This document shows, in pieces, positions 1 to 42,069 of a DNA stretch of 42,069 nt. Location of the stretch: IMG/VR virus record IMGVR_UViG_3300009551_000028, positions 1-42,069 of that record; one strand, given 5' to 3'. How positions within the stretch are numbered: position 1 is the stretch's first letter; the number at the start of each line of letters is the position of its first letter. The DNA comes from a virus. Position numbers and translations under genes: made by a program. Below the pieces are notes generated by a model. It made no database searches. It had not been told where the DNA came from and saw only the letters and a program-made list of their open reading frames with translations.

Positions 1-123
1 GCCACGCGCCCGATGTGGCCAAACTGGAGTCGGAGGTGCAGACGTGGCGAAAGAACGCGGCAGACCTTTGGCCGCTTGCGAAAGCGTGGGCCACGCATTG
101 GCAGGGCTCGCCATATTACGGAA
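1..123. repeat. Terminal direct repeat, left copy
   Basis: These 123 bases are identical to 41947-42069. The copies lie inside one gene that leaves the right edge and completes from the left edge, so the window is a circular or terminally redundant phage genome. The repeat may be only an assembly overlap; a lambda-type terminase would normally give cohesive ends rather than a 123-bp terminal repeat. Confidence 0.95.
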
Positions 124-176
124 ACGGAACCGAAAGCCCCGTGCATGCTGAGATACTGGAAAGGACCAAGCAATGA
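1..176 (+). CDS. DUF3850/ASCH-like protein, 3' end (continues from 41379)
   Basis: This is the C-terminal part of the gene that starts at 41379. Joining the edges through the 123-bp repeat gives one frame ending in TGA at 174-176, for 247 residues in all. The tail seen here is rich in Trp and charged residues, with no recognised motif. The stop overlaps the ATG at 173 (ATGA), typical of translational coupling here. The DUF3850 domain is in the other piece. Confidence 0.85.
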   Translation, partial: HAPDVAKLESEVQTWRKNAADLWPLAKAWATHWQGSPYYGNGTESPVHAEILERTKQ

Positions 177-577
177 GCGCAAACGAAGACTACGAAGATC
201 CCGAGTATACCAAGATGAAGGCTCGGAAGGATGCGATTTTAGCCCGTGCGGGAACCGGCAAGATGTTATCCGACGCACAGGTGAGCCCATCAGGGGTGAC
301 GGTTTCTCCTGGTGGGCGCTCTGAATTACTTGCCCGCATCGCTACCTTGGAGGCGGAGGTTGCGCGGCTGACTGGCGCAGTTCTGGACCGTGGTTTAGAG
401 CTTAGCGATCTTAGGAAAGACCTAGATTACGTAGCTGAGCAGAGAAACACGGCGCAGGCCGACAACAAGCGGCTAAGGAAGGGGCTGGCGTCTATCGTGA
501 AAAAGCACGAGGCGAATGGAATGGCAGACTGGCCAACCACAAAGATCGCCCGCAACGCGCTGGAGGGGAAGAAATGA
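173..577 (+). CDS. Hypothetical coiled-coil protein (134 aa)
   Basis: No family recognised. Residues about 50-110 show heptad-like spacing of Leu, Ile and Val with many Glu, Arg and Lys, suggesting a coiled coil and perhaps oligomerisation. The end is basic. It starts in an ATGA overlap with the upstream DUF3850 gene and overlaps the next gene by four bases, so it belongs to the accessory operon that wraps round the window edge. Role unknown. Confidence 0.7.
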   Translation: MSANEDYEDPEYTKMKARKDAILARAGTGKMLSDAQVSPSGVTVSPGGRSELLARIATLEAEVARLTGAVLDRGLELSDLRKDLDYVAEQRNTAQADNKRLRKGLASIVKKHEANGMADWPTTKIARNALEGKK

Positions 578-870
578 GCCGGGAGCAAATCGCGATGGCT
601 GCTATTGCCTTTCAAAAGGCATACGCCGAGGCCACGAATATCCGCCGCGAAATTGCCCGCTGCCGATGCACTGAAGCATGTCGCCCAAGCGAAGACGACA
701 ACGGAGTGCCGCCATGCTATCTCGATTCCGAGGCCGATCAGTCAATGATGTGTGAGCCATGCCAGAGGCGAGTTTGCGAGAAGCGCAGACTCGCAGATGC
801 GAAAATGAAAGTGATCAGTGCTCGCCGAAAGCTGCTGAGAATCACCGCCAAGGAAACCGCTTCCCAGTGA
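574..870 (+). CDS. Hypothetical Cys-rich protein (98 aa)
   Basis: Six Cys residues lie in two clusters in the middle (CRCTEAC, then CEPC followed later by C), as in small zinc-binding phage proteins, flanked by basic helical ends. No family recognised. Start coupled by ATGA to the gene before. It is the last gene before the first structural promoter. Confidence 0.65.
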   Translation: MSREQIAMAAIAFQKAYAEATNIRREIARCRCTEACRPSEDDNGVPPCYLDSEADQSMMCEPCQRRVCEKRRLADAKMKVISARRKLLRITAKETASQ

Positions 871-971
871 CCCAGCCCGCCGCCGCGAGCCTGCGGGCCG
901 CTGTCCTGCCCCTCCCAGACAATAAAAACGTCACCACGGGCCTACTGTACACGGGAAACGCCTATCCGTGA

Positions 972-1004
972 CCCGTTGACGGGAGAGAAACGCGGTCCTA
1001 GAAG
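972..1004 (+). promoter_or_regulatory. Family A promoter for the gpW-like gene; probably leaderless
   Basis: The palindrome CCCGTTGACGGG (972-983) contains the -35 box TTGACG (976-981). After a 17-bp spacer comes TAGAAG (999-1004) as -10. Only six bases separate it from the ATG at 1011, so transcription should begin at or next to the start codon. No Shine-Dalgarno sequence fits. The same arrangement recurs at 7471, 13592 and 18905. Confidence 0.7.
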
Positions 1005-1010
1005 GCCGCC

Positions 1011-1601
1011 ATGCCCGCGACAACCATTCAGGGTCTCTACGAGTGCGGCGACAATATCACCATCGTCCAGTCCTTCACCGACTACCCAGCGTCGGCGTAC
1101 AGCATCACGCTTTATCTGAGCCTGAACGGCACGGCGGCCACCAATACGGCGGGATCGGGTAGCGGGACCGACTGGACCTTCAGCCTGACCTCGGCCACGA
1201 CCTCAAACCTCACGGCCGGCGTCTACGACTACGCCTTCTACGCCACCAAGACGGCCGACAACAGCCGTTCGACGGCTCAGACCGGGCAACTGACCTTCAT
1301 CCCCAACCTTGCGGCCAGCCAGACACCCAGTACGGCACAGCAACTCCTGACGGCCCTCAATGCGACGATCCTGGAACTCAGCGGGAGCGGCAATCAGAGC
1401 GTTTCGTTCAACGGCCAAAGCTTTTCCAAGCGGGACATGACCCAACTGATGGCGATGCGCAGGGAATTGGAGGCCCAAGTCTTCAGGGAACAACGGGCGG
1501 CTGCCAACCTGCGGGGAGTGGTAGACAGCGGAAACATCTCTCCGGTGTTCTGCCCATCGGGCTCGCAGTTCCCGTTCGGCTGGCCTTGGCCGGGGCGCTA
1601 G
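1011..1601 (+). CDS. Putative head-tail joining protein, gpW-like C-terminus (196 aa)
   Basis: Residues 1-105 are rich in Thr, Ser and alternating hydrophobics, like a beta-sandwich. Residues about 107-165 resemble gpW: a helix, a short beta hairpin with the SVSFNGQSFS pattern, then a helix with MAMRRELEAQV. In lambda the order is gpA, W, B (terminase, joiner, portal), and this gene is directly before a lambda-type portal. It may be a fusion of a beta domain and a gpW module. The call rests on position and a short motif; a fold prediction would decide. Confidence 0.5.
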   Translation: MPATTIQGLYECGDNITIVQSFTDYPASAYSITLYLSLNGTAATNTAGSGSGTDWTFSLTSATTSNLTAGVYDYAFYATKTADNSRSTAQTGQLTFIPNLAASQTPSTAQQLLTALNATILELSGSGNQSVSFNGQSFSKRDMTQLMAMRRELEAQVFREQRAAANLRGVVDSGNISPVFCPSGSQFPFGWPWPGR

Positions 1602-1604
1602 TCC

Positions 1605-1633
1605 TTTACGCCCGCTAGGGAGGGGAGTAGAAG
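1605..1633 (+). promoter_or_regulatory. Family A promoter for portal
   Basis: TTTACG (1605-1610, one mismatch to TTGACG), a 17-bp spacer and TAGAAG (1628-1633), ten bases before the portal ATG at 1644. It lacks the CCCG arms, so palindrome and promoter can be separated. The predicted leader is about three bases. Confidence 0.55.
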
Positions 1634-1643
1634 GCGCGCCGGC

Positions 1644-3407
1644 ATGAAAAAGAAACCCGCGCCCGCCAAGAAGACCAAAGCACCCCAGCAACAGCGCAAC
1701 CTCGCGCTCGTGAACGCGACCGGGCCTCGCTTCGCAGACTGGCCGATCTGGGCGCAAACGTACGATGGGGACACCTGGGCCAACCAGTTCATCATTCGCC
1801 AGCGGTCCCGGGACCTTTTCCAGACTAACCCGTATTTCGTGTCTGGAGCCCTTCAGACGTGCGCAAACACCTTTGGAGACACCGGCATGCAGCTTCGGAT
1901 GCGCATCAAAGAGACCGAGGATCGGATCGTCTATGCTCAGGACGAGAAATGGGCGCTGGTGGAGCATGAGCGTCGGTGGCAGAAGGTGCTCGGCTGGGCC
2001 GCTGAACGCGCCGGACGTGCTGCGCCTCAGTATCGGCTGTTCGAGCGGGACGATCGGGGACAGGCTACGATCCAGGTCGGGCAACCGGACATCTACGCCT
2101 GCAAGGTCATCCAAGAGGCTTGGGCGGAATGGAAGGAGGCGCAGTATTGCGACGTTCGGGGCGCTCGAGATTACAACACCCTTTGCCAGATCCGGCTGGT
2201 GTCGGCGATGAGGGACGGGGACCACTTCATCCGGATGGTGCGGGATCCGAAGGTCAACAAATTCGGCTTCAGCCTTCAGCACATCAACGCCGAGCTGTGC
2301 GACTACTGGTACAACGCTCAACTGAGCAACGGCAACGTGGTCCGAATGGGCATCGAGTACCAATGGCATTCTTGGGGGCTCGGGAAGCCCGTCGCCTACT
2401 ACTTCCTCCGCCAACAACCGATGGACTGGCAATGGAGTCAGCCGGGCATGTCGAGCGGGATCGGCAATGCCGGCATGTATGACCGGATCCCAGCCGACCA
2501 GATCATCCACTACGCACGCTACACCGCCAACGACTCAACGCGGCCGTGGCCCTGGTGTGTGAGTGTCTTTCCGAAGGCGTGGCAGCTCGACAAGTTCGAG
2601 GAAGCCGAGGTCGTGGCGGCTCGGGTGAGTGCCTGCAAGATGGCGTTCCTGGTCAGCGACCTTGTGCCGGAGGGCGGCTTCAGCCAAGGGGCATTCCCGG
2701 CAGAGAGCCTGCCGAACCCGCACAAGCATCGCTCCATGAGCGCCGAGCCTGGAAGCCTTCAGGCCCTCGATTGGGGCGTGAAGGTGCAGGACTGGGATCC
2801 GAAGCATCCCACGCAGAATTTCGAGAGCTTCCGCAAGGGGATGGTGCGCAGCATCGCAGCCGGTATGCCGGGATCAACCTATTCGGGGCTGGCGAGCGAC
2901 TACGAGAACATCAACTTCAGCGCGGGGCGGCTGGAACGTCTGAACATTACCGAGATGTGGGAGCTGATCCAACGCTTCGACATCACGACGGCGGAGCGCC
3001 CGATCTTCGAATCATGGCTTGAGATGGCACTGATGACCGGAGCGATCCCGTTGCCGTTCGCCAAGTGGCAAAAGAAGTACGCGCGGCGTTCGTCCTTCCA
3101 AGGCAAGCGATGGGAGGGTGTGGACCCGATGAAGGAGTCCCAAGCTGCCGCCATGGACATCGCGAACAAGCTGACGAGCCGCACGCGGGTCTGTGCAGGC
3201 CGCGCCATCGATTTTGACGAGAACCTTCTGGAACTCGCTGAGGAGGAGATGAAGATCACCGAGCTTGGCATGGATCCCACGACCACCGCTCAGACCCCGC
3301 AGCCAGCGGAACCCGATCAGGACGACCAGCAGGACACCGGGGATCAGATGGACGAGACACCGAAGAACGGCAAGAAGAACGGGCGACGCGTGACGATCCG
3401 CGCTTGA
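1644..3407 (+). CDS. Portal protein, lambda gpB family (587 aa)
   Basis: Dodecameric portal at the capsid vertex: the channel for DNA and the docking point for terminase and connector. Length is close to the usual 500-550 for this family, with a longer acidic tail. Family features seen: the N-terminal run RQRSRDLFQTNPY, the central SGLASDYENINFSA region, and the C-terminal KRWEGVDPMKESQAA with LTSR, where the portal is anchored. Residues after about 545 are low-complexity Asp/Gln/Lys. The stop codon overlaps the -35 box of the next promoter. Confidence 0.93.
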   Translation: MKKKPAPAKKTKAPQQQRNLALVNATGPRFADWPIWAQTYDGDTWANQFIIRQRSRDLFQTNPYFVSGALQTCANTFGDTGMQLRMRIKETEDRIVYAQDEKWALVEHERRWQKVLGWAAERAGRAAPQYRLFERDDRGQATIQVGQPDIYACKVIQEAWAEWKEAQYCDVRGARDYNTLCQIRLVSAMRDGDHFIRMVRDPKVNKFGFSLQHINAELCDYWYNAQLSNGNVVRMGIEYQWHSWGLGKPVAYYFLRQQPMDWQWSQPGMSSGIGNAGMYDRIPADQIIHYARYTANDSTRPWPWCVSVFPKAWQLDKFEEAEVVAARVSACKMAFLVSDLVPEGGFSQGAFPAESLPNPHKHRSMSAEPGSLQALDWGVKVQDWDPKHPTQNFESFRKGMVRSIAAGMPGSTYSGLASDYENINFSAGRLERLNITEMWELIQRFDITTAERPIFESWLEMALMTGAIPLPFAKWQKKYARRSSFQGKRWEGVDPMKESQAAAMDIANKLTSRTRVCAGRAIDFDENLLELAEEEMKITELGMDPTTTAQTPQPAEPDQDDQQDTGDQMDETPKNGKKNGRRVTIRA

Positions 3408-3431
3408 CATCATTACGCTACGGCGTAAAGG
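3404..3431 (+). promoter_or_regulatory. Family B promoter with TTACGC-N4-GCGTAA operator
   Basis: TTGACA (3404-3409) overlaps the portal stop codon. The palindrome at 3413-3428 (centre TACG) fills most of the 16-bp spacer and runs into the -10 box TAAAGG (3426-3431). Nine bases then lead to the ATG at 3441. A protein dimer bound here would block RNA polymerase. It is one of seven such sites. Confidence 0.7.
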
Positions 3432-3440
3432 TCGGGCGCT

Positions 3441-3668
3441 ATGATTGACCTAACAAATATCAACAACCCGTTCGACCTACCTAGAGTGCAGCAAGTTCTG
3501 CTGTTTACCTTTGGTGCCTTGGAAAAACTCGTAAAAGATGGATTTCTTGAGGGACCAAAGGCGCTGACCGAAAAGGGCCGAGAGATGTTCCGGATCCTTG
3601 ATGACTCTGGATTCCGACCCACATCGGAGGAATTGGCAGAGGCCATTAACGCCATTCAATCCCGATGA
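3441..3668 (+). CDS. Hypothetical small protein (75 aa)
   Basis: Short, mostly helical and mildly acidic. Residues 40-70 could form a helix-turn-helix or winged-helix-like pair of helices (TEKGREMFRI, then TSEELAEAINAI), but this is weak. It is the first gene behind an operator-type promoter and is coupled by ATGA to the glycosyltransferase-like gene. It could be a regulator, possibly of its own promoter; nothing proves that. Confidence 0.65.
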   Translation: MIDLTNINNPFDLPRVQQVLLFTFGALEKLVKDGFLEGPKALTEKGREMFRILDDSGFRPTSEELAEAINAIQSR

Positions 3669-4315
3669 ACGCGATCATCCTCGCCCACGGCGGAGCCCAG
3701 GAGGCCGTCAACCGCCATCTCCCGAACTGGAACGCCGCCTTTGACGGTCTGACGTTCATCAGCCCATCAGACGACCCGCTACCGGGTAGCCTGCCCATCG
3801 GTCTCTCCCAACGGGACGGCACGGGGGCCATCGAGCACCTGCTGTTCGCGATGGCGCTGGCCAGCCGGTTCCCGGTGTGCTGCATCATGGAGTACGATGC
3901 GCTGGTGTTCGGGTTTCCGGGACTTTCGCATTCCATTCCGCCAATGAGATTCGGTGATCGCTTTGTAGGTGATTCGCAAGATCTATTCTGCTCCGAAGTC
4001 TTCCCCAACGAAGACCCGCCCGACGTATTCGCGGCCCCGACCTACGGCCATTGTCCCTGGATCGCCACCGGAGAGACATGGTGGAAGCTCCTGACGGCCG
4101 GTGCGGACTTCCAACGGGGCTTCCCCGACCGATGGCTCGCCCTGGCCTCTATACGGGCCAACGTCGCGTTGAGGGGCATGGAGGGCTCCTACAGCCGGGA
4201 TCGGGGTTTCGACGCGCTGGCGGCCCGTATGGCGCGTTTACGGGGCGCTCCGTGCATTCACGGGGTGAAGACGGCGGAGCAATTTGAGACGATCATGGGG
4301 GAGGATGGGGTATGA
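3665..4315 (+). CDS. Putative glycosyltransferase-like protein (216 aa)
   Basis: The N-terminal strand AIILAHGG and the later stretch CCIMEYDALVF (about residues 72-82), with an acidic EYD where GT-A enzymes carry their metal-binding Asp, suggest a nucleotide-sugar transferase fold. The second half has many Trp, Phe and Pro. I could not identify a precise family. A second, clearer GT-type domain is encoded at 11014, so the phage may modify glycans or its own virion. The surrounding genes are non-structural cargo between portal and capsid. Confidence 0.4.
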   Translation: MNAIILAHGGAQEAVNRHLPNWNAAFDGLTFISPSDDPLPGSLPIGLSQRDGTGAIEHLLFAMALASRFPVCCIMEYDALVFGFPGLSHSIPPMRFGDRFVGDSQDLFCSEVFPNEDPPDVFAAPTYGHCPWIATGETWWKLLTAGADFQRGFPDRWLALASIRANVALRGMEGSYSRDRGFDALAARMARLRGAPCIHGVKTAEQFETIMGEDGV

Positions 4316-4524
4316 ACAAACCGCTGACTGCCGCAATGGATAACGTGCTCGCCTTTCGTTTGGGAAAGGTTGCGCTGGCCGCTGGTACAGCAAAAGCCAT
4401 TGGAGATTACATAGACCGGGGACTGCTTTTGCGACGGTTGATGGAAGAGTCAGGATTTGGGATAGTCGAACTTCCTATTGAGTCCCCTTCTCCCGTTGAC
4501 GGGTCAGCCACTCCCCCGGCATAA
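4312..4524 (+). CDS. Hypothetical small protein (70 aa)
   Basis: No family recognised. One helical stretch (residues 10-45) is amphipathic with Ala, Leu and Gly. The last third is Pro/Ser-rich, and its codons include the palindrome CCCGTTGACGGG at 4492-4503. ATGA overlap with the gene before. The C-terminus may be shaped by the embedded promoter rather than by protein function. Confidence 0.6.
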   Translation: MNKPLTAAMDNVLAFRLGKVALAAGTAKAIGDYIDRGLLLRRLMEESGFGIVELPIESPSPVDGSATPPA

Positions 4525-4525
4525 T
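4492..4525 (+). promoter_or_regulatory. Family A-like promoter reading into the RNA island
   Basis: CCCGTTGACGGG (4492-4503) with TTGACG at 4496-4501, then an 18-bp spacer and CATAAT (4520-4525), a close match to the -10 consensus. No ATG follows at the usual distance. An intrinsic terminator begins at 4548, so a transcript from here would be only about 50-55 bases. It may serve a tiny RNA or set entry to the downstream RNA genes. Confidence 0.45.
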
Positions 4526-4547
4526 GCGCCGGGCAGTTTAGGGTAAT

Positions 4548-4585
4548 GCCCCGTCGTCCAGGGGTGGGCGGCGGGGCTTCTTTTT
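4548..4585 (+). terminator. Intrinsic terminator 1 of the RNA island
   Basis: A 12-bp stem (4548-4559 with 4566-4577, including two G-U pairs), a six-base loop and TTCTTTTT at 4578-4585. The base of the stem is GCCCCG/CGGGGC. This is a strong rho-independent terminator. It ends the operon 3441-4524 and any transcript from the promoter at 4492. Confidence 0.85.
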
Positions 4586-4750
4586 GTACTTGTCAGAACC
4601 CGGACGAAACTCCATCGTGCACCGCGTTCAACAGAACTAACAGTGTGAACTCAACATTTAAAGCTCTGCTGGCCCTTCGGGTGCCAGAGATTGACCCCGG
4701 TGCTCCGGGATTGCCCGTCGGACGACTGTTAGCGTCTGCGGGCTCTTTTT
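4586..4750 (+). ncRNA. Candidate small structured RNA between two terminators
   Basis: This segment follows one strong terminator and ends in another, so an independent transcript is likely. From 4669 there are three stem-loops in a row: CTGGC/GCCAG plus CC/GG closed by a UUCG tetraloop (4669-4687), CCCGG/CCGGG with a four-base loop (4696-4709), and the terminator (4713-4743). I could not find a convincing promoter between 4586 and 4669 (TTGTCA near 4590 has no good -10). No convincing protein is encoded on either strand. No known RNA family recognised. Confidence 0.5.
4713..4750 (+). terminator. Intrinsic terminator 2 of the RNA island
   Basis: GCCCG (4713-4717) pairs with CGGGC (4739-4743), and GACG (4721-4724) with CGTC (4733-4736) across a small internal loop. 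TCTTTTT follows at 4744-4750. The next base is the ATG at 4751, so read-through RNA would have the terminator immediately before the start codon. It could therefore also act as an attenuator for the gene at 4751. Confidence 0.8.
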
Positions 4751-5014
4751 ATGTCTGAGCCCACTACTATCCAAATCCCACGGAAAGGCCCTTGGTTCGT
4801 CGTGAACATGGGCTGTCGCTGGAACCAAAAAGAGATTCAGCGCACACGGAAACCAACCAAGGTCTTCCAATCATTCGCGGAAGCATTCGTATTCGCGAAA
4901 ACTCAGGCCGAAACCCACACGCAAGGACAATACGCCGTCTTTGAATGCGTGGGGGCTGTACGGCCATCTAATGCGCGCAGAAAGGCGCTCCAGAAGGAGC
5001 GAAAGAACAAGTAA
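4751..5014 (+). CDS. Hypothetical small basic protein in the RNA island (87 aa)
   Basis: No family recognised. The first 60 residues look like a compact alpha/beta domain (WFVVNMG, VFQSFAEAFVFAK, YAVFECVG) and the last 20 are strongly basic, as in nucleic-acid-binding proteins. It sits alone between a terminator and a large structured RNA region, so it may bind one of those RNAs. That link is inference from position. The ATG directly follows the U-tract and has no Shine-Dalgarno sequence. Confidence 0.6.
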   Translation: MSEPTTIQIPRKGPWFVVNMGCRWNQKEIQRTRKPTKVFQSFAEAFVFAKTQAETHTQGQYAVFECVGAVRPSNARRKALQKERKNK

Positions 5015-5500
5015 CCCGTTCCATCCCCGGAACGGCTCCCGGAGGATCATACGAAAGCCGAACTTACTACGGGGCATCTTCGGGTGTTCCTGGGGAACTA
5101 CGGTGCGAGGACAGCACTCCTGCCGTGGGCAATGCGAAGCAACTGGCTACATTGGTAGCAGGGGCAACTCTCCCAGCGATGGGAGGGAACGCACGGTTTT
5201 CAAAGCTGATCACGATAGGTATCTTTGCACCGGCATTGCGGCGGGTAAGACCCGTTCCTGCGTTTGCGAATCAGCCTTCTGGGCTCGTAAAGTTCCTGCT
5301 CGGATAGAGCACCAATCCAGAACGCTGAACGGCTAAAGCGACCGATTCCCATTGGGGCTGTGTCTCTCCGTTAGCGCCTCTGAAGTCTTCACCTTCGGGT
5401 GGGGGCTTCGGGGGCAAGCTACGGCAGGCATCTCCCTCTAACCCTTGAAGCTGGGACCCTCCCAGCCCCGAACAACCTCCCGGTACAGTACCGAGAGAAA
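5015..5500 (+). ncRNA. Candidate large structured non-coding RNA (about 490 nt)
   Basis: There is no credible gene in 5015-5543. The + strand forms a dense series of stem-loops: 5016-5022/5029-5035 (7 bp); 5071-5078/5083-5090 with UUCG; 5146-5150/5155-5159; 5168-5175/5180-5187 with a GCGA tetraloop; 5194-5197 and 5201-5205 with 5223-5227 and 5229-5232; 5241-5246/5250-5255; 5297-5301/5307-5311; 5332-5336/5371-5375; 5376-5393/5398-5415 (18 bp, UUCG); 5450-5456/5460-5466; 5477-5493 region with 5 bp plus 3 bp. GNRA and UUCG loops and G-U pairs are marks of selected RNA structure. I do not recognise it as group I or II intron, tmRNA, RNase P or tRNA. Size and phage setting recall the GOLLD and ROOL classes, but I see no specific match. 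No promoter found; it may be processed from a longer transcript. Confidence 0.6.
5376..5415 (+). other. 18-bp UUCG-capped hairpin
   Basis: Bases 5376-5393 pair with 5398-5415 without interruption around a TTCG loop at 5394-5397. Five of the pairs are G-U, which are valid only in RNA from the + strand. It is the most stable element of the structured region. Confidence 0.8.
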
Positions 5501-5504
5501 GGAG

Positions 5505-5535
5505 TTGACTTGTTACGCCAGAGCGTAAATAAATA
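5505..5535 (+). promoter_or_regulatory. Family B promoter and operator for the helicase
   Basis: TTGACT (5505-5510), then the palindrome TTACGC-CAGA-GCGTAA (5513-5528). The -10 lies in the AT-rich run TAAATAAATA (5526-5535); its exact register is uncertain because the spacing is 15 to 18 bp. The helicase ATG is at 5544 in the CGTTATG context shared by several genes of this class. Confidence 0.65.
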
Positions 5536-5543
5536 CATCCGTT

Positions 5544-7061
5544 ATGCAACAGATCGCACTGAAATATTCACCCCACCAAGAACGCATCTTCACCTTCATT
5601 CAGGAGAGCACCAAGAGCGCCACCGTGATCGCCGTCGCCGGAGCGGGGAAGACCACAACGCTCGTGGAAGCGTTCAAGCGCATCCAGTCCCGGGCTCTGA
5701 TGCTCGCCTTCAACAAGTCGATTGCCGATGAACTTAAGACCCGTGTCCCGCAACACGTCACCGTCGCCACCTTTCACAGTGTCGGATTTACCGCTTGGCA
5801 ACGCTACCTTGGCAGCCGGGTGCGAGTCGAAAGCTCCAAAGTGAGCGACATTATGAAGGAAGAAATGAGCCCCAAGGAGGGAGAGCTTTACGGGGCTTTT
5901 GTGCGCAAGATGGTCAGCTTGGCTAAATCGGTCGGGATGGGTTACTTGGTCAACGACGTGGAATCAGAATGGGCGGCACTGGCGGATCACTACGACGTAG
6001 AACCCGAAAGCGAGAGCGCCAGGATTGAAGACGGGATCGCTATCGCTCGGGACATTCTGCAACTCAGCAACGCCGCTTCCAAGCAGGTGATCGACTTTGA
6101 CGACATGCTGTTCATGCCGCTCATCAAAAACGTCACGTTCACCAAATTCCCTTTCGTCTGTATCGACGAGGCGCAGGACACCAACGGCGTACAGCGCGCT
6201 CTGCTGAAGCGCATGATCGAAGCGCCATCGGGGAGGCTGATCGCGGTGGGCGATCCATGCCAAGCAATCTACGGATTCCGGGGCGCTGACTCCTCCGCGA
6301 TGGCGAAGATCAAAGAGGAGTTCGAATGCGAGGAATTGCCCCTCACGGTCTCTTACCGCTGCCCGCGCGCCGTGGTGGCGATGGCACAGACCATTGTTCC
6401 ATACATCGAGGCCAGCGATAAAGCTCCGGAAGGGCTCGTTGTTCACAACCCCGGAAAGGTGAACGACGACGGCAAGTTCGAAGCATGGCCATTCCGTCCG
6501 GAGGATGCGATCCTTTGCCGCAACTCCGCTCCTTTGGTGGCGACCGCCTACCGGCTGATCGCCAAGCGGATCGGATGCCGGATTCTGGGGCGAGACATCG
6601 GGGCTGGGCTCGTAAGCTTGATCAAGCAACTGAACGCCAAGGGCATCGACGCACTACTGGTCAAACTGGACGAATGGGAGGCCCGCGAGATCGACCGTGC
6701 GATGGCCAAGGATCAGTCCACCAAAGCCGAGAGTGTGCGGGATCGGGTGGACTGCATCCGCATCATCATCGGGGCGCTGGCGGAGCGGGAACGCACCGTT
6801 CCGAAACTGATTGAGGCAATCCAGTCGCTTTTTACCGACAAAGCCAACGGCACGATTACGCTTTGCACGGTGCACAAGGCAAAGGGCATGGAGTGGCAGC
6901 GCGTCTACATCCTGGATCACAACAAACTGATGCCCTCCAAATGGGCCAAACGGCCTTGGCAAAAAGAACAGGAAAAAAACCTGATGTATGTTGCCTACAC
7001 ACGAGCCAAATTTGAACTCGCATTCATTGACAGCGATCGGGAGATTCCGGATCCAGCATAA
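5544..7061 (+). CDS. UvrD/Rep-family superfamily 1 DNA helicase (505 aa)
   Basis: ATP-driven 3'-5' DNA unwinding, probably in replication or repair. Motifs in order: Walker A VAGAGKTTT (residues 31-39); DEAQ of Walker B near 208; GDPCQAIYGFRGAD (motif III, about 235-249); SYRCP (motif IV); TVHKAKGMEW (motif V, about 440); MYVAYTRAK (motif VI, about 480-488). At 505 residues it is shorter than UvrD or Rep (around 700), as often in phages. It has its own operator-type promoter and is set between structural genes, so it is probably expressed on a different schedule from them. Confidence 0.93.
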   Translation: MQQIALKYSPHQERIFTFIQESTKSATVIAVAGAGKTTTLVEAFKRIQSRALMLAFNKSIADELKTRVPQHVTVATFHSVGFTAWQRYLGSRVRVESSKVSDIMKEEMSPKEGELYGAFVRKMVSLAKSVGMGYLVNDVESEWAALADHYDVEPESESARIEDGIAIARDILQLSNAASKQVIDFDDMLFMPLIKNVTFTKFPFVCIDEAQDTNGVQRALLKRMIEAPSGRLIAVGDPCQAIYGFRGADSSAMAKIKEEFECEELPLTVSYRCPRAVVAMAQTIVPYIEASDKAPEGLVVHNPGKVNDDGKFEAWPFRPEDAILCRNSAPLVATAYRLIAKRIGCRILGRDIGAGLVSLIKQLNAKGIDALLVKLDEWEAREIDRAMAKDQSTKAESVRDRVDCIRIIIGALAERERTVPKLIEAIQSLFTDKANGTITLCTVHKAKGMEWQRVYILDHNKLMPSKWAKRPWQKEQEKNLMYVAYTRAKFELAFIDSDREIPDPA

Positions 7062-7067
7062 GGCCAA

Positions 7068-7265
7068 ATGGCCACCGTGCTCCGATTCTCAGCCGTGATC
7101 GCCGCCTTAATCAGCTTCCTGATCATCGCCTTGGTGCTCTACCTCATCTGGTGGGTAATCGGGCGCTTCGTGGGCGGAGTGCCGCATCAGATCCTCGGGG
7201 CCATCTTGGCGCTCTGTCTTCTTTTATACGCGCTGCGGATCTTCGGTGGCGTGATCATTTGGTGA
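7068..7265 (+). CDS. Small two-helix membrane protein (65 aa)
   Basis: Two strongly hydrophobic segments (about residues 8-33 and 40-64) are joined by a short Gly/Arg turn, giving a hairpin in the inner membrane. Class II holins look like this, but so do many unrelated small phage membrane proteins. It follows the helicase by six bases and is probably translated from the same mRNA. Other holin candidates are at 21893-23092, nearer the end of the tail genes. Confidence 0.6.
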   Translation: MATVLRFSAVIAALISFLIIALVLYLIWWVIGRFVGGVPHQILGAILALCLLLYALRIFGGVIIW

Positions 7266-7272
7266 AAAGCTG

Positions 7273-7301
7273 TTGACGACAGTAACGCCTTGGCGTAAAA
7301 A
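7273..7301 (+). promoter_or_regulatory. Family B promoter and operator without a nearby ATG
   Basis: TTGACG (7273-7278), a 17-bp spacer, TAAAAA (7296-7301). The operator TAACGC-CTTG-GCGTAA is at 7283-7298. Unlike the other members there is no ATG about nine bases after the -10 box, so the transcript probably starts near 7308 as a leader or small RNA. Confidence 0.65.
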
Positions 7302-7307
7302 GGAGCC

Positions 7308-7467
7308 TCATCGAAAGCACCAAAGCACCAAAGCAATGAAGATGTAGCCATTACACACTGACCCGCGCTGAGCGTCCGATTCGGGTAGGAAGAAGGACAC
7401 GTTATGAGACACATTTAACTCTGAGAGCGGTGCATTGGCCCGAAAGGCGGCACCGCTCTCTCCTTGT
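7308..7467 (+). ncRNA. Candidate leader or small RNA with mini-ORF and terminator-like stem
   Basis: A promoter at 7273 and an 11-bp GC-rich stem at 7423-7460 bracket about 160 bases without a real gene. Inside are two copies of GCACCAAA, a helix ACCCG/CGGGT (7361-7365 with 7382-7386) enclosing CGC-TGA-GCG, and a four-codon ORF (Met-Arg-His-Ile, 7404-7418) ending just before the terminator-like stem. That layout resembles a transcription attenuator, or simply a small RNA. No known family recognised. Confidence 0.45.
7423..7467 (+). terminator. Terminator-like hairpin upstream of the capsid operon
   Basis: GAGAGCGGTGC (7423-7433) pairs perfectly with its complement at 7450-7460, with a three-base-pair inner stem in the loop. 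The tail TCCTTGT is poor in U, so it may be an inefficient terminator or need a factor. It separates the upstream leader RNA from the next promoter at 7471. Confidence 0.55.
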
Positions 7468-7470
7468 ACA

Positions 7471-7503
7471 CCCGTTGACGGGTAGGCGGGACCGTCCTAG
7501 AAG
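7471..7503 (+). promoter_or_regulatory. Family A promoter for the lipoprotein-capsid operon; probably leaderless
   Basis: CCCGTTGACGGG (7471-7482) with TTGACG at 7475-7480, a 17-bp spacer, TAGAAG (7498-7503), then seven bases to the ATG at 7511. Arrangement almost identical to the promoter at 972. There is no Shine-Dalgarno sequence. Confidence 0.7.
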
Positions 7504-7510
7504 GCAGCGC

Positions 7511-7660
7511 ATGAAGCTCGTCCTATTGCTCTGCACCTTCGCCCTCGCCGGCTGCTCGAACATCACCCCAGCCCAACAGGCCAACATCGACAAGGCAGTC
7601 GCCACGGGTCTGAAGATCGCCGTGGATCGGCTCGACAAGCCGCAAGGACTAGCCAAATGA
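7511..7660 (+). CDS. Small lipoprotein (49 aa)
   Basis: A short signal peptide (Lys2, then hydrophobic) leads to a lipobox LAGC with Cys15, so the mature protein would be a lipid-anchored peptide of about 35 residues ending in a helix. The +2 residue is Ser, compatible with outer-membrane sorting. In phages such peptides serve as outer spanins, superinfection blockers or envelope factors. Here it is the first gene of the capsid operon, far from the holin candidates. The start is fixed by the promoter seven bases upstream; a longer reading from 7430 would begin inside the terminator. Confidence 0.7.
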   Translation: MKLVLLLCTFALAGCSNITPAQQANIDKAVATGLKIAVDRLDKPQGLAK

Positions 7661-7785
7661 AGACGCCGAAGGACAAAAAGAAACGTCCTCCGCAAGCGCC
7701 CCGCAGAGCGTGGATGGTGTTGCTGGACTCCGCCAACGCCGAGCCGCACGTCATTCACCGCCGCCCAAATCTCCGCACCCGATGA
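7657..7785 (+). CDS. Hypothetical basic microprotein (42 aa)
   Basis: Starts in an ATGA overlap with the lipoprotein and ends in an ATGA overlap with the capsid gene, which supports it as real. The first 18 residues are almost all Lys, Arg, Pro and Gln. The middle is a short hydrophobic stretch (WMVLLD). No function assigned; it may serve mainly for translational coupling. Confidence 0.6.
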   Translation: MKTPKDKKKRPPQAPRRAWMVLLDSANAEPHVIHRRPNLRTR

Positions 7786-9860
7786 GCACCAAAACACTCA
7801 AGATTCCCGAGACCCTTACCCGCACGGCTACGATCATTCGCGCCGCTGAAGGGGAGGACGCCGAAAAAGGACTGCGATTCAGCGTCAGCAGTGACGAGCC
7901 ATATCTGCGGTACGATTGGTGCGCCGGAGAGGACTACTACGAAGTCTTGGACCATTCCCCCGGTGGTGTTGATGACGCTCGCCTTAAGGCTGGACTACCC
8001 ATCCTTTTCAACCACTCGCGAGACAAACACATCGGTCGCGCTACAGAGTTCACCAACGACGGAAAAAAGATCACTGTTGGCGGGATGCTGTGGAGCGAAA
8101 GCGAGTTCGCGCAGGAAAAGAAAAAGGACATGCTTAACGGCAGCCTGCCCGACACGTCGGTTGGCTACGAAATCCTTGATGATGGGACCTGCGTCGGCGT
8201 GAAGGACGGAATCCCGATCTACAAATTCAAGTGGAGAATCCATGAGGCAAGCGCGGTGACCATTCCGGCGGACACGACGGTCGGCGTTGGACGCCAGCGG
8301 CAGGCACCAGAGGGGATGCAATTCCGAGAAATTCAGGTCAGCGAAAAAAAGTCCGTTGACGGAAAACAGAACACACCGCAGAAGGCGACAACTTCCAAGA
8401 CCATGGCAACCGCTACCGACAACACCACCGAACAACCCGGCCTTTCCGTTGAGGTCGTCGCCGAACGCGAGCGCCAAGCCGTAGAGGGGCACAAGAAGGC
8501 CGAGAAAGAGCGCGTGGCCGCCATCCGCGCCTTCACGAAGGGCTTCAACCGAAAAGCCAACCTCAAGGTCGCCATCGAGGAACTCGAGGCCAAGGCTATC
8601 GACGAGGAGATGACGGTGGACGCCTACCGGGCGCTCGTTCTCGACAACTGGACGGACGCGCAGCGCGTCGAGGGCGCGGACGCACAGGGCGACATCGGCA
8701 TGGGCAAGCAGGACATTCGCCGTTTCAGCTTCGCCAAGTTCCTTTTGGAGTCCCACACGGGCAAGCTGACCGGCGTCGAGAAGGAGGCCAGCGAGGCGGC
8801 GATCAAGAAGTACAGTCGCGACGCCCGTCCAGGCGGCTTCTCGGGCTTCTGCATCCCGCACGACGTGATGAGCCGGCAGTATGCCGAGATCCACGACCTC
8901 GACTCGCGCGGGCTCGCCAACCTCTATGAGGGCGTTCAGCGCGCCGAGAATCGCCTGCAACGCAGCCAGAACGCCACAAGCTTCACGGCGGGCGGATTTA
9001 CGGTGGGCGTCGAGCTGATGGCCGGCAGCTACATCGACCTCCTGCGCAACGCCAAGCTGATCGGCCAAGGGCCTTTCGCTCACATCGAGATTTCCGGCGT
9101 GACTGGCAACATCGCGATTCCGAAGCAGACTTCGACCATCACGACCTACTGGCTCGCCGAGGGTGCGACGGTCAGCGAATCGAACTTCGCGGGCGGTCAA
9201 CTGCTCTTCAGCCCCAAGCGGCTCGTGGCGCGGAACAGCTTCACTAAGCAACTTCTGGCGCAGGGCACGCCGAGCATCGAAATGCTGGTGCGCAACGACA
9301 TGGCGCTCGCGCAGGGCGTCGAAGAGGATCGGGCGTCCATCAACGGCACGGGACTCAACGGCGAGCCCCTCGGCATCGTCAACACCTCGGGTATCGACGC
9401 CAGCGTGACCTATAGCGGCAACTGGACGCAGGCCAAGAGCCTCGCGTTCGAGTATGCGCTGGAAAACGCCAACGTGCGCACGGGTGAAATGGCATTCCTG
9501 ACGACCCCTCTGACCAAGAGCTACGCTCGCGGTACGGTACAGGTCACTTCCTCGACGTTCCCGATCTACATCTGGATGCAGGACGCCAACGGCCCGGTGA
9601 TCAGCGGCGTGCGTGGCGGCGTGGTCAACGGCTACCCGGCCTACGCGACCAAGAACGCCCCCACGAGCAACGTCGTGATCTTCGGCGTCTGGAACAACAA
9701 CTTCACGCAGGTCCGCTGGGCCGGCATCGATGTCGTGGTGAACCCCTACACCGGGGACGCCTCCGAGATCATCTACGTCACCATGACGCAGTGGATGGAT
9801 TTCGGCATCCGGTACCCGCAGGCATTTTCGGTGAGCACCGACGCCCCGACATCGCCATAG
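7782..9860 (+). CDS. Prohead protease fused to HK97-fold major capsid protein (692 aa)
   Basis: Residues 1-175 are a caudovirus prohead protease: LFNH (His78), DTSVGY (Ser127) and WRIHEASAVTIPAD match the U9/S78-type protease core with its catalytic His and Ser. Residues 208 onward are a capsid protein: a helical, charged delta-like or scaffold region (about 208-330), then an HK97 fold (GGFTV, IAIPKQTSTITTYWLAEG, and ING.GLNGEPLGIVN-type segments). The protease would cut itself free and remove the delta region. The start at 7782 is chosen over 7710 because it makes an ATGA junction with the upstream microprotein. An internal promoter and start (8352, 8403) could also supply the capsid part alone. 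Confidence 0.9.
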   Translation: MSTKTLKIPETLTRTATIIRAAEGEDAEKGLRFSVSSDEPYLRYDWCAGEDYYEVLDHSPGGVDDARLKAGLPILFNHSRDKHIGRATEFTNDGKKITVGGMLWSESEFAQEKKKDMLNGSLPDTSVGYEILDDGTCVGVKDGIPIYKFKWRIHEASAVTIPADTTVGVGRQRQAPEGMQFREIQVSEKKSVDGKQNTPQKATTSKTMATATDNTTEQPGLSVEVVAERERQAVEGHKKAEKERVAAIRAFTKGFNRKANLKVAIEELEAKAIDEEMTVDAYRALVLDNWTDAQRVEGADAQGDIGMGKQDIRRFSFAKFLLESHTGKLTGVEKEASEAAIKKYSRDARPGGFSGFCIPHDVMSRQYAEIHDLDSRGLANLYEGVQRAENRLQRSQNATSFTAGGFTVGVELMAGSYIDLLRNAKLIGQGPFAHIEISGVTGNIAIPKQTSTITTYWLAEGATVSESNFAGGQLLFSPKRLVARNSFTKQLLAQGTPSIEMLVRNDMALAQGVEEDRASINGTGLNGEPLGIVNTSGIDASVTYSGNWTQAKSLAFEYALENANVRTGEMAFLTTPLTKSYARGTVQVTSSTFPIYIWMQDANGPVISGVRGGVVNGYPAYATKNAPTSNVVIFGVWNNNFTQVRWAGIDVVVNPYTGDASEIIYVTMTQWMDFGIRYPQAFSVSTDAPTSP
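8352..8384 (+). promoter_or_regulatory. Possible internal promoter for the capsid domain alone
   Basis: TCCGTTGACGGA (8352-8363) is the same palindrome as at other family A sites, with both outer positions changed in compensating fashion. TTGACG (8356-8361), 17 bp, CAGAAG (8379-8384). The in-frame ATG at 8403, at the join between protease and capsid domains, follows after 18 bases. It would give a separate 485-residue capsid precursor. This is inference from pattern matching inside a coding sequence. Confidence 0.4.
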
Positions 9861-9882
9861 TTTTTTCTAACCAACTGATCCA

Positions 9883-10269
9883 ATGGCCAAGCCTTCGTTC
9901 AACAAACCCGTTCCGACACATCTGCCGATCATCTTCGCGAGCCGCACCTTTATGCGCCGCGAACACGTTCAGGGCGCTCCGCAACCCAAGGAGGGCGAGA
10001 ACCCGCTGATGATGATTTGCCAGAAGGGCGAGAAGTACGACATCCAGTACACGCAGGCCCTTGACCTGATCGTCGCCGAGACCGGCATCCAAGCCAACAA
10101 GCCGGAGAACGCCGAATGGATCGCCCACATCCGCGAGACTGCGAAAGAAGATGCCGCCCGCGAAGCCAAGTATTCCAAGGAAGCGCCGAAGACCGAAAGC
10201 CTGGACGAAAAGATCGCCCGCATCGTCGCCGCCGCCCTCGCGCCACTGATCGGCAAGAAAGCCACTTAA
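9883..10269 (+). CDS. Hypothetical head-region protein (128 aa)
   Basis: No family recognised. The first 75 residues are mixed with several Pro and Met; the rest is Ala/Lys/Glu helical (about 80-125). Directly after the capsid gene, where head decoration or connector proteins are usual. Its leader is AC-rich (CTAACCAACTGATCCA before ATG), without a Shine-Dalgarno sequence. Confidence 0.65.
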   Translation: MAKPSFNKPVPTHLPIIFASRTFMRREHVQGAPQPKEGENPLMMICQKGEKYDIQYTQALDLIVAETGIQANKPENAEWIAHIRETAKEDAAREAKYSKEAPKTESLDEKIARIVAAALAPLIGKKAT

Positions 10270-10289
10270 CCACTCACCAATAACGCACC

Positions 10290-10697
10290 ATGGCCGCTCC
10301 CGTAATCGATCCCGCAAATGAAATGACTTGGGCCTTCGCCCCGGCCAAGTCGCAGACCAACAACACCGGCGCATTCATCGCCAACCTGTCCAACTACCAG
10401 GGGCAGGTCGCGGTGGCTTTCAACATCGGCACCAAGACGGCCGGCGACTCGGACGGCGCGATCACGCTGCGTCTGATGACCAGCACGACCAACAACATCA
10501 GCAACGCCACGAACTACACGCCCGACGTGGGAGCCGCCACCGTGGCAACGACCAACAACAGCACCGCGAACGGCGTGCTGCTCGTCAATCCTCGGTCGGC
10601 CAACCAGTTCCTTTTTTACGGCGTCGTAGTCAGTGGCACGAACTCCCCGGCCTACCCGATTGGCGCGGTGGCGACCGGCTCGAAGAAGGTCGAATAG
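10290..10697 (+). CDS. Hypothetical structural protein, possible head decoration (135 aa)
   Basis: Rich in Asn, Thr, Ser, Val and Ala with alternating hydrophobic pattern, which suggests a beta-rich surface protein. Position after the capsid fits a decoration or capsid-stabilising protein. No family motif recognised. Its end is followed by a strong terminator (10736), closing the capsid operon. Confidence 0.6.
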   Translation: MAAPVIDPANEMTWAFAPAKSQTNNTGAFIANLSNYQGQVAVAFNIGTKTAGDSDGAITLRLMTSTTNNISNATNYTPDVGAATVATTNNSTANGVLLVNPRSANQFLFYGVVVSGTNSPAYPIGAVATGSKKVE

Positions 10698-10735
10698 CTT
10701 TGCATGGCCGGGTGATGCCGGTCTGTCATAACCTT

Positions 10736-10769
10736 GAGCCCGTGGGGAAACTCACGGGCTCTTGCTTTT
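10736..10769 (+). terminator. Intrinsic terminator after the capsid operon
   Basis: A perfect 9-bp stem GAGCCCGTG/CACGGGCTC (10736-10744 with 10753-10761), an eight-base loop, and TTGCTTTT at 10762-10769. It is immediately followed by the next promoter. Confidence 0.9.
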
Positions 10770-10802
10770 CCCGTTGACGGGGAGAACGCCAGAGCGTAAA
10801 AG
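10770..10802 (+). promoter_or_regulatory. Hybrid promoter with both palindromes
   Basis: CCCGTTGACGGG (10770-10781) supplies TTGACG at 10774-10779. After 17 bp comes TAAAAG (10797-10802). The spacer also holds the operator GAACGC-CAGA-GCGTAA (10784-10799). It is the only site with both elements. The ATG at 10812 lies nine bases after the -10 box, with a purine-rich GGGAGG close by. Confidence 0.7.
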
Positions 10803-10811
10803 GGAGGCGTT

Positions 10812-11036
10812 ATGACCGAGATTAAAAATTGCAGCACGTGTGCACATAGCTCAGGTGGCGACGTGTTCCGCTATTGCAACAGGGCGCAGACTTACTGCTC
10901 GATTGAGGTGCAACACCCAAAAATTTGCGGAGGACGCGAACTGCCACTATGGCAACGCAAAATGCCAAGTCTCCTGCGCCGGGTGAGGAATTTTTTCTTA
11001 CGCTCAAAACCAAATGAACCAACCACCCAAAACTGA
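10812..11036 (+). CDS. Hypothetical Cys-rich protein (74 aa)
   Basis: Cys pairs (CSTC, then YC, YC and KIC) with one His suggest a small zinc- or disulfide-stabilised domain in residues 1-42. The C-terminus is basic (RRVRNFFLRSK). No family recognised. It overlaps the glycosyltransferase-methyltransferase start by 23 bases, so the two are probably expressed together. Confidence 0.6.
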   Translation: MTEIKNCSTCAHSSGGDVFRYCNRAQTYCSIEVQHPKICGGRELPLWQRKMPSLLRRVRNFFLRSKPNEPTTQN

Positions 11037-12408
11037 TCCACTGATCGAACTGCCCATCATCGACAACGGAATGGGCCTGATTACGGCAGCGTACGCGCTT
11101 AACATTATCCGCGCCATCTCCGAGAGCGGGCTGAACATCTCCATCCCCACCCAAGGCACAGCGGACAGCCTTGCTACCCGGGGGATGAACGACGCCACCA
11201 ACTCCTTCCTTTACGGCAACGCGGATTACCTGCTGATAATCGACACCGACATCGTGACGAGCGGGCAGCACCTCAAATGGCTTTTCGAACACGACGCCGA
11301 GCTCGTCTACGGCACGTACCCGAAGCGACATCCCAAACACGAGATGTGCCTTGCCACCCTGACCGATGGCGACCGGCCGCCAGCCGGCAAGACACTGTGG
11401 GAGGTGAGGCGCGCAGGTCGGGGATACGTGCGGATCTCGCGTTCTCTTCTGGAGAAGATGAAGGAGGACAACGGGGGCCCGGCCAAGCGGTATCACAACG
11501 GGAAATTTCCGGTCCAGTGGGACTTCTGGCCTTCGATGGTGATCGAAGGCGAGTTCAGCACGGCGGGTCACGGCAAAGACGACAAAGGGTATCCGCGCCG
11601 GGAATTCATTTCGGAAGACTGGGGCTTCTGCGATCGCGCCCGCGCCCTTGGGGTTCCGGTGCTGGTCGATCCGCGAATCCAGACCCTTCACCTCGGCCAG
11701 ACCGCTTTCCCGATTCGGTATGACGAGGACATGCTTCCGAACGTCCTGTCCTACTTTAGCGACGGCACGATCCGCCGCACCTGGAACCGCGTGAAGGACC
11801 TACGGAAACCCGCGATGCGATGGGATGACATTCAGGGCTGGTGCGAGGAATGCAACGACGCGCTCTTCTGCTGGCTGGCGGATCGGCTTCCCGACAAAGG
11901 CCGGTACGTGGAGGTAGGGTGCTGGCTGGGACGCGCCACGGCGTGCTTTGGGACCCGCTGCCGGGAGGCTGAGAAGGACATCGAGATCAACGTCGTGGAC
12001 ACGTTCACGGGAAGCACTGCGGAGCCGTGCCGGAGTGTGCAGCAACAGGCGGCGGAAGGCGTCATGGGCCGCCCAATGGGCGACGTATGGAACGTCCGGG
12101 ACGAGTTCACGCGGAACATGCAGGCCACCCGGACACCGGCCATTATCCACGAAGGGGAAAGCATCGCGATGGCGGATCACTTCGAGGCCAACAGCCTGGA
12201 TGCGGTCTACATCGACGCCGGCCACACCTACACGGATGTCTTCAACGATATCGCGGCATGGCTCCCCAAGGTGAAACCCGGGGGCGTGCTGTGCGGGGAC
12301 GACTACGGGATCGATCATCCTGGGGTCACGGAGGCCGTGGACAACTTCCTCGGCAAAGACAAGGTTCGCCAACAGGGCAAAGTCTGGATATACGAGGTGC
12401 CAGCATGA
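11014..12408 (+). CDS. Glycosyltransferase-like / class I methyltransferase fusion (464 aa)
   Basis: Residues 1-255 resemble a GT-A glycosyltransferase of phage type: LLIIDTDI (about 73-80) places the metal-binding DTD, followed by YGTYPKR and an EDWGFCDRA region. Residues about 285-464 are an SAM-dependent methyltransferase of the TylF/Methyltransf_24 kind: VEVGCWLG (about 298-305, SAM loop), VDTFTG (about 328), YIDAGHTY (about 398), then PGGVLCGDDYG. One enzyme could thus add a sugar and methylate it, on the virion, the host envelope or a metabolite. It sits in a non-structural insertion between head and connector genes. Confidence 0.75.
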   Translation: MNQPPKTDPLIELPIIDNGMGLITAAYALNIIRAISESGLNISIPTQGTADSLATRGMNDATNSFLYGNADYLLIIDTDIVTSGQHLKWLFEHDAELVYGTYPKRHPKHEMCLATLTDGDRPPAGKTLWEVRRAGRGYVRISRSLLEKMKEDNGGPAKRYHNGKFPVQWDFWPSMVIEGEFSTAGHGKDDKGYPRREFISEDWGFCDRARALGVPVLVDPRIQTLHLGQTAFPIRYDEDMLPNVLSYFSDGTIRRTWNRVKDLRKPAMRWDDIQGWCEECNDALFCWLADRLPDKGRYVEVGCWLGRATACFGTRCREAEKDIEINVVDTFTGSTAEPCRSVQQQAAEGVMGRPMGDVWNVRDEFTRNMQATRTPAIIHEGESIAMADHFEANSLDAVYIDAGHTYTDVFNDIAAWLPKVKPGGVLCGDDYGIDHPGVTEAVDNFLGKDKVRQQGKVWIYEVPA

Positions 12409-12563
12409 ACGCGGCAACCAAGAAATTCGTAGCCCTGATGAAGAAGCTGAAGAAACAAGGGAAACACCGCGCCTTCATCGACCTGTTCAACGGCGAGCAG
12501 ATCGTCAACGCCCGCAAGAACGCAGCGGCGCTACTGGAAAGGATGGGCGGCAATGCCCGATAG
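12405..12563 (+). CDS. Hypothetical basic small protein (52 aa)
   Basis: Lys/Arg-rich and helical (about residues 5-50). ATGA overlap with the gene before and an 11-base overlap with the gene after. No family recognised. Its charge suggests nucleic-acid or acidic-protein binding. Confidence 0.6.
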   Translation: MNAATKKFVALMKKLKKQGKHRAFIDLFNGEQIVNARKNAAALLERMGGNAR

Positions 12564-12894
12564 TCCTTTAATCAAGGCGTGGCGCGAGCTTTACGCAGCC
12601 CAGAGCGAGATGCAGGGCACTGACTGCACTCTCTCGGTCCTGAACGATAGCGGCATCGCGTGCATCGAGGGCGAGGATCAGAACGACCCAGCCTTCTACG
12701 GCGGCGGCATCGCCAGCGGTGGCCAGATGATCGTGCAGTGCGTCTACGCCGACCTGACCGCCCGACCCGACAAGGGCGACATCGTGACCGTCACGGGGCG
12801 CGGATCGGGCGTGGACTACGTGGCGCAGGTGATCGACACCACGGACCGCAACGGCATCCTGTACCTCAGCTTGGGAGACAACACCGCTACCTGA
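12553..12894 (+). CDS. Putative head-tail connector or head completion protein (113 aa)
   Basis: Between the capsid genes and the tail terminator candidate, where lambda has FII and related connectors. Residues 20-113 look beta-rich (CTLSVLND, GGQMIVQCVYADL, DIVTVTG, DYVAQVID), ending in a short C-terminal strand. No certain sequence motif seen, so the role is inferred from order and fold pattern. Confidence 0.5.
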   Translation: MPDSPLIKAWRELYAAQSEMQGTDCTLSVLNDSGIACIEGEDQNDPAFYGGGIASGGQMIVQCVYADLTARPDKGDIVTVTGRGSGVDYVAQVIDTTDRNGILYLSLGDNTAT

Positions 12895-12959
12895 TGACCA
12901 CTCGACAGGAAAAACGCGGCCACGGGCCGTATAAGCACGGGAAAGGGCAATCTACATGA
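12894..12959 (+). CDS. Microprotein between connector and tail terminator (21 aa)
   Basis: Begins at a TGATG junction with the connector stop and ends in an ATGA junction with the next gene, so it tiles exactly between them. Very basic and rich in His, Gly, Lys and Gln; no predicted fold. It could be a real peptide or a ribosome bridge that couples the two flanking genes. Confidence 0.5.
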   Translation: MTTRQEKRGHGPYKHGKGQST

Positions 12960-13411
12960 GCACCCCACAAGCCATCGCCATCGAGAACATCATCCTGGCC
13001 CAAATCCAGACGCAGGCCCCGTTCACGAACGCCACCAACGCCCCCACGGCGAACTACGACAACGCCCAAAACCTGATCGACAAACAGGACATCTTGTATG
13101 TGCAGGCCAGCAACCCGATCCCGCTGGCCCCAGCCCGCAAGCCGAGCCTTCCGGCCCCGGTGCAGATGAGCACCGTGACGGCGACGATTCGTTTCGTCTC
13201 CAAAGACACCAACAAGCTCAACGATTGGGAGGCCGGTCTGGACTCCGCCCTACAGCAGACAACCAACTTCAGCGGCACCGTGACCAATATGGTCAACGCC
13301 AGCTTCCCGAACGGGATGGAGGTCGATGTCCCGACCGGGGGAGATCGTCAGGCCGAAGGCGCGGAGCAGCGCATCAGGACGCGGGTCTTTCGGGTGGTGA
13401 TCCGGCCATGA
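12956..13411 (+). CDS. Putative tail terminator / tail completion protein (151 aa)
   Basis: Position (after the connector, before the tail tube) and size fit a gpU-type tail terminator. A helical start (AIAIENIILAQI) is followed by beta segments, and the C-terminus ends in TRVFRVVIRP, a strand as in tail terminators. No definitive motif. Confidence 0.5.
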   Translation: MSTPQAIAIENIILAQIQTQAPFTNATNAPTANYDNAQNLIDKQDILYVQASNPIPLAPARKPSLPAPVQMSTVTATIRFVSKDTNKLNDWEAGLDSALQQTTNFSGTVTNMVNASFPNGMEVDVPTGGDRQAEGAEQRIRTRVFRVVIRP

Positions 13412-13509
13412 AAACGATCCTTACTTGCCTTTGCAAAGACCGAGATATCGGCGGGATATTAATAGCATCCGTGTGGGCATGGGTGCTTCACTTGGTAGGT
13501 ATATTTTAA
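13408..13509 (+). CDS. Small membrane peptide (33 aa)
   Basis: ATGA overlap with the tail terminator candidate. A hydrophilic Cys-containing head (residues 1-13) is followed by one hydrophobic segment (about 14-33, IGGILIASVWAW and onward). It ends at the foot of the next hairpin. Role unknown. Confidence 0.5.
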   Translation: MKTILTCLCKDRDIGGILIASVWAWVLHLVGIF

Positions 13510-13590
13510 GAGCGCCCCGGTTTAGCACACGCCTTTCACGGAGGGCTGGAGCCGTGAGCGATTACGGTTCGGCGGGGCGCTCTTCACTTT
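13509..13590 (+). terminator. Large-loop terminator-like element
   Basis: An 11-bp perfect stem joins 13509-13519 to 13573-13583 and encloses 53 bases. The inner part can form smaller pairings (for example CACGG with CCGTG). TCACTTT follows. The size suggests a structured 3' end rather than a simple terminator. It lies just before the tail tube promoter. Confidence 0.55.
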
Positions 13591-13591
13591 C

Positions 13592-13623
13592 CCCGTTGAC
13601 GGGAAACCGGACAGCGGTAGAAG
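13592..13623 (+). promoter_or_regulatory. Family A promoter for the tail tube gene; probably leaderless
   Basis: CCCGTTGACGGG (13592-13603), TTGACG at 13596-13601, a 16-bp spacer, TAGAAG (13618-13623), then seven bases to the ATG at 13631. It gives the tail tube, normally needed in many copies, its own promoter. Confidence 0.7.
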
Positions 13624-13630
13624 GCGCGGC

Positions 13631-13999
13631 ATGGGCTCGCTCCTTAACCTTTCCGGCTTCACATACGGCATCGCCAACGACGAGACCGCGATCAACATCC
13701 GCGAGATCAGCGTCAACTCCTCGCTTGAGTACGACAAGGAAGTAACTAACCGGAGCGGGGACATCCGGGGACGGGCCATCGGCCTTGCGCGGGCCGAGAT
13801 CACGGTGTCGGGGGAGACGACGGGCAGCAACGGCATCGTGGCGGCGGTAGCGGGGACGGCCTACAGCCTCGCGAACTCGGTGGATCAATTCGGTCAGACC
13901 ACCGGCGGCTGCTACGCCACCACCATGACGATCACCGGGAACCGAGATAACCTCAAGGAGTTCCAAGTCACCTTTAAGCGCATCCAGGGCATCACCTAG
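13631..13999 (+). CDS. Putative major tail tube protein (122 aa)
   Basis: Beta-rich, with paired strand patterns (AEITVSGETT, ATTMTITGNRDN, EFQVTFKRI) as in tail tube proteins, and located directly before the tail assembly chaperone with its frameshift. Its own strong promoter fits a highly expressed structural protein. Short for a tube protein, but within the range of small siphophages. No specific family motif seen. Confidence 0.55.
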   Translation: MGSLLNLSGFTYGIANDETAINIREISVNSSLEYDKEVTNRSGDIRGRAIGLARAEITVSGETTGSNGIVAAVAGTAYSLANSVDQFGQTTGGCYATTMTITGNRDNLKEFQVTFKRIQGIT

Positions 14000-14044
14000 G
14001 CCCCGGACGCTTCCTGAACCAACCGAACCAACTACATCCAAAAC

Positions 14045-14509
14045 GTGAGCACTATTGGCATTGACCAGATCGAGATCGACGAGTTCCCGCTCGTTGTCGC
14101 CCTCCGAACAATCGGCGTCCCATGGGCCGACGAGAATTGTCGGATGCTGAACATCTACACGGAGGACTTCCTTCGGAAGATCAACAAGACCGCCGAAGAG
14201 GCCAAGAAGGCCGGGATACCGGGCAATAAGCAGGTCTGGATTTTCAAACGGACCGACGAGCTCGAAGCAGCTCGTAAAATCTTCCGGGACCTTTGGGACA
14301 ACAACGAGAAGATCGTGGACTTCCCGAACATCGATACGGCCACGATGCTGAAGATCGGGATCCTGTTCCTCAAGAACCGGGGCCCCATCGCCGCCGACTT
14401 CCGCAACCACACGCCCCGAGTCGCCATTTCGCGAGGAACGGAGGGCGAAGTAACGCTGCTTACTTCCAAGACCACAGCGGCCGCTCGGGCTCAGATGGGG
14501 ATCGAATAA
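14045..14509 (+). CDS. Hypothetical tail-region protein (154 aa)
   Basis: GTG start after a CCAA-rich leader (14021-14044). Mixed helical content, with acidic start and Thr-rich end. It lies between the tail tube and the frameshifted chaperone. No family recognised; a tail assembly role is inferred from position only. Confidence 0.6.
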   Translation: MSTIGIDQIEIDEFPLVVALRTIGVPWADENCRMLNIYTEDFLRKINKTAEEAKKAGIPGNKQVWIFKRTDELEAARKIFRDLWDNNEKIVDFPNIDTATMLKIGILFLKNRGPIAADFRNHTPRVAISRGTEGEVTLLTSKTTAAARAQMGIE

Positions 14510-14525
14510 CCAACCAACCCAACCA

Positions 14526-14936
14526 ATGACAGACACACCCGACCCTAGCGAAGTAGTGGCGCAAGCCGTAGCCGGCGACGACGGCGAGATTGGAACCAAG
14601 TTCCAATGGCGCGGACGCCCGCTCAATCCCTACAGCCTCCATCACGTCAACGCCCACATGCGGATGGCCTGGGAGAACATGGGGGACTCCGAATATGCGC
14701 AAATGTTCATCTGGCTCCTGCTGCACAAGAATGGGGCAGCAGCCAACCGCATCCGGGGGGAGAAAGCCGTGGAACAGGCGCAGTTCGAGGCTATCGAATG
14801 GGCCGAAAAGGAGGGGGCGGTCAACAAGGAGACCGCGAAGGAGATGGTGGACTTGATGCAGGAGATCCGCGCCGACAAAGCCAAGGCCGAGAGCATCCAG
14901 CCGAAGAGCCGAGGGGGCACACAGGGAAACCCTTAG
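14526..14936 (+). CDS. Tail assembly chaperone, short product (gpG-like, 136 aa)
   Basis: Position before the tape measure and the frameshift extension identify it as the gpG-type chaperone that coats the tape measure during tail assembly. Helical throughout, with a charged C-terminus. Ends at TAG (14934-14936), two codons after the slippery heptamer G GGA AAC at 14924-14930. The leader is CCAACCAACCCAACCA, with no Shine-Dalgarno sequence. Confidence 0.7.
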   Translation: MTDTPDPSEVVAQAVAGDDGEIGTKFQWRGRPLNPYSLHHVNAHMRMAWENMGDSEYAQMFIWLLLHKNGAAANRIRGEKAVEQAQFEAIEWAEKEGAVNKETAKEMVDLMQEIRADKAKAESIQPKSRGGTQGNP

Positions 14937-15154
14937 CGCCGGGACAATGGACGTGGCTGATCGCCCGCGTCTCGGAGATCACACACGGCAGCCTGACCCC
15001 AGATCAGATCATGGGCGAGATCAGCTACGCGGACGCCCTGCGGTACTACCATCAATGGTGGATCGACCAGGACCCCAAGAACAAGCTGGTGCGCGTAAAG
15101 ACCAGTTCACCAAAGAGCGCCAAGGGACTATTCTCCGCGTATGGCCAATCTTAA
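14526..15154 (+). CDS. Tail assembly chaperone, -1 frameshift product (gpGT-like, 209 aa)
   Basis: The slippery heptamer G GGA AAC (14924-14930) is in the correct phase for -1 slippage, one base away from lambda's G GGA AAG. After slipping, reading continues in the other frame from 14930 to TGA-free coding and stops at 15154. It adds 74 residues (motifs WTWLIARVSEITHG, ADALRYYHQWW) with no start codon of their own but clearly protein-like. A G-rich run (14911-14917) about eight bases upstream could act as a stimulatory internal Shine-Dalgarno. Confidence 0.75.
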
Positions 15155-15827
15155 GACTCGGATCGAAGGGAAGCTGGCGGTGTTCGAGCGGCGGTTGAAG
15201 CAGTACGTAGAGGTAGGGCGCAAGACGATGCCGAACGCCCTCAATAAGCAGGTCCTACAGGTCATCGTTGGAGGAAAGGGGCAACGCGGTTTGGTGCAGA
15301 TCACGCAGAAGGCCACAGAGTCCCGTATCCGCGCGGATTTGGCCCGTGTGGTCACGTACCGCATCGAGGGCCACCAGCCCATCACCTCGCGCCTATCGCG
15401 CGTCCTAGCGGCTCAGGCGCTCTTCAAAAAGGGCATCCACATCACACGCGCGGCATTGGACGCCAAGGAGCAGTCGATCATCAACCAGCGAGTCAAACAC
15501 ACACGCGCCTACATCGCGGCTTCGTGGCTGTTCGCAGCCCAAAAGCTGGCGCAGTACGTGCCGAACAACACGCTGAACAGGCTTAACGATTCCGATATCC
15601 CAAGGGACTCGCAAAAGAACGCCGCGCGCGCACAACAACTTACCACGGCGGCCAGCCAACAGATCCTTCAGGTGGTGGTTTTCAACACGGCTATCGGTGC
15701 TTCCAAGATCGCCGCGAAGGCGCTTCCGAAAGCTCTTTCGAACGCCGCCCGATCCATGGGAAAATACATCCTCCAAGAGGTCTCCAAGGAGATGCAGACC
15801 AAGGTCAAGTTCTTGCCCGGTCATTGA
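15141..15827 (+). CDS. Hypothetical tail-region protein (228 aa)
   Basis: Overlaps the frameshift extension by 14 bases, directly before the tape measure. Highly basic and helical, Ala/Gln/Lys-rich. Candidate roles are tail assembly or a minor tail protein. No family recognised. Confidence 0.6.
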   Translation: MANLKTRIEGKLAVFERRLKQYVEVGRKTMPNALNKQVLQVIVGGKGQRGLVQITQKATESRIRADLARVVTYRIEGHQPITSRLSRVLAAQALFKKGIHITRAALDAKEQSIINQRVKHTRAYIAASWLFAAQKLAQYVPNNTLNRLNDSDIPRDSQKNAARAQQLTTAASQQILQVVVFNTAIGASKIAAKALPKALSNAARSMGKYILQEVSKEMQTKVKFLPGH

Positions 15828-15834
15828 CCCTTTT

Positions 15835-15846
15835 CCCGTTGACGGG
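15835..15846 (+). promoter_or_regulatory. CCCGTTGACGGG element before the tape measure
   Basis: Same 12-base palindrome as the family A promoters, 34 bases (from TTGACG) before the ATG at 15873, nearly the usual 35-38. No acceptable -10 box is seen at the expected place. AAAAGGAGG (15848-15856) follows, a good Shine-Dalgarno sequence but 16 bases from the ATG. It may be a protein-binding site without a full promoter. Confidence 0.45.
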
Positions 15847-15872
15847 TAAAAGGAGGACACCCAACCGATCCA

Positions 15873-17159
15873 ATGGACGACATTTCATTCAAAGCCAGTA
15901 TCGACGACTCGCAGGTGACGACGAGCGCGGCTCGGATGGAAGCGACCGTCAAAAAGGCCAGTTCCAGCATTCAGGCCGAGTTCAACCGGATCTACGTCAG
16001 CCAGCAAAAGATCGCCTCGGGAGGGGGAGGGGGATCGGCGAACTACCGGATCGGCCAAGTGGCGCTTCAGGCGCAGGACGTGGCGGTACAGCTCCAAGGC
16101 GGGGCCAAATACGCACAGGTCATCGCCCAGCAGGGCTCGCAGATCGCCAGCATCTTCGGACCCACGGGGGCAATCATCGGCGGCGTTCTGGCCATCACGG
16201 CCGGGATCATCGGCTGGGCAGCGGCGGAAGAAAAGGCAACCGAGAAGGCCAAGAAATTCGCGGAGCAAATGGAACAGGTTAAGGAGACTTCAGACAGTCT
16301 CTCCAAGATCATGTTTCAAGCATTCGACGCCCGGGAAAATACCATGGCGCGGGCGCACGGGGGATCGATGGCGGAGGAGGAGCTAAAGCGGCAGAAGGAA
16401 CTGATCCACGGACTTGAAGAGATCGACCAGCTTGTCGTCGATGCCCTTCACAACAAGAACGAGATTTCCAACGAGGATGCCATGAGCGCCCGGGAACAGG
16501 TGCGCTACAAATACGCGGCACAAGAGGTCTTGGCGACCGAGGAGCGCATCGCCCATTTCCTCGGAGTCTCATCTGAGAACGTCAGCGCGATCATCAAGAA
16601 AACCGACCAGCACCTCCAACTGGAAAAGCAAATCGCCGAACACGCGGATCGCCACATCGCAGCCCAGAAACGGATCGAGGAAGAGGACGACAGGCGGGTC
16701 AAATCGGCCAAGGAACTGATGAAACACGCGCGGGAACTTACGGCGCTGGCGCAGAAGGGCCTCCACGGACTCTTCGACGACTACGGCCTTGCGTCACAGT
16801 CCCGCGAGCTGGCCAAGCAACTCCTTACATCCCAGGCCATCCACGGTCAGAAGATCCTGGATAAAGCATCGGCCATCCAGGATCCGGCAGCGGCGAAGAA
16901 AGAAGCGCAGGACAAGAAACGGGAGCAACGCGCCATCAAGGAGGCGGCAGAACGCGAAGCTGACGAAGCTGATCGTCGGAACCGCCAGCATGGAGGCAAT
17001 GGGCTATCACGAGCGCAACGGGACGCCATGATCCGCAAGGGCATCGCCGATGCCAACAAGGTGAAGGACAACAAAAACAAGGTCAGCATCGACGACGCCG
17101 ACATCAACAAACTCGCCGCCTCTATCGCGGCAGAGACCGCCAAACAGATCGCAAAATGA
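15873..17159 (+). CDS. Tape measure protein (428 aa)
   Basis: The N-terminal third has the tape-measure signature: heptad helices, then GQVALQAQDVAVQLQGG and a hydrophobic Gly-rich segment (FGPTGAIIGGVLAITAGI, about residues 90-110) that acts in DNA ejection. The rest is long charged coiled coil, Ala/Lys/Glu-rich. It follows the chaperone genes as expected. At about 0.15 nm per residue, 428 residues predict a tail of about 64 nm, short for a siphovirus. Confidence 0.85.
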   Translation: MDDISFKASIDDSQVTTSAARMEATVKKASSSIQAEFNRIYVSQQKIASGGGGGSANYRIGQVALQAQDVAVQLQGGAKYAQVIAQQGSQIASIFGPTGAIIGGVLAITAGIIGWAAAEEKATEKAKKFAEQMEQVKETSDSLSKIMFQAFDARENTMARAHGGSMAEEELKRQKELIHGLEEIDQLVVDALHNKNEISNEDAMSAREQVRYKYAAQEVLATEERIAHFLGVSSENVSAIIKKTDQHLQLEKQIAEHADRHIAAQKRIEEEDDRRVKSAKELMKHARELTALAQKGLHGLFDDYGLASQSRELAKQLLTSQAIHGQKILDKASAIQDPAAAKKEAQDKKREQRAIKEAAEREADEADRRNRQHGGNGLSRAQRDAMIRKGIADANKVKDNKNKVSIDDADINKLAASIAAETAKQIAK

Positions 17160-17884
17160 GCACGAGCCCAATCTTTCTAGGCGACATGGCCTTCCAGGAA
17201 ACAGTGGGCAGCGTGCTCAACGTAGACCCCTGGGGGCTCGATACCCTCACGCGTCGGATCAATGGCCGTTCCGACCAAGGCCCAGCCTACATCGCCACGC
17301 TGGCACGCAAGCGCACCGTCACGGACTCGGTATATAAAACGCTCTACATGGTGGACTACTCCATCACGATGGACGGCGCGATCTGGGACGCCACCCTTAC
17401 CTTTAAAGGCGTCATCAACTCCACGCTGCAACCCGATCCGATCATCGAGAAGGGGTACCGGGTGCAGAACATCACGCTCCCGTTCTTCGGTTCCGAGGCC
17501 ACGGGCATCAACGCCACCTTCAGCCTGACCGTTCCCTACACGCGCTACATGTACGCCCTTCAGGAGGAACCCACGGCCCCGCGATTCCGAGGTCGAGTGA
17601 AGGTGACGAAAGACTCCCTTCAGATCGTCGGGCGTGCCGGAGCGGCCGGGAATCTGGTCATCTTCGCCGGCAAGTTCCTAAACACTGGCGTGCCGGGAGT
17701 GATTTCTGGCGGGGCAATTTCGAGCAGCATCAACTCCTACAACGCCGTTGCCGAGAGCGTGACGACGCAGTTTGACGCTCGGCAGGTCGGCCAATGGTGG
17801 GAGGTCACAGAAAACAACGAGGTGGTCATCCAGCCGCTCGATCTGGCGCAGGCTGGCTACACGGCGCAACTGAACGGCTTCTAA
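17156..17884 (+). CDS. Putative minor tail protein (242 aa)
   Basis: ATGA overlap with the tape measure. Beta-rich throughout, with repeated short strands (KTLYMVDYSITMDG, ATFSLTVPYTRYMYA). Distal tail or baseplate hub proteins normally follow the tape measure. No motif allows a firmer name. Confidence 0.6.
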   Translation: MSTSPIFLGDMAFQETVGSVLNVDPWGLDTLTRRINGRSDQGPAYIATLARKRTVTDSVYKTLYMVDYSITMDGAIWDATLTFKGVINSTLQPDPIIEKGYRVQNITLPFFGSEATGINATFSLTVPYTRYMYALQEEPTAPRFRGRVKVTKDSLQIVGRAGAAGNLVIFAGKFLNTGVPGVISGGAISSSINSYNAVAESVTTQFDARQVGQWWEVTENNEVVIQPLDLAQAGYTAQLNGF

Positions 17885-18114
17885 TGTCCTTCATTACCGA
17901 CATCCAAAAGCTGCCGGACTTGAAGGAATTCGAGGGCGGGAACAACAAGCAACGAGACCACCTAAATGCGCTCGTCAAAGCCATCAAGCTCATCCGAGAC
18001 GCGGCCAATCGGGCCGGAAACGAGAAGTCTCCGAACGTCCTTCAGATCACCGTGGTAGCCAACGGCGCACCCGTTGACGGGACATTCACGGCGTACGTCG
18101 GAAACCTGACATGA
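17884..18114 (+). CDS. Hypothetical tail-region protein (76 aa)
   Basis: TAATG junction with the gene before and ATGA with the gene after. N-terminal helical half and C-terminal beta half (LQITVVANG, FTAYVG). Its codons contain CCCGTTGACGGG at 18070-18081. Role unknown. Confidence 0.6.
   Translation: MSFITDIQKLPDLKEFEGGNNKQRDHLNALVKAIKLIRDAANRAGNEKSPNVLQITVVANGAPVDGTFTAYVGNLT
18070..18081 (+). promoter_or_regulatory. CCCGTTGACGGG element inside the gene before 18111
   Basis: TTGACG at 18074-18079 is 37 bases from the next ATG (18111), as in real family A promoters. A degenerate -10 (TCGGAA, 18098-18103) is the best at that spacing. Either a weak promoter or the binding site alone. Confidence 0.35.
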
Positions 18115-18908
18115 GCAGGATTTGGTTCATGGGCAGCGGATACGAGGACGCCGCCAAAGGAGCGCTCATTCAGCCCACCAAGGCCATCGTCCCCTACCCG
18201 GGCCAGCGGAACACCATCGACGGCGTGCGATTCGGGTACCCGGAGATCATTGATGACGATCAATTCTGTGAACTACTCTACCGGGTGAAGCGATGGGGCC
18301 TCACGGTGAGCTGGAGCCTATCGGGAACCATTGGAGGACTGACGGCTACCGAGGTCGGCAGCGGAAGCGGGAGCATGATCCTAAACCCGGCCATCACGAG
18401 CGAACGCGACCTTGTAGAGCCGGTATGGAACCTCTTCGGGGCACAAGGAAGCTGGCTCGCAGACCCCATCTCCTACACCTACACGCGGGTCATTGACGGC
18501 GATTCCGAGACGGTGAACACCACCAGCACCGGGTACCTGTGGATCGCCGCCTCCTTCGCCGCGCCAGCCCTGACAACGCCGGTGACGACCTACACATGGC
18601 GAACCGATCTTGAAAGATGGGTACCGCGTGTAGACGCCATCGGGATCGGCGCTGGCTTCTTCGTCTGCGCCACGGCGCAGGACATAACGCCACCAACAGA
18701 CTGGACGCCCATCACCTTCACGGGCAGCTTCAATGGAGCGGCCATGGAGGTGCGAGGAATCACCCGGGACACCCTCAGCGTGGTTTCGGCTGACTTGGTG
18801 ATCGAGCCCGTCGAATGGTGGGAGTACCGGACGGCGGCGGGGGCAGATCCGATCTACGACTCGGCTACGGGTGCGAAAATCCGCAGCCCGATCACGCAAG
18901 TATTTTGA
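18111..18908 (+). CDS. Putative minor tail protein (265 aa)
   Basis: Beta-rich with many aromatic residues (VSWSLSGTIGG, WWEYRTAAG near the C-terminus). It lies between the minor tail protein and the fibre. The stop codon overlaps the -35 box of the fibre promoter. No domain recognised. Confidence 0.6.
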   Translation: MSRIWFMGSGYEDAAKGALIQPTKAIVPYPGQRNTIDGVRFGYPEIIDDDQFCELLYRVKRWGLTVSWSLSGTIGGLTATEVGSGSGSMILNPAITSERDLVEPVWNLFGAQGSWLADPISYTYTRVIDGDSETVNTTSTGYLWIAASFAAPALTTPVTTYTWRTDLERWVPRVDAIGIGAGFFVCATAQDITPPTDWTPITFTGSFNGAAMEVRGITRDTLSVVSADLVIEPVEWWEYRTAAGADPIYDSATGAKIRSPITQVF

Positions 18909-18934
18909 CGAGGGGGCAGAGTGCTGACTAGAAG
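18905..18934 (+). promoter_or_regulatory. Family A promoter for the tail fibre
   Basis: TTGACG (18905-18910) overlaps the TGA of the gene before. After 18 bp, TAGAAG (18929-18934), then eight bases to the ATG at 18943. It lacks the CCCG arms. The GAGGGGG run in the spacer is too far from the ATG to be a Shine-Dalgarno sequence. Confidence 0.6.
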
Positions 18935-18942
18935 CGCCGGTA

Positions 18943-20670
18943 ATGGCTTCCAAGCGCCGCCTATTTATTAATATTTCCGAACTGGATCCCAGTTCGGCCT
19001 TCGTTAAGTCCTTCACCGAGACCAGCGCCGCCAATCCGATTGTGATGGCGCAATCGGACTCCTTCACCCTTCAGCTTCATTTCCTGGCGGTGAACCCCAT
19101 CCCGACGCCGGGTCGGCCGTTCATCTACGTGGATCCGGCCGACTGGATCGGGGCCAAATTCGCGATGGGGAGCATCGGAGCCATCCCCAACGGCGGAACC
19201 TTCACTGTCACGAGCAGCGTAAGCGGCACAACGGGCGGCATCGCCTACAACGCCAGCGCCGCGACGGTGCAGACCGCCGTCCAGGCCCTCGGGGGAATGG
19301 GAGCCGCGACCGTGACCAGCACCGTCACCGGGTCGTGGAACATCGATAGCAACTCCGCCACCGCAAGCCCCGTGGTAGACCTCACAGGCAGCGCCATCGC
19401 CCTCGCGCCGGACGGCTCAACGGTGGTCATCATCAAGACCCAGACGGCCAACGGAAGTTTGACGAATCGCTGGATCATCCAAGTCCGCAAAGCCCTCCCG
19501 GTGCTCAACACCACATGGACGGGGCTGGACTTGGCAAACGTCGATGTGACGATCGTTCAACACGGCAGCGCCACGGCCAACAAGGTCTTTCGGGTGGTCT
19601 GGAACGCCGACGCCTATTACGGGGGCGTCCTGCTGGCTTTCTTCGACGGGACCAACACCTTCACCCTCGGACCCATCGCCTACAATGCGCAGGCGTCCGA
19701 TGTCGTGGCGGCATTCACCGCCACGGGGGCGGGCAACAGCGTCTCGGTTGTGCAGAACAACGCCGGGGATTTCACGATCTCTTGCACAGGGACGGGCATC
19801 CAACTCAGCGACGATCCAACACTCGACACGTCTTCCAACACGCTGATCGTTCCGGTAGGGTACGAGGGTACCGTCACGGCCAGCACAGCAGGAGTCGGGG
19901 ACCTTTTGGCAGGCGCGAACACCGTCACCACGACTTGCGAGGTGGAGATCCGACAGGACGTCGATCAGCCGCAGACCGTGGCGCAGATCACCAACGCCGT
20001 CTTCATCGCGGACCTGATCAGCAATAGCCCCGGTTTCCAGACAGGTAGCGAGGATTTCGCCACGATTCCAGACGTGAGGGCGATTGCGGCTCATACGTTC
20101 GCTAATACAACCGCGCGCAATGCGGATGTCCCAGAACGCGATGGCCAACTTGGGTTTCAAATCGACACTCAGCAACTTTGGCATTCCAATGGAACGAGCG
20201 CCGGGGATTGGCAACAAACAATCCAGATTGGCGCACTGCGCGTCGGAAACTCTGGAGTTGCCGACGGGGTTTTGACAATCTATGGCGGCGGGGCTGGTGC
20301 TCAATTCGGATCTATCGTAGCGAGTCCGCTTACCTCCATTCGTTCTTGGAATCTTCCAGATGCGAGCGGAACTATTGCGCTCACGGGTTCGACTACCTCT
20401 TCTGCCTACGTCGCCAAAACATCCGGCTACACCGTCACGGCAACGGACAGCACCATCGATTGCACAACGGGATCGTTCACCATCACTCTCCTAACTGCCG
20501 TTGGCATCACCGGCCAGACCTTCACGGTCAAGAACAGCGGCAGCGGCACGATTACCATCAACACCACAAGCAGTCAGACGATTGACGGTCTGGCCTCGGG
20601 CGCAATCACCCTCTCGCCGGGTGTGGCGATGACCGTTCAGTCCACGGGTGCGAACTGGATCCGGATCTAA
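18943..20670 (+). CDS. Tail fibre / tip protein with repeated beta modules (575 aa)
   Basis: Long, Thr/Ser/Val/Ala-rich beta protein. Two related modules are visible around residues 86-118 and 236-266, each with GIAYNA or PIAYNA followed by the S.VQ/VV.A pattern typical of fibre domains. The last 90 residues (from about SAYVAKTSGYTVTATDS) resemble C-terminal fibre or receptor-binding domains ending in NWIRI. It probably contacts the host. Own promoter at 18905. Confidence 0.75.
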   Translation: MASKRRLFINISELDPSSAFVKSFTETSAANPIVMAQSDSFTLQLHFLAVNPIPTPGRPFIYVDPADWIGAKFAMGSIGAIPNGGTFTVTSSVSGTTGGIAYNASAATVQTAVQALGGMGAATVTSTVTGSWNIDSNSATASPVVDLTGSAIALAPDGSTVVIIKTQTANGSLTNRWIIQVRKALPVLNTTWTGLDLANVDVTIVQHGSATANKVFRVVWNADAYYGGVLLAFFDGTNTFTLGPIAYNAQASDVVAAFTATGAGNSVSVVQNNAGDFTISCTGTGIQLSDDPTLDTSSNTLIVPVGYEGTVTASTAGVGDLLAGANTVTTTCEVEIRQDVDQPQTVAQITNAVFIADLISNSPGFQTGSEDFATIPDVRAIAAHTFANTTARNADVPERDGQLGFQIDTQQLWHSNGTSAGDWQQTIQIGALRVGNSGVADGVLTIYGGGAGAQFGSIVASPLTSIRSWNLPDASGTIALTGSTTSSAYVAKTSGYTVTATDSTIDCTTGSFTITLLTAVGITGQTFTVKNSGSGTITINTTSSQTIDGLASGAITLSPGVAMTVQSTGANWIRI

Positions 20671-20674
20671 CTTT

Positions 20675-21445
20675 ATGAGCTTCAATCCAAACTCGGCACT
20701 GATCGGAGAGATTCGGACCTATGCGGGCATCACAGCCCCGAGCGGATGGCTACTGACCTACGGGCAAGCCATCAGTCGCACGACCTACGCCAGCCTGTTC
20801 GCCACGCTGAACCCCTCACAGGGCACCGTCACGATGACGATTGCGAGCCCCGGCGTAGTGTCGAAAACCTCTCACGGATTGGTCGCTGGCGACCCTATCT
20901 ACTTCACCACGACCGGCGCTCTCCCAACCGGTGTAACGGCTGGGACGAAGTATTTCGTCATCAGCGCAGGATTGACCGCCAACGCGTTCGAGTTCAGCGC
21001 CACTCTTGGCGGTAGCGCAGTGAACACCAGCGGCAGCCAGAGCGGCACACACACCCTCTGGCGCTCGCCCTACGGTGTCGGGGATGGCTCGACCACCTTC
21101 AACGTGCCCGACCTACGGGGACGCGTGGCGGCGTTCTATGATAGCATGGGTGGCACGGCGGCGAACCGGTTGACTGGCTCGCCTACGGGCGGCGTGACAG
21201 GTAGCGTCATTGGTGCGACCGGTGGCGAGCAGGGGCACACGTTGACCGCAGCCGAGATTCCTCCGCTTCCCGTTACGGGAAGCGATGCGTGGGGAGCTAC
21301 TGGTGCAGGTGCCATCGCCATAGGTGACGACGGTTCATTTAACACCACCTCCAACAATGCAGCAAATAACGGAGTGTCTACCGCTTCGCACAACAACGTG
21401 CAGCCCGCGATCATTTTGAACGCCATCATCTACACAGGAGTATAA
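20675..21445 (+). CDS. Phage tail collar domain protein with an inserted domain (256 aa)
   Basis: Residues 9-46 and 133-150 are the two halves of a tail collar domain (APSGWLLTYGQAISRTTYA, then GVGDGSTTFNVPDLRGR). Between them, about residues 47-131 form an extra beta-rich domain (HGLVAGDPIYF, YFVISAGLTANAFEFSAT). The C-terminal end repeats the NNVQPAIILNAIIYTGV motif of collar proteins. Start taken at 20675 because upstream codons overlap the fibre gene. It forms a tandem pair with the next gene. Confidence 0.85.
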   Translation: MSFNPNSALIGEIRTYAGITAPSGWLLTYGQAISRTTYASLFATLNPSQGTVTMTIASPGVVSKTSHGLVAGDPIYFTTTGALPTGVTAGTKYFVISAGLTANAFEFSATLGGSAVNTSGSQSGTHTLWRSPYGVGDGSTTFNVPDLRGRVAAFYDSMGGTAANRLTGSPTGGVTGSVIGATGGEQGHTLTAAEIPPLPVTGSDAWGATGAGAIAIGDDGSFNTTSNNAANNGVSTASHNNVQPAIILNAIIYTGV

Positions 21446-21449
21446 AAAC

Positions 21450-21896
21450 ATGACACCCATTGGACTCATCGCACATTTCGCCGTCACTCCACCGCCAGCC
21501 CGCTGGCTGGAATGCAACGGACAGGCAATCTCGCGGATCGCCTACGCTGATTTATTCAGAGTCATCGGAGAGACGTACGGCGCAGGTGACGGGACGACGA
21601 CATTCAATCTGCCCGATATTCGCGGGCGCGTGATTGCTTCGCCTGGAACCGAGCCCTTCAACGGAGTGGGATCCAAGACCGGAGAGGCTACGCACCAGTT
21701 GACTGCTTCGGAAATCCCCGAGCTCGGCATAAGCGTAACGGACGATTGGCAAGTTGCCGGTTCCGCTAAGGTGGCAGGGAGCGATGGGACAACCTCGAAC
21801 CCCCTATCTTCCGTGGTCAACGCAGGCGGCGGATCGCCGCATAACAACGTGCAGCCCACCATCATTATTCCGGCAGTAATCTACGCTGGCGTGTGA
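21450..21896 (+). CDS. Phage tail collar domain protein (148 aa)
   Basis: Same domain without the insertion: PPARWLECNGQAISR, then GAGDGTTTFNLPDIRGR and the C-terminal NNVQPTIIIPAVIYAGV. Probably a duplicate of the previous gene, shorter by the inserted domain. Likely part of the fibre or tail tip. Confidence 0.9.
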   Translation: MTPIGLIAHFAVTPPPARWLECNGQAISRIAYADLFRVIGETYGAGDGTTTFNLPDIRGRVIASPGTEPFNGVGSKTGEATHQLTASEIPELGISVTDDWQVAGSAKVAGSDGTTSNPLSSVVNAGGGSPHNNVQPTIIIPAVIYAGV

Positions 21897-22183
21897 GCCA
21901 CGAAGCCCCCAACGGCAAAGCGACCGTCTCCCTTATCCTTCAGGGTGCCGCCTTCCTCGTCCTGGTCGTCGCTCCGTTAATCATCATGTATTCCAAGCTG
22001 AACAGCTTGGAGATTATGGTCACGGAACGCCTCGGGGAAGTGGAGACGCAGTTCCGGGCGGCGGACGAATACCGGAACGTCATGCTGGCCACCCAGATGC
22101 GCTACATCGGGCTCCTGTGGCACAAAGCCTACGGGGAGCCATTCCCGACTGAGACCTACTTTCCAACCATCTCACGTAAATAA
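21893..22183 (+). CDS. Membrane-anchored protein, holin or spanin candidate (96 aa)
   Basis: GTG start in a GTGA overlap with the collar gene. One hydrophobic segment (about residues 12-33), then a charged helical region (VTERLGEVETQFRAADEY) that could form a periplasmic coiled coil. The layout fits an inner-membrane spanin or a one-span holin. Confidence 0.6.
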   Translation: MSHEAPNGKATVSLILQGAAFLVLVVAPLIIMYSKLNSLEIMVTERLGEVETQFRAADEYRNVMLATQMRYIGLLWHKAYGEPFPTETYFPTISRK

Positions 22184-22185
22184 CC

Positions 22186-22590
22186 ATGGGCTACCGCAAC
22201 ATCACCTTCACCTTCGTTGTCTCGGGCGATCCGAATGGCGCCCCGGACGCAATCGACATCTTCCTCGCGGGCGTGCGGCTCAAGATGTGGTACCTGAGTG
22301 GCGAAGCCGAATCGGATACCAGCGGACCCGAGGCACCGGATGCCCCGGCAATCAACGTTCCCATTGACGGGAACTGTTCGATCACCACTCCCAACTTCAA
22401 CCCCGTGGAAGGCGTGACCTACGTCTTGGAATACTCGGATAACGAGTGGGCGTCGGTCTCGGTCCTTGATTCGGACTGCGGACCCAACGAGACCACGGAG
22501 ACCACCTTTACGAGTACGCGGCGCTGGCGTATAACGGCCTACGACAATACAGGCACCGTTAACGGGCAATCCACCGCCCTCATTCCATGA
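22186..22590 (+). CDS. Hypothetical beta-rich protein (134 aa)
   Basis: Beta-rich, with a start like a fibronectin- or Ig-type domain (NITFTFVVSG) and a hydrophilic, Pro-containing middle. No family recognised. The inverted repeat GTTCCC-ATTGAC-GGGAAC lies in its codons at 22357-22374. ATGA overlap with the next gene. Confidence 0.6.
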   Translation: MGYRNITFTFVVSGDPNGAPDAIDIFLAGVRLKMWYLSGEAESDTSGPEAPDAPAINVPIDGNCSITTPNFNPVEGVTYVLEYSDNEWASVSVLDSDCGPNETTETTFTSTRRWRITAYDNTGTVNGQSTALIP

Positions 22591-22955
22591 ATCCCGAACT
22601 CGTAATAACCGAATCTGGCGTGCGCAGAATGGTAGCCAGATCATGGAAGGCGTGGCTGGCATCGATGCTGCCGTTCTTCGTGAGCATGACGACTCGCCGG
22701 CGAAAGACAGAGGAAGGGGAGGAGGTCGAGCAGAAGATTAACAACGTCGCCGCCGGATGGCAGGCTATCCAACTGGCCTTCATGGGCTACATCGTCTACT
22801 CCATCAATTCCTTCGTTGGAGGCCCGACAGAAAATCGCGCGGTGAACGAGATCAAAGACCGGCTGACGGCCCTTGAGCACAAGGTGGAAGGCATGGACTA
22901 CCAGCAACGACTTTTCTTCGACAGCGTGAAGACCTACCAACCTTCGAAACGATGA
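22587..22955 (+). CDS. Membrane protein, possible holin (122 aa)
   Basis: Two hydrophobic stretches (about residues 24-36 and 58-74) separated by a basic loop, then a charged coiled-coil tail (IKDRLTALEHKVEGM). Could be a two-span holin or a membrane-bound accessory protein. Surrounded by two further small membrane proteins. Confidence 0.6.
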   Translation: MNPELVITESGVRRMVARSWKAWLASMLPFFVSMTTRRRKTEEGEEVEQKINNVAAGWQAIQLAFMGYIVYSINSFVGGPTENRAVNEIKDRLTALEHKVEGMDYQQRLFFDSVKTYQPSKR

Positions 22956-23092
22956 GCCCCGGCGACATCATTGCCATCATTGGAGCCACGGCGGCCGCGA
23001 TCGTCTCGATCATCACGGCGTTCCGGCAGTCCGCCAACCATCAGGAAACCAAGGACAAGCTGGACGCCATCCACAAGGATGTGAACCAATAG
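22952..23092 (+). CDS. Small one-span membrane protein, holin candidate (46 aa)
   Basis: Hydrophobic segment of Gly, Ala and Ile (residues 5-24), then an amphipathic, charged tail (TKDKLDAIHKDVNQ). This is the layout of small holins or pinholins. ATGA overlap with the membrane gene before. Together with 21893 and 22587 it makes a membrane cluster after the tail genes, where lysis genes commonly lie. Confidence 0.55.
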   Translation: MSPGDIIAIIGATAAAIVSIITAFRQSANHQETKDKLDAIHKDVNQ

Positions 23093-23096
23093 GCCC

Positions 23097-23498
23097 ATGC
23101 TGCGCCGTAAAGCCCCGCTACGCCGTTCTGGCTTCCGAAAGCCACAGGACAGCGGACAACCCCAGAAAACCCAGCCGCGGGCTTCCTTATCACGGGAAAA
23201 GGGCATCCGGAGAGTGAGCGAGAAGCGCCAGCGGCAAAACCGGCAGTACGCAGAGGTTCGGAAGTCCTTTATGGCCGAGCACCCGGATTGCCATAGCTGC
23301 GGGCGGCCAGCCGAGCACCTCCACCACAGCCGGGGCCGCAACGGGAGCCTGCTGACGGACACGCGATTCTTTATGGCGCTGTGTGGAACATGCCATGAGG
23401 CGGTACACCAGAACCCCAGAGAGGCAAGGGAGCGCGGACTACTCAGCAGCGCGGCGGACTGGAACACAGTCCCGAAAGAAAAATACGCTCTGGCGTAA
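23097..23498 (+). CDS. HNH-type endonuclease-like protein (133 aa)
   Basis: A basic N-terminal third is followed by a zinc/HNH motif: CHSC (Cys65, Cys68), HH (76-77), CGTCH (Cys96, Cys99, His100) and a later His. Such proteins in phages are NinG-like or HNH nucleases used in recombination or packaging. The stop codon TAA (23496-23498) coincides with the edge of the operator palindrome at 23483-23498. Confidence 0.65.
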   Translation: MLRRKAPLRRSGFRKPQDSGQPQKTQPRASLSREKGIRRVSEKRQRQNRQYAEVRKSFMAEHPDCHSCGRPAEHLHHSRGRNGSLLTDTRFFMALCGTCHEAVHQNPREARERGLLSSAADWNTVPKEKYALA

Positions 23499-23501
23499 AA
23501 T
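23483..23501 (+). promoter_or_regulatory. Operator ATACGC-TCTG-GCGTAA with -10 TAAAAT
   Basis: Same palindrome as the other six, one mismatch at its left end. TAAAAT (23496-23501) is a good -10 box, but the -35 (CGAAAG at 23473) is poor. It overlaps the stop codon of the HNH gene. A second TTGACG follows at 23507. Confidence 0.55.
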
Positions 23502-23504
23502 AAT

Positions 23505-23536
23505 CGTTGACGACAACGAGCCGGATCGGTTACACG
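23505..23536 (+). promoter_or_regulatory. Second promoter candidate for the recombination operon
   Basis: TCGTTG-ACGA-CAACGA is a perfect inverted repeat (23504-23519) around TTGACG (23507-23512). After 17 bp comes TTACAC (23530-23535), a weak -10 box. The ATG at 23547 is in the CGTTATG context. This is another case where the -35 box is at the centre of an inverted repeat with different arms. Confidence 0.45.
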
Positions 23537-23546
23537 ATGCGGCGTT

Positions 23547-23903
23547 ATGAGAGACGACATCAAAGCCGAAGACGCCACGGCCACCCAAGTTGGCGACATT
23601 ACGGAGAAACAAGTACGTGCTTTTCTGCTCGGGGTTGCGGAGCGCCTCCTGCAATTCATTCCCGGCAACGGGTTGATCATGGTGCGCCCCGAGGTCAGCT
23701 TGTTCGGGAGCGGGAACGACACGATCAACTGGACCATCTATGCGGCGGGTGGAGATCACGAATCGGCCAACCGCCTCGAAGACGCGTTCAACGCCCAAGT
23801 CTTTAAGATGAATCCCAAGTTCATCGCGGAGCGCCTGCGCAAAGAGGCGCAAGATAAGATCGCCCAAGCCGAAAAACTCGAAGCCAATGAACCCGCCCAA
23901 TAG
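23547..23903 (+). CDS. Hypothetical early protein (118 aa)
   Basis: Central domain with beta strands (VRPEVSLFGSGN, INWTIYAAGG), and helical ends, the last strongly charged. First gene of the operator-controlled recombination operon; overlaps the next gene by 17 bases. No family recognised. Confidence 0.65.
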   Translation: MRDDIKAEDATATQVGDITEKQVRAFLLGVAERLLQFIPGNGLIMVRPEVSLFGSGNDTINWTIYAAGGDHESANRLEDAFNAQVFKMNPKFIAERLRKEAQDKIAQAEKLEANEPAQ

Positions 23904-24861
23904 CCAACTCGCCATCCTGCAACCCTCCGAACTCGTTCGGCAGTCCACTGACATCGCCAATCTTTGTAAGGAGGTGGTGCTTCGGACGGCGAAGAAGATC
24001 GGAGACCGCAAGTTCCTTCCCGTCGAAGCGTGGATGACCGTCGCCACCGCGCACGGCTGTATCGCCAGCGCCCGCGAAGTCGAACGCGTGGAGGGCGGAT
24101 TCCGTGCCGTGGCTGAAATCCGCCGCATGAGCGACGGCGTTGTGCTGAGCACAGCAGAGGGCTACGTTGGAGAAGACGAGCCCGTGTGGTTTGGCGGACC
24201 GGGGAAGAAGTACAATCCTCGAACCAAACGCACGGAGGACTGCATTTACCCAAAGCGGGCCGACTACGCGATCCGCTCCATGTGCAGCACGCGGGCTGTC
24301 TCAAAGGCATGCCGAACGGCCTTCGCGCACGTCGTCGTGCTGATGAATGCCGGATTGGCGACGACGCCGGCAGAGGAAGTGCCGGATGGCGGCTTCGACA
24401 ACCAACACGATCCCGTCGAGCATCACGCCAACGAGCGCGAGGAAGCCAGCAACGCGGCCGCAACCATCAAGGATTGGCGCACGACCGAGATCCACTTTGG
24501 CAAGAAGAAGGGCACACCGCTCGCCAAGCTGGATGTCTCTTCGGTCCGCTGGTACCGCGACAACGCCATCAAATCCGTGGAAGCCGGAAAGGCCAGCACC
24601 GACGACCGCCGGCTGTTGGCCGCGTGCGAGATGGCCCTACTTGAACTCAACCCGACGCCGGGAACCAAGCCTGCGGCCACGAACGCCAAGCGCCCGCACG
24701 ATCACCTTCGCTCCATGATGGAGTTCAACAACATCATGGAAGACGACCTGATCGCCGCCTGCCACAAGAACGGGATGAACTCCGACGTGGAGAAGATCGA
24801 ACAGATGACCGACGCGGAGGCCGAAAGCGCCATCAAGAACTTCGAAGAACTCTGCAAATGA
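23887..24861 (+). CDS. Putative single-strand annealing / Rad52-like recombination protein (324 aa)
   Basis: Residues 30-160 show a conserved-looking core: a CKEVVLRTAKKIGDRKFLPVEAW helix region, beta strands around AVAEIRRMSDG, then the helix SMCSTRAVSKACRTAF, which resembles the TRA..RALR helix of Rad52/Sak-type annealing proteins. The C-terminal half is low-complexity and helical. Its neighbours are an exonuclease and a nuclease, as in phage recombination modules. I could not confirm the family; other uses are possible. Confidence 0.45.
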   Translation: MNPPNSQLAILQPSELVRQSTDIANLCKEVVLRTAKKIGDRKFLPVEAWMTVATAHGCIASAREVERVEGGFRAVAEIRRMSDGVVLSTAEGYVGEDEPVWFGGPGKKYNPRTKRTEDCIYPKRADYAIRSMCSTRAVSKACRTAFAHVVVLMNAGLATTPAEEVPDGGFDNQHDPVEHHANEREEASNAAATIKDWRTTEIHFGKKKGTPLAKLDVSSVRWYRDNAIKSVEAGKASTDDRRLLAACEMALLELNPTPGTKPAATNAKRPHDHLRSMMEFNNIMEDDLIAACHKNGMNSDVEKIEQMTDAEAESAIKNFEELCK

Positions 24862-24953
24862 AATCACCCATCTGGAACCGCCAGCGCCTGATGTATGCCT
24901 TCGGCATCCCGGCGATCATCGTCTGGGCGTACCTCGCCTTTCGCAAGCAATGA
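24858..24953 (+). CDS. Small membrane peptide (31 aa)
   Basis: ATGA overlaps on both sides. A basic head (residues 1-10) and one hydrophobic segment (about 12-27, FGIPAIIVWAYLAF), then a basic end. Single-span inner-membrane peptide; role unknown. Confidence 0.55.
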   Translation: MKSPIWNRQRLMYAFGIPAIIVWAYLAFRKQ

Positions 24954-25165
24954 GCACAAAAATTTACATCGTATCCGACGACATCACCATGCGAGGAAAC
25001 TGGTGGGCTGAAGATGTTTCGTTCAGTACAGGCCTTGACTCCCGAGGCAACGCGATCACCAAAATCCGATTCGTCGGCGTCTTGGATGATCCGCACCTAT
25101 ACGGACAGACCACAGTCACGGTGAAACCCACCCGTCGCCGGGCCAAGAAAGGAAAACGGAAATGA
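24950..25165 (+). CDS. Hypothetical small protein (71 aa)
   Basis: Compact beta-rich body (KIYIVSDDI, TKIRFVGVLDD) and a very basic tail (RRRAKKGKRK), suggesting a nucleic-acid-associated protein. ATGA overlaps on both sides. No family recognised. Confidence 0.6.
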   Translation: MSTKIYIVSDDITMRGNWWAEDVSFSTGLDSRGNAITKIRFVGVLDDPHLYGQTTVTVKPTRRRAKKGKRK

Positions 25166-25887
25166 GCACGATCGTATTCGACATCGAGACATGCCCTCTA
25201 CCCTTGTCCGAACTCACAGCGGCCATCCCGCCCTTCGATTCCGAGGCGGTGAAGTATGGCAACGCCAAAGACCCCGAGAAGCGCGCGGCGATCCTCGCCA
25301 ATGCCGAGTCCAAGCACAGGACGGACTTCATTGAGAACGCGGCGCTGGACCCCAGGACGGGGCGGATCAAGGTCGCGGGCTTTCGGGACACGCAGACGGG
25401 AGAGAACACGCTCGTAATTCACGAGCCCGAAAGCCTTACCGGCATGGAGCAGATCGGAGAAGCAACCGTGCAATGGGTTCGGACATACCCAGCGTTCTTA
25501 TCGCATCTTCACATGCGCATAATGGCCGCCATGGCCATACGCGACAACCGCCTAATGGGATACTACATCCACGACTTCGACCTCCCCTTCCTGTTCCAGT
25601 CATCCTGGATGAACGGCGTCCCGGCCAACGTGCGCCACTACCGCAGGGGTCGCTACTGGAACGACAACATCGTAGACCTACGGGAGACATGGTGCTTCGG
25701 AGACCGCTACGCCGCCACTGGTGGCCTGGATGGGCTCGGGAAGCTGGTCGGGGCCAAGACGCGAAAGACCGGGGATGGGAATAACTTCCATATCCTCTTG
25801 GACCAAGACCCCAAGGCCGCGCTGGAATACGTGATCGCGGACCTGATGCAGACTGAGGAGATCGGGCGCGCGCTGGGGGAGATTTGA
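25162..25887 (+). CDS. DnaQ-like (DEDD) 3'-5' exonuclease (241 aa)
   Basis: Exo I motif VFDIETCPLP near the start (Asp7, Glu9), exo II around residues 131-139 (MGYYIHDFDLPFL) and exo III near the C-terminus (YVIADLMQTEEI). This is the pattern of the RNase H-fold exonuclease linked to family B polymerases. There is no polymerase in the window, so it probably acts in recombination or DNA end processing. Coupled by ATGA to the gene before. Confidence 0.8.
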   Translation: MSTIVFDIETCPLPLSELTAAIPPFDSEAVKYGNAKDPEKRAAILANAESKHRTDFIENAALDPRTGRIKVAGFRDTQTGENTLVIHEPESLTGMEQIGEATVQWVRTYPAFLSHLHMRIMAAMAIRDNRLMGYYIHDFDLPFLFQSSWMNGVPANVRHYRRGRYWNDNIVDLRETWCFGDRYAATGGLDGLGKLVGAKTRKTGDGNNFHILLDQDPKAALEYVIADLMQTEEIGRALGEI

Positions 25888-25888
25888 G

Positions 25889-26251
25889 ATGAAGCCCTAC
25901 GAAACATGGGGACTTACCGGAGCGCAGGCCAGAGCGATCTGGGAAGATCCGAACTGCGGACAAGACATATTCAAACTCTTCATTCCAAAACCAATGACAC
26001 CCGACTACACCAACGCCATCGCCGACCTACTGACGGTCGCCACCCTTGCGAAACCCGAGGTCAAGAAAGCCGCCATGCTGGCGATCCTAAAGTTCTATTT
26101 CCCGTCGTCGGGAGAGACCCCGGCTGTCTTCCGGAACATGAAGTCCAGCGAGATCGGACTGATCGTCCTTCCCGATGGTCAAGTCGAACGCTGGGAGGGC
26201 ATGACCTACCGCGGGACCTACGCCACCTACGAAGCCGCGATGAACCCATGA
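25889..26251 (+). CDS. Hypothetical protein (120 aa)
   Basis: Helical in the middle (AIADLLTVATLAKPEVKKAAMLAI) with beta strands at the end (IGLIVLPDGQVERWEG). No family recognised. ATGA overlap with the nuclease gene after it. Confidence 0.6.
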   Translation: MKPYETWGLTGAQARAIWEDPNCGQDIFKLFIPKPMTPDYTNAIADLLTVATLAKPEVKKAAMLAILKFYFPSSGETPAVFRNMKSSEIGLIVLPDGQVERWEGMTYRGTYATYEAAMNP

Positions 26252-26736
26252 GCGCCGAGATCGAAACGATCCAGCGGCCGCTCGCGCAGTGGCTACGGGA
26301 ACAAAAGATCCCGTTCATCAACCCTCGGTCGGACAAAGAAAGCGGGCTGCCCGTTGGATGGCCGGACTTCAGCATCTTCTTTCGTCCCGGCACGGATGCC
26401 AACGTCCAGGTCCTTTTCATCGAAACGAAGGACAAAGATACTCGGATCACCAAAGACCAAGAAAAGTGTCACGCCGACCTTCGTGCAGCGGGACACGTCG
26501 TAATCATCGCCAGGAGCCTCGCCAGTGCCGTTGAAGCCATCCAGCAATGGCAGACCACCGGAATCGTACGAAACGCGGCGCTAGGGCCATCCAAGGCGCA
26601 GGAATGGGCTATTGCCCAAGACGGCACGAACGGGGATTACCTGTTCCGCAAGACCCAAGATGGCAAATGGGCCAAGAACCGCCGCGCTACGATCGACGAT
26701 CTGGCCCAGCACCCACGCATTCACCTACAGAGATAG
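26248..26736 (+). CDS. VRR-NUC / PD-(D/E)XK nuclease (162 aa)
   Basis: GWPD (Asp40) and ETK (Glu59, Lys61) give the PD-ExK active site, followed by ITKDQEK, the Gln-containing helix of VRR-NUC proteins. Residues beyond 100 are an extra domain. Phage VRR-NUC proteins cut or process branched DNA and usually sit in replication/recombination modules, as here. Confidence 0.8.
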   Translation: MSAEIETIQRPLAQWLREQKIPFINPRSDKESGLPVGWPDFSIFFRPGTDANVQVLFIETKDKDTRITKDQEKCHADLRAAGHVVIIARSLASAVEAIQQWQTTGIVRNAALGPSKAQEWAIAQDGTNGDYLFRKTQDGKWAKNRRATIDDLAQHPRIHLQR

Positions 26737-26749
26737 CCAACCAACTCCA

Positions 26750-27871
26750 ATGAACCAACCGAACCAAACCCACCCATTCCATCTCGCCCTCGCCCGTGAT
26801 TGCGGGTGGCCGCTCGTGACCCGTGACGGGCGCAGGGCTGAAGTGCTGAAGTGGGAAAGCAAAAATGTCTTTCCTCTTATCGGCACTACTACCGTATTGT
26901 ACGACTTTCTAAATCCAGAACAGCCCCAGCAATGGAATTTAGATGGAGTCGCCAGACTGGAAAAGGTTGCCGATTCCGACATCTTTCTCTCCGCCGACTA
27001 TAGCGACCCCCGCGTCTGCGCCGCCGTGCAGGCCGCGCACGAGAAGCTGGGGATGCAGGTGAAATGGGGCCGATTCGGGGACGCAATGCTTGGCAGCAGC
27101 GCTCAGCAAAAGCCCGCGTTCCATTGGGAGTATTGTGACTACCGCCTCGCGATTCACCTGCCCGCTACCGTAGACTGCACCGCGCCGGGCCATAACCCGG
27201 ACCGGCTCGCGGTTTCGCAGGTGGGGCAGGGGTGGCGGTTGTTGGAGGAGGATGAGATTAAAGATCGAGAAGCAACTCCACATATCCAATCGTGGGAAAA
27301 CAAAACCTATTGGAACCCAGCTCCATTTATGGGCTCTTGCTGTGGCATTACCTACCGCACCCGCCTCTCCCGCGAAGCCCTCGCGAAGCTGGACCGGCCC
27401 GCATTCGACCCGCGCAACATCCCCGGCTTTCGCCCGCTGTTGCCCACGGAGCGCAACCACCGGGACGACTTCACCGAGGCGGATCTGCCGGAGGGGTGGA
27501 GGCCTTTGTTAAAAGGAGAGCATGTAGAAGATGGAGTAGATGAATGGGGGCAGGACGGTCACTTTGAAAAGGCAGACGGGTGGTCCGGATACGAAAGTCT
27601 CCCAGACTGGGCGATCAAAGGTTGCTTTATTCGCACCCGCCGCCCGCTCCCCTCGCCGCCCAAGTTCGTCCCGTGGGATTTCGAGACGGGGCCGATGATG
27701 GTGAAGGTTCGCCAGAAAGGAACGCAGTGCAAAGGGGTGGCATATATTACTCTCACTGGGTATTCGGTTCAGATGGCGGATTGCGACTACTCGATGGAGA
27801 CCTTCGAATCGCTGCTGAAGAACTTCGTCCAACTGGACGGATCGCCTTGCGGACAACTTCAACAACCCTAA
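26750..27871 (+). CDS. Hypothetical protein with repeated WRxL motifs (373 aa)
   Basis: Two repeats with the pattern GW-R-L-GE (GQGWRLLEEDEI and PEGWRPLLKGEHVE) resemble repeat modules in large phage accessory proteins of unknown role. It also has three Cys near residue 200. The start is at 26750 after a CCAACCAACTCCA leader; upstream codons overlap the nuclease gene. Function unknown. Confidence 0.65.
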   Translation: MNQPNQTHPFHLALARDCGWPLVTRDGRRAEVLKWESKNVFPLIGTTTVLYDFLNPEQPQQWNLDGVARLEKVADSDIFLSADYSDPRVCAAVQAAHEKLGMQVKWGRFGDAMLGSSAQQKPAFHWEYCDYRLAIHLPATVDCTAPGHNPDRLAVSQVGQGWRLLEEDEIKDREATPHIQSWENKTYWNPAPFMGSCCGITYRTRLSREALAKLDRPAFDPRNIPGFRPLLPTERNHRDDFTEADLPEGWRPLLKGEHVEDGVDEWGQDGHFEKADGWSGYESLPDWAIKGCFIRTRRPLPSPPKFVPWDFETGPMMVKVRQKGTQCKGVAYITLTGYSVQMADCDYSMETFESLLKNFVQLDGSPCGQLQQP

Positions 27872-27876
27872 ACCCC

Positions 27877-28181
27877 ATGTATACTATCACCATCACCCAT
27901 ACACCGCAGATACCCCACGATCAGCTTATGGAGATTCGTCCGGCTCAAGATATCGGCGTTCCGGTTGAAGCGACGCCGCAGGTCAACGAAGTGGCGAGTG
28001 TATCGGTCGCCACGCTGGACATGCCGCCGCTGATGGCGCTCCTTTACCGGACCCCGAGGGCAATATGGCGAACAAGGTGGGCGCAAGGACCGTTGAGCAA
28101 TATGCACGGTATACTATTTCCGCCACCGCCGCCCAACGCTGCGAGGCCTTCCTGCGCACGGTCGGGAGGTGGGAGCAATGA
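27877..28181 (+). pseudogene. Hypothetical protein, frame broken or frameshifted (about 28050)
   Basis: The first part is open from ATG 27877 and reads like protein (residues to about PPLMALLYRTP). In that frame the rest looks non-coding and runs into the next gene. In the -1 frame, from about 28053, it reads like protein again (EGNMANKVGARTVEQYARYT onward) and ends at TGA 28179-28181, overlapping the next ATG. One missing base near the C-run at 28052-28055, an assembly error, or a real -1 frameshift would explain it. The product would be about 101 residues. Confidence 0.5.
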
Positions 28182-28381
28182 ACCCCACCCTCCAAAAGGT
28201 CGCCGCCTTCCTACCGACCCTGATGCGCAACATCATCCCCGTCCCAAGTGGTCCCGGCTACGTGCTGGAACTGGAGGGCTCGGAGATCGACGCCCTGCAG
28301 GAACTAGCCCACAAGCTCCAGACTGCCCGCTATTGGGAACGCTATAGCCAAACGGAACCCCTGACCCTAATGAACCAATGA
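28178..28381 (+). CDS. Hypothetical small protein (67 aa)
   Basis: Residues 1-60 are amphipathic, with a helix in residues 35-52 (IDALQELAHKLQTARYWER). ATGA junction with the -1 frame of the preceding broken gene. A leftward reading from a GTG at 28169 is possible but less likely. Role unknown. Confidence 0.55.
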   Translation: MNPTLQKVAAFLPTLMRNIIPVPSGPGYVLELEGSEIDALQELAHKLQTARYWERYSQTEPLTLMNQ

Positions 28382-28400
28382 AGATCACGGGTAACACCTC

Positions 28401-29774
28401 ATGTCCCAATCCCCACGCCTCAAAGCCGAAGATGTCCTGACCCGCGTCCGAGCGTTCCTGCACGGCAACCCCAACCTGACCGACGTTTGGCCCATGGACG
28501 AGCGGGCCGAGAAAGCCGTGGTCGGCGGACTATTCGCTCTACCCAAGGAATGCGCGGCCATCCTGACCACCAAGGGAGTGACGGCCGATTACTTCTACGA
28601 TCCGAAGTGTCAGATCGTCGCCAAGGCGATCATCGAACTCCTAAACAGCGGTGTCGCGGTGGACTTCATCACCCTCACCAACAAGCTCACGGCCTCGAAG
28701 CACATCGAGGGCGTCGGGATCCCCTTCCTGCACGAACTGACCGGGGACTACACGGGGATCAACTTCAACCACCACCTTGAGATCGTGATCGAGAAGTACG
28801 CACTACGCTACGGAGCCATGACGGGCATAGCCATCGCGGGCCGGTGCATGGAACGCCAGGACGACTTCAAGACGCTGTTGACCGAGCTCCAGCGCATGGC
28901 CGTACACGTCGCAGGGATTGGCAGCAAGGCGTCCGATCTCCAAATTCGTGACCAAGTGGCGGCCCTGATCAACAAACGCCTACAGGACGCCAATCCGGGG
29001 CTGGAAGGGCTATCGACACACATCCCCGAACTGGACCAGTACACGGGCGGCATCCGAGACGGACATCTCGTGATGCTGGCTGGGCATGGGAAGAACAAGA
29101 AGAGCAGCGGCAGCGGCAAGACGACGTTCGCCACCGACATCTTCCGCCACATGATCCATGAGCACCAGCGCCCGGCCATCATGCTTGAGATGGAGATGAA
29201 CGCCGAGGATCTGATCTACCGGATGGTATCCGCCTGGAGCGGGATCCCCTGCAAACACATCACCCAAAAGCGCGTCAACGACGACCAGGAGAAAGTCATT
29301 GCCGACTGGCTGGCATGGCTGGCCAGCACCAAGGCGAAGATTGAGGACAGCGGACGGATGACACTCTCCCAAGTCACCATGAAGCTCCGAGCCTTCAAGG
29401 CCAACAACCCAGCGGCCAAGCTGGCGGTGATCGACTACTTCCAACTGATCGAACTCCCCGGACGCAAGGAGTGGAGCGTGGCCCAAATCTCCAAGGAGAA
29501 ATCCAACACCCTGAAGGGACTGGCCCGCGAACTCGGGATGTGCATCATTGCCCTGTCTCAGCTCAACAAGGCGGGAGACGCAGCGGAAGGGAAGGTCCTG
29601 CACGAAGACGCCGATTCCGTTTGGATCGTGGAACACGATGACGACGGGGCGTTCCTGAAGCTGGACAAGAACCGCCACGGAGACGACCGGGACGAGGACG
29701 GGAATCAGGTCCGCATCCCGCTCCAGCACGACCGGGAGTGTGTGAGATTTTTACCCGTGCCGAAGAAAATGTAA
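28401..29774 (+). CDS. dnaB: DnaB-type replicative helicase (457 aa)
   Basis: N-terminal domain (residues 30-150) with the DERAEKAVVGGLF and ITLTNKL features of DnaB, a linker, then the RecA-like motor: P-loop SGSGKTTF (residues about 236-243), Walker B VIDYFQLI (about 342-349), and SQLNKA. The P-loop is preceded by an unusual stretch (GHGKNKKSS), so the A motif differs from the usual GxPxxGKT. It unwinds the replication fork on the lagging strand. No primase or polymerase is visible, so the phage must borrow these from the host. Confidence 0.85.
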   Translation: MSQSPRLKAEDVLTRVRAFLHGNPNLTDVWPMDERAEKAVVGGLFALPKECAAILTTKGVTADYFYDPKCQIVAKAIIELLNSGVAVDFITLTNKLTASKHIEGVGIPFLHELTGDYTGINFNHHLEIVIEKYALRYGAMTGIAIAGRCMERQDDFKTLLTELQRMAVHVAGIGSKASDLQIRDQVAALINKRLQDANPGLEGLSTHIPELDQYTGGIRDGHLVMLAGHGKNKKSSGSGKTTFATDIFRHMIHEHQRPAIMLEMEMNAEDLIYRMVSAWSGIPCKHITQKRVNDDQEKVIADWLAWLASTKAKIEDSGRMTLSQVTMKLRAFKANNPAAKLAVIDYFQLIELPGRKEWSVAQISKEKSNTLKGLARELGMCIIALSQLNKAGDAAEGKVLHEDADSVWIVEHDDDGAFLKLDKNRHGDDRDEDGNQVRIPLQHDRECVRFLPVPKKM

Positions 29775-29792
29775 GAAAGACGAAAATAGTTC

Positions 29793-29820
29793 TTGCGTTA
29801 ATTACGCCGTAGCGTAAAAA
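29793..29820 (+). promoter_or_regulatory. Family B promoter and operator
   Basis: TTGCGT (29793-29798), 16 bp, TAAAAA (29815-29820). The operator TTACGC-CGTA-GCGTAA is at 29802-29817. The ATG at 29830 follows in CTCGTTATG. Bases 29792-29817 are repeated identically at 38934-38959. Confidence 0.65.
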
Positions 29821-29829
29821 GGTCTCGTT

Positions 29830-30156
29830 ATGACAACGCTTACTGAACTTCCGAAAGCCGTAGAATCCGTCGTCCAAGTGGTCCTCGATTACACCAAGTT
29901 GGACGGCACGCGCGCCGCGAAAATCTTCAACGCCACCACCGAGACTGACGGAATGGAAAGGGCACAGGCTGCCATTGCCAAGGTCAAGGCCGCCAATCCC
30001 AGCCACGACATGCAGGAAACGCTGCGGGTTGTCGCGGCGCTGGTGGTGAAGCGCAAGCACATGACTCGCGCCCAGCTTCGCAGCGAGATGGCCCAGCAAG
30101 CGTATTTCAGCCGCACAGCCCCGAACTGCGGGCGCGCCCTGGGGTATGATTGCTAA
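29830..30156 (+). CDS. Hypothetical protein (108 aa)
   Basis: Helical, with Lys and Arg in the last third. First gene of an operator-controlled unit. No family recognised. Two Cys near the end. Confidence 0.65.
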   Translation: MTTLTELPKAVESVVQVVLDYTKLDGTRAAKIFNATTETDGMERAQAAIAKVKAANPSHDMQETLRVVAALVVKRKHMTRAQLRSEMAQQAYFSRTAPNCGRALGYDC

Positions 30157-30161
30157 ATTTT

Positions 30162-30425
30162 ATGAGCACTACTGACACTAAAACCCTGATGAAGCGGATC
30201 GACTCTGCCATCAAGGGCCACCAAGACCCACCGGAACGGCATCGCCAGTTCGCCACCGCGATCTTCCCAGAGAAGCCGGAGAACATCGCCATCATTCGCG
30301 CCCACGAGTACCGGAGGGGAGACAAGACCCCGATCCAGTACGACGTGGTGAGTCGGATCGTGGCGTGGGCGGCCCGCTTTGCTAAGAACCGCAAGCCTTC
30401 CCGCCAACGGGAGAAAACCAAGTAG
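30162..30425 (+). CDS. Hypothetical small basic protein (87 aa)
   Basis: ATG 30162 is preferred to the TTG at 30150, which overlaps the gene before. Charged throughout and basic at the end (KNRKPSRQREKTK). Possibly DNA- or RNA-binding. No family recognised. Confidence 0.6.
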   Translation: MSTTDTKTLMKRIDSAIKGHQDPPERHRQFATAIFPEKPENIAIIRAHEYRRGDKTPIQYDVVSRIVAWAARFAKNRKPSRQREKTK

Positions 30426-30427
30426 CC

Positions 30428-30571
30428 ATGCGCCACCTTTCCTCTGCCTTGGTCTTCATCGCTGGTTTGGCGGCCCTACTGTGGCTCTGCCACCAGAATC
30501 ACGAGATCGTCGGCGTTATCGTCTTCATCGCCTGCGCACTTCACGCCGAAGCAATTTGTGCATCCAAATAA
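30428..30571 (+). CDS. Small two-span membrane protein (47 aa)
   Basis: Two hydrophobic stretches (residues 5-20 and 27-44) with a short polar turn (CHQNHE). Four Cys/His near the turn and the C-terminus. Starts two bases after the previous stop. Role unknown. Confidence 0.5.
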   Translation: MRHLSSALVFIAGLAALLWLCHQNHEIVGVIVFIACALHAEAICASK

Positions 30572-30584
30572 CCAACCAACCCAA

Positions 30585-30731
30585 ATGCAACACATCGACA
30601 GCCGAGGCGTCACTTACGAAGTGACACAATACCCCGATCGCACACGCCGACGCATCAGCGATCGGCCGGTGGACATCAAGCGGGCCATGAGCAACGCCAG
30701 CCGGCGAGCCAAGGAAAGGAGCATGAAGTGA
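30585..30731 (+). CDS. Hypothetical small basic protein (48 aa)
   Basis: Very basic C-terminal half (RAMSNASRRAKERSMK). Leader CCAACCAACCCAA before the ATG, no Shine-Dalgarno sequence. Ends in a GTGA overlap with the regulator gene. No family recognised. Confidence 0.55.
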   Translation: MQHIDSRGVTYEVTQYPDRTRRRISDRPVDIKRAMSNASRRAKERSMK

Positions 30732-31417
30732 ACGCACAACTCGACCTAAAGCTCGACCTGACACCCGGCGACCACGGGGCGTACGTGGTGAAAGACCGCG
30801 AAATCGTCTTCAAGACCGAGACCACCCAGCCCGAATGGGAGAGCATCACCCGCCAACTGGCGGAACTGAACGCGCACACCGCATCCGCCCACGTCCGCGT
30901 CATGTTCCTACTCGGAGACGCCCTAAACTTCGGAGAACGCCAGTATGGGGAAGAGTGCACCCAAGCCATCGACGCCACCCGGGAGCACATGCGGCTGTCC
31001 ATGAAGTCCGTGGAGAACGCGGCTTGGGTCGCCTCCAAGATCGCCCCTCAGGACCGGCACGAGCTTCTGACGATGGCGCATCACGAAGCGGTAGCTCGCC
31101 TGGAACCCTCACAACAGCGAAAGCTCTTGGACGAGGCTCAGAGCGAAGCCCTACCGGTCTCCAAGCTGAGGGCCAAGGTGCGCGAGATCGCCCCCAGCCG
31201 CCCCAAGACCATTAAGCCGAAGAAAAAACGCGGAGAAGAGGCCATTACGACGCAGGAAGACGCCACGGCGGCCGCCTCGACGTTGCTGGAATACGCCACG
31301 CCGTTCCTGGGGAAGAGGAAGTCAGAATTGACGCCGAACATTCGGAAGGCATTCGAGCCCTACGCGAAAGACCTGTACGCGTTCTTCCGCAGGTTCACCC
31401 GAAAGGAGAACTGGTAG
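30728..31417 (+). CDS. Putative LmbU-like regulator (229 aa)
   Basis: GTG start. Residues about 55-155 resemble a family with the pattern LGDALNFGERQYGEECTQAI, then helices and AHHEAVARLEP, LLDEA and LRAKVREI, seen in LmbU-type proteins that bind DNA through a helix-turn-helix. The C-terminal part is basic and low-complexity (KTIKPKKKRGEE). It is the best candidate for a phage-encoded DNA-binding regulator of the TTACGC-N4-GCGTAA sites, but this is only a guess. Confidence 0.55.
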   Translation: MNAQLDLKLDLTPGDHGAYVVKDREIVFKTETTQPEWESITRQLAELNAHTASAHVRVMFLLGDALNFGERQYGEECTQAIDATREHMRLSMKSVENAAWVASKIAPQDRHELLTMAHHEAVARLEPSQQRKLLDEAQSEALPVSKLRAKVREIAPSRPKTIKPKKKRGEEAITTQEDATAAASTLLEYATPFLGKRKSELTPNIRKAFEPYAKDLYAFFRRFTRKENW

Positions 31418-31419
31418 CC

Positions 31420-31914
31420 ATGAGCACCCAACCCACGCCTCCCGAGGGCCACGAGCCCGTCATGCCCAAAATCGCAGCGCGCTTTTGGGCGAAGGTGAAG
31501 AAAGGAAGCCCGGATGAATGCTGGGAGTGGTTGTCCACGAAGAATTACAAAGGCTATGGGGTTTTCCAGATCGGACGCCGCCAGTTCCGAGCACATCGGA
31601 TTTCATTCCAAATAGCAAACGGACGTGCGCTCAATAAACTTGGGTGTCACAAGTGCGATAATCCAGCGTGTGTGAACCCAGGGCACATTTTTGACGGAAG
31701 CGTGCGCGACAACACGATGGATTGCATGGCCAAGGGTCGTTACCCGAGTAGGGAGGTGAAGCGGGCCGCGCGGCCAAACAAGAAACTCTGCCCCGAGAGC
31801 GTTCGTGCGATCCTTGCATCAACGGAAACAGGCAGGGTTTTGGCGCGGAGATTCAACGTCAGCGAATGGTCAATTCGCGCAATCAAGAAAGGACTTCTAT
31901 GGAACCTAAATTAA
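31420..31914 (+). CDS. HNH homing endonuclease (164 aa)
   Basis: Central HNH domain of the homing type: CWEWLSTKNYKGYGVF, RAHRISFQIANG, then CHKCDNPACVNPGHIFDGS and DNTMDCMAKGR (residues about 30-105). Metal Cys and His residues are present. C-terminal basic region with an HTH-like RRFNVSEWSIRAIKKG. Such genes are mobile and often insert between phage genes. Confidence 0.85.
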   Translation: MSTQPTPPEGHEPVMPKIAARFWAKVKKGSPDECWEWLSTKNYKGYGVFQIGRRQFRAHRISFQIANGRALNKLGCHKCDNPACVNPGHIFDGSVRDNTMDCMAKGRYPSREVKRAARPNKKLCPESVRAILASTETGRVLARRFNVSEWSIRAIKKGLLWNLN

Positions 31915-32336
31915 CGCCCCGCCACATCTACAACCGAATTGAGGAAGAGAGGAAACAGCAAAGCGCACCAGCTCCCGCTGCGATTTCATATCCTGGACTT
32001 TATTCAATCCAACCAGAAAGCGAGGTGAAAACATGCGCGGAGAAGAAACAGAAAAAGTCAGAATCGCCCACGCCGGATACGCAACATCCGTACCCGGCTG
32101 CGATTGCCCATCCTGTTACCGCAAGTAACGCCGCACCGGCAGACGTCCTACCCGTTGCCGGGAGCGGCCCAACTGACGGGGAGATGCTGGATTGGTTGGA
32201 GAAAAACAAACCGCAGATTCGTCCATATGAGGGTGCTACGCGTGATCAACTATGGGCTGTTTATCTAAACATGAAAACGTATTGGGGTTTCACCCTCCGC
32301 GCCGCAATCACCTCTGCCATGAAGGAGGCCAAATGA
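31899..32336 (+). CDS. Hypothetical protein (145 aa)
   Basis: Start with a Shine-Dalgarno AAAGGA seven bases upstream, overlapping the homing endonuclease by 16 bases. Pro/Ala-rich middle and a C-terminal part with WAVYLNMKTYWGF. No family recognised. Confidence 0.55.
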   Translation: MEPKLTPRHIYNRIEEERKQQSAPAPAAISYPGLYSIQPESEVKTCAEKKQKKSESPTPDTQHPYPAAIAHPVTASNAAPADVLPVAGSGPTDGEMLDWLEKNKPQIRPYEGATRDQLWAVYLNMKTYWGFTLRAAITSAMKEAK

Positions 32337-32755
32337 GCGACACCAAACCCGCCCCGCCACCGGAGACGCTGACACCGACGCCACTGACAGACGCATTTGG
32401 AGCGGATTCCACCGGGATTCCATGGACCGGCGACGGAAACGATTTGGTTTCTAAGGCTCTTGGTAAATGGGCCGCATTTGCCCGCACCCTTGAGCGCGAA
32501 CTCGCCTCCCTCCGCCGCCAGTTGGAAGAGGCGAAGGCCGAACATGACCGCGCAGGCTCCGAGATGGAGTTGGAAATACATTGCCTCAAAGCTCAACTCG
32601 CCGAGCGCACGCGCGAGCGGGACCAATGGCACACGGTCGCGGAGGGGCTGGCGAAGGCCATTCGTGGTCACAAGGTAGGCATCTACGCTCTTGAGAGCCT
32701 ATCAAGCGCGTTCCGCCATGCATTGGCAGAGTTCGACGCCGCCAAGCACGGCTAG
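32333..32755 (+). CDS. Hypothetical coiled-coil protein (140 aa)
   Basis: Pro-rich start, then a long charged helix (about residues 45-115) with coiled-coil pattern, Ala/Glu/Arg/Leu-rich. ATGA overlap with the gene before. The PTPLTDAFG motif near the start resembles the TPRTDA type of phage accessory protein. Role unknown. Confidence 0.6.
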   Translation: MSDTKPAPPPETLTPTPLTDAFGADSTGIPWTGDGNDLVSKALGKWAAFARTLERELASLRRQLEEAKAEHDRAGSEMELEIHCLKAQLAERTRERDQWHTVAEGLAKAIRGHKVGIYALESLSSAFRHALAEFDAAKHG

Positions 32756-32775
32756 CCGAAGGAGGGAGAGTAGCC

Positions 32776-33006
32776 ATGAACAAAAAGTATCAATCACGCT
32801 GCCAATGGCCCTCAGGAACGCTGGGAACGGATGGTGATATTTCCACTGACGATCACTATTCAAGGGAAGAAGCCGAAGGGGTCTGCACACTTTTGAAAAA
32901 GGAAGGCTTTGGAGGAATGCGCAGGGTGTTTCCGATTCGTGTTTGGGTGCAGGAATTGCCGCCCCCCTCCACCGGCCAAGTGAATTTCAAATACACGAAC
33001 AAATGA
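32776..33006 (+). CDS. Hypothetical small protein (76 aa)
   Basis: A good Shine-Dalgarno GGAGGGAGAG precedes the ATG. Mixed alpha/beta with KKYQSRCQWPSG at the start. ATGA overlap with the next gene. No family recognised. Confidence 0.6.
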   Translation: MNKKYQSRCQWPSGTLGTDGDISTDDHYSREEAEGVCTLLKKEGFGGMRRVFPIRVWVQELPPPSTGQVNFKYTNK

Positions 33007-33821
33007 AGACCAAACCGAAAACCCCTGAAATCCGAGCGCGAGAATTGTTCCGGCTCGTCAACGGCCCCGGCGATGGAGGTGGAGATTTCGCCTTCAGCGG
33101 CATGAACGCAGGCACCCAAAAAGGCTGGCTGAAGCTGGGTAAGTTTGTCCTGAACCTTGAAGCCAAGTTCAAAAACCCTAAAACAGAACTTCAAATACAT
33201 GGCAACCGTGGCCCGTCACGCCTCATCCAGCCCAAACCCATGACCCCTCACCCCGAACTCAAGCGGCTGGCGGAAGGGGCAAGTCTCAGTCCATGGAAGG
33301 CAGAACCGAACGAGGTATGGTTTTGCTGCAATGAAGTTCCGGTTGGCCCGATAGCCAGCGTTATTCACCAACCCGACGCTCGCTACATCGCCGCCGCCGA
33401 CCCGCAGACCATCCTCGGGCTGTTGGCGGAGGTGGAGCGGTTGAAGATCGCAAACACCCACCTCAATGGCGATCTGTTAAACTCTCGCGCCAACGCCCAT
33501 GATGATGAGCGCCGCCACATCTACACACTGGATTTGGTGCATCAATCACACGCCAAAGAAGCGGAAGCCCTTCGCTCCCGCATCGCCGAACTGGAGACCG
33601 AGGCGGCGGAGCTGCGGAAGGACCGGGATCGGTTGGATTGGCTCATTCAGCACGAAGCTTACGTGAGCCACAGCCGCGACGGCGAAGTGTGCAATGTATG
33701 GTTTCGTTGGGATGATGAGGGTCAAGAGGGCGGACCCGCCGAGGGATACCCGCAGAAATGCTATCATGATGGACGCCAAGCCATCGACGCCGCCACCCAC
33801 CCCGCACCCGTCAACGGGTAA
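33003..33821 (+). CDS. Hypothetical Ead/Ea22-like coiled-coil protein (272 aa)
   Basis: Residues about 80-272 resemble Ead/Ea22-type accessory proteins: MTPHPELKRLAEG, ADPQTILGLLAEVERL, a long coiled coil (LRSRIAELETEAAELRKDRDRL), then a C-terminal domain. The first 79 residues look separate, so a fusion or an internal start at 33240 is possible. The last codons contain CCCGTCAACGGG (33807-33818), the reverse of the family A element. Confidence 0.6.
   Translation: MKTKPKTPEIRARELFRLVNGPGDGGGDFAFSGMNAGTQKGWLKLGKFVLNLEAKFKNPKTELQIHGNRGPSRLIQPKPMTPHPELKRLAEGASLSPWKAEPNEVWFCCNEVPVGPIASVIHQPDARYIAAADPQTILGLLAEVERLKIANTHLNGDLLNSRANAHDDERRHIYTLDLVHQSHAKEAEALRSRIAELETEAAELRKDRDRLDWLIQHEAYVSHSRDGEVCNVWFRWDDEGQEGGPAEGYPQKCYHDGRQAIDAATHPAPVNG
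33807..33818 (-). promoter_or_regulatory. CCCGTTGACGGG element, reverse orientation
   Basis: Exact reverse complement of the family A palindrome centre, TTGACG pointing left. It lies eight bases before the ATG at 33826. No TAGAAG-like -10 is visible on the minus strand, so it is either a binding site alone or chance. Confidence 0.3.
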
Positions 33822-33825
33822 GACC

Positions 33826-34152
33826 ATGACACCAAACCAACAGATCCACGCCATCCTCGGAGCCCACTGCCACACCGTCCCCGACTACCAGAACGACCTA
33901 AGCTACACCGGCATCCTGATCGCCCACATGGTCAAAGACGGAAACCGCCTAAGCATCGACCACGGGAAACAGCACTACACGATGAACTGTGTTTGCCTCA
34001 CCCACGTCATCACCCGCTGGGGCAGCAACCTCACCAAGCTCGTAGCCACCGTCTTCCTGGACCGCTACGCCGAGATAGAGCGCCCATGCACAGCCACCGT
34101 GACCTACAACATACCAGCACACGACGCTATCCTCCTACCCGACTCCCAATGA
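33826..34152 (+). CDS. Hypothetical protein (108 aa)
   Basis: Compact, His- and Cys-containing (GAHCHTVPDY, CVCLTHVI), so metal binding is possible. No family recognised. ATGA overlap with the next gene. Confidence 0.55.
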   Translation: MTPNQQIHAILGAHCHTVPDYQNDLSYTGILIAHMVKDGNRLSIDHGKQHYTMNCVCLTHVITRWGSNLTKLVATVFLDRYAEIERPCTATVTYNIPAHDAILLPDSQ

Positions 34153-34304
34153 CCTACACCTGGATACCCTACACCGGCCCTGTCCCTACGCTGGGCACCA
34201 TCGTCAACGCCATATTGGACGGACAATGCTACCGCGCACTGGTCGTCGCATCCAAGCCGGGCCAGCTATTGGTCACGCAATACCGTCTTACACCTGTGGT
34301 ATGA
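34149..34304 (+). CDS. Hypothetical small protein (51 aa)
   Basis: Beta-rich small protein (VPTLGTIVNAILDG, ALVVASKPGQLLVTQY). ATGA overlaps on both sides support it. Role unknown. Confidence 0.5.
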   Translation: MTYTWIPYTGPVPTLGTIVNAILDGQCYRALVVASKPGQLLVTQYRLTPVV

Positions 34305-34513
34305 CCGATCCCCTTCCATGGATAGAAAATGTCCGGGTCCTCTCCGGAGATGTGTGTCACGAAGGTTCCGTGCACCATTTTTCCACCAGTCAGCGCATAA
34401 ACACCCCCGGGAACCCGCACAGTAAGCCCGCCAGCGCGTTTTTATTTCGCGGGAGTATCCGGACAGCGGACCGGGGAACAAAACGCCAGCACGGGGCGTA
34501 TAGAGCGTTTTGA
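34301..34513 (+). CDS. Doubtful small ORF (70 aa)
   Basis: Supported only by an ATGA junction with the gene before. The sequence is Arg/Pro/Ser-rich with little fold pattern. The opposite strand (about 34229-34420) also reads as plausible protein, which is unusual here. If neither is real, 34305-34528 is a non-coding gap of about 220 bases with one GC-rich stem candidate (around 34428-34455). Confidence 0.3.
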   Translation: MTDPLPWIENVRVLSGDVCHEGSVHHFSTSQRINTPGNPHSKPASAFLFRGSIRTADRGTKRQHGAYRAF

Positions 34514-34528
34514 GCACAAAACTACGTT

Positions 34529-34870
34529 ATGAACACATGGACCAAATTACCGCCGCTTGAGCGAAAGAATATTCACATCGGCTGCCTATGCTGCTCCACG
34601 GCATCGCAAATCGCCCACCTCGATATGGGGATCGCGGTAGGATTCGGGGCGGCCTACGTCACCAAAGACGGCGTAGAGGTATACGATGGTGAAGCAGATT
34701 GGCAGAACGAAAAGGAGCCAAAGACGGTAGCTGAGATAGAGGAAATCGCGGCAGCAGACCCAGACCACGATTGGAGGATCGTGAAGTATGGACCGCTACA
34801 CGGAGAGACTTATCAGCGCCACGACAAGGACAGGTGGGTGTGCGTGGAGAGCAACATGGGATTCGCATGA
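34529..34870 (+). CDS. Hypothetical protein (113 aa)
   Basis: CxxCC (GCLCCSTA) near the start, then alpha/beta pattern with acidic residues. ATG in a CGTTATG context. ATGA overlap with the small terminase. No family recognised. Confidence 0.55.
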   Translation: MNTWTKLPPLERKNIHIGCLCCSTASQIAHLDMGIAVGFGAAYVTKDGVEVYDGEADWQNEKEPKTVAEIEEIAAADPDHDWRIVKYGPLHGETYQRHDKDRWVCVESNMGFA

Positions 34871-35310
34871 GCAAACCAACACCCAACGAAGAGCCAATCC
34901 CTAGCCGGCAGAGCGCCGACAAACTCTCCGCATGGCTCCAGATCCCGCTGACCACCATCCGGGGCATCTTGGCCCCGCTGGGGATCGCCGCGAAGGACGG
35001 GTACGACACCCGGGAGGCCGTGAAGGCCATGGTCAACCACTACCGGACCGTATCCGAGAAGAGCAGCCGAGTCACCCAGGACGCCCGGGCACGACAACAG
35101 GAGGCCGATGCGGCACGGTCTGAACTCGCTCTGGCGCAAGAGCTGGGGCGGCTGATCGATCGGGACGAGGCGCGTCGGCTGTTCGAGCAAGTCATCGTCT
35201 CTTACCGGGAAGAGGTCCGGAACCTCGGGGGCCTGACGTTGGAGCAGAAGAAGGCCGTGCTGGAGAAGCTGGCCAAGCTGGTGTTGCCAGCCAAGGAGGA
35301 GCAGCCATGA
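34867..35310 (+). CDS. Terminase small subunit, Nu1-like (147 aa)
   Basis: N-terminal helix-turn-helix-like region (SADKLSAWLQIPLTTIRGIL, residues about 16-36), then a long coiled-coil helix and a C-terminal oligomerisation-type region, as in phage small terminases. It recognises the packaging site for the large terminase at 36983. The intervening genes (nuclease, methyltransferase) are unusual between the two subunits. Confidence 0.7.
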   Translation: MSKPTPNEEPIPSRQSADKLSAWLQIPLTTIRGILAPLGIAAKDGYDTREAVKAMVNHYRTVSEKSSRVTQDARARQQEADAARSELALAQELGRLIDRDEARRLFEQVIVSYREEVRNLGGLTLEQKKAVLEKLAKLVLPAKEEQP

Positions 35311-35822
35311 GCCAGTCGGTATCCATGCACACCATTCTGATTCAGCAGGCTGCGCGATGGCTGGCGGCAAAGGGAAACTCGGTGGTTATTACCGACATGA
35401 GCCACGGGGGAAGCGAGACGGCCGATGCTATCGGCTGGAAATCCAGAGTATCAACCCTAATTGAGTGCAAGGCCAGCCGAGCGGATTTTTTGGCCGACCG
35501 CCATAAAATGTTTAGGCGAATGCCGGAGCGGGGCATGGGCGGATACCGCTATTACTGCGCGCCTGCTGGGATGCTGCAAGCCGCTGAGATCCCATCAAAA
35601 TGGGGACTGTTGGAGATGTCCGGCAGAGGACTACGGGAAGTGGTAAAGCCGCAATGGCATGGAGACTATTCGGCAGACCAAGAAGTCAGCCTGCTGACAA
35701 GTGCGCTACGCCGCGTGGCCCACGTATCCCAGAAAGGGATTAGCGTGAAGGTGTACACGATGGACAGCCTTTGCCGAGCCACTCTTGGTATTTCGGCCCC
35801 TGATCTTGAGTGGGAAATCTAA
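35307..35822 (+). CDS. MmcB-like PD-(D/E)XK DNA-repair nuclease (171 aa)
   Basis: TADAIGW (Asp40) and IECK (Glu53, Lys55) give the active site, followed by SRADFLADRHKMFRR, the MmcB-type signature. C-terminal part has SALRRVAHVSQKG. ATGA overlap with the small terminase. Might resolve or repair DNA during packaging. Confidence 0.7.
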   Translation: MSQSVSMHTILIQQAARWLAAKGNSVVITDMSHGGSETADAIGWKSRVSTLIECKASRADFLADRHKMFRRMPERGMGGYRYYCAPAGMLQAAEIPSKWGLLEMSGRGLREVVKPQWHGDYSADQEVSLLTSALRRVAHVSQKGISVKVYTMDSLCRATLGISAPDLEWEI

Positions 35823-35828
35823 TCTCCT

Positions 35829-36131
35829 ATGCACCACAACCCCGATCACCATCCCCAATCGCGCCGACAGAAGATCAAAGAAGGTAGCGCGCACAACGTG
35901 CTAAATCGGACCCAGCAACAGGAAGAGGATTACTGGCGAGGGGTTATCAAGGCGGTTGATGTGGCTTACAATAAATGGATCACCCGTCGCCGGAAACAGG
36001 GGGATCTCACCATCGAGCTGCCAAAAAAGACCCACGATTCCAACTACGTTCCCGGCCAAGGACCCCAGACCCACCTGGACTGCAACGACAAGAGCCACAT
36101 CGAAGGCCGCGAAGAAGACGACTCGGATTGA
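35829..36131 (+). CDS. Hypothetical charged protein (100 aa)
   Basis: His/Gln-rich start, helical basic middle (IKAVDVAYNKWITRRRKQ), acidic end (EGREEDDSD). TGATG junction with the next gene. No family recognised. Confidence 0.55.
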   Translation: MHHNPDHHPQSRRQKIKEGSAHNVLNRTQQQEEDYWRGVIKAVDVAYNKWITRRRKQGDLTIELPKKTHDSNYVPGQGPQTHLDCNDKSHIEGREEDDSD

Positions 36132-36211
36132 TGAAGATCGTCCTGCAAATACTGATCGGCTTCGCGCTTGGGATGGCGTGCCGTGCGTTGAGGAAGTATC
36201 GGAGACCCTGA
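36131..36211 (+). CDS. Small membrane peptide (26 aa)
   Basis: TGATG junction with the gene before. Hydrophobic segment (IVLQILIGFALGMAC) and a basic tail (RALRKYRRP). Single-span peptide; role unknown. Too short to be certain. Confidence 0.45.
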   Translation: MKIVLQILIGFALGMACRALRKYRRP

Positions 36212-36214
36212 CCT

Positions 36215-36952
36215 ATGCAAACTGACATTACTCTTGGATCGTGCCGCCTCATTTGCGGGGATTGCTTGGAGGTGTTGCCGACCATCGGAGAGGCGGATCA
36301 TGTAATCACCGATCCACCGTTCGAGGAAGAGGCTCACACTCTGCAGCGCCGAATCAATCGCGGAACAACACGAGGCGGATCCGGGGATGTAGTAACTGAA
36401 GAGCCGCTGGGATTCGACGCTCTGACCGAAGAGCAACGCCAAGGTATATCCGAATGGGCCGTAAAGACGTGCAAAGGCTGGTTGCTGGTGTTTTGTCAGG
36501 CTGAGGCGGTGGCGCTATGGCGCGATACCATTGAAGCCGCTGGCGGGGCGTATAAGCGCGCCATGGTCTGGATCAAGCCAGACGGCATGCCCCAATACAG
36601 CGGAGATCGCCCCGGCATGGGATACGAATCAATCGTTGCCGCATGGTGTGGCGAAGGAAAGAGCATATGGAACGGAGGGGGCGCGCATGGAGTATTTACT
36701 TACCCTAAAAACTCAGGAGGGAAGCACGAGCACCCCACCCAAAAGCCGATCCCGTTGATGTCCATGCTTGTCCACCTTTTCAGCCAACCAAGAGAGATGA
36801 TTTGCGATCCTTTCATGGGCAGCGGCACAACCGGGATCGCCTGTATCCGCACCCGCCGCCGCTTCATCGGAATCGAAAAAGACCCCGCGCACTTCCAGAC
36901 CGCCGTGCAACGCATCAAGCGAGAGCTTCAACAGCAGACGTTCCAGTTCTGA
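36215..36952 (+). CDS. DNA amino-methyltransferase, beta class (245 aa)
   Basis: DPPF (residues 33-36) near the N-terminus and DPFMGSGTTG near residue 197, an order seen in beta-type N6-adenine or N4-cytosine methyltransferases. HPTQKP motif near residue 170. It probably methylates phage DNA against host restriction, or acts with a regulatory site. It lies between the terminase subunits. Confidence 0.85.
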   Translation: MQTDITLGSCRLICGDCLEVLPTIGEADHVITDPPFEEEAHTLQRRINRGTTRGGSGDVVTEEPLGFDALTEEQRQGISEWAVKTCKGWLLVFCQAEAVALWRDTIEAAGGAYKRAMVWIKPDGMPQYSGDRPGMGYESIVAAWCGEGKSIWNGGGAHGVFTYPKNSGGKHEHPTQKPIPLMSMLVHLFSQPREMICDPFMGSGTTGIACIRTRRRFIGIEKDPAHFQTAVQRIKRELQQQTFQF

Positions 36953-36975
36953 CCCGTTGACGGGTAGCGTAGAAT
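36953..36975 (+). promoter_or_regulatory. Family A promoter for the large terminase, with shifted element
   Basis: CCCGTTGACGGG (36953-36964) and -10 TAGAAT (36970-36975), then seven bases to the ATG at 36983. Here only seven bases separate TTGACG from the -10, ten fewer than in the other members, about one DNA turn. A separate -35 could be TTCTGA at 36947-36952. This suggests the palindrome works as a regulator site and not only as a -35 box. Confidence 0.55.
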
Positions 36976-36982
36976 CGGGCCC

Positions 36983-38896
36983 ATGAGCCCAGCCCTAACC
37001 GCCAAAGTAGCCGCCCAGACCCTCGCGCTCCTCTACGCGTGCCTACCGTGTGCGCAGCTACAGGCTACCGGAGACCCGGCCCGCTGGGCAAAGGAGAAGC
37101 GATACTTTGCCCCCGGGGAAAGTCCCCTGTATCGGGACCGGACCAAGTTCACCTTCGAGAATGCCCCTTGGTGCGAGGAGCCGTGTCGAGAGGCGGTGAA
37201 CACCGAGAACGAATTGATGGTCCTTTGGTTTGGAAGCAACCTTGGCAAAACGGGCGGCGTGATGATGAACGTGTTGGGCTACACCATCGACGAGGCCCCC
37301 GGGGGTTGTCTGGTGTCCTATAAGACGCAGGAACAGGCGGAGAAGTTCGTCCGGAACACCGTCAATCCGACGATCCAAGCCTGTCCGGCCCTTCTGGACC
37401 GTGTAGCGCCCGCCAAGAGCCGGGATTCAGCCAATACGGTGTCCTACAAGAAGTTCCCGGGCGGCTATGTGTCCTTTATCGGCACGGAGAGCATCACGGG
37501 CTTCCGACTGAACCGCGCCCCGGTGGTGATGGGGGACGAAATTGACTCTTACGAGGGGAAAGTCGGCGAGGAAGGCGATCCGGTGGACCTTTTGCTGCGA
37601 CGCGCGGACGGTTTCCCGAACTCCATCAAGATCCTGTCCAGTACGGCCACCACCAAGGGCCGGTCCCGGATCGAAAAGTTCTACGAACGGTCCGATCAGC
37701 GAAAATGGTTCATCCTTTGCCCTTCCTGCGGGGCGGAACAGCTGATCCGCAGGGGTAATATTCGCTGGCCAGAAGGCAAACCGGAGGAAGCGCGCTGGTT
37801 TTGCGAGTCCTGCGGGGATCCACACACCGACGAACAGCGCCGGCAGGCCGTGAAAGCCGGGAGATGGAAGCCCACCGCCCCTTTTACGGGCACACGCGGC
37901 TATTGGCTGAACGGTTTCAACTCCCTGATGCCATGCAATCCCGGGTATCGGAACCGTCTGCACCAATGGGCGAAGGAAATCATGGCCGCTCCGAAGGCCG
38001 CCGACCCCACGGAGGCCCGGAAAGTCCTGGTCCAATGCCTGGATACCGAGACTTGGCAGGATGATGAGGATGCCAAGCCCGAATGGAAGGAGATCGCTGA
38101 CCGTCGCGAGCAATGGGACAAGCTGCCGAACGGGATCATCTGGCTCTCGGCCGGCGTAGACGTGCATCCAGACCGCTTGGAGGCCACGGTTCACGGCTGG
38201 GGGCGCTCTGATGAGTCTTGGACACTGGAGCACATGGTGCTCAGCGGGGATCCGAGGGAACCGGAGGTCTGGGGACGTTTGGAGGCCGCCCTGTATGCCC
38301 CTAGAACGCGCCAGGATGGCTGTACACCGCGTTTGATCGCCGTGGGGGTGGATACAGGCCACCCGCCGACGCAAAGGCAGGCGTACGCGTTTATTCGGCC
38401 CCGGCAGGCCAAGAACTGGTTCGCCCTCAAGGGCAGCTCCATGGTGGACGCCCCGATCATCGTTCGACCCAAGAAAGGGACGACAGTTGACCGCGTGAAA
38501 CTCCTGACGGTCGGCGGACACCGAGTGAAGGGGCTGATTTACGACCGGGTCTCGATCGTCAGCAACGCCACGCCGGGCTTCATGCACTTCCACGCCGCAC
38601 TTCCGGACGCGTATTTTCAGCAACTCCTATCGGAGGACTCATATCCGGTCTGGAAAGCTGGCGTCCGGCTGCGGGAGTTCCGGAAACCCACGCAGAGCAC
38701 CCGCAACGAGGCGCTGGATTGCGCCACCTACAGCTATGCGGCCCTCAACGCTCTTGGCCCGATCAATCCCGACGCGGAGAACGCCCGATTGCTGGCGGAG
38801 AAGACGCAGCGAGAGGAACAGCAACAGCAGGCCGAGGAACCGTACGAAGCACCGAGGCAACAGGGTTTCGTGCGCGCGGGCGGCTGGCGGATCTGA
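36983..38896 (+). CDS. Terminase large subunit, lambda GpA family (637 aa)
   Basis: ATP-driven DNA packaging and cutting. Walker A GSNLGKTGG (about residues 79-87), Walker B VVMGDEID (about 179-186), a zinc site CPSCG ... CESCG (about 245-277), and nuclease domain starting at GVDVHPDRLEA (about 390). Length agrees with lambda gpA (641). Its relatives cut at cos sites; the 123-bp end repeat here is therefore more likely an assembly overlap. Confidence 0.93.
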   Translation: MSPALTAKVAAQTLALLYACLPCAQLQATGDPARWAKEKRYFAPGESPLYRDRTKFTFENAPWCEEPCREAVNTENELMVLWFGSNLGKTGGVMMNVLGYTIDEAPGGCLVSYKTQEQAEKFVRNTVNPTIQACPALLDRVAPAKSRDSANTVSYKKFPGGYVSFIGTESITGFRLNRAPVVMGDEIDSYEGKVGEEGDPVDLLLRRADGFPNSIKILSSTATTKGRSRIEKFYERSDQRKWFILCPSCGAEQLIRRGNIRWPEGKPEEARWFCESCGDPHTDEQRRQAVKAGRWKPTAPFTGTRGYWLNGFNSLMPCNPGYRNRLHQWAKEIMAAPKAADPTEARKVLVQCLDTETWQDDEDAKPEWKEIADRREQWDKLPNGIIWLSAGVDVHPDRLEATVHGWGRSDESWTLEHMVLSGDPREPEVWGRLEAALYAPRTRQDGCTPRLIAVGVDTGHPPTQRQAYAFIRPRQAKNWFALKGSSMVDAPIIVRPKKGTTVDRVKLLTVGGHRVKGLIYDRVSIVSNATPGFMHFHAALPDAYFQQLLSEDSYPVWKAGVRLREFRKPTQSTRNEALDCATYSYAALNALGPINPDAENARLLAEKTQREEQQQQAEEPYEAPRQQGFVRAGGWRI

Positions 38897-38934
38897 GTCC
38901 CGGCAATGGGATCGGAAATAGTTCGAGAAATGTC

Positions 38935-38962
38935 TTGCGTTAATTACGCCGTAGCGTAATCT
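38935..38962 (+). promoter_or_regulatory. Family B promoter and operator
   Basis: TTGCGT (38935-38940), 16 bp, TAATCT (38957-38962); operator TTACGC-CGTA-GCGTAA at 38944-38959. The ATG at 38972 follows in CTCGTTATG. The same 26 bases as at 29792. Confidence 0.65.
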
Positions 38963-38971
38963 GAACTCGTT

Positions 38972-39229
38972 ATGCAGAACCAAATCAACAACGCCAGCGC
39001 CGCCCGCGAAGCAGGGCAGATCAACGATTACATCGCGATTAGCAAATACGGATGGGGCCGGGCAGCGACCCAGGAGAAAGCGGTTGCGAAATGCAAGCGG
39101 AACGCGCCACGCGGAAAGCGGTCCGGAGAAATCAAAGTCTATAGCGCACACCCCGATACCGGAATGTATGGAGATGGATCATGGGATTACCCGCAGGGCC
39201 ACGCGCCATCTCTCGTCGCCACCATCTAA
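38972..39229 (+). CDS. Hypothetical small protein (85 aa)
   Basis: Mixed charged protein with Trp/Tyr/Gly-rich end. First gene after the last operator promoter. No family recognised. Followed by a 9-bp hairpin (39247-39269) before the next gene. Confidence 0.6.
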   Translation: MQNQINNASAAREAGQINDYIAISKYGWGRAATQEKAVAKCKRNAPRGKRSGEIKVYSAHPDTGMYGDGSWDYPQGHAPSLVATI

Positions 39230-39246
39230 CGCTTTCCGCATAACAT

Positions 39247-39269
39247 CCCGGGACTGGTCGCCAGCCGGG
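39247..39269 (+). other. Intergenic hairpin
   Basis: CCCGG/CCGGG (39247-39251 with 39265-39269) plus CTGG/CCAG (39254-39257 with 39261-39264) with a TCG loop. No U-tract, so not a clear terminator; may modulate translation of the gene at 39304. Confidence 0.5.
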
Positions 39270-39303
39270 AAGTATGCGCCCACCCACCCGCTGCTCACTT
39301 CCG

Positions 39304-39519
39304 ATGAAAACTGACACCGCTCCCGAACCGCTTTTCAAACAGGGTCAACGCGTCCGCATTAAGCGCGAATGGTGCGACTCGGATTCCGAGGCTCAGATGA
39401 TTTTTGTGTGCCGCGAAGATGAAGAATTGGGGCGCGTGGACATTTCCTTGGAGGGCGACAAGAGCTATATTGTTCCGCGCGAAACCGTGGACGTCAAAAT
39501 GCTGGAGGCCGTGAAATGA
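39304..39519 (+). CDS. Hypothetical small protein (71 aa)
   Basis: ATG 39304 is chosen over 39274 because the earlier codons are Pro/Arg-rich and follow the hairpin directly. Beta-rich with KGQRVRIKREW-type start (FKQGQRVRIKREW), an SH3/KOW-like pattern. ATGA overlap with the next gene. Role unknown. Confidence 0.55.
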   Translation: MKTDTAPEPLFKQGQRVRIKREWCDSDSEAQMIFVCREDEELGRVDISLEGDKSYIVPRETVDVKMLEAVK

Positions 39520-40244
39520 GAATCTTGGTTGCCTGCGAGTGCTCAGGAACGGTGCGCGAGGCTTTCCGCGCCCGGGGCCATGACGCGTGGAGTTGCGACA
39601 TTTTGCCTGCGGTAGACGGTTCACCATTCCACTTACAAGGAGATGTGTTATTTGCTCTGAAAGAAGGAAACGGGTTTTATTTCAAAGCTCTTAAGAAGCA
39701 TACCCGGTGGGATATGATGATCGCACATCCTCCATGCGACTTCCTCACCAATAGCGCCGCATGGGCCTACGCAGACCCAAATTTTGAGAAGTATCCGGGC
39801 GTTGGATACCATCAACAGGTGAAGCGCGGAACGTTGACCGGAGCTTGCCGACGCGACGCTAGAGAAAAAGCTGTGGAGTTTTTCCTATCGCTATGGAATT
39901 GCGGGATTAAACGCGTTTGCTTGGAGAATCCCATCGGTTTCATGAACACACTCCCGGCGATGGGTGGCATTCGTCCGCAGATCATTCAACCCTACGAATT
40001 TGGTGATGATGCCAGCAAGGCAACCTGTCTATGGCTGAAGGGGTTGCCTCCATTGCGTCCCACAAAGCGACTTCCTGGCCGGATCGTAGAATGGAAGGGA
40101 AAGAAAGTGGAGCGGTGGTCGAATCAGACCGATTCCGGGCAGAACAACCTTACGCCATCCGGCAACCGCGCCGGCGTGCGCGCCGTGACTTACCCCGGCA
40201 TTGCCCAAGCCATGGCTGACCAATGGCCTAGCCCCGCCCTATGA
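39516..40244 (+). CDS. C5-cytosine methyltransferase-like protein (242 aa)
   Basis: N-terminal SAM-like start (MRILVACECSGTVREAF), a PPC motif HPPCDFLTNS (Cys74, position of the catalytic Cys), then CLENP near residue 134 in place of the ENV motif. This family is common in phages and is related to cytosine methyltransferases, but its target recognition part is short; activity is not proven. Confidence 0.75.
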   Translation: MRILVACECSGTVREAFRARGHDAWSCDILPAVDGSPFHLQGDVLFALKEGNGFYFKALKKHTRWDMMIAHPPCDFLTNSAAWAYADPNFEKYPGVGYHQQVKRGTLTGACRRDAREKAVEFFLSLWNCGIKRVCLENPIGFMNTLPAMGGIRPQIIQPYEFGDDASKATCLWLKGLPPLRPTKRLPGRIVEWKGKKVERWSNQTDSGQNNLTPSGNRAGVRAVTYPGIAQAMADQWPSPAL

Positions 40245-40546
40245 ACCCGAACCCGAGCCCGACGCCCAATCATACGCCTACGCCATGGAAAGCCGATACC
40301 ACTGCGCCCGCGCAGCCGTTGACCCCTAAAACCAACAGCAAACAATTCAGGGCTGGAGAAACCGGATCGAAAACTGTTTGTGTCCTGGCTTTAGAATACG
40401 CTCTCCTGGAACGCAAAAATACCAAGCTTGTGGCGACACTGGAGCGATTCGTGCGCTACGCTGATGGCCACTCCCTAAACGAAGTCGAGACCGAGATCGC
40501 CACCCAAGCCCGCGCCGCGCTCGCGGACCTGAAGGGAGAGGCATGA
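40241..40546 (+). CDS. Hypothetical protein (101 aa)
   Basis: Pro/Thr-rich start, helical second half (LERKNTKLVATLERFVRYADG). ATGA overlap with both neighbours. No family recognised. Confidence 0.55.
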   Translation: MNPNPSPTPNHTPTPWKADTTAPAQPLTPKTNSKQFRAGETGSKTVCVLALEYALLERKNTKLVATLERFVRYADGHSLNEVETEIATQARAALADLKGEA

Positions 40547-40722
40547 GCACCAAGCAGCGTGTGCGGGCGAAATATCCGCAAGCATACTGCCGAAAACTCG
40601 ACGACGGCTCCGGCTACATCGTCTGGCCACGCCGTGCTCTCGGCTCTCGGGGAACAATGGTGTGCGCAATCGGCATTGGCAAAGCGCAAATGCCGCGTGG
40701 GCTAATGTCAACCTTTCCCTAA
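40543..40722 (+). CDS. Hypothetical small basic protein (59 aa)
   Basis: Basic, with Gly-rich centre (LDDGSGYIVWPRRALG). ATGA overlap with the gene before. No family recognised. Confidence 0.5.
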   Translation: MSTKQRVRAKYPQAYCRKLDDGSGYIVWPRRALGSRGTMVCAIGIGKAQMPRGLMSTFP

Positions 40723-40735
40723 CCAAATTCCAGCC

Positions 40736-41080
40736 ATGACCACACCCACCGACACGCCGCGCACGGATGCGGCTTATCTGGCCAATCTGATGGAGGCTTT
40801 TGACAAACTGAGCAAGCGCCCGGTTCTCGTCGGCATCGCATGCTCCCCGATGCTCAAGGCTCAAATTGATCGCATCATCAAACCGCTTCCCGAGCCTCCG
40901 GCGAACGCTGGCCTTCTGGCGTCATTCTACGGGGTGCCCTTCCTCATCGATTCGCGGATGCAATACACCTTCCAGCCATTTTACGACGCGGACCTGTGGC
41001 GCGCTCGTTGCCGCGAGCAGGCAGAATACGACGCCGCCCGCCGCGCCCTGACCCCTCAACCTCAACCGGAGAAGCTATGA
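40736..41080 (+). CDS. Hypothetical protein with TPRTDA motif (114 aa)
   Basis: The start DTPRTDAAYL is a short motif common to phage accessory proteins. Middle with PVLVGIACSPMLKAQIDRII. ATGA overlap with the next gene. AC-rich leader (AACCAAATTCCAGCC). Role unknown. Confidence 0.55.
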   Translation: MTTPTDTPRTDAAYLANLMEAFDKLSKRPVLVGIACSPMLKAQIDRIIKPLPEPPANAGLLASFYGVPFLIDSRMQYTFQPFYDADLWRARCREQAEYDAARRALTPQPQPEKL

Positions 41081-41382
41081 GCAACGAACCACTCGCCGTA
41101 ATCGCGGGATTTAAAGTCCCTGCATTTGATCCAGGAAAACGAACCGAGGTAACTTTCGCTTGGTGGAGCTGGCATCCTAATTATCCATATTGGTCGGAAT
41201 CCTGTTGGTCAGCCAAAACACAATGCGCTGCTGAGGAGCTGTTGCACCATTTGGGGGACTATTACTTCAATGCACTGGTGCGCCAAGAGGGTAAGAATTT
41301 CACCGTAATCAGGACAGACGGCCCGCGCAGACCGGAGGTGTGGGAGAGTATCGCAAAACAAGAAAGGAATCTAAAGCCATGA
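41077..41382 (+). CDS. Hypothetical aromatic-rich protein (101 aa)
   Basis: A Trp/Tyr/His-rich centre (FAWWSWHPNYPYWSES) is unusual and may bind ligands. ATGA overlaps with both neighbours. No family recognised. Confidence 0.55.
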   Translation: MSNEPLAVIAGFKVPAFDPGKRTEVTFAWWSWHPNYPYWSESCWSAKTQCAAEELLHHLGDYYFNALVRQEGKNFTVIRTDGPRRPEVWESIAKQERNLKP

Positions 41383-42069
41383 CCCCCACCCCTGACCCAG
41401 CGCCGGAGCTACCGTGCCCAAAATGCCACGCGCGCATGCAGCCGCAATTCGTCCACGCCGGGGAGACGCAGCCATCGTTCTGGTATTGCATATCATGTAA
41501 TCATCAGCATTTCCCGGGTGATGAAGCGCCAAATCCCATCGCGGTCCCAGCGCCGGAAGTGAAGGCATGTCACCATCTCAAAACATGGCCCGCGTTTTTC
41601 CGAGCCATTGAAACTGGCTTGAAGCACTTTGAAGCGCGTTTGAACGACCGTGATTTCAAATCCGGCGATGTTCTACATATTCAGGAATGGAACCCCGAGA
41701 CAAAAGAATACACGGGGCGCGAACTCGTGCGCGAAGTTTCCTATGTGCTCTACGGTCCAGCGTTTGGTGTAGAGTCCGGGCACTGCATCATGAGCTTGAT
41801 CCCACTCACCCCCGCGCCGAGCGACTGGATGCGGGAGGCGGCGGAGTCCTTGGCTCAAATGGTCGTGGAATGGGTCCAGGGAGGCATGCGAATGCAAACC
41901 GATTGGCGAAACGGGCTTGCGGATGTGCTTCAACGCAGACTCGCCCGCCACGCGCCCGATGTGGCCAAACTGGAGTCGGAGGTGCAGACGTGGCGAAAGA
42001 ACGCGGCAGACCTTTGGCCGCTTGCGAAAGCGTGGGCCACGCATTGGCAGGGCTCGCCATATTACGGAA
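41379..42069 (+). CDS. DUF3850/ASCH-like protein, 5' part (continues at 1-176)
   Basis: Total 247 residues after joining the window ends. Residues 9-35 have a possible zinc ribbon (CPKC ... CISC). Residues about 65-145 match DUF3850, an ASCH-type RNA/DNA-binding fold: HHLKTWPAFFRAIETG, FEARLNDRDFKSGDV, EWNPETKEYTGRE, then CIMSLIPL. The C-terminal third is helical, Ala/Leu-rich. ATGA overlap with the gene before. Confidence 0.85.
   Translation, partial: MTPTPDPAPELPCPKCHARMQPQFVHAGETQPSFWYCISCNHQHFPGDEAPNPIAVPAPEVKACHHLKTWPAFFRAIETGLKHFEARLNDRDFKSGDVLHIQEWNPETKEYTGRELVREVSYVLYGPAFGVESGHCIMSLIPLTPAPSDWMREAAESLAQMVVEWVQGGMRMQTDWRNGLADVLQRRLARHAPDVAKLESEVQTWRKNAADLWPLAKAWATHWQGSPYYG
41947..42069. 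repeat. Terminal direct repeat, right copy
   Basis: Identical to 1-123; see the left copy. Confidence 0.95.

Follow-up and report, generated by a model that had tools for sequence, protein, structure and literature searches.

A candidate orphan structured RNA of about 0.5 kb in the portal–capsid cargo site of a phage

Introduction

Only a small number of large structured RNAs are known from phages. Most have no known function, and two assemble into RNA cages that contain no protein. ROOL, an RNA of phages and prophages, forms a homo-octameric RNA nanocage, and its function is unknown (PMC12286853). GOLLD is a large, ornate phage RNA with no known protein partner; many of its members exceed 800 nt, its 3′ half is conserved, and it often, but not always, lies near tRNA genes (PMC12286853). 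In phage ICP1, a non-coding transcript of ~800 nt is the most abundant transcript by RNA-seq (PMC7567579).

Here we describe a gene-free stretch of a phage genome that is predicted to fold into a well-defined RNA. The candidate resembles ROOL in being a large, gene-free structured RNA of similar size range in a phage or prophage genome, but it has no covariance-model match and its phage has no tRNA island. With GOLLD it shares the setting of a large RNA in a phage; it is ~507 nt long, has no covariance-model match and has no tRNA nearby. A length above 800 nt is reached only if 4525–5543 is taken whole, which includes a coding ORF. The likeness to the ICP1 RNA, a gene-free gap in a lytic phage without tRNAs, is an analogy without sequence similarity: the present candidate is known from sequence alone, and blastn against phage records found no homologue. 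Structured mRNA leaders also lie directly upstream of a gene, but here a repeated promoter/operator stands between the structure and the start of the downstream helicase gene. In kind, the candidate is of the sort of the GOLLD, ROOL and ICP1 RNAs, and membership of GOLLD and ROOL is rejected by model search. It presently stands as a single-sequence candidate. If it is an RNA, it would be a sequence-unrelated example from a barely studied host phylum, pointing to repeated origin of such RNAs and their spread as cargo.

Results

A divergent tailed phage with a likely verrucomicrobial host

The analysed sequence is an IMG/VR virus record of 42,069 bases, and we refer to this whole stretch as the window. 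It carries the gene set of a tailed phage, including a lambda-type portal (1644–3407), a GpA terminase (36983–38896), a DnaB helicase and a capsid gene encoding a protease/capsid fusion (7710–9860), and its identity to known phages is only about 25–37%. The closest fetched relatives by capsid identity are L094 (66%), L095 (54%) and L014 and L096 (48%). Because a prophage-like relative, L166, sits in a Spartobacteria (Verrucomicrobiota) MAG, the host is likely to be a member of the Verrucomicrobiota. On the L166 contig, positions 4534–9750 hold a terminase, a portal and the first third of a capsid gene; the capsid match spans residues 23–273 only, and L166 may thus be a degraded prophage. ARAGORN found zero tRNA and zero tmRNA genes within the 42 kb.

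The longest gap contains no protein gene

Codon-score gene calling identified 5015–5543 (529 nt) as the largest true gap of the genome, bearing out the first-pass annotation, which had called this region the longest non-coding stretch. A nominally larger gap (39520–40240) is in fact ORF 39516–40244, which was missed through the overlap rule. The stretch lies between two genes:

4751–5014, + strand: ORF of 87 aa (codon score 16.1 bits)
5544–7061, + strand: UvrD-like SF1 helicase (phrog_1967), the neighbour downstream of the structured stretch

All six frames of 5015–5543 have negative coding scores and 3–7 stops each; verified genes all score positive. Six-frame translations of the stretch gave zero matches to PHROG. 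The annotated absence of a protein gene therefore holds, the stretch has no conserved reading frame of the kind that would speak against a structured phage non-coding RNA, and a decayed gene is ruled out by the same negative scores and lack of PHROG matches.

The + strand folds more stably than shuffled sequence

A comparison with shuffled sequence, which the first-pass annotation had proposed, revealed an excess of stability on the + strand: 5012–5545 folds at −219.5 kcal/mol (z −3.63), and 0 of 100 shuffles were as stable. The − strand of the same region gave a z of −0.92. Other shuffle runs gave z values of −3.5 to −3.6, with about −3.5 for the fixed interval 5015–5543. For 5007–5513, the MFE was −215.8 versus −185.8 ± 6.1 in shuffles, a z of −4.9 that is optimistic because these boundaries were picked from the fold. 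The mean probability of its MFE pairs was 0.91 (0.64 ± 0.14 in shuffles) and its entropy 0.37 (1.04 ± 0.25 in shuffles), and 0 of 160 shuffles equalled it in energy, pair probability or entropy. Along the genome, z values are negative between about 4500 and 5540, and within the helicase gene they are back at ~0; the whole block 4525–5543 has a z of −5.6. The most extreme of the + strand 529-nt tiles (n = 74), 4762–5290 (z −4.2), overlaps the gene-free stretch.

The number of stems, by comparison, is ordinary. The stretch has 13 symmetric local stems, and 75 other tiles of this genome have 11.0 ± 1.6, with a maximum of 14. The earlier claim that so dense a set of stems would be improbable in ordinary phage DNA therefore did not survive, and we dropped stem counts as evidence for an RNA. 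What stands out is the total stability and the sharp definition of the fold. A few coding tiles, such as that at 9201, also show low z and sharp ensembles; tile 9201 is as well defined as 5007–5513 and is the sole such tile among 208 on the + strand. Overall, we found a moderate folding excess over shuffles and regard the fold data as moderate evidence for an RNA, although a single-sequence excess by itself is weak evidence.

These measurements also bear on a different explanation, that the stretch is non-functional intergenic cargo DNA, a GC-rich and hairpin-rich indel remnant at a variable site that folds well because of its base composition and a single long, imperfect inverted repeat. Consistent with such a remnant, z is only −2.3 once an 18-bp hairpin (5376–5415) is removed, an excess that is weaker but still present, and the stem counts are ordinary. 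However, 529 gene-free bases are unusual for a packed genome, and the excess is both strand-specific and distributed: z is −2.6 for 5007–5342 alone, −3.8 for 5128–5238 and −4.4 for 5245–5543. A decaying repeat also predicts as many A–C as G–U positions, whereas the 18-bp hairpin has five G–U and zero A–C positions. Summed over all symmetric stems of 4586–5543, however, there is no G–U bias (18 GU versus 20 AC).

Predicted architecture of the candidate RNA

The stretch is predicted to fold into a multi-branch junction, closed by a helix, P1, that pairs 5007–5012 with 5508–5513. Its parts are as follows:

5007–5513, + strand: structured RNA candidate, multi-branch junction closed by P1 (predicted fold; 0 of 160 shuffles)
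5007–5012, + strand: P1 5′ strand ACAAGU, pairing with 5508–5513 (ACUUGU) (P 0.86 in 5000–5545)
5016–5035, + strand: hairpin 1, 7 bp (CCGUUCC/GGAACGG) (P 0.99)
5037–5096, + strand: arm 2 (P 0.81–0.96)
5098–5128, + strand: arm 3, 8 + 3 bp (P 0.85–0.92)
5129–5239, + strand: domain 4, multi-branch, closed by GCAAUGC/GCAUUGC (closing helix P 0.97)
5240–5256, + strand: hairpin 5, 7 bp (P 0.88)
5259–5340, + strand: arm 6 (UCAGC.UUCUGG/CCAGAA.GCUGA) (two core helices P 0.98–0.99)
5343–5507, + strand: domain 7, with hairpins 5376–5415, 5450–5466 and 5481–5493 (closing helix P 0.91)

Several inner parts are predicted with high probability. The UUCG-capped 18-bp hairpin has a P of 1.00 and is robust to the choice of flanks, the domain 4 closing helix keeps a P of 0.94–0.96 under all flanks tried, and pair probabilities are near 1 in the hairpin within domain 4 that is capped by GCGA, a GNRA loop (5168–5187). 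Of the two UUCG caps and one GNRA cap annotated earlier, the GNRA loop and the UUCG of 5376–5415 are retained. The other UUCG (5079–5082, arm 2) could locally cap an 8-bp hairpin, but in the best fold it is paired with CGAA at 5052–5055 (P 0.96). The probability of P1 falls to 0.31–0.57 with longer flanks, and its 5′ strand overlaps the final codons of the 87-aa ORF.

Searches for known RNA families and homologues

Rfam searches with cmscan returned no family match for the whole window at gathering thresholds, and only sub-threshold chance matches for 4500–5700 at E ≤ 10. Group I and group II introns were rejected because the Rfam intron models were unmatched at both thresholds, and tmRNA, tRNA and RNase P because neither ARAGORN nor Rfam matched. 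Both programs thus agree with the first-pass annotation, which could match the region to none of these; its statement that no feature ties the stretch to GOLLD or ROOL is likewise supported, as their covariance models were unmatched at gathering thresholds and at E ≤ 10. That the stretch might be a diverged member of GOLLD, ROOL, the group I or II introns, RNase P or tmRNA, as its ROOL/GOLLD-like size and phage setting might suggest (PMC12286853), is largely refuted by these searches, and we give the idea almost no credence.

We found no homologue by blastn against phage and plasmid records, by blastn and nhmmer across 164 fetched loci, or by scanning viral and GTDB contigs for DNA patterns, an approach that detects exact matches only and may let distant relatives escape. 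Single-sequence covariance models of domains 3–5 (R1) and of domain 7 (R2) found no relative across 99 sources and Verrucomicrobiota genomes, and blastn in overlapping sets of 388 and 384 genomes found no homologue; the genome searches had no positive control and may likewise have missed distant relatives. In all, there were zero homologues among phages, plasmids, about 170 loci and several hundred Verrucomicrobiota genomes. Two weak matches were discarded as being at the chance level expected over so many genomes: L175 covers 37 nt with an insertion within the hairpin, and L176 scores 25.9 bits and has neither the 18-bp hairpin nor the adjacent second domain. Four helicase homologues (L002–L005, 33–51% identity), read directly, have no such leader; 54 further helicase loci gave no match by blastn and nhmmer, nor did the 48 of these also searched with R1 and R2. 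We also looked to genus-level relatives as a source of covariation, but even the best of them, L094, does not carry the block.

Promoter-like elements flank the structured stretch

Immediately 3′ of the structure lies a putative promoter/operator that recurs in the genome, together with a second repeated element:

5505–5535, + strand: putative promoter/operator of the helicase gene, a TTGAC box followed by a dyad (ATG at 5544)
3404–3428, 5505–5528, 7273–7298, 10774–10799, 29792–29817 and 38934–38959: box-plus-dyad sites
973, 4493, 7472, 10771, 13593, 15836, 18071 and 36954: second element, CCCGTTGACGGG

The dyad at 5513–5528 (TTACGC-CAGA-GCGTAA; general form TTACGC-N4-GCGTAA) has seven copies in the window at up to two mismatches, where 0.81 would be expected (0 of 100 shuffles). 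Just before six of the seven stands a TTGAC or TTGCG box, and an ATG follows about 28–31 nt downstream in five. The combined element was absent from the fetched relatives. Its repetition suggests a single regulator of scattered cargo genes. The second element occurs in eight copies on the + strand and one on the − strand. Seven of the nine TTGACGGG copies stand 26–38 nt ahead of a gene start, and CCCGTTGACGGG is often followed by TAGAAGG ~17 nt later and by an ATG 26–38 nt downstream. It is also present in L094 (1054 and 1736), where it lies upstream of the counterpart of window gene 1011. From these patterns we infer promoter function for 5505–5535 and the repeated elements. The 3′ end of the structured segment had accordingly been misassigned, 5505–5543 being the putative repeated promoter/operator.

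We found no promoter-like site between 4691 and 5505, so RNA over 5015–5500 would stem from read-through of upstream promoters. No intrinsic terminator was found directly 3′ of the structured stretch. An RNA acting in cis, as the helicase mRNA leader or the 3′ UTR of the 87-aa ORF, and tuning translation or stability, would suit an element that abuts both genes, has no 3′ intrinsic terminator and is carried on read-through RNA, with a GGAG (5501–5504) inside a predicted helix. Nevertheless, the putative helicase promoter is located 3′ of the structure, a placement that speaks against a leader of the helicase mRNA; the GGAG is 39 nt from the helicase ATG, and SD sites are used by only 10 of the 47 genes of this phage; and the helicase homologues L002–L005 do without a leader. 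The structured part is, on this sequence evidence, probably not a helicase leader, and we consider cis action in general improbable.

The dyads might instead mark an element acting as DNA, such as a replication origin or a packaging or recombination site. The stretch is dyad-rich and gene-free, it adjoins a helicase gene, and its terminal dyad (5513–5528) is repeated in the genome. A DNA palindrome would, however, leave the + strand-specific fold excess unexplained, the cumulative GC skew has its extrema elsewhere (maximum 6896, minimum 34621), and the stretch holds no repeat family except the operator. We therefore judge a DNA element very unlikely.

Further features lie upstream of the 87-aa ORF:

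4496–4525, + strand: promoter-like TTGACG-N18-CATAAT with the CCCGTTGACGGG element (by sequence; no gene begins at the customary spacing)
4548–4585, + strand: intrinsic terminator T1, 13-bp stem and T-run
4586–4757, + strand: second structured gene-free piece (z −3.8 for 4525–4760)

Transcription within 4493–4585 would meet T1, a strong terminator, within ~20–50 nt, possibly giving an attenuated or very short RNA. The second structured piece ends in a terminator-like hairpin and T5 (about 4716–4749); it holds a CUUCGG hairpin, and a CUAACAG able to pair with CUGUUAG of the terminator loop. The 87-aa ORF has no relatives or database matches. Among 124 shadow ORFs at least 80 aa long, a single one scores 9 bits or more, versus 16.1 for this ORF, which is thus probably a real gene by codon usage. 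We rejected 4525–5543 as one RNA, despite its z of −5.6, because of the codon signal of this ORF and the two internal terminators.

The stretch occupies a variable cargo site

In this phage 4.3 kb separate portal and capsid, with a cargo hotspot at 3441–7700 that has the portal gene on one side and the capsid gene on the other. The capsid gene directly follows the portal gene in seven known relatives, and at most one small gene separates the two in L014 and L095. In L094, cargo gene 1 is 68% identical to 3665–4315, and the equivalent site lacks the 87-aa ORF along with both the gene-free stretch and the helicase gene. It holds a gene that we take to be DUF7694-like and, at 5108–5614, what is presumably an HNH-like endonuclease; the two were assigned by visual inspection, with no search behind the DUF7694-like one. 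The insert with the gene-free block is thus missing from L094, L095, L014 and the known relatives. Because these have other genes or a near-adjacent portal and capsid at the site, the gene-free stretch is, judged by sequence comparison, a recent and lineage-specific acquisition. Both the variability of the site and the orphan status of the stretch also fit the non-functional remnant described above, which we regard as the main alternative, if on the unlikely side.

The reading we prefer, to which we give about an even chance, is an orphan, lineage-specific structured phage non-coding RNA of ~0.5 kb, encoded on the + strand as portal–capsid cargo. This model is supported by the long gene-free gap, the excess confined to the + strand and the well-defined fold, by the absence of the insert from relatives, and by the existence of large gene-free RNAs in other phages. 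It is weakened by coding tiles that are as extreme, the ordinary stem count, boundaries set after folding and the flank sensitivity of P1, as well as by the lack of an own promoter, two terminators upstream, no tRNA nearby and no homologue. Such an RNA would arise when transcription from cargo promoters further upstream, at 3404 or 4496, reads through into the stretch. As no intrinsic terminator follows the stretch, the fold of the RNA may be what trims or protects it. It might then act in trans as a folded RNA, as a scaffold or as a binder of protein or ribosomes; this is the least supported step and is proposed by likeness to suggestions made for GOLLD, ROOL and the ICP1 transcript. We think it doubtful that the orphan RNA founds a class of its own among large and self-contained phage RNAs, as a Verrucomicrobiota phage moron with a particle or scaffold role that is distinct in sequence from GOLLD, ROOL and OLE.

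The other cargo genes downstream are of separate interest. The UvrD-like helicase is placed among head genes, and its PADLOC similarity to GajB is weak and generic to UvrD helicases. It is followed by a short membrane protein (7068–7265) and a lipoprotein-like small ORF (7511–7660; MKLVLLLCTFALAGC...), the latter a possible superinfection-exclusion or lysis cargo.
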